A stretch of DNA of 30,768 nucleotides from a virus: IMG/VR virus record IMGVR_UViG_3300005613_003190, positions 1-30,768 of that record. One strand, written 5' to 3'. The translations under genes and the position numbers were made by a program. Below are positions 1-30,768 of the stretch, in pieces. The notes beneath the pieces were generated by a model that was not told the DNA's origin, did no database searches, and saw only the letters and a program-made list of their open reading frames with translations. Position 1 is the stretch's first letter. The number at the start of each line of letters is the position of its first letter.

Positions 1-1527
1 TTCAAGTATATTAATATTTGGTCCGCGAATCTCTATATCTTCCGACTTAGCAGAAATAATCAATTGTCTCTTTTCAAGATCTGGATCTATCTTCTCATCT
101 GCGTTCCTTAGCCAATTCTTAAAAAACTTTTCTGGATAATGATATCGCGTCCATGCAGACCAATACGCCATCTTAGCATATGCTACGGCATGAGATTTGT
201 TGAACGAGTATCTAGCAGACTTTTCAATCATATCAAAAATGTCTTCAGCTTTGGAGTTATCTATTCTATTTTTGACACATCCTTCAAGAAACTTGCCACG
301 CACCTCTTTCATGAGATCTGCTTTTTTCTTACCAATAGCCTTACGAAGATTGTCCGCTTCTTTTAGATCAAATCCGGCCATCCTTACCGCAATTTCCATT
401 GCCTGTTCCTGGTAAACAATAACTCCGTATGTTTCTTTTAATAGATCATCAATACTTTCATGCAGGCTTGGAATTTCTTCCTGACCATGCTTTCTGTCAA
501 CAAAGTGTTGAGTCATTGTTTTACCATTATATACTGCCTTTAAGCAGTTATGAACTATAAAATTACCAGCTATAAAGCTATGATGAGGTTCAGCCATTGA
601 TATATCATAGGTATCTTTTATTCCAACAGATTCTTTGCCCATATATGTTACCCACTCAATGTCATTTGATTCTGGTAATATATATTGCAGTCTATTAGCT
701 ATAATTTGATCGTTTATTATAAGATGCTTTATTTCTTTTCTATGGCAGTTTGGGCATAGAAATACTAAATTATTTTTTGAATTATCAGTATGTCTGTTTC
801 CAGATATATGATGAACATCAAGTGTTGTTTCACACCATCCGCACATTACGCATTTTTCTATGTAGGATTTATAGCATATTTCATGAAAGTATCTTGTTCC
901 AGAAACATTTCTATGTCTCGGTCCATTTTTTACATACCTATTTGAGATAGTTTCGTTTCGTATATCTCTATTATTTTGCTTTTTAAATCCAGCAATTCTA
1001 TCACCAATTTTTAGATCTTTTAGTGCAACCCATTCTAAATTTGATGTAAATAACTCATGATCATCAGTACATTCTAAATCATACCATGCCGGATGACAAT
1101 CTCTATTATCTGCCTGACCCATGGAATACTTGCGTACTTTTACAGAAAAGCATTCCTTTTGACCGCTATAAAATATATCTAACACCCTATTGTCGATGAT
1201 GGATAGATTACTTTCATCTAATGAATAAACGCTTGTGATTTTTTTATCATTCAAGTCTCTTATTTTTATTCTTTTGATTCTATTTTTTTTGTCTTTGTGT
1301 AAATATTTTTTTACTGTGACATATGTGTCTCCAGAAATACATCCGGGGCGAATAATACTGATTAGAGCCGCCAGTTCGGTCATATTTTCTGGCTTTAATT
1401 TTTGACACCAAGTCTTACCAAGATGACTTTCAATCTGAAAGCATCCCTTGACTCTTCCCTCTCCAATCATCTTCCAGACATCAATATCATTTTCTGGAAC
1501 GTTAGTTATATCAATCTGTGAATGCAT
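1..1527 (-). CDS. dnaE: DNA polymerase III alpha, C-terminal part (split DnaE), intein-containing, 3' end off window
   Basis: C-terminal half of a bacterial-type replicative polymerase, open to the left edge. The reading starts at ATG 1527 with an unusual beginning for a gene: the first residues match the linker and finger segment of DnaE (GCFQIES, like the family's VFQLES), followed by the fingers motif ending IIRPG at residues 54-62. An intein follows (residues 63-327), and the extein resumes with CLKAVYNGKTM, then DRKHG, YQEQAM and SFNKSHAVAYA, all typical of DnaE. The catalytic aspartates are not here; they lie in the separate upstream gene at 2184-4154. The start overlaps the stop of the exonuclease gene by 17 nt. 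No segment seems to be lost between the two polymerase parts. Family identity is confident; that the two halves work together is inference. Confidence 0.92.
   Translation of the reverse strand, partial: MHSQIDITNVPENDIDVWKMIGEGRVKGCFQIESHLGKTWCQKLKPENMTELAALISIIRPGCISGDTYVTVKKYLHKDKKNRIKRIKIRDLNDKKITSVYSLDESNLSIIDNRVLDIFYSGQKECFSVKVRKYSMGQADNRDCHPAWYDLECTDDHELFTSNLEWVALKDLKIGDRIAGFKKQNNRDIRNETISNRYVKNGPRHRNVSGTRYFHEICYKSYIEKCVMCGWCETTLDVHHISGNRHTDNSKNNLVFLCPNCHRKEIKHLIINDQIIANRLQYILPESNDIEWVTYMGKESVGIKDTYDISMAEPHHSFIAGNFIVHNCLKAVYNGKTMTQHFVDRKHGQEEIPSLHESIDDLLKETYGVIVYQEQAMEIAVRMAGFDLKEADNLRKAIGKKKADLMKEVRGKFLEGCVKNRIDNSKAEDIFDMIEKSARYSFNKSHAVAYAKMAYWSAWTRYHYPEKFFKNWLRNADEKIDPDLEKRQLIISAKSEDIEIRGPNINILE
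547..1341 (-). mobile_element. DnaE intein with HNH homing endonuclease (265 aa)
   Basis: Protein-splicing element inside dnaE-C. It begins with Cys (CISGDTYVTV) directly after the extein RPG and ends FIVHN, followed by Cys+1, so it carries canonical class 1 splice residues. Block B is visible as ECTDDHELF at about residues 90-98, and block F as DTYDISMAEPHHSF at about 243-256. Between them, at about residues 164-200, lies an HNH nuclease with zinc-binding CxxC pairs (CVMCGWC, DVHH, CPNCH). Removing it joins RPG to CLKAVYNG and restores a continuous finger domain. The site differs from the cyanobacterial split-DnaE intein site, which is empty here (YSFNKSH). The nuclease motifs look intact. 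Confidence 0.93.
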
Positions 1528-2197
1528 TTTTAAAATTCTTTCTACTTGCTGTAGTCCTCAACATCCTCATGGTTCTACAAAACAACTCAGCGGTCATTAT
1601 AACGTCCGACATAGCATCATGTGCCCTACCAGCAGAATAACCCATATAACCTCTAACTAGATTATCAGCAGATAGAGAATTGACATCTTTATTGTTTTCA
1701 AAAAGGGCAAACATGAAATCCAATAAATCTATACTGTGGATACGATTGAAAAGACTTTGCTCTCCTCTTTTTTCATCTATCGGGCCAAACTTATATGGTT
1801 TTTGTGTACATAGTCTATTCACTATAATTGAATCAAAACCCTTTATGTTGTAACCAACACTGATTGGGGCACCCCAATTTCCACCCTTGAAATTATATTG
1901 ATCAACGTAGTCTGTGAAGTTCTTCCAAACAGATTCGGTTGATGGTGCATCCTGAAGTATCTCCTCTGTCTTACCATGGACTGCCACCGCACCATCTTCA
2001 AGTGGGTCTATACCAAGCTTTTTACACTTAGCTTTATCAAATTCTGGCTTCATTAGGGATTGAAATTCTGATCCCTCTTTAATTTCTAGCTTCCTACCGT
2101 GAATTGCAATTGCGGCAATCTGTACTGGTTGAGTAGAATGCGGGTTAGCACTTGTTGTTTCAAAGTCATATACAATAAAATCTCTATAGTTCATCAT
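1511..2197 (-). CDS. DnaQ-like DEDDh 3'-5' exonuclease
   Basis: Probable proofreading exonuclease of 228 aa. The DEDDh motifs are in order: ExoI YDFETT at residues 9-14 (Asp10 and Glu12), ExoII GYNIKGFDS near the middle, and ExoIII GRAHDAMSD toward the C-terminus with the His-Asp pair. The gene sits exactly between the two halves of the polymerase. Its ATG overlaps the end of dnaE-N by 14 nt and its end overlaps the start of dnaE-C by 17 nt. An RBS-like GAGGT lies just before the tandem ATGATG. In PolC enzymes an exonuclease domain is built into the polymerase chain; here it is a separate gene in the seam. Acting as the epsilon-like proofreading subunit for this polymerase is inferred from position and family. 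Confidence 0.9.
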   Translation of the reverse strand: MMNYRDFIVYDFETTSANPHSTQPVQIAAIAIHGRKLEIKEGSEFQSLMKPEFDKAKCKKLGIDPLEDGAVAVHGKTEEILQDAPSTESVWKNFTDYVDQYNFKGGNWGAPISVGYNIKGFDSIIVNRLCTQKPYKFGPIDEKRGEQSLFNRIHSIDLLDFMFALFENNKDVNSLSADNLVRGYMGYSAGRAHDAMSDVIMTAELFCRTMRMLRTTASRKNFKNAFTD

Positions 2198-4154
2198 TTA
2201 CCTCATGTATAGTTTCGGATATCTTCTTGAGAAGATTCACGCCCAAAATGTCAAATTTTACACACCCAATTGCTTCAAGATCTCCCATTTCCATTCCAGC
2301 AATTTGCTCTGAACTCCTAGAAGATTTTACCATAGGACAGACTTCTGACAAGTCATCTGATGTAATAACCACTCCAGCAGCATGTTTTCCTTGTGTTTTA
2401 AAGATTCCCTCCATTCTCATAGCCTGCTCAAATATCTTTGCGTATTCGCCTTTTAGGCTCCCATCTTCGTCAAGCCAGCAATAGTCAATGAGGGCATTTT
2501 TGTCATTCTCCAGTGCCCACCTAATTACTGATGGATTATCCATTTCTTCAAGAAGATCAGAAATAGCGGCTTCGTTTGGAATCTTTTCTGTAATCAAATT
2601 CATCTGATCAAAACCACATGATTCATTCACTCTTAATACTTCTTTAAGAATAGACCTTCCGGCAAGTTTACCAAATGTTAACATCTGGCATACTCTAGAT
2701 TCACCATACTTGTTTTTTAGATAATCAATAACTTGATCTCTATAATCTGGTGGAAAGTCAACATCAATATCTGGAAGAGAAATATGATCCTCTGTATTGC
2801 GACCTTCATTGTAAAATCTTTCAAAAAGCAGACCATATTCTATTGGATCAATAAGTGTAATGCCGGTTAGATAGCATACCAGAGAACCGCCGCCTGAACC
2901 GCGAGCGGGTCCAACCAAACATCCCATATTTCTAAAGTGATTTACATAATCTTGAACTATAAGGAAGTATCCAGAAAGATTGGCTTTGTTAATAACTTCC
3001 AACTCCTTCAAAACTCTATCTTTATATACATCTTGATTTTCCTTGGGTATGCGGTCTTTAATGATCTTTCTCCATCCATCTCTGCAAAGCTGCTTTAAGT
3101 ATTCATCTTCAGAGCCTCCGTTCGGCGTTTCAAATGCTGGCAGTTTTGGTTTTGACAGAATATCTATATCATCAATTAGAGCGGCAATCTGAGTGAGATT
3201 GTAGTATAGATTATTATCATATTCCTTAACTAGTAGATCTGAGCTTTTAATATAGTAGTTACTACTACGAATAAATCTTAGGGAGTCAAGGTCTTTCTTC
3301 TCAGATATTTTTTGATCTAGCTTTTTCATAGTGGTTTTTAGCTTGGTGCATATGAGAACCCTATGATCAACAGCATCTTTCTTTTCTGGATAATAAGAAG
3401 CAGTGTCTGGAATGCATATAGTATGTTCTGGATCTATAGAATAAATAATATCTCTTAATGTTTTGGTTATAGGATATGTTTCATGATCTGTATTGTTCAC
3501 TTCAAGAAAATAGTTAGCAAATATTGATTCTGGAATGCATATAGTATGTTCTGGATCTATAGAATAAATAATATCTCTTAATGTTTTGGTTATAGGATAT
3601 GTTTCATGATCTGTATTGTTCACTTCAAGAAAATAGTTAGCAAATATTGATCGCATATTTTCTACATACTTATTAGCTTTCACTTCATAATCTTGTGTAA
3701 GACAATCTTCAATCAGATCGCTATCAAGTGAATCAAAAACACACTCCTCATCGTTGAATAATGAACGATAAAATCTACTTCCAACATATCCATCAATACA
3801 CACAAAATCATGCGGAGTTATATTATCAATAAAGGATTGAAAGTTTATTTTAGGAGTATCTTTGTAATTTTCTGGACTATTAGATATTGAAATGATTTTA
3901 AGAAGCTCTGTCCATGCGTGATTGTTCTTGCATAGAATAGTGATTCTTGAATCATCATCAAATATAATTTCGCAACCAATGATTGGCTTGATGGATTCTT
4001 TTTTGCAAGCCTGTATAAAATTAACACAGCCACTAATAGTGGCTATGTCTGTGATACCAGCATAAGAATATCCAGCATCCTTACAGGTTTTTGCTATCTG
4101 CCTGGATTTAGAAGTTGATGATAATAGTGAATAGTGACTATGATTTCTCAGCAT
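2184..4154 (-). CDS. dnaE: DNA polymerase III alpha, N-terminal part (split DnaE, PHP and palm)
   Basis: N-terminal 656 aa of a DnaE-type polymerase. A PHP domain begins with HSHYSLL (residues 5-11) and runs to about residue 300. The palm follows, with GPARGSGGGSLV (415-426), PDIDVDF (461-467, holding the two metal-binding Asp residues) and KFDILGV (633-639, the third catalytic Asp). The gene stops shortly after, at a TAG just before the family's next conserved block, which is encoded separately at 1-1527. Residues 169-209 are repeated exactly as 210-250 by a 123-bp tandem duplication in the C-terminal PHP region; without it the part would be 615 aa. The start overlaps the HNH gene by 7 nt. 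Catalytic residues appear intact, but the effect of the duplication on folding is unknown. Confidence 0.93.
   Translation of the reverse strand: MLRNHSHYSLLSSTSKSRQIAKTCKDAGYSYAGITDIATISGCVNFIQACKKESIKPIIGCEIIFDDDSRITILCKNNHAWTELLKIISISNSPENYKDTPKINFQSFIDNITPHDFVCIDGYVGSRFYRSLFNDEECVFDSLDSDLIEDCLTQDYEVKANKYVENMRSIFANYFLEVNNTDHETYPITKTLRDIIYSIDPEHTICIPESIFANYFLEVNNTDHETYPITKTLRDIIYSIDPEHTICIPDTASYYPEKKDAVDHRVLICTKLKTTMKKLDQKISEKKDLDSLRFIRSSNYYIKSSDLLVKEYDNNLYYNLTQIAALIDDIDILSKPKLPAFETPNGGSEDEYLKQLCRDGWRKIIKDRIPKENQDVYKDRVLKELEVINKANLSGYFLIVQDYVNHFRNMGCLVGPARGSGGGSLVCYLTGITLIDPIEYGLLFERFYNEGRNTEDHISLPDIDVDFPPDYRDQVIDYLKNKYGESRVCQMLTFGKLAGRSILKEVLRVNESCGFDQMNLITEKIPNEAAISDLLEEMDNPSVIRWALENDKNALIDYCWLDEDGSLKGEYAKIFEQAMRMEGIFKTQGKHAAGVVITSDDLSEVCPMVKSSRSSEQIAGMEMGDLEAIGCVKFDILGVNLLKKISETIHEVNDEL
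3406..3651 (-). repeat. Perfect 2 x 123 bp in-frame tandem duplication
   Basis: Positions 3406-3528 and 3529-3651 are identical and directly adjacent; identity breaks at 3405/3528 on one side and 3529/3652 on the other. The unit is 41 codons and keeps the dnaE-N frame. The repeated peptide contains the PHP motif around ITKTLRD, which other DnaE proteins have once. Zero divergence means a very recent duplication or an assembly error. Confidence 0.98.
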
Positions 4155-4861
4155 TTTTTACCTTTAATTAAATTATCAATCGCCCATAATGGCTGTAGAT
4201 TTGTATAATTCCATGCGATGTATATTTCTTCCTCATTATTAAAATTAAATGATGAAAGAGGCTTGATATGATCTATGTGCCATTGTCCATAATTTTCCCA
4301 TGACATTCCTGACTGAAATTTACACTCAATATATTTCATGAAATCTTTTTTTTCAAGACCAATATATGAAAAAGTACTGTTTTTTTTTCTTATATACTTA
4401 TTGAATGAACTTCTTAAAGATTGAACTAGTCTATAAGATGGATTTTTAGATCTTGACTTTTTTTCACGTGCATTTCTTTTGTTCTTATATTCTACTGATG
4501 ATCTATATTTTTTCTTTTTTTCCTTAATGTCTTTTCTAGATTCATAAGCACGGTTTCTAGATAATATTGATTCTCTATTTTTATTATGATAATCTTTTTT
4601 CTCAATACATCTACATTTTTTACATTTAGACCTTAACCCATCCTTTTCACGTTTAGATTTATGAAAAAATTCTATAGTCGCTGGTAAATGTTCATTACAT
4701 CCATTACAAATTTTTAAAATGGAATCATTTGTATTAATATTTATTTTTATTGAGTTTCTACACTGTTTACATGTTGATTGAAAATAATTTCTACTAGTAT
4801 AAAAAAACTCATTAGTCTCTGGAAGAAGTTTTTGACATATCTTGCAGATTTTTTTATTCAT
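4148..4861 (-). CDS. Free-standing HNH homing-type endonuclease
   Basis: A 237-aa nuclease gene placed between the Fe-S nuclease gene and dnaE-N, overlapping both by 7-8 nt. The N-terminus has two zinc-ribbon-like CxxC pairs in tandem (CKIC...CKQC and CNGC...CKKC). A Lys/Arg-rich linker follows, then the HNH core near residues 190-235 (WHIDHIKPLSSF, then NLQPLWAIDNLIKG). This architecture is typical of phage homing endonucleases that sit between genes and cut related genomes lacking them. The coding sequence is richer in A and T runs than its neighbours, in line with mobility. No intron features were recognised around it. The target is probably one of the flanking genes in relatives (inference). 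Confidence 0.88.
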   Translation of the reverse strand: MNKKICKICQKLLPETNEFFYTSRNYFQSTCKQCRNSIKININTNDSILKICNGCNEHLPATIEFFHKSKREKDGLRSKCKKCRCIEKKDYHNKNRESILSRNRAYESRKDIKEKKKKYRSSVEYKNKRNAREKKSRSKNPSYRLVQSLRSSFNKYIRKKNSTFSYIGLEKKDFMKYIECKFQSGMSWENYGQWHIDHIKPLSSFNFNNEEEIYIAWNYTNLQPLWAIDNLIKGKKC

Positions 4862-5870
4862 TATTGTTTACGCCATCTATTTTACCGCCTCCACTTCCAT
4901 ATTTACCAAGTTTATTTAGATCTGCGTACATAGACACAACTTCGTCCATGCCTTTAGATCTTACCATATCATGAAAGAATTTGCAAGTGGTTTTTCCAGA
5001 ATCCTTGTACGGTTCTGAGAATTTGCATAACTTGGTGCATTTCCAGTGAGATTGGTCCTCAGAAAGCAATTTGGGTAGTTCTATAGATCGGATATATTCA
5101 AACTTAGCTTTAAGCATTTTTTCTGCTTTTTCATAATCCTCATCTGAGAAAACTATGTCAAAAATACCACCGTCGTTTACATAATAAATACTTGTATAAA
5201 AATCATGATTGGGGTACATATTTTTTAATGCATAGAAATAAAGTAGCAACTGCTTGTCAGAACATAAATCTTCGTATGTCTTTTCTCTGCCTGTTGCCCA
5301 GTTTAATCTCTTGCCAGACTTGTAGTCAAGAACTTGGTAGTATGAATCATCTTCTTTTACTATCAAGTCTATCGTTCCCTTTATTGCTAAGTTTCCAGAG
5401 AACTCTTTGCCATTAACATTGTAGTGGTATTCAGCCCAAGGTTTTTTTATCTCAATATCAAAGAAAAGCTCTGTAGCGTGAACGTTTTGATTTCTAGGAT
5501 CTAACGAACCATTATTATATGCCAATGCCTTGTATACCCAATCTATACAAGTTTTTAGATCCTTTGGCATTAAGTCTACATCATCTTCATGCTTCTTGTA
5601 GTATTCAAAACATATGTTGGTTACATATTCTATATCATCACATTCCGCAAATGTCAAGTCTTGTATATCGTCGTTTTTTAATTTTCGTTTCTTATTTAAT
5701 TGTGCTATTTTCTTATCTGCCAGCACTTGCATAGCCCTATGAAATACCGTTCCAAGGACCGCCTTTTTATTAGTCTTGTCTTTCATTCCAAGCACATATT
5801 GGAAAAAGTATTTCATTTCGCACATCTCTAGCGTGCCAATGCTAGAGGATCTATGGTAGCAAATAATCAT
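4854..5870 (-). CDS. Cas4/RecB-like PD-(D/E)XK nuclease with Fe-S cluster cysteines
   Basis: A 338-aa single-strand-type exonuclease of the PD-(D/E)XK superfamily. Core motifs are GTVFHRAM (His44), GTIDL (Asp168), LDYKSGK (Asp182 and Lys184) and a Gln at 207. Cys17 near the N-terminus and three C-terminal cysteines (278, 282, 296) match the four-Cys iron-sulfur arrangement of Cas4 and AddB nucleases. There is no helicase domain and no CRISPR locus nearby, so a CRISPR role is unlikely; processing of DNA ends for replication or recombination with the phage RecA is more plausible. The start overlaps the stop of the dNMP kinase gene by 4 nt (ATGA), so translation is probably coupled. Confidence 0.88.
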   Translation of the reverse strand: MIICYHRSSSIGTLEMCEMKYFFQYVLGMKDKTNKKAVLGTVFHRAMQVLADKKIAQLNKKRKLKNDDIQDLTFAECDDIEYVTNICFEYYKKHEDDVDLMPKDLKTCIDWVYKALAYNNGSLDPRNQNVHATELFFDIEIKKPWAEYHYNVNGKEFSGNLAIKGTIDLIVKEDDSYYQVLDYKSGKRLNWATGREKTYEDLCSDKQLLLYFYALKNMYPNHDFYTSIYYVNDGGIFDIVFSDEDYEKAEKMLKAKFEYIRSIELPKLLSEDQSHWKCTKLCKFSEPYKDSGKTTCKFFHDMVRSKGMDEVVSMYADLNKLGKYGSGGGKIDGVNNNE

Positions 5871-6658
5871 TTTATTGATACGGTATACTTACCGACCTCT
5901 CTTAGTTTTTTGGTAACGTTTAAATTAACTAGCATGGACAAAAACTCCGCACAAGACTCTTCTATATTCATATGCTCATTGTTAATAACTCCATCAAATC
6001 CATCATATTTGTCAGCATCAACTTCACTGGCATGTTTACTAGCATATGGATTTCTAGTAAGTCTAATAACCTTCCCGCCCCTTTCTTGAACCGCTTTTAC
6101 TTCATTCATGAATCGGCAGTCTGCAATAATCGCAATATCTGGACTATCCTCTTCTATTCTCTTAAAACAATTTTCTAGCCATATAGGCTCATACATTTTA
6201 CGCATAATTTCGGTGCCAAAAAATTGCATAAATTCACGCGATGTCATTGGTCCAATTGTTTTATCCATACCGGGCATATTTTCCCATCTAAGATGTTCTT
6301 GAACTGTATTCTTTTGCTCATCATTTCCGTATACACATTCTGGAGGAATATTGAATAGCATAGTGCAAATTTCCTTCAGAGAATCGGCAAAGTTATAACA
6401 TCTTATAAGCGGCCAAATTCTCCTTGAGGCATATTGATAAAACTCATCATTTTTTTGTTGCAAGTCCAAAACCCCCATTTCCTCAAACTCTTTTCCGTTT
6501 TCATCATGAAACGTACAATTGACAACAAGCTCTCCTATCGGTGAGATGAAAAACTTTTCTATAACATCATGTCTTTTCATTTCATGACCATGAAGATAAT
6601 TTGATAATGTTGTCTTTCCAGATTGTTGCTTGCCCGAAATTGCCACAATTTTAGTCAT
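5867..6658 (-). CDS. Deoxynucleoside monophosphate kinase (T4 gp1-like)
   Basis: P-loop kinase of 263 aa that would phosphorylate dNMPs to dNDPs for phage DNA synthesis. The Walker A motif GKQQSGKTT is at residues 9-17. Further signatures of the phage dNMP kinase family are FADSLKE, the block SREFMQFFGTEIMR, IIADCRFMNEV and RLTRNPY. The length is near the usual 220-260 aa. The start forms a TGATG junction with the stop of the primase gene, with AAGGAAAA upstream as RBS. It fits with RNR and MazG elsewhere in the window as part of nucleotide supply. Confidence 0.9.
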   Translation of the reverse strand: MTKIVAISGKQQSGKTTLSNYLHGHEMKRHDVIEKFFISPIGELVVNCTFHDENGKEFEEMGVLDLQQKNDEFYQYASRRIWPLIRCYNFADSLKEICTMLFNIPPECVYGNDEQKNTVQEHLRWENMPGMDKTIGPMTSREFMQFFGTEIMRKMYEPIWLENCFKRIEEDSPDIAIIADCRFMNEVKAVQERGGKVIRLTRNPYASKHASEVDADKYDGFDGVINNEHMNIEESCAEFLSMLVNLNVTKKLREVGKYTVSIK

Positions 6659-7668
6659 CAGTATTTTCCTTCAATTTGAGGTTTTATAATATTGTTAATT
6701 TCATCAATTGACATATCGCCTATATCATTCTTTGGTAGCTTTACAGTGTAGATATTAAACAGGTATTTTAGTCTTTCAGTTATATCTTTGGTGCAGATAT
6801 TTCCAGCATCATCATTATCAGCCATGATTACAATATTGGAAACGCCCGTCTTTTGAATTAAGAATTCTTGTGAGTCACTTATCTTTGATCCAAACATCCC
6901 TACGGCGTTATATATTCCAGCCTCCCATAAGCGAATCACATCTCCCTGTCCTTCTACAAGTATTATAGTCTCAGCCCTTCTTATATGCTCTATTGCTTTT
7001 CCATAATTGTACAAAAAATTGGACTTATTAAATCCCCTTTGGTTTATCCATTTTCTAGGACTGTCAGATATTGTTCTTCCAGTACACCCAACCATAAACT
7101 CATTATTTTCATCATACACTGGAAAGACTACACGCTGATACATTTGACTTTTAGGGTTTGTGCAAAGTCCAACATCAAATTCATCTAAAATCTTTTCAGA
7201 AAATCCCCTATTGATATAAAAGCTGGCTGGAAATTGCAGGCGGCTGCGAACAATCTCTCTTTTTATTTTACAGCCATTTTCTTTTAATGTTTTTTTGTTT
7301 TGCAGTTTTATGAGTTTATCAAAAACATCATTCTTTATTGTATTTATACTATCGCTATCAATCAGAACATCTGCACAAAAGCTATTGCAGAATTTTATTA
7401 CTTCTGGAAATGCAATTTCTTTATCGTGCTTCTTTTCCAAAAGCATCCATACTAATGAGATGATATCTTTCCCAGGCTTATCGTTGTGGCAACCTTTAGT
7501 ATTGCAAAACCATTTGCCATAATGTTCTTCGTTGTATTCGTCAATGTTAATATTGAACGCAGTTATATTATCGCCTTCATGTATTGGGCAACTGCTTATC
7601 AATAAGTTATTTGATTCGTAATAATCATGAATACCGAAAAAATCAAAAAGATCAAAAATCTTCTTCAT
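6658..7668 (-). CDS. DnaG-like DNA primase
   Basis: Primase of 336 aa with an N-terminal CHC2-type zinc finger (Cys27-x2-His30, Cys55-x4-Cys60) and a C-terminal TOPRIM domain (LVEGQGDV and MADNDDAG hold the metal-binding acidic residues). It lacks the C-terminal helicase-binding domain of full-length bacterial DnaG, common in phage versions. An in-frame ATG exists at 7731, but that extension lies over the helicase C-terminus and is not primase-like. The ATG at 7668 has a GAAGG RBS eight bases upstream and leads directly into the zinc finger domain. It overlaps the helicase gene by 17 nt. Confidence 0.9.
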   Translation of the reverse strand: MKKIFDLFDFFGIHDYYESNNLLISSCPIHEGDNITAFNINIDEYNEEHYGKWFCNTKGCHNDKPGKDIISLVWMLLEKKHDKEIAFPEVIKFCNSFCADVLIDSDSINTIKNDVFDKLIKLQNKKTLKENGCKIKREIVRSRLQFPASFYINRGFSEKILDEFDVGLCTNPKSQMYQRVVFPVYDENNEFMVGCTGRTISDSPRKWINQRGFNKSNFLYNYGKAIEHIRRAETIILVEGQGDVIRLWEAGIYNAVGMFGSKISDSQEFLIQKTGVSNIVIMADNDDAGNICTKDITERLKYLFNIYTVKLPKNDIGDMSIDEINNIIKPQIEGKY

Positions 7669-9133
7669 CAGTTTGGCCTTCAGTATCAATGTCTGCTTGA
7701 TCTGAAAATCCCTGTTGATTACCGTGCTCATTTCTCTTTATGCTCCTAATAGTGCCAAGCTCTCTGATCTTAGCGTACTGACCATCCATTTGAAGGCATA
7801 TGTAGCCTTCATCTTCAATGCCTGGGCCGTGCCTAGATACAATTGGAATTAGCTTCTTATTACCACAGGTTATCCCGTCTGTCAATCTTTCTTCTTCCGT
7901 TTTATCTTTAAAGATAGAAAAGCTGGTACACAGCCATACAAGTCTGTCTGAACCGCTGACAACATCTGTACTCTCTTTAGTTATGCCATCACGATTAAGC
8001 TGAACAAATGACAAACAGGGGCAATCATTTTCTACGCAGAAGTTATGCAGTGCAGTAATCTGAAATCCCAGGACTTGAAACTCTGCAAGATTGTTGTTTA
8101 TACTATTAGATGTCATTAGCTTTAAGTAGTCATAAATAATCAAGCAATCATTAAGTACTCCGTTTTCATCATAACCGACTTTCTTTATTAGCCATCTTTT
8201 TGCGATAGAGAGAGTTTCTTCAAATGGTCTTCCGGCAATGCTTATATAGTCATATGGTATTTCCTTGATTACTTTTGCAACTTGAGAAACCTTATCTTTT
8301 TTATGATCGTCATTAAAGAAATTACCAGAAGCAATCTCGTTAATTTCAGTTTCGCTAAGATTTGCAAGAAGTCTATTTATATGATCTTCTTTACTCATTT
8401 CCGTATCAAGCATAAGGACCGGAATATTATGAGTTTTTGTTACATGTAGTGCCACATTATCAGCGAAAACACTCTTGCCAACTTTTGGCCTAGCCGCGAT
8501 TAGATCAACGCATTTACGACGAAGACCACCTCCGATTGCTTTATCAAATTCTGAAAGCCCTGTCGTGATTCCGATTGACTTTCCTGTATTATCCTGCAAG
8601 TGATCTAGATATGCATCAATATCATCTCCAATCAATTGAGGAGTCATTTCATCTTCCTTAATATAAGAAAGACATATATTTTGAATTGGTGATTCTGCTA
8701 CCGAGAGTATTTCGTTGATAGATTCATCGCCGGTTACTTTATTTAGATCGCTATATATTGTTCTTAGCTCTGATTGAACCTTTCGTGCAAATTCTAGCTT
8801 CTTTAGCTTTTTCGCATGTTCCCCTACATTATCTATATGTATAGGAGTATTCATAATTCCAGAGATATGCTTGAGAATGTCATTTCTCTCAACATACTCG
8901 TCTAGATCTAGACTTTTAGCAGAAGATAGAATATCTGCATATCCAGCCGTTTCTTTGTCTTTGAGTGCATGTGAGATGCACTTATATAGAACTTTATTTG
9001 CATCAAGAGTAAAACTATCCTCGCCAACAAAAAGCTCAACCTCAATTAGACTTTCTTGCCCATGCTGAAACAGTCCAGCAAGCACTGCGCGTTCAGAAGC
9101 AATATTTTGAAGATTACTCTCAATCTTTGACAT
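7652..9133 (-). CDS. DnaB-like replicative helicase
   Basis: RecA-fold replicative helicase of 493 aa. An N-terminal DnaB-type helical domain occupies about residues 1-150. The ATPase core follows, with Walker A ARPKVGKS (214-221), LMLDTEMS (the H1a region with catalytic Glu), a Walker B-like segment LIIYDYLKL and the H3-type SFVQLNRDG. The chosen start at 9133 makes a TGATG junction with the gene upstream and has AAGAGG six bases before it; an ATG at 9157 would add only eight residues. The last residues are strongly acidic and Gln-rich. Together with the primase downstream it forms the priming and unwinding pair. Confidence 0.92.
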   Translation of the reverse strand: MSKIESNLQNIASERAVLAGLFQHGQESLIEVELFVGEDSFTLDANKVLYKCISHALKDKETAGYADILSSAKSLDLDEYVERNDILKHISGIMNTPIHIDNVGEHAKKLKKLEFARKVQSELRTIYSDLNKVTGDESINEILSVAESPIQNICLSYIKEDEMTPQLIGDDIDAYLDHLQDNTGKSIGITTGLSEFDKAIGGGLRRKCVDLIAARPKVGKSVFADNVALHVTKTHNIPVLMLDTEMSKEDHINRLLANLSETEINEIASGNFFNDDHKKDKVSQVAKVIKEIPYDYISIAGRPFEETLSIAKRWLIKKVGYDENGVLNDCLIIYDYLKLMTSNSINNNLAEFQVLGFQITALHNFCVENDCPCLSFVQLNRDGITKESTDVVSGSDRLVWLCTSFSIFKDKTEEERLTDGITCGNKKLIPIVSRHGPGIEDEGYICLQMDGQYAKIRELGTIRSIKRNEHGNQQGFSDQADIDTEGQTDEEDF

Positions 9134-9630
9134 CAACGACCTCTTCTTTGAAGACACCTATCACATATGTATGTATCTCTAGCAAATAATGGATTTACCT
9201 CATTACTTGATCCGCACTCCGTACACTTTACAGACTTAGTTGAATAAGATTTTCTACTTCTATTTGAAGGTTTAACATTATCATTTATTTTGTCATATCC
9301 AGTTTCTTTTTCTGCTTCTGCAATAATATCTTGCATATTGTCAAATTTATTTTCACCATGTCTGTCCGTAACCTTTCTTGAAGGCTTATTAGACACTACG
9401 GAGAAGCCTTTGTCAACCTCTGTTTTTTTTGCAGTTTGTTTTTTAGTACTTTTTTTTATTGGTTTATTAGCAGTCAGCCCATCAAGTTTTTTCATTATGA
9501 TTGACAGGGCGGCTGCGGTATCGTTTTCTGGTGGATCAATACGCTCGCCAGAAAGCATAAAATATGCTTCTGAAACCTCGGACCAATCCCCATTGACTAG
9601 TGCGTTTCTAAGCAATGTTGCTATGTTCAT
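9133..9630 (-). CDS. Unknown protein with C-terminal zinc ribbon
   Basis: Not recognised as a named family. The 165-aa protein has a helical N-terminal part (residues 1-50), a Lys/Thr-rich linker (about 55-80), and a C-terminal zinc ribbon with CTEC and CDRC pairs about 18 residues apart. It begins with an ATGA overlap to the preceding gene and AGGAG RBS, and ends in a TGATG overlap with the helicase. Tight coupling to helicase and primase suggests a replication accessory or DNA-binding function, but that is inference. Confidence 0.8.
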   Translation of the reverse strand: MNIATLLRNALVNGDWSEVSEAYFMLSGERIDPPENDTAAALSIIMKKLDGLTANKPIKKSTKKQTAKKTEVDKGFSVVSNKPSRKVTDRHGENKFDNMQDIIAEAEKETGYDKINDNVKPSNRSRKSYSTKSVKCTECGSSNEVNPLFARDTYICDRCLQRRGR

Positions 9631-10118
9631 TTAAAACTCCTTGATTTTCCTAAATCTTGAAATAGGGTTACTTTCTTCTTTATGTCTTTTGTGGTTTCAA
9701 GCAATATCTGCATACTAGCATACAATCTTAATCGGCATTTTTCAATTGATTGTGCAAAAGAATTTTCAATCAATATAGATTTTTTTCTAATTTCTGCTGG
9801 TAGAAACTTATCGTATCTATCCCAATACTTAGCGTATAGAAGATTTAATGCTTCTACACACCAATTATACTGACTATATGCTAAGTCATGTTTTTTTTGT
9901 AGATTTCCAGCATAGTTCATTAAGGTAAGTGCATTCGCAAAACACTCGTCACTAGAAAGACTAAGTATGTCTTCATGCGGCATATTTACAATGTATTCGT
10001 AGTGGTCACTATCTTTGTATTCTATAATGTTATTTTCTTTACAGAATGAATCTATCCACTGCGTAAACTTTTCTAACGCCTCTATTGGTTGGCTGTCTGT
10101 AATATCAATTGCTTCCAT
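9627..10118 (-). CDS. Unknown helical protein in replication cluster
   Basis: A 163-aa protein with no family I recognise. It is predicted to be almost entirely alpha-helical, with Tyr/Trp-containing amphipathic stretches and no catalytic motif, membrane segment or signal peptide visible. The start overlaps the nuclease gene upstream by 37 nt; AGGAAAG lies just before the ATG. Its place between the recA/nuclease pair and the helicase suggests a recombination or helicase-loading accessory role; nothing in the sequence proves that. Confidence 0.75.
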   Translation of the reverse strand: MEAIDITDSQPIEALEKFTQWIDSFCKENNIIEYKDSDHYEYIVNMPHEDILSLSSDECFANALTLMNYAGNLQKKHDLAYSQYNWCVEALNLLYAKYWDRYDKFLPAEIRKKSILIENSFAQSIEKCRLRLYASMQILLETTKDIKKKVTLFQDLGKSRSFK

Positions 10119-10510
10119 TCTTCTTTCCTGTCAAAAGGTAATACTGCTATTTTGATGTTATTTATTTCACACCATTCAATTTTATCTAGATCTCTTTTTT
10201 TAGCATTTAGGAAATCCATTTTGTCTTTATGGAAAAAAGAACAATACTGATAATGCTGCCTTCCATGAGCTTCTATTATTAGCATCAGCTCTGGAATAAA
10301 AAAGTCGGCATACAATAGAGATGATCTACCAATCTTTTTTGAACCTGGAAGAGTAACCTCTTCGTAGACGGATAGGTTCGGAAAAAGATCTTTGATTATT
10401 TCTCTAGTTTTTGTATGTAGAGAAGATTTATTTTCAAGATATTTTCTACTCTTGTTTTTGGCAAAATTAAACTTATGTTCCCTTTGATCAAAACCAATCA
10501 CTCTAATCAT
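10082..10510 (-). CDS. Vsr/DUF559-like PD-(D/E)XK endonuclease
   Basis: Small nuclease of 142 aa. The core reads YADFFIPE, then LIIEAHGRQHYQY, then a Lys/Asp-rich helix (NAKKRDLDKIEWC) and a final strand IAVLPFD, the usual order in Vsr-like restriction-endonuclease folds: Asp, then Glu-x-x-Gly-x-x-His. It follows recA with an 8-nt overlap and runs 37 nt into the next gene. Related phage proteins include homing nucleases of the EDxHD type, one of which is known from a phage recA intron, so it could be a homing enzyme. The deep overlaps with both neighbours instead suggest a resident repair or recombination nuclease. Both readings remain open. Confidence 0.78.
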   Translation of the reverse strand: MIRVIGFDQREHKFNFAKNKSRKYLENKSSLHTKTREIIKDLFPNLSVYEEVTLPGSKKIGRSSLLYADFFIPELMLIIEAHGRQHYQYCSFFHKDKMDFLNAKKRDLDKIEWCEINNIKIAVLPFDRKEEWKQLILQTANQ

Positions 10511-12557
10511 CGGAAAGCATCTCTTTTACCTTAGCATGAATAGAACTAAAAATATCTTTTCTTTCCACTAAGAACTCGTATATCTTAGATTGTCCTTGAA
10601 ACTTCGGTGCTTCTTCAAATCCCTCAGTGCCAGTCAAGAATGGTATTGAGTACCAAGCACCAGCCTTTTCTATAATGCCAAAAGACTCAGCAAGTTCAAT
10701 AATCTCTTTTTCCTTATCAATACCTTTATTATACTTGATATAACTTATACACTCGGCACCAGATGCACCCATTGATGAACAACTAATTTTCCAATGAACC
10801 AGTTGTCCTATCTTCTTATTGTTTTCTTCCCATGGCTCAATTTTGGCTATATCAAGTCTAGTGTCTGCTTGGTATTGAACCATTACGCCACAGTCTGGAA
10901 TTTTTACTTTACCGTAACCAGATGTATTTGTAATATAATGAGTAATAATTAGTGCATTGATTTTGTTCTTTACGACTGTCTGTGCGTTCTTTTTAATCCA
11001 GTGAGATAGAAGTTTTGGTAAACTTGCACGTAATGAAGCAGAGGCACTTTCTTCAAGCTCTGCCCTTGGGATTAAAGACGAGCAAGAATCAATAACGAGA
11101 ACGGCACCGCAATTGTCTGGCCTTTTCATTAGACTTTCTGCAATATCTAGAAAATCTTCTGCTGCAAGAGACTCTCCATCATCTGGACTGTGGATAATTT
11201 GAATTTTATCAAGATCCAAACCTTCTATACCTACTAGATTGTAAGCCTTTAGTCGGCTTTCTCCGTCAATATAAATTACTGGCCTGCCCTCATCTTGTGC
11301 ATTTTTACATACTTGCAGACATGTGGTACTGTTGTGAGTAACAATAAAGTTGTTTGTTAGATATAGATGTTCATCATTATCTAGTTCTATACATCTGCAT
11401 TCTTCAGACCTTACTACTTCAACTTTTCTAATAGTCCTGAATAGACTTGTCTTGTTTCTTTTATTCGCAATTGTTTTTCTTGTTATTGAAAATAGTTTTG
11501 ATACATTATTGCCAGAAATATGAATTCTATAGGAAGGAAATTCTTTACCGTTGCACTTTGTTGTACGGTATTTAATTTTTCCAGTATATCCTAAAGATTG
11601 AATAACTTCAACAAAATCATGTGCCAGTTGTTCTGATACGGTAGTATATTCGGCACATTTTCCATTTTGGTTATAACCGTCAGTATCCATTAGTCCACGA
11701 ATAAGTTCATATCTAATACTAGTAGAGTTATATTTATACACTTCAGGAATAAACTTACTGTGCGAAGACATTCCAAGTAGTCCAAGATTGTTAAGGTCTT
11801 GAACCATTGAATTTCTATACTTTTGTCCGCTGGATAAACGGTACGATATGCCATTATCTGTAGTGGGCTTTAGCTCTAATCCTCTTTGGAGACATTCATG
11901 TCTGAACTCATCAAGTATTTCTTCATCAGTATTAGTAATAATTATAGATCTATTGGTCATTCCTCCATCTCCCAATAGACATCCAAGTATATATGGAACA
12001 ATAGGAACTTCATGCGTATTGAATTCTACTTCTTCTGTTAGTTGAATTTTAAATTTTGGCCTATCAGAATAAAATAATCCTACATCTAAAATTTCTCTTA
12101 ATGACAATACTTCTGTTTTTTCTTTTCCATGATAATTTATTCCGACTTTCCAAAGATGATCTATTCCGCATTCTGCGTATACACCATCATTGAAATGGAC
12201 TCTATATACATCCTTTTCTCCATTTAGATGTACTTTTTTTACGGTAGCTAATTTACCGTCAGGTGTACATACTTTATCACCTACACTTATTTCCCCCATT
12301 GATTTAGGACCATCGGGAGTATAAACAATAGCAGAAACTGGTTGTTCTTTACCAGTTTTAGGATCTCCAGATATGATAGTCCAACTACCTTCCAAAATGC
12401 CGCCATTAAGTGCTAGATCTAGTGCTGGGCTGACACTTACAGCCTTTAGATCTCTTTTAGCCTGAACAAGTTCTGATCCCTTAGAAACTACTTTACCGAA
12501 AGCCTTCTGTATTGCTTTATCTGTACTTAAATCAACTTTCTTTTTATCTTTAGCCAT
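10503..12557 (-). CDS. recA: RecA recombinase interrupted by an intein
   Basis: Precursor of 684 aa: N-extein 1-70, intein 71-409, C-extein 410-684. Splicing gives a 345-aa RecA, close to the bacterial length (about 350). Joining GDPKTGK to STTCLQ restores Walker A. The C-extein shows IYIDGESRL, the Walker B-like AVLVIDSCSSLIPR, a loop 2 region with IPDCGVMVQYQADTRLD, and FGIIEKAGAWYS, all characteristic of bacterial RecA more than T4 UvsX. It would catalyse strand exchange in phage recombination and repair. The start has AAGGA about ten bases upstream. The stop overlaps the small nuclease gene by 8 nt. RecA is inactive until the intein leaves, because the P-loop is interrupted. Confidence 0.95.
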   Translation of the reverse strand: MAKDKKKVDLSTDKAIQKAFGKVVSKGSELVQAKRDLKAVSVSPALDLALNGGILEGSWTIISGDPKTGKEQPVSAIVYTPDGPKSMGEISVGDKVCTPDGKLATVKKVHLNGEKDVYRVHFNDGVYAECGIDHLWKVGINYHGKEKTEVLSLREILDVGLFYSDRPKFKIQLTEEVEFNTHEVPIVPYILGCLLGDGGMTNRSIIITNTDEEILDEFRHECLQRGLELKPTTDNGISYRLSSGQKYRNSMVQDLNNLGLLGMSSHSKFIPEVYKYNSTSIRYELIRGLMDTDGYNQNGKCAEYTTVSEQLAHDFVEVIQSLGYTGKIKYRTTKCNGKEFPSYRIHISGNNVSKLFSITRKTIANKRNKTSLFRTIRKVEVVRSEECRCIELDNDEHLYLTNNFIVTHNSTTCLQVCKNAQDEGRPVIYIDGESRLKAYNLVGIEGLDLDKIQIIHSPDDGESLAAEDFLDIAESLMKRPDNCGAVLVIDSCSSLIPRAELEESASASLRASLPKLLSHWIKKNAQTVVKNKINALIITHYITNTSGYGKVKIPDCGVMVQYQADTRLDIAKIEPWEENNKKIGQLVHWKISCSSMGASGAECISYIKYNKGIDKEKEIIELAESFGIIEKAGAWYSIPFLTGTEGFEEAPKFQGQSKIYEFLVERKDIFSSIHAKVKEMLSDD
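11331..12347 (-). mobile_element. RecA P-loop intein (339 aa), class 3 signature, LAGLIDADG endonuclease
   Basis: The intein lies between Lys and Ser of Walker A. Its first residue is Glu (EQPVSAIVYTPDGP), not Cys, Ser or Thr. It ends VTHN before Ser+1. The noncontiguous Trp-Cys-Thr set that defines class 3 inteins is present: Trp66 in block B (GIDHLWKVG), Cys319 in block F (CRCIELDNDEHLYL) and Thr337 in block G. In that class the block F Cys makes the first attack on the N-terminal junction. Two LAGLIDADG motifs, ILGCLLGDGG (about 120-129) and LIRGLMDTDG (about 215-224), form a complete homing endonuclease. The class assignment comes from motif alignment by eye. Confidence 0.93.
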
Positions 12558-12560
12558 AGA

Positions 12561-13058
12561 TTAAAGATCCTTCAAAATATTTCTGTGCTTACCCCTAAAC
12601 GGTTTTGATATACCTTCGGTTGTATTATAGCTCTCGGTTAGATGTTTGTCAAGCCGGTTCTTCTCAAATTTCTCAATTATGGGCTGAAGCTTTTTATCCT
12701 GAATTTTTAGGATATACTTTGCTTCTGGAGACTTGAGAGCTTTAATTATAGAATCTACATGGTACTTTTTAAGAAGCTTTGCGGCGGCAATAACCTGACC
12801 TTTATAAGCACCATGTAGTTTGTTGCCAGTTACCCAAAATCTTTCTGGGCATTTTCCACTATTGAAAGCCTCATTCCTTTTTTCAAAAATCATTTCCGCT
12901 AGAAAATTTGAAGGAGTTATATATCCTTCCTTGTATTTTGATTTGAATGGAGTTTTCTCAGTGCATTCATTGGGCTTTTGGGGTTTTCTTTTTTTATCTG
13001 ATTTTGTGGATGTGGCTTGTGTCAAGTCTAACGGTTCTTTCGGGTTTTGTTGTTTCAC
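12561..13058 (-). CDS. Conserved-looking unknown protein upstream of recA
   Basis: A 165-aa protein. The first 45 residues are polar, Lys/Pro/Thr-rich and probably disordered; the rest (from about YITPSNFLAEMIFEKRNEAF) is a compact helical domain with a WVTGNKLHGAYKGQVIAAAKLLKKY segment split by turns. No enzyme motif was seen. The start is GTG at 13058, supported by a perfect AAGGAGG twelve bases upstream, inside the preceding gene, which it overlaps by 65 nt in another frame. Lying three bases before recA, it may be a recombination accessory (inference). Confidence 0.72.
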   Translation of the reverse strand: MKQQNPKEPLDLTQATSTKSDKKRKPQKPNECTEKTPFKSKYKEGYITPSNFLAEMIFEKRNEAFNSGKCPERFWVTGNKLHGAYKGQVIAAAKLLKKYHVDSIIKALKSPEAKYILKIQDKKLQPIIEKFEKNRLDKHLTESYNTTEGISKPFRGKHRNILKDL

Positions 13059-13302
13059 CTTTTTCCGATGCCTCCTTAGTCATAACCGCATATCCATTTT
13101 TGCTATCAACAACCATCAGCTTATCTATTGTATCAGCCTTTTTTATATTTGCAAGACATTCTGAATAGTACGAAGATGCAACATTTTCAGCACATCCTAT
13201 ATCATTGCAGATTTCATTCAGTGTATAATCAGAGCAATTTTTTTCAATGTAAAACTTTTCAACTTTTGATAAAGTTCTTTTTGTTACCTTTTTTTTAGCC
13301 AT
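12994..13302 (-). CDS. Small basic protein with possible helix-turn-helix
   Basis: A 102-aa protein not recognised as a family. A Lys-rich start is followed by a segment (residues 11-50, LSKVEKFYIEKN ... YTLNEICNDIGCAENV) that reads like a helix-turn-helix of the kind used in sigma-like or terminase small-subunit proteins. The C-terminal third is polar. GGAGG lies six bases before the ATG. The end overlaps the next gene by 65 nt. A DNA-binding role is a guess from the HTH-like pattern. Confidence 0.7.
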   Translation of the reverse strand: MAKKKVTKRTLSKVEKFYIEKNCSDYTLNEICNDIGCAENVASSYYSECLANIKKADTIDKLMVVDSKNGYAVMTKEASEKGETTKPERTVRLDTSHIHKIR

Positions 13303-13516
13303 TTGTTTCCTCCAATATTTTTTTGATTTTTTTCATTTTTTCTTTTAAGTCTTTCATACAGTCTGTGTATGAATTATGCTTCATTCTATACTCTACTATG
13401 AGATCATCTTCTAAGAATTTTATTTCTTCAGCGTTTATATTGCGGCAAAAAACATTTCTTTGGTGATACTCGCCTATATTCGGCGTTATAAATATTATTG
13501 AATCAAACTTTTCCAT
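13295..13516 (-). CDS. Small unknown protein
   Basis: 73 aa from ATG 13516; a TTG at 13522 is an alternative start and would sit at better spacing (5 nt) from GAGGAG. The N-terminal half has a beta-like strand (SIIFITPNIG), and the C-terminal half is a Lys/Glu-rich helix, possibly coiled coil. It overlaps the genes on both sides by 8-20 nt, supporting real coding. No function can be assigned. Confidence 0.6.
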   Translation of the reverse strand: MEKFDSIIFITPNIGEYHQRNVFCRNINAEEIKFLEDDLIVEYRMKHNSYTDCMKDLKEKMKKIKKILEETNG

Positions 13517-13850
13517 CTTCAATATATCTCCTCTTTTGAGCCTGATTCATAGAGTTAATTTTTGATCGCATTTCTTTTTTTGCTTCTGATAGCGATTCCT
13601 TTTTACTTTCTTTATCTTGCATCGTCATGTCGTGAACTTTAGATTTGCCCATTCTTTCGCTATTTCTTTCAGCAAGATGCCCAATTGTAGATGGCTCGCC
13701 CCTCACGAAAACATGAGGGACGAAGACCACTCTTTCAAGGCTGTTCTTTTTGCAACTTTCACATTTTTTCAAGGGTTTGTCAGAAAATTGTTGGTAAATA
13801 TCTGACATCTTGTGTCCACAGCTAGAACACTCATAATCATATCTCGGCAT
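13503..13850 (-). CDS. FmdB-type zinc ribbon protein
   Basis: A 115-aa protein beginning MPRYDYECSSCGH, with a second pair CESCKK near residue 33, the layout of the FmdB/CxxC_CxxC_SSSS zinc ribbon family (a tyrosine-rich strand with two Cys pairs). The remainder is a long charged helix rich in Lys, Ser and Glu. Its start shares one base with the stop of phoH (TAATG). The zinc ribbon is confident; the role, perhaps nucleic-acid binding or protein scaffolding, is not known. Confidence 0.8.
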   Translation of the reverse strand: MPRYDYECSSCGHKMSDIYQQFSDKPLKKCESCKKNSLERVVFVPHVFVRGEPSTIGHLAERNSERMGKSKVHDMTMQDKESKKESLSEAKKEMRSKINSMNQAQKRRYIEDGKV

Positions 13851-14548
13851 TATTCCTCCAAAGCTTTAAGAACCTTTCCAATTATTCCATTCCTTTGAAT
13901 GTCTTCATATGTCAATGTGCAAATACCAAGACCTTCAATGTTTCTGAGTTTTTCAATCACAATATTAAGACCGTTATGGTTGCTAATATCTGTTTGTTTT
14001 ATGTCACCATTAATTACTATTTTTGAGTCTTTGCCCATTCTTGTAATGAACATTTTTATTTGATCTACAGTACAGTTTTGGGCTTCATCTAAAATCATGA
14101 GGGAGTTATTGAATGTTGCTCCTCTCATTACTTCTAGGGGCTCATATCTAATCTTTTTGTCATTTAAGAACTGACCATAGTTAGAGAACCCGAGGAAGTA
14201 CTTAAAGTTTTCTTCAATTGGTTTTAAGTATGGTGCAATCTTATCACTCATTTCTCCGGGTAGTGATCCAATATCTTTACCAGAGCATACTAATGGTCTT
14301 GTAGCTATTATCTGCTCATGTCTACCTTCCATTAGGTACTGTGCAAATAATCCTGCCGGTATGAAGGATTTTCCAGAACCAGCGGGGCCGGTACAAATGG
14401 TGATATCATTTTCTATGATGGATCTAATATATTCCTTATGGTTATAGGTTTTTGCTTCTAAAGTTTTTGGTTCATTCCTTTGCTTTTGTTCTAATTGTTT
14501 CTTGATCCTAGTTGAATTAACATGCTGTAAGGGTTTTTTCTTTTTCAT
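13850..14548 (-). CDS. phoH: PhoH-like P-loop ATPase
   Basis: A 232-aa protein of the PhoH family, which is very frequent in phages. Walker A is GPAGSGKS (about residues 54-61), Walker B is SLMILDEAQNC, and the family's IATRPLVCSG and VINGDIKQTD segments are present. In bacteria PhoH is an ATPase linked to phosphate starvation and RNA metabolism; its phage role is not settled. A short Lys/Gln-rich N-terminus precedes the domain. The upstream neighbour is a GIY-YIG gene, separated by 25 nt, which probably inserted ahead of it. Confidence 0.9.
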   Translation of the reverse strand: MKKKKPLQHVNSTRIKKQLEQKQRNEPKTLEAKTYNHKEYIRSIIENDITICTGPAGSGKSFIPAGLFAQYLMEGRHEQIIATRPLVCSGKDIGSLPGEMSDKIAPYLKPIEENFKYFLGFSNYGQFLNDKKIRYEPLEVMRGATFNNSLMILDEAQNCTVDQIKMFITRMGKDSKIVINGDIKQTDISNHNGLNIVIEKLRNIEGLGICTLTYEDIQRNGIIGKVLKALEE

Positions 14549-14573
14549 CTATATCTTTCTTCAAGAGAAGATT

Positions 14574-15242
14574 TTAATGTTTTTTAATTAGTCTATAGTA
14601 AATCGCTTTAGCTTGATTGTAAGTGTAATTTGTTAAACTAGAAAACTCATTAATAATATCCCTGGGCTTTTTATTTGATTTATCAATCTGATTAAATACC
14701 TCTCTCTGATATCTTTTAGTTAAACCAATAGATTCTGGTGAATATAATCTTAGCCAATCTTTGAATTTACTTCTTGATATATTTTTACGATTAGCGAAAT
14801 TCTGTTGAGTTTCTAATGGATTTTGCTTCCATTCTTCTATAAGTCGTATTATTTCTGAATATGGGACAGTAAGGTTTCTATCTCTATTTTCCCGTTTAGC
14901 TTCTTTAGAATGTTTTTTCCATTGTTCTTTCGGCTTTCTTTCCTTGGCTCTCGCGTAACTTAGATCTTTTGAATGTTTGCATAAGTTTGTAATGCTTTCG
15001 CCAAGCCATCTAATTAAAAATTCTTCTCGTTTCTCCGCTTCTTCTCTTGAATCAGTGATCCATATTACATGCAGATCAAAGTCATACTTTTTGATAATAG
15101 ACAATTTATAAGGGTTATATGTATCTGATCTATGATTTTTTTCTCTATAATAGAGATTCTTATCGCCAGAACTAATGCCAATATAAAATAATCTCGGTAA
15201 ATCTGTATTTTTTGTATATAGTCCGTAAACATAGTGTTTCAT
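14574..15242 (-). CDS. GIY-YIG homing-type endonuclease
   Basis: A 222-aa free-standing nuclease. The N-terminal catalytic domain has YVYGLY (residues 4-9) and FYIGISSGD (19-27) as the GIY and YIG elements, and a Glu-rich helix (SREEAEKREEFLIRWLG) supplying the acidic residue. The C-terminal part contains HTH-like repeats (NFANRKNISRSKFKDWLRLY and later NQAKAIYYRLIKKH), the usual DNA-binding half. AGGAGG stands nine bases before the ATG. It lies between phoH and a large phage gene with small gaps on both sides, as expected of an intergenic homing gene. Confidence 0.87.
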   Translation of the reverse strand: MKHYVYGLYTKNTDLPRLFYIGISSGDKNLYYREKNHRSDTYNPYKLSIIKKYDFDLHVIWITDSREEAEKREEFLIRWLGESITNLCKHSKDLSYARAKERKPKEQWKKHSKEAKRENRDRNLTVPYSEIIRLIEEWKQNPLETQQNFANRKNISRSKFKDWLRLYSPESIGLTKRYQREVFNQIDKSNKKPRDIINEFSSLTNYTYNQAKAIYYRLIKKH

Positions 15243-15293
15243 TTGGTGATACCTCCTAAGTATTATATATCAAAAGTATCTCCAATATGTACT

Positions 15294-16748
15294 TTAATCC
15301 TCAACCTTTTTATTGCTTCTCCATTGGCGACAGCTCCAAAATCTTGCCTTCCAGCGTGGACCAGGATCTGTATCACATCTATGGCGTGCTCTAAAAGATT
15401 TTCTTCTAGCTGGATCATCACGTTTAATGTCAGTTGTCGGATCGCCAAAGTTTACTTTAACGACATTTCCTTTTTCGTTCTTTACATAAACGCTAAACTT
15501 CTTTGGTCCATCTGGAGTTCTAAATGGTTTATTAAGCTGCACTTTTCTGCCCTGGTATTCAGACCCATATTGTGGTGGAGAATCATCTCTCTCAAATAGT
15601 TCAGGCTGCATACCTTCCTCTTCTGTATCTTCTTCATCGTCCTCATGTTTAGAGTAAAGTACAGCATCATAAATCTCTTGAATAAAGTGTTCTGCTTTTG
15701 ATATTTTGTCTTTAGTCCATTCTTCAAAGTCAACAGAAATATTATCAAGGATTTTGTCTAACATCATTAACTGTTGATGCATTTTCTTTATTTGAGAAAC
15801 CTGCATTGAATTATCTTCATATTCAGCTTTGGTGCTTCTTGGATGTGACTTTGGAAGCAAATCATTATCTTGTTTGTAGTTTGGATTACTAGGTCTTCCA
15901 TTTCTCATAAGATAAAGAAACGCATTCACTCTTGCAATAGCCCATCCATCACGACTCATTTTGGGAGCATGACTAGTACTAAACGCTCCCGCTCCCCTTC
16001 TATACACAGCCTTTAACATACCAAGAGTAACCTTACTACCCTTATCTTTTTTATTATGCTCAGTGACTAATGATTGTAGCCTTTTAGTTAAGCTTTCATT
16101 AAAGGTTATATTTCCCTTATCGTCCTTAGCACTGTCTGGTTTGTTTTTCTTTGATCCCTTTTTTTGATCTTTTTTAGGGGCGGGAGTTTTTCTTGGGTCA
16201 TTTTTTGGGGGTTTGCCATATTGTACAGCAGTTGACTCGTCTTCCGCTTTACCAACATACATTAAAACTCTGTCATTTTTTCTGTATACGCCCATTCTAT
16301 CATAAAGAAATATTTCATTAGTTTCAATATCTTTGTACTTGTATTTAGACTGAGCCCTCTTTAGTTGATCCGGGGTTGGACGATCTGGATCTCCAGGCTT
16401 GGCTGGTTTATAATTTTTACCTTCACGTTCCTTTTTCTTGCGAATATTCTCCCACAGCCCAGGACGCTCCTTTGCTATATCCCATTCTTCTGTGGTTTCA
16501 CCTAAGTCAATATAATCTGAATCTTTTGGTATGTAAAAATTATCCTCAGTTATGATCTCTGTTGATCCAAAAGTATTGTCATAATAAGCATCTTTTATTT
16601 GCTGCTCTTGTGATCCTTTAGATGAAGTTAAGCATACAGCATACCTTTGTGAACTTTCTGGATACTCTTTATTCATCGTTGAGTCTGACATACATCTAGA
16701 TAGAAAATCATTTCTGTCTTCATCCGGCTTTCTTTTAGGAATAGGCAT
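15294..16748 (-). CDS. Large conserved phage protein, multi-domain, unknown function
   Basis: A 484-aa protein with at least three segments. The N-terminus (MPIPKRKPDEDRNDFLSRCM, then YPESSQRYAVC) is a short motif found at the start of several phage head-related proteins. The middle (about residues 210-310) reads TLGMLKAVYRRGAGAF and DGWAIARVNAFLYLMRNG, a domain common in phages. The C-terminus (about 395-484) carries NKPFRTPDGPKKFSVYVKN and then RRKSFRARHRCDTDPGPRWK, another recurring phage tail piece. Between them are long Lys/Pro/Asp-rich linkers. No catalytic residues are evident. It may belong to the virion or head assembly (inference from the N-terminal motif only). Confidence 0.85.
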   Translation of the reverse strand: MPIPKRKPDEDRNDFLSRCMSDSTMNKEYPESSQRYAVCLTSSKGSQEQQIKDAYYDNTFGSTEIITEDNFYIPKDSDYIDLGETTEEWDIAKERPGLWENIRKKKEREGKNYKPAKPGDPDRPTPDQLKRAQSKYKYKDIETNEIFLYDRMGVYRKNDRVLMYVGKAEDESTAVQYGKPPKNDPRKTPAPKKDQKKGSKKNKPDSAKDDKGNITFNESLTKRLQSLVTEHNKKDKGSKVTLGMLKAVYRRGAGAFSTSHAPKMSRDGWAIARVNAFLYLMRNGRPSNPNYKQDNDLLPKSHPRSTKAEYEDNSMQVSQIKKMHQQLMMLDKILDNISVDFEEWTKDKISKAEHFIQEIYDAVLYSKHEDDEEDTEEEGMQPELFERDDSPPQYGSEYQGRKVQLNKPFRTPDGPKKFSVYVKNEKGNVVKVNFGDPTTDIKRDDPARRKSFRARHRCDTDPGPRWKARFWSCRQWRSNKKVED

Positions 16749-16756
16749 AATTTACC

Positions 16757-17092
16757 TCACAAATCTTGTTCTTTTACAAAAATTCCATCAATCATCCTGC
16801 CTTTTCTATCTTTGATATCACCCCATGCTTGGAGTAGACAGTCTTCGATGGTTACGTTATTTCTAGTCATTATATTTAGCATCACGACCAACATATCTCC
16901 AATGTCGTCACGAATATCTTTTCCTTTGCACACACTATCAGATAATTCACCAAGCTCTTGCATAAGCTTTAGAACTTGATCCTTATCTGTGCTTCCTTCA
17001 ACGAGGTTGCGATCATGATGCCATCTTACTATTTTAGCCATTAGGTTAGTTGTTGAATTTTCCATTTGCACACTTGCTCCAAATTTATTCAT
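16757..17092 (-). CDS. MazG-like nucleotide pyrophosphohydrolase
   Basis: A 111-aa all-helical protein with the MazG/dUTPase-2-like pattern: WHHDRN, then LMQELGELSDSVCKG (acidic ExxE helix), then DIRDDIGDMLVVML (DxxxD helix), which together bind magnesium. Such enzymes hydrolyse NTPs or dNTPs to monophosphates and are common in phages. The start overlaps the nrdB stop by 4 nt (ATGA), placing it in the nucleotide-metabolism operon with nrdA and nrdB. Substrate cannot be told from sequence. Confidence 0.87.
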   Translation of the reverse strand: MNKFGASVQMENSTTNLMAKIVRWHHDRNLVEGSTDKDQVLKLMQELGELSDSVCKGKDIRDDIGDMLVVMLNIMTRNNVTIEDCLLQAWGDIKDRKGRMIDGIFVKEQDL

Positions 17093-18162
17093 AGTCCTAT
17101 ATCCTCAAAATCCATTTCACTTAAATCATTTCTGCTCGCACCAATCTTATATGAGGTTATTTCATGCTCTTGTGGTGCAACCTGTACGCTTTCGCTGTTT
17201 AGCCAAGGCTCAGTCCATCCAGCCACTGGGTTTCTTCCAACATTTTCATACGGAAGTCCGATGGTCTTTCTTCTGGACATACATAGCCAATCAATGTACT
17301 GATGAAGAACGGTTTCATTAAGACCAATAATTGATCCATCCTTAAAGAGATATGATGCCCATTCTTTCTCTTCATTGGCTGCATTTTCAAACATTTTTAC
17401 TGCATCTTCTTGACACTCTTTGGAAGTCTGAATAAATCCTTCACATTCTTCTTTGTGTAGAATCTTTAGTATTTCTTGAGTATTAGTTAGATGCAAAGCC
17501 TCGTCACGCTTTATAAGTTTAATAATGTCTGCATTTCCAGCCATCTTTTTATTCTCAGCAAAGGCAAACGAACAAATAAAACTCACATAGAATCTAACAG
17601 CTTCTAGGATATTAATACTTATAACTGTCATGTAGATTTGTTTTTTTATATCAGAGAGTTTATTTGCATCAATATCCATGCCCATGAGATTATTATAGTC
17701 CTGAATAGCACTGTTTGCTCTTTTCATTATTTGCTTATCTTCATAGATTCCTTCAAATATTTCTGAGCTATCGGCATAGACATTTTGAATAATGTAACTA
17801 TAGCTTTGGGAATGGATCTTCTCAAAAAATTGCCAAGTCATTAAACATGCCTCAAGTTCTGTATTTGTCACATATTCTAAGAGAGTTGGAACCCCACGAC
17901 AGATAACACTATCAAGCATTGTTTGATATTTTAGGTTTGACGTAAATATGAACTTTTCATTATCTGTAAGACTTTGAAAATCACCTCTATCTTTTTTAAG
18001 TTCAACTTCTTCTGGACGCCAGAAATTCATCATCTGTTTACTATCTAGATCCTTAAAGATAGGGTATTTGATCATGTCATATCTTTGAACCCCAAGATCT
18101 TTACCAAGAAAAAGCGGTTGACTCATTGGATCAATGTTCTTTGTATTAAATATAGTCTTCAT
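17089..18162 (-). CDS. nrdB: Ribonucleotide reductase class Ia, small subunit
   Basis: A 357-aa radical-generating subunit. Diiron ligand segments are ELEACLMTWQFFEKIHSQSY (Glu, Glu and His, followed by the expected radical Tyr) and RDEALHLTNTQEI (Glu and His). The helix IYMTVISINILEAVRFYVSF is also typical. It pairs with NrdA, encoded about 0.5 kb upstream, to make dNDPs for phage replication. AGGTT lies just before the ATG. Length and motifs are complete. Confidence 0.93.
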   Translation of the reverse strand: MKTIFNTKNIDPMSQPLFLGKDLGVQRYDMIKYPIFKDLDSKQMMNFWRPEEVELKKDRGDFQSLTDNEKFIFTSNLKYQTMLDSVICRGVPTLLEYVTNTELEACLMTWQFFEKIHSQSYSYIIQNVYADSSEIFEGIYEDKQIMKRANSAIQDYNNLMGMDIDANKLSDIKKQIYMTVISINILEAVRFYVSFICSFAFAENKKMAGNADIIKLIKRDEALHLTNTQEILKILHKEECEGFIQTSKECQEDAVKMFENAANEEKEWASYLFKDGSIIGLNETVLHQYIDWLCMSRRKTIGLPYENVGRNPVAGWTEPWLNSESVQVAPQEHEITSYKIGASRNDLSEMDFEDIGL

Positions 18163-18164
18163 TT

Positions 18165-18626
18165 TTAACCTACTATTAGAGAATGCATTGCACTACCGAG
18201 AGCATAACATAAAGGAACGCTTATTATTGCGAGATACCTCCATATTTTAGCAGTTCTTTTTTCAATGTCAAGTTCATACTCTAATTTTTCTACTTTTCCT
18301 GCGAGGTATTCTTTTTCGTTATATACTTCCTCTGGATTGATTGAAATAATATTGTTTGGAATATTTTCTTGATTTTTTTCTGCTCTGATGTTTGCTTCAT
18401 CTAATGTCGCCTTTGTAAAAAAGTAGTCTTTACCATTAACTGTTCTACAGAAAAAATACCACTCCACAGTATTGTGGTGCTTGTTTTTATTTTCAACCTT
18501 ATAGAATCTATTTTGGAAGAGGCGTGTCATTATGTTCTCCCTACATTTAGGACATTCATTGAACTTACTGCTTTCAAACTCATCTGTAACTTCTGTACAT
18601 TTAGGGCAATTCCACCATATTGTCAT
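18165..18626 (-). CDS. Zinc-ribbon protein with C-terminal membrane anchor
   Basis: An unrecognised 153-aa protein between nrdA and nrdB. It begins MTIWWNCPKC, and a second CPKC pair about 20 residues later forms a zinc ribbon; the middle contains a small beta domain (EWYFFCRTVNGKDYFFTKAT); a Glu/Lys-rich helix leads to a hydrophobic tail (about 25 residues) that is a likely tail anchor. The ATG at 18626 makes an ATGA overlap with the nrdA stop and is preferred to the one three codons earlier. A membrane-attached zinc protein within the RNR operon is unusual; function unknown. Confidence 0.78.
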   Translation of the reverse strand: MTIWWNCPKCTEVTDEFESSKFNECPKCRENIMTRLFQNRFYKVENKNKHHNTVEWYFFCRTVNGKDYFFTKATLDEANIRAEKNQENIPNNIISINPEEVYNEKEYLAGKVEKLEYELDIEKRTAKIWRYLAIISVPLCYALGSAMHSLIVG

Positions 18627-20851
18627 ATTGCACATGCCCCGCTTTCACAGTTCATTTCTTTTTCTGTTTCGCCATCTCCATCCGGCGTGTTGGCGTAATA
18701 CAGGTTTTTCAAGCCGTACTTATAGCCATAGACTTGATCTTTAATCATAACGCTTAGTGGTATATTACCGCCCTCATAGTGGGAGTAATTGTAATAAAGA
18801 TTAGTGCTCATGCTCATGTCTACAAACTTTTGAATAACGGCTGATATGTTTATTATACATTTATTGTCTTTTAGGCTCCATGCGGTTGTATAGTAATTCT
18901 TGCGATTGTAGAAGTGGGGAACAATCTGCTTTAGAACGCCATTCTTGGCCTTCTTAAATGAAAGAAGGTTTCTTACTGGCTCAATTCCATTGGTACTATT
19001 TTGAATTACTGAGCTACTTTCGCACGGCATAATAGCGGATAGAGTTGAATGCCTCAAGCCAAATTCTCTAACCTTTTTGCGAAGGGACTCCCAATCCATT
19101 GTGTATTCTGGCTTTATAAGCTCGTCCACAGTTTTTTTATACCAATCTATAGGAAGTAGACCTTTAGCATACTTTGTGTCTGCAAACTTTGGACAACTAC
19201 CCTTTTCTCTAGCAAGATCACAACTAGCATTAATTAAATGCCATTGAGTCTTTTCCATGGTTTCATGAATAATAGAAAGACTATTTGGATCATCGTACTT
19301 TAGCTTGTTTTTTGCAAGAAATCCAGCAAGATTAGTTATGCCTATACCTAGAGAGCGACGATTCTTGGTGAAATTTTCACCAGCGACAATTGGATAGTCT
19401 TGATAATCAATAACTGAATCTAATGTTCTGACAGCCATGCGACATGCCTTTTCTATATCTTCATCTCCAGAAAGCTCCAGAAGATTTATTGCAGAAAGAA
19501 TGCAGATTCCAATCTCTCCCTCTTTATCATCAATGGATTGAATAGGCTTAGTTGGATGAATAATCTCTTGACAAAGATTGGACATATAACATGGTATACT
19601 CCACGAGCCGTGATCATTGGCGTTGTCAATATTCATAGAATAAATTCTTCCAGTTTCTAAACGCTCACGACAATACACCTCGGCTAATTTTCTTGCAGAG
19701 ATTTTTTTCTTAAACATCATACCTCTGGCATTTTCATATTTAAGATATAGCTCTTCAAACCTACTGTTATTTCCAAATGCCTCGTAAAGACCTACAGCTT
19801 CATGAGGACTAAACAAAGTAATATCCTCATTCTTAATAAGTCTATCATAAAAAAGCTTGCAAAACTGAATGGAATAATCTAGCTTCCTGACTCTATTATC
19901 GTCAGTTCCAGCATTATTTTTTAGAACAAGAATATCTTCTATTTCATAATGCCAAAAGGGAACGTGAACGGTTGCAGAGCCTCCGCGAAGTCCATTTTGA
20001 CTAGTAGACTTAACGGCAGATTCAAAATTCTTTAGATAAGGAATCAAGCCTGTATGAATTACTTCTCCTCCACGAATGGGGGAGTTTATTGGACGCATAC
20101 GACCAATATTAAGACCTATTCCGGCACGGCGGGCAGTGTACTTGCCAACGGCATGAATGCTTGAAAAAATTGCATCTAAGTTATCGTCAACATCTACAAG
20201 AACACAACTGGCAAACTGCCTAATATTTGTCCTGACGCCAGCCATGATTGGGGTTGGCAAATTTATTTTAAATGTAGAATAACAGTCATATGCCTGCTTC
20301 ACTTCTTCTATCGTGTCAAATAGGCACATTGCAATGCACATATAAGCAAACTGTGGAGTCTCGTATATCTTCCCAGTGGTTCTATTCTTTACTAGATATT
20401 TATCTATTAGCTGCTGAAGTCCCGCATATGTAAACATATTGTCTCTATCATGATTGACATATTTTTCAAATACTCTAATATCTTCTTCGGACCACTTTTC
20501 AAGAATGAATGGATCATATATAGCATTATCAACATTTCTTTTAAGAAAAAGTAGGAAATTGGTTGACTTATCTCCGTATCCCCATACCGCTTTTCGTAGT
20601 TGCATATTAAGAAGTCTTGCTGCAACATATTGATAATTGGGTGAAGATTTTGAAATTAGATCATTTGCGGACTTAATAAGAATTTGATGTATTTCTTCAC
20701 TTGATATGCCATCATAAAGAGATAGATTGGCATTCATTTCAATATCTGAAAATGACACTCCGTTGATACCATTTGTAGCCCACTCCACAACCTTGTGTAT
20801 TTTCTCTACTGAAAAGTCCTCTTTGTTCCCATCTCTTTTTGTTACTTTCAT
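18623..20851 (-). CDS. nrdA: Ribonucleotide reductase class Ia, large subunit
   Basis: A 742-aa catalytic subunit that closely follows E. coli NrdA. An ATP-cone starts the protein (KVTKRDGNKEDFSVEKIHKV). Cys216 in QFASCVLVD and the Cys in GICILSAINL are the redox pair; NLCQE contains the thiyl Cys with flanking Asn and Glu; MPCESSSVIQNSTNGIEP forms the phosphate-binding loop. The C-terminal tail ends CESGACAI, the swinging Cys pair that is re-reduced by thioredoxin. AGGGG precedes the ATG. A promoter and hairpin lie in the leader (20879-20953). Confidence 0.95.
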   Translation of the reverse strand: MKVTKRDGNKEDFSVEKIHKVVEWATNGINGVSFSDIEMNANLSLYDGISSEEIHQILIKSANDLISKSSPNYQYVAARLLNMQLRKAVWGYGDKSTNFLLFLKRNVDNAIYDPFILEKWSEEDIRVFEKYVNHDRDNMFTYAGLQQLIDKYLVKNRTTGKIYETPQFAYMCIAMCLFDTIEEVKQAYDCYSTFKINLPTPIMAGVRTNIRQFASCVLVDVDDNLDAIFSSIHAVGKYTARRAGIGLNIGRMRPINSPIRGGEVIHTGLIPYLKNFESAVKSTSQNGLRGGSATVHVPFWHYEIEDILVLKNNAGTDDNRVRKLDYSIQFCKLFYDRLIKNEDITLFSPHEAVGLYEAFGNNSRFEELYLKYENARGMMFKKKISARKLAEVYCRERLETGRIYSMNIDNANDHGSWSIPCYMSNLCQEIIHPTKPIQSIDDKEGEIGICILSAINLLELSGDEDIEKACRMAVRTLDSVIDYQDYPIVAGENFTKNRRSLGIGITNLAGFLAKNKLKYDDPNSLSIIHETMEKTQWHLINASCDLAREKGSCPKFADTKYAKGLLPIDWYKKTVDELIKPEYTMDWESLRKKVREFGLRHSTLSAIMPCESSSVIQNSTNGIEPVRNLLSFKKAKNGVLKQIVPHFYNRKNYYTTAWSLKDNKCIINISAVIQKFVDMSMSTNLYYNYSHYEGGNIPLSVMIKDQVYGYKYGLKNLYYANTPDGDGETEKEMNCESGACAI

Positions 20852-20878
20852 ATTTTTAACCCCTAACCAAATAATGAT

Positions 20879-20911
20879 AAAAAATACCAGCAGATGTAGA
20901 ATCCTGCTGGT
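20879..20911 (-). terminator. Intrinsic terminator-like hairpin ahead of nrdA
   Basis: On the minus strand an 8-bp perfect stem (ACCAGCAG with CTGCTGGT, 10-nt loop; 20886-20911) is followed by A and six T residues (20884-20879). It stands after the thioredoxin gene, as an operon terminator would. It is also downstream of the likely nrdA promoter and only about 30 nt before the nrdA start, so it could act as an attenuator in the nrdA leader. Confidence 0.7.
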
Positions 20912-20925
20912 AATTGCATATTTCT

Positions 20926-20953
20926 ATTGTAGTCTAGAATCGGAAAAAATCAA
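20926..20953 (-). promoter_or_regulatory. Sigma70-like promoter in front of nrdA
   Basis: Minus strand -35 TTGATT (20953-20948), 16-nt spacer, -10 TACAAT (20931-20926). Transcription would start near 20919, leaving a leader of about 70 nt that includes the terminator-like hairpin. Confidence 0.55.
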
Positions 20954-20973
20954 GTAGCGACTTGAAGAATTTT

Positions 20974-21381
20974 TCACTTATCTTCAATCATTTCTATGAT
21001 TGTTGAAGACTTTTGATAGCCAGTAACCCTGGCGTATTCTTGACCTTGAGAATCAAGAAAAACAAATAGTGGAATGTATTTGCTAGACTTTTTCCACTTG
21101 CCATAAAATTCTACATTTTTATCTATGTCATATATCTCAATAGAAATGTTTTTCAATTTAGGCAGTTCGTTTTTCTTGAAGGATTGACATGGACCACACC
21201 AAGAGGCGGTGAAAAAATATACCTTGTTTTTTTCTTCTATCTTTTCTGTTTTTTGCTCAGTCTGAACTACCTCTTTATTAGCCTTCATGAAAGAAAAATC
21301 TATATTAACATCTTGTCCCTTTACATAAACTGAACTAATTCCTAGAGTAAACATAGTCAGTATTATGAAGGCTTTTTTCAT
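20974..21381 (-). CDS. Exported thioredoxin-like protein
   Basis: A 135-aa protein. The ATG at 21381 is one base after the upstream stop and has GGAG before it; a longer frame from 21423 exists, but its extra residues lie over the neighbouring gene. The N-terminus (MKKAFIILTMFTLGISSV) is a signal peptide. The thioredoxin fold has FFTASWCGPC (active-site Cys62 and Cys65) and the cis-proline segment KYIPLFVFLDSQG. Export means it cannot serve the cytosolic ribonucleotide reductase directly and instead should act on disulfides in the periplasm or at the cell surface. It ends the coupled membrane/exported block. Confidence 0.87.
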   Translation of the reverse strand: MKKAFIILTMFTLGISSVYVKGQDVNIDFSFMKANKEVVQTEQKTEKIEEKNKVYFFTASWCGPCQSFKKNELPKLKNISIEIYDIDKNVEFYGKWKKSSKYIPLFVFLDSQGQEYARVTGYQKSSTIIEMIEDK

Positions 21382-21382
21382 T

Positions 21383-22024
21383 TTATGCTCCGTTGAAATA
21401 GTTATCAAGGAATTTTTTAACAACCCAGCTAATTACGGCGGGAAGTACAAAGTATATAAGAACGAATGCTAGTATGCCAGATCTCGCCTCTATGTCGCCA
21501 GATCTAATCATATTTTCTTTTACGAAGTTTTCGCAATCGGTTATTAGCTTTTTTTTATTTTCTCTTGTATATTCAATATTATTCTGATTGACTAAATCTG
21601 CCCACTGTCTTGCATATTTCAATGCAACTCTGGCTATTCTTCTTCTTTCGCTATCCTTATATTCATTGTCTATGTCTTGGATAAAAAGATTATTGTTAAA
21701 GGTAGATTTATTATGGGAACCAAATCTAGGCTCAGAAGTGATTCCATCGGCGTATGTAAAATTAAAATCTGGAAAATGCTTTAACTTTATAGATCCGCCA
21801 TCTTCAGATATTGTTACGCCTTCAACGTAGACACTAAATGGTATAAATAGCTTTTTAGTCTTTACGCTTGGAAGATTGCCCTTGAAGTCTAAATGTAAAA
21901 TTTCATCAACTTTCTTTACAGATATGCCTAATTCTTTAGGAAAGGTGAAAGTGAAATTAGCAATTTTGTATCCAGAATCTGAGAATACACCCTCTAGTAT
22001 TTCTTTTATCTGCGTAAAGTCCAT
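21383..22024 (-). CDS. Unknown protein with C-terminal transmembrane segment
   Basis: A 213-aa protein with no recognised family. The first 110 residues alternate polar and hydrophobic positions as in a beta-rich domain (IANFTFTFPKELG, KLFIPFSVYVEGVTIS). A helical, charged middle follows (SERRRIARVALKYARQWADLV), then a hydrophobic helix (about residues 184-202, LAFVLIYFVLPAVISWVVKK) near the C-terminus. It is a tail-anchored or single-span protein with most of its mass in the cytoplasm, or the reverse. It is 2 nt after the preceding gene and 1 nt before the thioredoxin gene. Confidence 0.78.
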   Translation of the reverse strand: MDFTQIKEILEGVFSDSGYKIANFTFTFPKELGISVKKVDEILHLDFKGNLPSVKTKKLFIPFSVYVEGVTISEDGGSIKLKHFPDFNFTYADGITSEPRFGSHNKSTFNNNLFIQDIDNEYKDSERRRIARVALKYARQWADLVNQNNIEYTRENKKKLITDCENFVKENMIRSGDIEARSGILAFVLIYFVLPAVISWVVKKFLDNYFNGA

Positions 22025-22026
22025 GT

Positions 22027-22497
22027 TTATCTCTCTATTAGTGCCCAGGAAAGTCCCATGAATAATTTCTTTAACTGTGTCTTTTCTTCATTTGTGACAG
22101 CATGATTATCATCAGTAACTATAGACTTGAAAAGGCTTTCAATAGATGATGCAAAGTTATCATATTTTCCCTTCATTGAATCTCCAAAAAATTCTTTACC
22201 GGCAATAACATAAACGTCGTTTAACTGCTGAACATCAGTGTTGTACTTTTCTAGACGGTTGGCGAATTCATAATTAAATAGTGCTACTTTTGCTTTATCC
22301 TCTACGCCAGTTATAATTTTCGCAATAGGTCTTACGAATGCTATTATTTCTTCGGATGGCTTTTCAACATCTATTATAGCCTGAACTTCATCAATTTCAT
22401 CTGGCGTAGGATTAATGTCTATTACATCTGGAATAGATCCAAAAAATACAAAAAATAGAAGACCAAATGATATTGCAATTTTTAACATCTTAAACAT
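22027..22497 (-). CDS. Small protein with N-terminal membrane segment or signal
   Basis: A 156-aa protein of unknown family. A hydrophobic stretch (MLKIAISFGLLFFVFFGSIP) at the N-terminus is a signal peptide or membrane anchor; the rest is acidic and helical and would be outside the membrane. Three ATG codons occur in a row at 22503-22495; the third is chosen since GAGGAGG then stands six bases before it. It overlaps the upstream stop by 8 nt. Confidence 0.75.
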   Translation of the reverse strand: MFKMLKIAISFGLLFFVFFGSIPDVIDINPTPDEIDEVQAIIDVEKPSEEIIAFVRPIAKIITGVEDKAKVALFNYEFANRLEKYNTDVQQLNDVYVIAGKEFFGDSMKGKYDNFASSIESLFKSIVTDDNHAVTNEEKTQLKKLFMGLSWALIER

Positions 22498-22789
22498 CAT
22501 CATCCTCCTCTAAATTATCATTTAAGAGGGGGAAAACGTCGTCCATCTTTTTTGATGCTTCTTTTAGCCCAGCATCATCACATTGTTTCTTTAGAAGATA
22601 CCATAACTCAAGAGTTTTCAGGAACTTACTATCTTCATTAACTTTAACTACGGTTCTATTGTTTACCTTAACGGTATCATTTTTAACAGAGACTTTTGCT
22701 AATATATAGGAAAAATCAATGCTAGATAAAAGCAATCCTATTGCTACTAATAAGGCGACTCCCTTTAGTATGAATTCCATGTCAAACAT
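22490..22789 (-). CDS. Small single-span membrane protein
   Basis: A 99-aa protein: one hydrophobic helix at residues 6-32 (FILKGVALLVAIGLLLSSID), then a Lys/Val-rich strand region and a helical tail ending in an acidic patch (EEDDDV). No family recognised. The start shares one base with the stop of the gene before (TAATG), with GGAG eight bases upstream, so translation is coupled. Confidence 0.75.
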   Translation of the reverse strand: MFDMEFILKGVALLVAIGLLLSSIDFSYILAKVSVKNDTVKVNNRTVVKVNEDSKFLKTLELWYLLKKQCDDAGLKEASKKMDDVFPLLNDNLEEDDDV

Positions 22790-23130
22790 TATTGTTTCTC
22801 CATTATATTACATTGACAGTCTTCGCAATTACATTCTGTTGGTGATGATTTACTATGAAATGGACACGGTGTAGTATGTCCATCGCCATGAACTATAACT
22901 CCAGTTCCTCTGCATGGACACTTGGATGGATCTTCATTTGGACCAATTGGAACAACAATAGGTTCTATGTTATATACTTGTTTTTCTGCCTTATCAAAGG
23001 CATCAACAACCTCTTGTTTCCATTGATCTATAAATCCATAGTACATAGTCATAATCTCATCCTGAACCGCACCATAGACTGTAGAAGATGTAAATAGGAT
23101 TAATGCATATATGATTATTTTTTGTTTCAT
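22789..23130 (-). CDS. Secreted Cys-rich, putative metal-binding protein
   Basis: A 113-aa protein with a clear signal peptide (MKQKIIIYALILFTSSTVYG, likely cut before AVQDE). After a helical segment, the C-terminal 45 residues hold nine cysteines: CPCRGTG, HGDGHTTPCPFH, CNCEDCQC, a zinc-finger-like CxCxGxG pattern reminiscent of DnaJ-type modules. It may bind metal or form disulfides outside the cytoplasm; the exported thioredoxin four genes downstream is a plausible partner (inference). TAATG junction with the peptidase gene and GAGG RBS. Confidence 0.8.
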   Translation of the reverse strand: MKQKIIIYALILFTSSTVYGAVQDEIMTMYYGFIDQWKQEVVDAFDKAEKQVYNIEPIVVPIGPNEDPSKCPCRGTGVIVHGDGHTTPCPFHSKSSPTECNCEDCQCNIMEKQ

Positions 23131-24056
23131 TAAAATACCTCGTCTAAAGTCCAGTCTACTTTTCTAGCAGGAAATCCATCTACATCACTGAATGCCCATG
23201 CTCCACCACCACTAAGCATACCAATAGCATCCTTTTCTCTAATCCAAAAAGATCCGTCTGGTTGATCAAATCTTTTAGGACCGCCATTCCAGGCTCCCCA
23301 AGAATTTTGGACCAAGAATAATGTTTCATTATAAATCTCATGAGAATCATCCATAGCCACCCAGGCCATTGCATGGTTCCATCCGCCAGAACGTTTTGCT
23401 ATGCCGTGTTTATCTCTTCGTGATGAAAATCCATAGCCAGAACATACACTTAAAGCATATCCGCTTGCTATAGCATCTCTAGCTTCGTCAAGCGTTTTGA
23501 CTAGAGATATTGTTTTTACTTGATGTTTTTTACCTTCTTGAACTATCTCGGATGGAACACCTCTTCTTCCCCATCCAGCACCAAGCATACCATCATACTT
23601 TGATAAGTCAATATTGCCATATTTTTTGCGAAGTAAAACGCCTCCATTCTGGTGAACAAATCTAGCAGCACCAGAACAAGACATTCCTTGACCACCATGC
23701 CCCCTTGATCCATAGATAGCTTCTGTAGCACTTCTTGCTACAAAGTCTTCGCGTTCACCACCTATTATTTCTGTACTACGTGTAACATCTATTGCATTTC
23801 TAGTTGACATTGAAACACAATCGCCCGTCACTTGCCTTTCTGATGGACCAAACCCAGCATCAAATCTTTGAACATTTTTGTATAGAAGTGCTATTTTACC
23901 TTTACCACTTTCATAAAGATTATATGCAGCAGCACCAAATAGAGGATGTGGCAATTCGCCAAGTAGTTTATCTACATCTTTTGGATCGCATACTGAGCCT
24001 ACAAAACCATTTTTGTAGGCATTGAGTAATTCTTTTGGTGAATTAAAATCAGACAT
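23130..24056 (-). CDS. Papain-like (C1-family) cysteine peptidase
   Basis: A 308-aa protein with the papain catalytic order: Gln75 (oxyanion hole) and Cys80 in RQVTGDCVSM, His228 in GGWNHAMAW, and Asn251 in LVQNSWGAW. A Gly-rich stretch near residues 118-128 and the final GGGAWAF segment also fit. ATG 24056 has AAGGAAG before it; a longer frame from 24104 would overlap the holin-like gene more deeply. No signal peptide was seen, so it would be cytosolic unless released by a holin or packaged in virions. Between a holin-like gene and exported proteins, a role in lysis, envelope attack or virion maturation is possible. Confidence 0.85.
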   Translation of the reverse strand: MSDFNSPKELLNAYKNGFVGSVCDPKDVDKLLGELPHPLFGAAAYNLYESGKGKIALLYKNVQRFDAGFGPSERQVTGDCVSMSTRNAIDVTRSTEIIGGEREDFVARSATEAIYGSRGHGGQGMSCSGAARFVHQNGGVLLRKKYGNIDLSKYDGMLGAGWGRRGVPSEIVQEGKKHQVKTISLVKTLDEARDAIASGYALSVCSGYGFSSRRDKHGIAKRSGGWNHAMAWVAMDDSHEIYNETLFLVQNSWGAWNGGPKRFDQPDGSFWIREKDAIGMLSGGGAWAFSDVDGFPARKVDWTLDEVF

Positions 24057-24276
24057 TTTCTTCCTTCTTTGTGTTATCTTTAATCCACTTGACAAAGGTA
24101 TCAATTGCTACTGATACTACTGGAACAAGCATGATTCCTGCTGTTCCAAGGTCTACGTCGCTAATGTTTTCACCAACGTAGGTTAGCACGGCAGCTAGAC
24201 CAACAAGTGCTGCGTTTTTGCCAAGATTAACTAAATCTGATGTGTTTAATGCGAATTTCTTTGAGTTTTCATTCAT
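24049..24276 (-). CDS. Small two-helix membrane protein, holin-like
   Basis: 75 aa with two hydrophobic stretches (about residues 22-38, AALVGLAAVLTYVG, and 43-64, LGTAGIMLVPVVSVAIDTFV), a short polar turn and a Lys-rich charged C-terminus (KDNTKKEENV). Size and layout match small class II or III holins, but holins have no reliable sequence signature. Preceded by AGGAG; overlaps the peptidase gene by 8 nt. Confidence 0.62.
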   Translation of the reverse strand: MNENSKKFALNTSDLVNLGKNAALVGLAAVLTYVGENISDVDLGTAGIMLVPVVSVAIDTFVKWIKDNTKKEENV

Positions 24277-24286
24277 TATTATTCTC

Positions 24287-24793
24287 CTAATCTAAACCAA
24301 GTACAAATATTTTATAAGTTACGCCAGAGCCAAGATCATCTAGATATACATATCTTTGAATAGTTGAAACTACGAATCCATCATATGGATCGTTATATGT
24401 AAATCCAGAATAAGGTTTAACTAAGAGATTACCACTTCCTCCATTGAATAGATTTGTACATGCGTTGCTACCAGTTGAAGCAATAGTAAAATCGTAACCC
24501 TCAGTTGTGGATGTATTGTAAACTGAAAAGTTTTTTACACCAGTAAACTGTATACTTTGAGATGAGTCAAAAGTCGTTTGTGGAAAAGAATATAAATCTA
24601 CCTGTGTAGAACCACCAGAAGGTAGCACCCCAGTTATAGTAGCTGCGTTTGTTATCTCATTAACTCCAGTTCCATATGTATATGAAGTGACTGAAGAAAT
24701 TGAGTCATTCAATGATAAACTAGTATTTAATTGAGTATCAGTCAATGTAAAACTTAGTCTATTTGAAGATGACGATGTTATTTCAAGAGCCAT
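24287..24793 (-). CDS. Putative virion-associated beta-rich protein
   Basis: A 168-aa protein, Ser/Thr/Gly/Tyr-rich with few charged residues and only one Cys, alternating as in beta-sandwich virion proteins (MALEITSSSSNRLSFTLTD, then VDLYSFPQTTF, then YVYLDDLGSGVTYKIFVLG). No family is recognised. Composition differs sharply from the charged replication proteins. AAGGT precedes the ATG. A structural or tail decoration role is inferred from composition only. Confidence 0.72.
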   Translation of the reverse strand: MALEITSSSSNRLSFTLTDTQLNTSLSLNDSISSVTSYTYGTGVNEITNAATITGVLPSGGSTQVDLYSFPQTTFDSSQSIQFTGVKNFSVYNTSTTEGYDFTIASTGSNACTNLFNGGSGNLLVKPYSGFTYNDPYDGFVVSTIQRYVYLDDLGSGVTYKIFVLGLD

Positions 24794-24797
24794 TGTA

Positions 24798-25109
24798 TTA
24801 CCTTATGTCCAATCTTGCTATATGGTTATCGTTATGATCTTTAATCATTTCGTTAATAGCTTTTGATAATTCTTTTAGAGCGTCATTTGTTTGTTTCTGT
24901 CTGAAGTTAGCATCTTCCCTCCACTCTGATCTTTCTTCTTTGTGTAGGGTATGAATCTCGTTTAGTGTTTCCGAAAAACATCTCGCTCTTTTATCTTCCC
25001 TTTTATTAGAAGACGCCACAATATAAAATACCAAAGTAATCAAGGAGGTGATTAATAATCCAGCCAGACCTAATTCCGTCGTCCATAGAGATGAAAGAAA
25101 TGAAAGCAT
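24798..25109 (-). CDS. N-terminal membrane anchor plus coiled coil (spanin/holin-like)
   Basis: 103 aa: one hydrophobic helix (about residues 12-34, LGLAGLLITSLITLVFYIVA) followed by a long charged helix rich in Glu, Lys and Arg. This is the layout of inner-membrane spanins and of BhlA/UviB-type holin-like proteins. No outer-membrane lipoprotein spanin partner was found next to it. GGAG lies before the ATG. It starts about 20 nt after a strong hairpin (25130-25153). Confidence 0.6.
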   Translation of the reverse strand: MLSFLSSLWTTELGLAGLLITSLITLVFYIVASSNKREDKRARCFSETLNEIHTLHKEERSEWREDANFRQKQTNDALKELSKAINEMIKDHNDNHIARLDIR

Positions 25110-25129
25110 GTTTAATCTCCACTAAGAGG

Positions 25130-25153
25130 ATCACCCCCCAAAAGGGGGGTGAT
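25130..25153 (-). other. Strong GC hairpin between virion-like and spanin-like genes
   Basis: A perfect 10-bp stem (ATCACCCCCC with GGGGGGTGAT) and an AAAA loop on the plus strand. On the minus strand it follows the stop of the 25169-25786 gene by 15 nt. No T-run follows on that strand, so it is not a standard intrinsic terminator; it could mark an mRNA 3' end or protect the abundant message upstream. Confidence 0.75.
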
Positions 25154-25168
25154 TGTTAAAAAACGTAA

Positions 25169-25786
25169 TTACTTAGCTGGATAATCTTTGAGTTGAGCGT
25201 CAATTGCACCATACATGTAAGCTAATTCGCCAGGAACGCTTCTGTATGTAACAAACTGACCTTGATCTACTGCCGGGTTAGAATTATCAGTTGGAAGAAC
25301 GTAGCTTACATTATTTGTTGCAGGGGCTGAACTCCAATTAGTTCTTTGACCTGAAATGCCTACACCTCTCCAGTATCCAGATCTATGAGCAGTTGAAGTC
25401 TTAGCACCCTTAGATTTGTTACTGATTAGTGTATGAGGACGATTTGCAGCTTCACCATTAATGGATAGTAATGTGCTAGCAACGTTATTAATCTTTGTGG
25501 CAACGGTTCTGATCATGAATTGATCTTGAACATAAGCAAATGTTCCAGCGGTAAAAGCCTTTTGGGCACTATATGCATGTGCAGCACCCGATGCTTCAAG
25601 AACAAGAACCTGCCTTACGTCTCCATCAATTGCATTTGATGTTAAAGGAAAAGTTTGTGTGATTGGACCGTTGGTTGTATCACTTGCTGATGTGATGCCA
25701 ACTACTGTACCGCCATCTAATTTTTCTGTTGGTGAACTGCTATTTCCAGTTGCACCGTAAATGATTGTATTTGGTAGTAAAGCCAT
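25169..25786 (-). CDS. Putative virion structural protein
   Basis: A 205-aa protein, Ala/Thr/Ser/Asn-rich, free of Cys, with phage structural character (MALLPNTIIYGATGNSSSP, then VVGITSASDTTNGP, then DGDVRQVLVLEASG). No family is recognised with certainty. It stands apart from its neighbours with about 80 nt upstream, holding a TATAAT box, and a hairpin downstream, so it may be made separately and in large amounts. GGAG precedes the ATG. A capsid decoration or similar role is inference. Confidence 0.72.
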   Translation of the reverse strand: MALLPNTIIYGATGNSSSPTEKLDGGTVVGITSASDTTNGPITQTFPLTSNAIDGDVRQVLVLEASGAAHAYSAQKAFTAGTFAYVQDQFMIRTVATKINNVASTLLSINGEAANRPHTLISNKSKGAKTSTAHRSGYWRGVGISGQRTNWSSAPATNNVSYVLPTDNSNPAVDQGQFVTYRSVPGELAYMYGAIDAQLKDYPAK

Positions 25787-25856
25787 TTTAATTTCTCCAA
25801 GCTTTATTAGCCAGTTTCCATTTTATCCTAAATGTTTTTAGTCCATTTCCCGTATT

Positions 25857-25862
25857 ATTATA
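25857..25862 (-). promoter_or_regulatory. Possible -10 box for the virion-like gene
   Basis: TATAAT on the minus strand about 70 nt before the start at 25786. No good -35 hexamer lies 16-18 nt upstream, so this is weak evidence by itself. The 81-nt gap between genes gives it room to act. Confidence 0.35.
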
Positions 25863-25867
25863 CTCCA

Positions 25868-26554
25868 TTAAAGACTGTCGTAGATTATTATATTTCCGTT
25901 TTTCAGAGATTTTAGATTTTGTAATTTTTTGTAATAGTCCAAATCTGATCCGCATTCAGAATTTTTTATGGTCTTAACTTCTCCATCATTGCTGAAAAAT
26001 ACTGCCCATCTTTCAGAATCTTTGATATTAAAAAAGGCATCGTTTATTCTTGCTATAACGGTGTTTATAACATTATCAACATCGTTATTTCCTTCAATGA
26101 AAGTCTCTTCCATATTTAGGGTTTTACATAAATCTTTTTGTATTTGTATTCTAACTGCGGCAAATGAAAACATTTTTTCAATACCTATGAAAAACCTATA
26201 TGGAGATAAAACTTTAAGGCATCCAATGCCGTTTATATCATTATTGAGTATATCAAAGTCTTTTTTGGTGAGTTTGAAATTCGTGTGCCCTATCCAGCAC
26301 TCAAACATATTATATGGCGAAAAATCATCTTCAATGTTATACCATCCAAATGGAGTGCGAACCTTGTCGCTCACAAGAAGGTCTTCAAAATTTATTAGAC
26401 GACCAACTATATTTTCATCAGAGCCCTCATCTTCAGGATCTACTACCCCGTCTTCATCTTCATCAATTATATCATCTTGAGTCATATGATTGATTTGATT
26501 TGTTTCACTTACCGGAGTAAATTTTTCCCAGGCTATTTTTCTTTCAGTTGTCAT
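25868..26554 (-). CDS. Unknown protein with acidic N-terminal stretch
   Basis: 228 aa, family not recognised. Residues about 25-50 are very acidic (DDIIDEDEDGVVDPEDEGSD), the remainder a mixed alpha/beta domain with several aromatic residues (FGWYNIEDDFSPYNMF). No signal peptide, membrane helix or catalytic motif seen. AAGGA precedes the ATG. Function unknown. Confidence 0.72.
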   Translation of the reverse strand: MTTERKIAWEKFTPVSETNQINHMTQDDIIDEDEDGVVDPEDEGSDENIVGRLINFEDLLVSDKVRTPFGWYNIEDDFSPYNMFECWIGHTNFKLTKKDFDILNNDINGIGCLKVLSPYRFFIGIEKMFSFAAVRIQIQKDLCKTLNMEETFIEGNNDVDNVINTVIARINDAFFNIKDSERWAVFFSNDGEVKTIKNSECGSDLDYYKKLQNLKSLKNGNIIIYDSL

Positions 26555-26563
26555 ATTTTTTCC

Positions 26564-26851
26564 TTACTTAAAAGAGCTTGGCTTTATTAAGGGCTTGCTA
26601 GAATCCAAAGCATTTAATAATGCATCATCTTGATTTTGAGAAATTATATGCATAAATGCCTTTATAGTTTCCAGCTCTTCTGCCTTGTTATTCTGTACTA
26701 AATCTTTTTCTATAGTCTTCAAAAAAAGATCAGTTCCAGTTGGAGACATTATGAAAAATATTAAATTCTGAAACGATTCTATACTATCGTATTGTATTGA
26801 TATAAATGGTTTAGATCCGTCAAATTCTATCTTTATGTAGTTTTCGCTCAT
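26564..26851 (-). CDS. Small unknown protein
   Basis: 95 aa of unknown family. An N-terminal beta pattern (IKIEFDGSKPFISIQYDS) is followed by two helices. The start overlaps the previous stop (ATGA), supporting a real coupled gene. No motif or partner identified. Confidence 0.68.
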   Translation of the reverse strand: MSENYIKIEFDGSKPFISIQYDSIESFQNLIFFIMSPTGTDLFLKTIEKDLVQNNKAEELETIKAFMHIISQNQDDALLNALDSSKPLIKPSSFK

Positions 26852-27198
26852 AGTGATTTATTGTTTACGAGTCTGTATAACTCTAGGCTGTTTTTATCAA
26901 AGTTAACGAAAGATCCGGTTTTTGAGGCTGTTGACGGAGAGATGAATGTGTACAAAATAGTAATAATAGAGTCTTCATTAATGATTGATGATATTTGTTT
27001 AGTTTGATAAACAATATTCAGATCACTTGTGTAAAACATTTCACTAAGCTTTTGATATATTTGTTCTTCTATGCATGGCTCTTTACCTAAAAACAGTTGA
27101 GGGAATGAACCATTATCATCTATTAATACAAGGAGTTTTCCATCTTCACTAGAAGGTGTTATAATTCTGAAGCTTATATTTATACCAAAGAGTTCCAT
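26848..27198 (-). CDS. Small unknown protein after the GT4 gene
   Basis: 116 aa, alternating hydrophobic strands (NISFRIITP, KLLVLIDDNG, IITILYTFIS) with one central helix. No known motif was recognised. It begins inside the last 19 nt of the glycosyltransferase gene with only a weak RBS, so the start is less certain. Function unknown. Confidence 0.65.
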   Translation of the reverse strand: MELFGINISFRIITPSSEDGKLLVLIDDNGSFPQLFLGKEPCIEEQIYQKLSEMFYTSDLNIVYQTKQISSIINEDSIITILYTFISPSTASKTGSFVNFDKNSLELYRLVNNKSL

Positions 27199-28262
27199 AT
27201 GTTTTCCACAATTGTTTGTGCCGTATTAGTCCATGTGAATTTTTTGGCGGTTTCAATACCATGAGTATTTAATGAAAGATTTCCATCTTGTCTTTTGCGA
27301 TGGATACTTCTCATATGTTCTACGCATTGTTCTATTTCGCTATTTCCAATTTTTCTCCATTCAAAATCCCCATTGAAAAATTTCATATCTTTTGCTGGCT
27401 CATATCCGCTTTCCATATTTATAAGAAGTGAGTTTTCATTATTGCAGAATTCAGTATGTGCGGTGGCGTTTGTTATTATTAAATGTCTACCGCAGGCAAG
27501 AAGTTCAATTGCTTCTAAATTCCACCCTTCTGCTCTTGATGGGAAAATGCCACAATGTATCTGGGCCATAATATTATAGACTGCTTTCTGAGTTTTCTGC
27601 CTATCTACAAATAATATTTTGTTTCCAAGCTTTGAATTCTTATACTTGCTAATCCAATTATTTGTTTGATCTGTACTTAGAAATACATTATGAGGCATCA
27701 TAACCAATATAACGTCATCATCTTTTTCAAAAGCCTTATTGAAAATATCAGCTAATACATCATGACCTTTTCTTGTTTCCCATTTTCCAAAATTTCCGAA
27801 TATAGTTTTATTTGTATTTGGAAGTGGGCATGGAGAAAATAGCTGATTATCTACGCCAAGAGGAACGACAGATATGTTTCCTTTTTGGGAAGGTACTTTA
27901 TTTTCAACGACGCCTTTAGCCCAGTTTGAACAAACAAAGATTTTGTCTGGATTACTTAGAGAATGAATTTCCTTAACATTAAAATCTTCTAGTTCAAATA
28001 TTGGCATACCAATTCTGACGCCCCTGCCATAGAATGCGTCCAGATCATGCTGATGCCATATTTTAAGACATGGTGCATCAAAAGAGTAATCCCAGCGAAT
28101 TAAGACTTTTTTGATATCATCTAATAAGTTTTCGTCTGGAACTGTTTGTCCTATTGGTATATACCTAAGATCATGACCAAGTTTATTAAGCTCTCTTATT
28201 ATATTTGAAGAAACATATCCATAAGATGTTGTATTTACTGGTGCATTTATATTAAGTATCAT
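27180..28262 (-). CDS. Glycosyltransferase, GT-B fold (GT4-like)
   Basis: A 360-aa enzyme. The C-terminal nucleotide-sugar domain includes VPLGVDNQLFSP, FGNFGKWETRKGHDVL and the E-x7-E motif in EGWNLEAIELLACG (about residues 245-258), all typical of GT4 retaining glycosyltransferases. The N-terminal domain starts as a Rossmann strand (MILNINAPVNTTSYGYVS) with a Gly-containing loop. Substrate unknown; phage enzymes of this type modify DNA bases, virion proteins or host surface sugars. The start lies 11 nt inside the end of a small upstream gene. Confidence 0.87.
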   Translation of the reverse strand: MILNINAPVNTTSYGYVSSNIIRELNKLGHDLRYIPIGQTVPDENLLDDIKKVLIRWDYSFDAPCLKIWHQHDLDAFYGRGVRIGMPIFELEDFNVKEIHSLSNPDKIFVCSNWAKGVVENKVPSQKGNISVVPLGVDNQLFSPCPLPNTNKTIFGNFGKWETRKGHDVLADIFNKAFEKDDDVILVMMPHNVFLSTDQTNNWISKYKNSKLGNKILFVDRQKTQKAVYNIMAQIHCGIFPSRAEGWNLEAIELLACGRHLIITNATAHTEFCNNENSLLINMESGYEPAKDMKFFNGDFEWRKIGNSEIEQCVEHMRSIHRKRQDGNLSLNTHGIETAKKFTWTNTAQTIVENIWNSLV

Positions 28263-28431
28263 TAGATTGTTTTCTTATTGGTTCTATTTTTTCTTCTTGC
28301 ATTTTCTTGATTTGCTCTAGTTCTTCTTCTAGTTTTCTATTTGTTCTAAGAAAATTCCTCCTTGCAAGAACTCTTTTCTTTGCCCGCTCTTTTCTCTTTT
28401 GCTCTTTACGTTGTTGTTGCTTTTTACTCAT
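28252..28431 (-). CDS. 59-aa highly basic coiled-coil protein
   Basis: A short gene filling what would otherwise be a gap. It begins MSKKQQQRKEQKRKERAKKR, continues as a Lys/Glu/Leu helix (RKLEEELEQIKKMQEEKIE) and ends in NDT. The start overlaps the upstream stop by 8 nt and the stop overlaps the glycosyltransferase start by 11 nt, so its placement fits the tight packing around it. Probably a nucleic-acid- or ribosome-interacting helix, but no family is known. Confidence 0.6.
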   Translation of the reverse strand: MSKKQQQRKEQKRKERAKKRVLARRNFLRTNRKLEEELEQIKKMQEEKIEPIRKQSNDT

Positions 28432-28666
28432 CTGTTACATCCACCTGAGTTTTCAAGTATAGTATTTCATCCGCTTTTAATAAAATAGTTTCTCTTCCAA
28501 GCTCATTATCGCTTACTATTTCAACGCAATTATCATCAAATTCTCCAGAAAATACACTGTATACTTGATCCACTAACGCATTGGTATTATTGATTGATAA
28601 GTATGCGTGTATTTCCTGGGAATTTTTTAGATGAATTGTTACTTTCTTTTTATGTTCCTTGGTCAT
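28424..28666 (-). CDS. Small unknown protein downstream of ssb
   Basis: 80 aa, beta-rich at the start (KKVTIHLKNSQEIHAYLSI) and again at the end (ETILLKADEILYLKTQVDV). No motif recognised. It starts one base after ssb ends, with no clear RBS, so translation is likely coupled to ssb. Confidence 0.68.
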   Translation of the reverse strand: MTKEHKKKVTIHLKNSQEIHAYLSINNTNALVDQVYSVFSGEFDDNCVEIVSDNELGRETILLKADEILYLKTQVDVTDE

Positions 28667-28667
28667 G

Positions 28668-29006
28668 TTAGAAACTATTTTCTAGCTTTTGCTTTCTTGC
28701 TATTTTGATGATACTATTAGCGTAAACAGCGGGCTCCTTGCGATTTACTTCGTTCTTGTCAGTATATTCCTCAATAGCAAGCCTTCCATAAGCAATAACC
28801 TTGTCTCCCTTTTCAATGCCGTGATATTCTAGATCATTGAAAGCATATCCAAAAAGTTTAACATCAATAAAGAGCGTATCTTCGGTTTCACCTCGCTTTG
28901 TATTGCAGGCGATTCTTACCTTGCCAAACTTTCCTTTTTCTGATTCAAATACTTCTGGATCTTTAACAACATTTCCAATCAAACGAACTTCATTATTTAA
29001 TGACAT
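28668..29006 (-). CDS. ssb: Single-stranded DNA-binding protein
   Basis: 112 aa forming a single OB-fold: SLNNEVRLIGNVVKDPEV, then FGKVRIACNTKRG, then FIDVKLFGYAFNDLEYHGIEKGD, then VIAYGRLAIEEYTD, all in the order of bacterial SSB. It lacks the long linker and acidic tip of host SSB and ends ENSF, so it may not recruit partners in the host manner. It would coat single strands during phage replication and assist RecA. GAGGT precedes the ATG; a promoter and 5' hairpin lie upstream. Confidence 0.9.
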   Translation of the reverse strand: MSLNNEVRLIGNVVKDPEVFESEKGKFGKVRIACNTKRGETEDTLFIDVKLFGYAFNDLEYHGIEKGDKVIAYGRLAIEEYTDKNEVNRKEPAVYANSIIKIARKQKLENSF

Positions 29007-29027
29007 TTTTTACCTCGCGTATAGAAT

Positions 29028-29049
29028 GGAAGGGGATTTCTCCCCTTCC
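29028..29049 (-). other. Leader hairpin of ssb
   Basis: A perfect 9-bp stem (GGAAGGGGA with TCCCCTTCC) and 4-nt loop, right after the TATAAT box of the minus-strand ssb promoter. No T-run follows, so it is not a plain terminator. It may form at the very 5' end of the ssb transcript. Confidence 0.7.
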
Positions 29050-29051
29050 TC

Positions 29052-29080
29052 ATTATATCTAAATTCAAACAGTTTCCCAA
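29052..29080 (-). promoter_or_regulatory. Sigma70-like promoter for ssb
   Basis: Minus strand -35 TTGGGA (29080-29075), 17-nt spacer, -10 TATAAT (29057-29052). It overlaps the end of the 29065-29364 gene. The start point would fall at the edge of the leader hairpin. Confidence 0.6.
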
Positions 29081-29364
29081 TCAAAAATATTCAGCATCTT
29101 TCCACGAACAATCTGAGCATGTCCGCGATTTGACGTTGAATGCACTGCATTTGCGAGTGACTGAGACATGCCAAGAAGTCTAGCAGCCCTCAGAGTTCCA
29201 CGCTTTGTTGGTGGATGATATCCTAGATTGCAAATAAAAGCAACAGCAGTAACTGGATTAAAAGTCCTGCCCCCGCGAGTACCTACTAGGCGATTTCCAA
29301 CATATTCCCAGTTATAGCCGCTAGAACACTCCTCAAATAGACTTAAAAATTCATTCTGATTCAT
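29065..29364 (-). CDS. First gene of the leftward unit, unknown, possibly regulatory
   Basis: 99 aa, no family recognised. The C-terminal half includes TLRAARLLGMSQSLANAVHS, which resembles a helix-turn-helix, with an Arg/Gly-rich first half (GTRGGRTFNPVTAVAF). It is the promoter-proximal gene of the leftward unit, with a good promoter and AGGAGGA immediately before the ATG, so it is expected to be made early and strongly. A DNA-binding or host-directed role is inference from position and the HTH-like pattern. Confidence 0.78.
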   Translation of the reverse strand: MNQNEFLSLFEECSSGYNWEYVGNRLVGTRGGRTFNPVTAVAFICNLGYHPPTKRGTLRAARLLGMSQSLANAVHSTSNRGHAQIVRGKMLNIFDWETV

Positions 29365-29411
29365 ATGATTTCCTCCTAAAAAAATTTCTGAGTAAATTTC
29401 CCATACATCAC

Positions 29412-29439
29412 ATTATATCCGAAAAGTCTTCGGTTGCAA
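29412..29439 (-). promoter_or_regulatory. Main leftward promoter
   Basis: Minus strand -35 TTGCAA (29439-29434), 16-nt spacer, -10 TATAAT (29417-29412), 48 nt before the first leftward gene. The spacer is an inverted repeat (see 29419-29433). Confidence 0.65.
29419..29433. promoter_or_regulatory. Inverted repeat between -35 and -10, possible operator
   Basis: CCGAA-5 nt-TTCGG fills nearly the whole spacer of the leftward promoter. Dyad symmetry at this place is typical of repressor operators. No second copy was found in the window. Confidence 0.45.
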
Positions 29440-29491
29440 CTCGGTTTCTAAAAATTTTTTGGAAAGTGTGATTTTGGCGAGGGTTTTTGGC

Positions 29492-29497
29492 TATAAT
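29492..29497 (+). promoter_or_regulatory. Plus-strand -10 box within an inverted repeat
   Basis: TATAAT lies inside GGCTAT-6 nt-ATAGCC (29489-29506). The -35 region is poor. It would start the candidate RNA at 29500-29670. Confidence 0.4.
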
Positions 29498-29499
29498 GG

Positions 29500-29670
29500 G
29501 ATAGCCAGCAGTTGATTCCTGGTCTACAGCCCATATTGGCAACGAAGAATCAGCAAACTTGGATGTGCGTAGGCGAAATAAACTCAGCTAAAGAACCTCC
29601 ATCGGCATGAACAGCTATTCGTAGTCTGAGCATTCAGTAAATGTTCATGTTATCCTTTCAAGTTTTTTCT
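29500..29670 (+). ncRNA. Candidate structured RNA in the divergent region
   Basis: A GC-richer segment in an AT-rich gap, downstream of a plus-strand TATAAT. Possible stems include CTCAGCTA with TAG-(T bulge)-CTGAG (29583-29590 with 29622-29630) and, as an alternative to it, GAGCATT with AATGTTC (29628-29634 with 29640-29646, one G-U pair). Six T residues stand at 29663-29668. It does not match tRNA, tmRNA or 6S RNA as far as I can see. Proposed only from composition, position and pairing. Confidence 0.3.
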
Positions 29671-29700
29671 CTCTCTTCTGAGCTTTTATTATTTTTTCAC

Positions 29701-29723
29701 TATAATAGAGTTAAGTACTCTAT
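29701..29723 (+). promoter_or_regulatory. Rightward -10 box with immediate hairpin
   Basis: TATAAT (29701-29706), then the inverted repeat ATAGAGT-5 nt-ACTCTAT (29705-29723), which overlaps the box. The -35 match is weak. The first rightward gene starts at 29750 and has no clear RBS, unlike the leftward genes. Confidence 0.5.
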
Positions 29724-29749
29724 AGTCTTCTCCTTTTATAGAAATAGTT

Positions 29750-30400
29750 ATGAATACAAAAGTGATTTCGTTTAGTTTATGGGGAAGCAATCCAAAATAC
29801 ACCATTGGTGCATTAAGGAATGCTGAACTTGCTACTGAGATTTATCCAGGGTGGATATGTAAGTTCTTCGTAGGAATGGATGTTCCTGAAGATATAGTCC
29901 GTAGGTTAGAAGATTTTAACAATACTATAGTTGTTAAGAAGGAAAGCGAGTCCAACTGGGAAAGTATGTTCTGGAGATTTGACACTGCCTACGATAACAC
30001 AATATCTGCTTCCATTTTTAGAGATACCGACTCTAGACTATCTTACAGAGAAAAGTACGCCGTAGATGAATGGCTGGATAGCGATAAGACATTCCATATA
30101 ATGCGAGATCACCCATATCATAGGTTTCCAATCCTTGGTGGAATGTGGGGGTATAGGAATAATAATATTTATCCTATGCGTGAATTACTGCAAGGCTTTG
30201 AAAAACAAAATAAGTATGGAACGGATTACGAATTCTTTATAACTAAGCTTTATCCACTTATCGGTGATGATAAAGTAGTTCATGATCCATTCTTTGATAA
30301 GATAGATTTCCCGAAGCCTAGAATTGGTACAGAATTTGTGGGAGATGTATTTGATAGTAATGAACACAGACATCCAGAATACCATAAATTGATAGGATAA
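29750..30400 (+). CDS. Glycosyltransferase-like protein (GT-A type, DxD)
   Basis: 216 aa, first of the rightward genes. The N-terminus VISFSLWGSNPKYT and PGWICKFFVG, the segment IFRDTDSRLSYRE with a DxD-type metal site (about residues 90-95), HIMRDHPYHRFPILGGMWGYR and DYEFFITKLYP are hallmarks of a nucleotide-sugar transferase-like family met in phages and in bacterial polysaccharide loci. Donor and acceptor are unknown. It is followed without gap by a second glycosyltransferase gene, so the two are probably co-transcribed. Confidence 0.8.
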   Translation: MNTKVISFSLWGSNPKYTIGALRNAELATEIYPGWICKFFVGMDVPEDIVRRLEDFNNTIVVKKESESNWESMFWRFDTAYDNTISASIFRDTDSRLSYREKYAVDEWLDSDKTFHIMRDHPYHRFPILGGMWGYRNNNIYPMRELLQGFEKQNKYGTDYEFFITKLYPLIGDDKVVHDPFFDKIDFPKPRIGTEFVGDVFDSNEHRHPEYHKLIG

Positions 30401-30768
30401 TGATGAATATTTTATACTGCGTAATACATACTAAAAATCATGAACACAGGATGAATAATATACTTGAAACCTGGGGAAAAAATGTGGATGTATTATTCTA
30501 TTCAGATCATGAAGATATTAAAAACAATGTAGTTAAGGTATGTGATCGTTCAGATTATGCATCTGGTCAAATTAAGGCTATAAAGATATTACATCTATTG
30601 AGCAAGAAAATGCACCAGTATGATTGGTATTTCTTTTGTGATAACGATACTTTTGTTAATACATATAAATTGCATGAATATTTACAGACGGCATGTATTA
30701 ACTCTATTCACGGTCAAATAATAAATTGCTGGCCCAATGATAAAAATTTAAGCTATCCATCTGGTGGT
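30400..30768 (+). CDS. Fringe/GT31-like glycosyltransferase, 3' end off window
   Basis: Open to the right edge (123 residues seen). ATG at 30400 overlaps the last base of the preceding stop; a second ATG follows at 30403. Residues about 20-36 give ETWGKNVDVLFYSDHED, then YDWYFFCDNDTFVNTYKL with a D-x-D core, the pattern of Fringe and core-1 galactosyltransferases (the family's usual WFFKADDDTFV). GT31 is best known from eukaryotes. Only part of the fold is seen, so the class is likely but not certain. Confidence 0.75.
   Translation, partial: MMNILYCVIHTKNHEHRMNNILETWGKNVDVLFYSDHEDIKNNVVKVCDRSDYASGQIKAIKILHLLSKKMHQYDWYFFCDNDTFVNTYKLHEYLQTACINSIHGQIINCWPNDKNLSYPSGG

What the first reader, a model, noticed from the sequence alone, without database searches (positions are those of the whole stretch)
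1..4154. Pol III alpha split into two genes with a proofreading exonuclease gene in the seam
DnaE-N (PHP, palm with all three catalytic Asp) stops right after KFDILGV and its short helix; DnaE-C restarts just before the conserved GCFQIES/RPG block. Nothing appears missing. The DnaQ-like gene between them overlaps both by 14-17 nt, so all three are translated in tight succession. The cyanobacterial split-DnaE case uses a split intein at another place; here no intein half is seen at the break. The arrangement suggests an alpha polymerase assembled from two chains plus exonuclease.
Basis: partly seen in the sequence, partly recalled or inferred. Interest (0 to 1): 0.78.

Follow-up and report, generated by a model that had tools for sequence, protein, structure and literature searches.

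The report
Phage replicative polymerase in two chains
A large, uncultivated group of aquatic viruses of bacteria encodes its only detected DNA-copying enzyme as two separate protein pieces, with the gene for the error-correcting enzyme sitting between them; this break is old, shared by dozens of different viruses and not repaired by protein splicing, so the enzyme most likely works as an assembly of separate chains.

Summary
On the minus strand, DnaE-N (PHP + palm/thumb, 4154-2184), a DnaQ-like DEDDh exonuclease (2197-1511) and DnaE-C (fingers onward, 1527-1, cut by the window end) overlap by 14 and 17 nt. It is not an error: 91 distinct viral loci (54 of 86 usable ones after thinning) carry DnaE-N / exonuclease / DnaE-C in this order, down to ~41% identity. 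All 91 keep the three palm Asp and all DEDDh residues; the genes are under purifying selection and co-diverge. N tails of 11-39 aa leave no room for an intein half at the seam. The break matches the palm/fingers linker of bacterial alpha (Taq ~632-642); models of both halves match Pol III alpha. Contigs of 85-142 kb with this layout show one exonuclease and no family A or B polymerase. All such phages form one clade. One nested lineage has the seam joined, its exonuclease left in the ancestral neighbourhood, suggesting re-fusion. Split phage polymerases are known, so this is a new, ancient and widespread variant.

The parts
2184..4154 (-). DnaE-N: PHP + palm/thumb half of Pol III alpha (656 aa)
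   Evidence: Pfam PHP 8.8e-23 and DNA_pol3_alpha 1.4e-71; palm Asp x3 in 91/91; AF model of the L002 orthologue (pLDDT 89.7) matches Pol III alpha in the PDB
1511..2197 (-). DnaQ-like DEDDh 3'-5' exonuclease gene in the seam (228 aa)
   Evidence: Pfam RNase_T 4.8e-17; DEDDh residues in 91/91; one copy per viral contig with the layout
1..1527 (-). DnaE-C: fingers half of Pol III alpha, cut by the window end; contains an intein
   Evidence: Pfam DNA_pol3_finger 2.8e-46, Intein_splicing, HNH; full length 508-521 aa in close relatives; AF model of the L002 orthologue matches Pol III alpha
2184..2197 (-). 14-nt overlap DnaE-N / exonuclease, with GAGG a few nt upstream of the exonuclease ATG
1511..1527 (-). 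17-nt overlap exonuclease / DnaE-C; an exo/C overlap is kept in 65 of 91 loci
547..1341 (-). Complete HNH intein (265 aa) inside DnaE-C at RPG|C, not at the seam; same-site homologues in L030, L037, L046, L055
3406..3651 (-). Exact 123-bp in-frame tandem duplication (41 aa) in DnaE-N, window only
4854..5870 (-). PD-(D/E)XK nuclease, conserved upstream neighbour of dnaE-N
6658..9157 (-). Primase (6658-7731) and DnaB-like helicase (7652-9157) of the same replication cluster

Best explanation
The three genes encode one replicative enzyme of the phage. DnaE-N brings the PHP, palm and thumb with all three catalytic aspartates; DnaE-C brings the fingers, the helix-hairpin-helix region and an OB fold. 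The two chains associate non-covalently across the palm/fingers interface that is intramolecular in ordinary Pol III alpha, and the DEDDh exonuclease supplies proofreading as an epsilon-like third subunit. Overlapping reading frames make the three chains from one message in close succession. The break arose once in an ancestor of this phage clade, at the flexible palm/fingers linker, and has been kept since, apart from one probable re-fusion; in this window DnaE-C must first splice out an intein. Shown: gene order, break point, intact catalytic residues in all chains, co-inheritance, no other polymerase detected, absence of intein halves at the seam. Inferred: assembly, polymerase activity, and that the exonuclease binds the polymerase.
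For: 91 distinct loci with the order N-exo-C. Palm D/D/D, exo D-E-D-H-D and fingers motifs intact in essentially all. dN/dS 0.035-0.10 in all three genes (dS near saturation). Distances co-vary: N-C rho 0.87, C-exo 0.85, N-exo 0.79, p = 0.0005. Profiles tile Taq alpha as 10-631 and 643-1108; AF2 models of the two separate chains (pLDDT 89.7 and 89.1) both hit Pol III alpha first in the PDB. One RNase_T gene and one palm/fingers set in contigs with the layout, and no PolA, PolB or beta clamp by Pfam. One clade, SH-aLRT 100. Seam-joined lineage nested in it, with exo left next to the PD-DEXK gene. PHP metal ligands are degraded in many members, so PHP proofreading is unlikely and a separate exonuclease is plausible. 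Precedent: phage 25 gp43A/43B co-purify and are active (PMC2988022).
Against: No multimer model, no biochemistry. The re-fusion inference is only borderline by the AU test (p = 0.045). In some relatives other genes (up to several kb) lie between the parts, so tight coupling is not universal. The 123-bp duplication could make the window's own DnaE-N defective if it is real. No tau-binding C-terminal domain and no recognised beta-clamp motif were found, so processivity is unexplained.
Confidence: 0.8

Rival explanations
1. The two chains are joined covalently after all, by trans-splicing of a split intein, frameshifting or RNA splicing, giving an ordinary one-chain alpha.
For: The clade is rich in inteins, including split ones at other DnaE sites (the cyanobacterial YS|FNKS site in L035, L061, L068; the GRGS site in L055, L061).
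Against: At the seam the N tail is 11-39 aa and no intein block is present; a whole exonuclease gene, sometimes kilobases of other genes, lies between the parts, and the frames differ.
Confidence: 0.04
2. The exonuclease is only a passenger: a gene that landed at the tolerant linker and serves another purpose (DNA recycling, RNA turnover), while the polymerase works as N+C alone.
For: Other genes occupy the same seam in other lineages: an unidentified 226-aa ORF in L079, an uncharacterised 196-aa ORF in L066, a 78-aa ORF in L058; the exonuclease can sit apart from dnaE (L068, L070).
Against: It is the only RNase_T gene in the phage contigs, co-diverges with DnaE-C (0.85), keeps all catalytic residues, and stays beside the same neighbouring gene even when dnaE has moved.
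Confidence: 0.14
3. The arrangement is an assembly or sequencing artefact, or a decaying gene.
For: The window carries an exact 123-bp duplication and an intein that its closest relatives lack.
Against: 91 loci from many samples and contigs up to 142 kb share the split; dN/dS is far below 1.
Confidence: 0.01

Closest known systems
Bacterial DnaE-type Pol III alpha with separate epsilon (E. coli, Taq)
   Same: Same domains in the same order, same catalytic residues; proofreading by a separate DEDDh protein
   Different: Two chains instead of one, broken at the palm/fingers linker; no tau-binding C-terminal domain detected; about 30% identity at most
Cyanobacterial split DnaE (Ssp/Npu DnaE split intein)
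   Same: DnaE encoded as two genes
   Different: The break is about 180 residues earlier and has no intein; the cyanobacterial site (YS|FNKS, from own knowledge) is used by inteins in some relatives of this phage
Split gp43 (family B) of Aeromonas T4-like phages 25 and 44RR, and split nrdA of Aeh1 (PMC2988022)
   Same: Phage replication enzyme as two chains that reassemble, without an intein
   Different: Different polymerase family; split tied to a homing endonuclease or an untranslated insert; here the gene in the seam is a proofreading-type exonuclease and the split is ancient and clade-wide
Minimal split Pol III alpha of group 2.2 jumbo phages (PMC7824862)
   Same: Pol III alpha catalytic core split into two phage proteins
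   Different: That version is minimal, lacks the other Pol III domains, is encoded by distant genes and accompanies a family B polymerase; here PHP to OB fold is present and no other polymerase was detected
PolC, and exonuclease-DnaE1 fusions of Bacteroidetes (PMC3919608)
   Same: Proofreading exonuclease physically linked to the polymerase gene
   Different: There it is a domain inside the PHP or at the N-terminus of one chain; here a separate gene at the palm/fingers seam

Membership tests
C-family DNA polymerase, DnaE type | PHP domain followed by palm with three catalytic Asp | tested here: met
   (91/91)
C-family DNA polymerase, DnaE type | Fingers, HhH and OB regions downstream | tested here: met
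C-family DNA polymerase, DnaE type | Single continuous polypeptide | tested here: not met
C-family DNA polymerase, DnaE type | beta-clamp binding motif and tau-binding C-terminal domain | tested here: inconclusive
   profile match ends at the OB fold (E. coli 1055); clamp motif only looked for by eye
DnaQ/epsilon DEDDh exonuclease | DEDDh catalytic residues | tested here: met
   (91/91)
DnaQ/epsilon DEDDh exonuclease | Binding to the polymerase | not testable with these tools
   no multimer prediction available
Split-intein DnaE (cyanobacterial type, fractured genes) | Intein halves at the break | tested here: not met
Genes split by a homing endonuclease | Homing endonuclease gene in the seam | tested here: not met
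   seam gene is RNase_T/DEDDh with no endonuclease domain
Jumbo-phage group 2.2 minimal split Pol III alpha | Lacks other Pol III domains and accompanies a family B polymerase | tested here: not met
   PHP present; no PolB in 18 contigs; description from PMC7824862
PolC | Exonuclease inserted in the PHP domain of one chain | tested here: not met

The most novel reading that the evidence does not exclude
A whole clade of uncultivated phages replicates with a Pol III alpha that has been an obligate multi-chain enzyme since the clade's ancestor: two chains plus exonuclease in most, three polymerase chains in lineages that also break inside the palm just before LPDIDVDF (with conserved, non-intein extensions that may act as docking segments), and partial re-fusion in one lineage. 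The palm/fingers linker is a recurrent break point, used independently in at least two other phage lineages.
Probability: 0.65. Interest if true: 0.75.

Novelty: new variant of a known kind. Interest (0 to 1): 0.66.

Why it matters
Replicative polymerases are thought of as single catalytic chains. An ancient, widely distributed phage group that keeps its only detected polymerase in two or three pieces, with the proofreader encoded in the break, offers a natural test of how palm and fingers cooperate, gives ready-made split points for engineered polymerases, and shows that phage genomes break and rejoin essential enzymes without protein splicing. It also affects annotation: each part alone looks like a truncated DnaE.

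Tried and rejected
Exonuclease relatives in 84,980 GTDB genomes: none at the tool's sensitivity. Window exonuclease against INPHARED: no match; an L149 exonuclease finds Bacteroides phages DAC16 and kin, but there no DnaE is detectable beside it. Nearest isolate phage DnaEs looked at are continuous (Bacillus vB_BpsS-36, Mycobacterium, Corynebacterium phages). Frameshift, RNA splicing and split intein as joining devices: rejected from anatomy. Homing endonuclease as the splitter: no such domain in the seam gene. Papers: no report of this arrangement found in the open library, but subscription journals and preprints were not searched. AU test for re-fusion is only borderline. Multimer modelling of the three chains could not be run. 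A Foldseek search of the viral library was left unused.

Full report
Observation. The window is a 30,768-base virus record. On its minus strand DnaE-N (4154-2184), a DnaQ-like gene (2197-1511) and DnaE-C (1527 to the window end) follow each other with overlaps of 14 and 17 nt. Pfam finds PHP and DNA_pol3_alpha in the first, RNase_T in the second, and DNA_pol3_finger in the third.

DnaE-C holds a complete intein with an HNH domain (265 aa, window 1341-547) at RPG|C; homologues of 33-64% identity sit at the same site in L055, L030, L037 and L046. DnaE-N holds an exact 123-bp in-frame duplication (3651-3406) that the aligned relatives lack. Either may be a feature of this one genome; the duplication may be an assembly error. 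DnaE-C is also cut by the window end; close relatives give 508-521 aa.

Not an error. Scans of viral contigs with each of the three proteins and profile classification gave 91 distinct loci (the window included) in which the DnaE break lies at the same seam with the exonuclease between the parts, 30 with N and C in one frame at the seam, and 3 with the seam broken but no exonuclease in it. Many of the 91 are close kin; among 86 well-filled ones, 54 remain after thinning at 5% difference. DnaE-C identity falls to about 41%, so the layout is old. An exo/C overlap is kept in 65 of 91, an N/exo overlap in 17 of 89. dN/dS is 0.035-0.10 for all three genes, with dS near saturation, so these are rough.

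Completeness. In all 91 the three palm aspartates and the exonuclease D, E, D, H, D are present, and fingers motifs are essentially invariant. Against the PDB, the N profile covers Taq alpha 10-631 and the C profile 643-1108, or E. coli 584-1055: the break is the palm/fingers linker and only about 11 residues fall between. The tau-binding C-terminal domain is not matched. AlphaFold2 models of the L002 chains, folded separately, have mean pLDDT 89.7 (N) and 89.1 (C); both find Pol III alpha structures first. PHP metal ligands are lost in many members, consistent with proofreading by the separate exonuclease.

No splicing at the seam. N tails after the third catalytic Asp motif are 11-39 aa (the one 381-aa value is a motif hit in another protein of that locus), too short for an intein N-part, and the genes are in different frames. 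Inteins do occur elsewhere: at RPG|C, at the GRGS motif, and at the cyanobacterial YS|FNKS site, some of them split.

Sole detected polymerase. In 85-142 kb contigs with the layout there is one RNase_T gene and one palm and one fingers region (in a few lineages further broken by inteins), and no family A or B polymerase or beta clamp by Pfam. The contigs may be incomplete.

History. Trees of N+C columns place all split+exo phages in one clade with L079 at or near its base, support 100. L079 has the seam break with another ORF in it, so the break may be older than the exonuclease's arrival, though the order is not resolved. L068, L070 and L081 have palm and fingers joined; they fall inside the clade, but holding the split phages together without them is only just rejected (AU p = 0.045). 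In the L068 and L070 genomes the exonuclease (191 and 176 bits against the seam profile) lies beside the PD-DEXK gene and upstream of a 157-aa ORF resembling the sigma-like ORF that follows dnaE-C in relatives (resemblance judged by eye), that is, in the usual neighbourhood without dnaE. This supports re-fusion after dnaE moved. Independent breaks at the same linker occur in L058 and L066; L290, 82% identical to L066 in DnaE-N, is continuous, so that break is recent.

Co-inheritance. Pairwise distances correlate N-C 0.87, C-exo 0.85, N-exo 0.79 (p = 0.0005 each).

Known context. Split phage polymerases exist: gp43A/43B of Aeromonas phage 25 co-purify and have polymerase activity, and split nrdA of Aeh1 is functional (PMC2988022). 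A minimal Pol III alpha split over distant genes is described in group 2.2 jumbo phages (PMC7824862). PolC and some Bacteroidetes DnaE1 carry the exonuclease as a domain (PMC3919608). I found no description of the present arrangement, within an open-access library only. No GTDB genome gave a relative of the exonuclease, and INPHARED holds nothing close to the window's proteins, so the group appears to lack isolates.

Judgement. Two-chain assembly with a dedicated proofreader is the most likely mechanism (0.8). What is shown is the anatomy, conservation and history; association and activity are inferred.

Noticed in passing
window 547-1341 (-): HNH intein in DnaE-C at RPG|C; same-site homologues in L030, L037, L046, L055, absent in the closest relatives.
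   Followed up: partly
window 3406-3651 (-): Exact 123-bp tandem duplication in DnaE-N, in frame, only in this record; real or assembly error.
   Followed up: partly
L045 9883-10743, L051 10252-11112, L068/L070/L081 ~7719-7800 on, L294 3199-5568: Second DnaE break inside the palm just before LPDIDVDF, with a conserved ~90-aa head on the second piece and a short tail on the first that do not look like inteins; pieces about 7.5 kb apart in L081.
   Followed up: partly
L035, L061, L068, L070: Inteins, some split over two ORFs, at the cyanobacterial DnaE intein site (YS|FNKS).
   Followed up: partly
L066 7977-11949; L290 516-3320: Independent recent break at the same linker with a 196-aa ORF in it; DnaE-C fused to a uracil-DNA glycosylase domain; an 82% identical relative is continuous.
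   Followed up: partly
L145 7074-7301, L158 7078-7323: Small ORF of about 75-81 aa with a CDL motif between dnaE-N and the exonuclease in the marine group.
   Followed up: no
L044, L046, L047, L061 starts of DnaE-C: N-terminal extension with a CGC-F motif and a GLP stretch on DnaE-C in several deep-branching members, absent in the window's group.
   Followed up: no
window 10503-12557 (-): RecA/UvsX-like gene interrupted by an intein with a LAGLIDADG domain; neighbouring 10082-10510 matches homing endonuclease families.
   Followed up: no
window 4148-4861 (-); L007 5003-5986: Site upstream of dnaE-N is occupied by an endonuclease VII-like gene in the window and L002, by a different ORF in L007, and by nothing in L003: a likely insertion hot spot.
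   Followed up: partly
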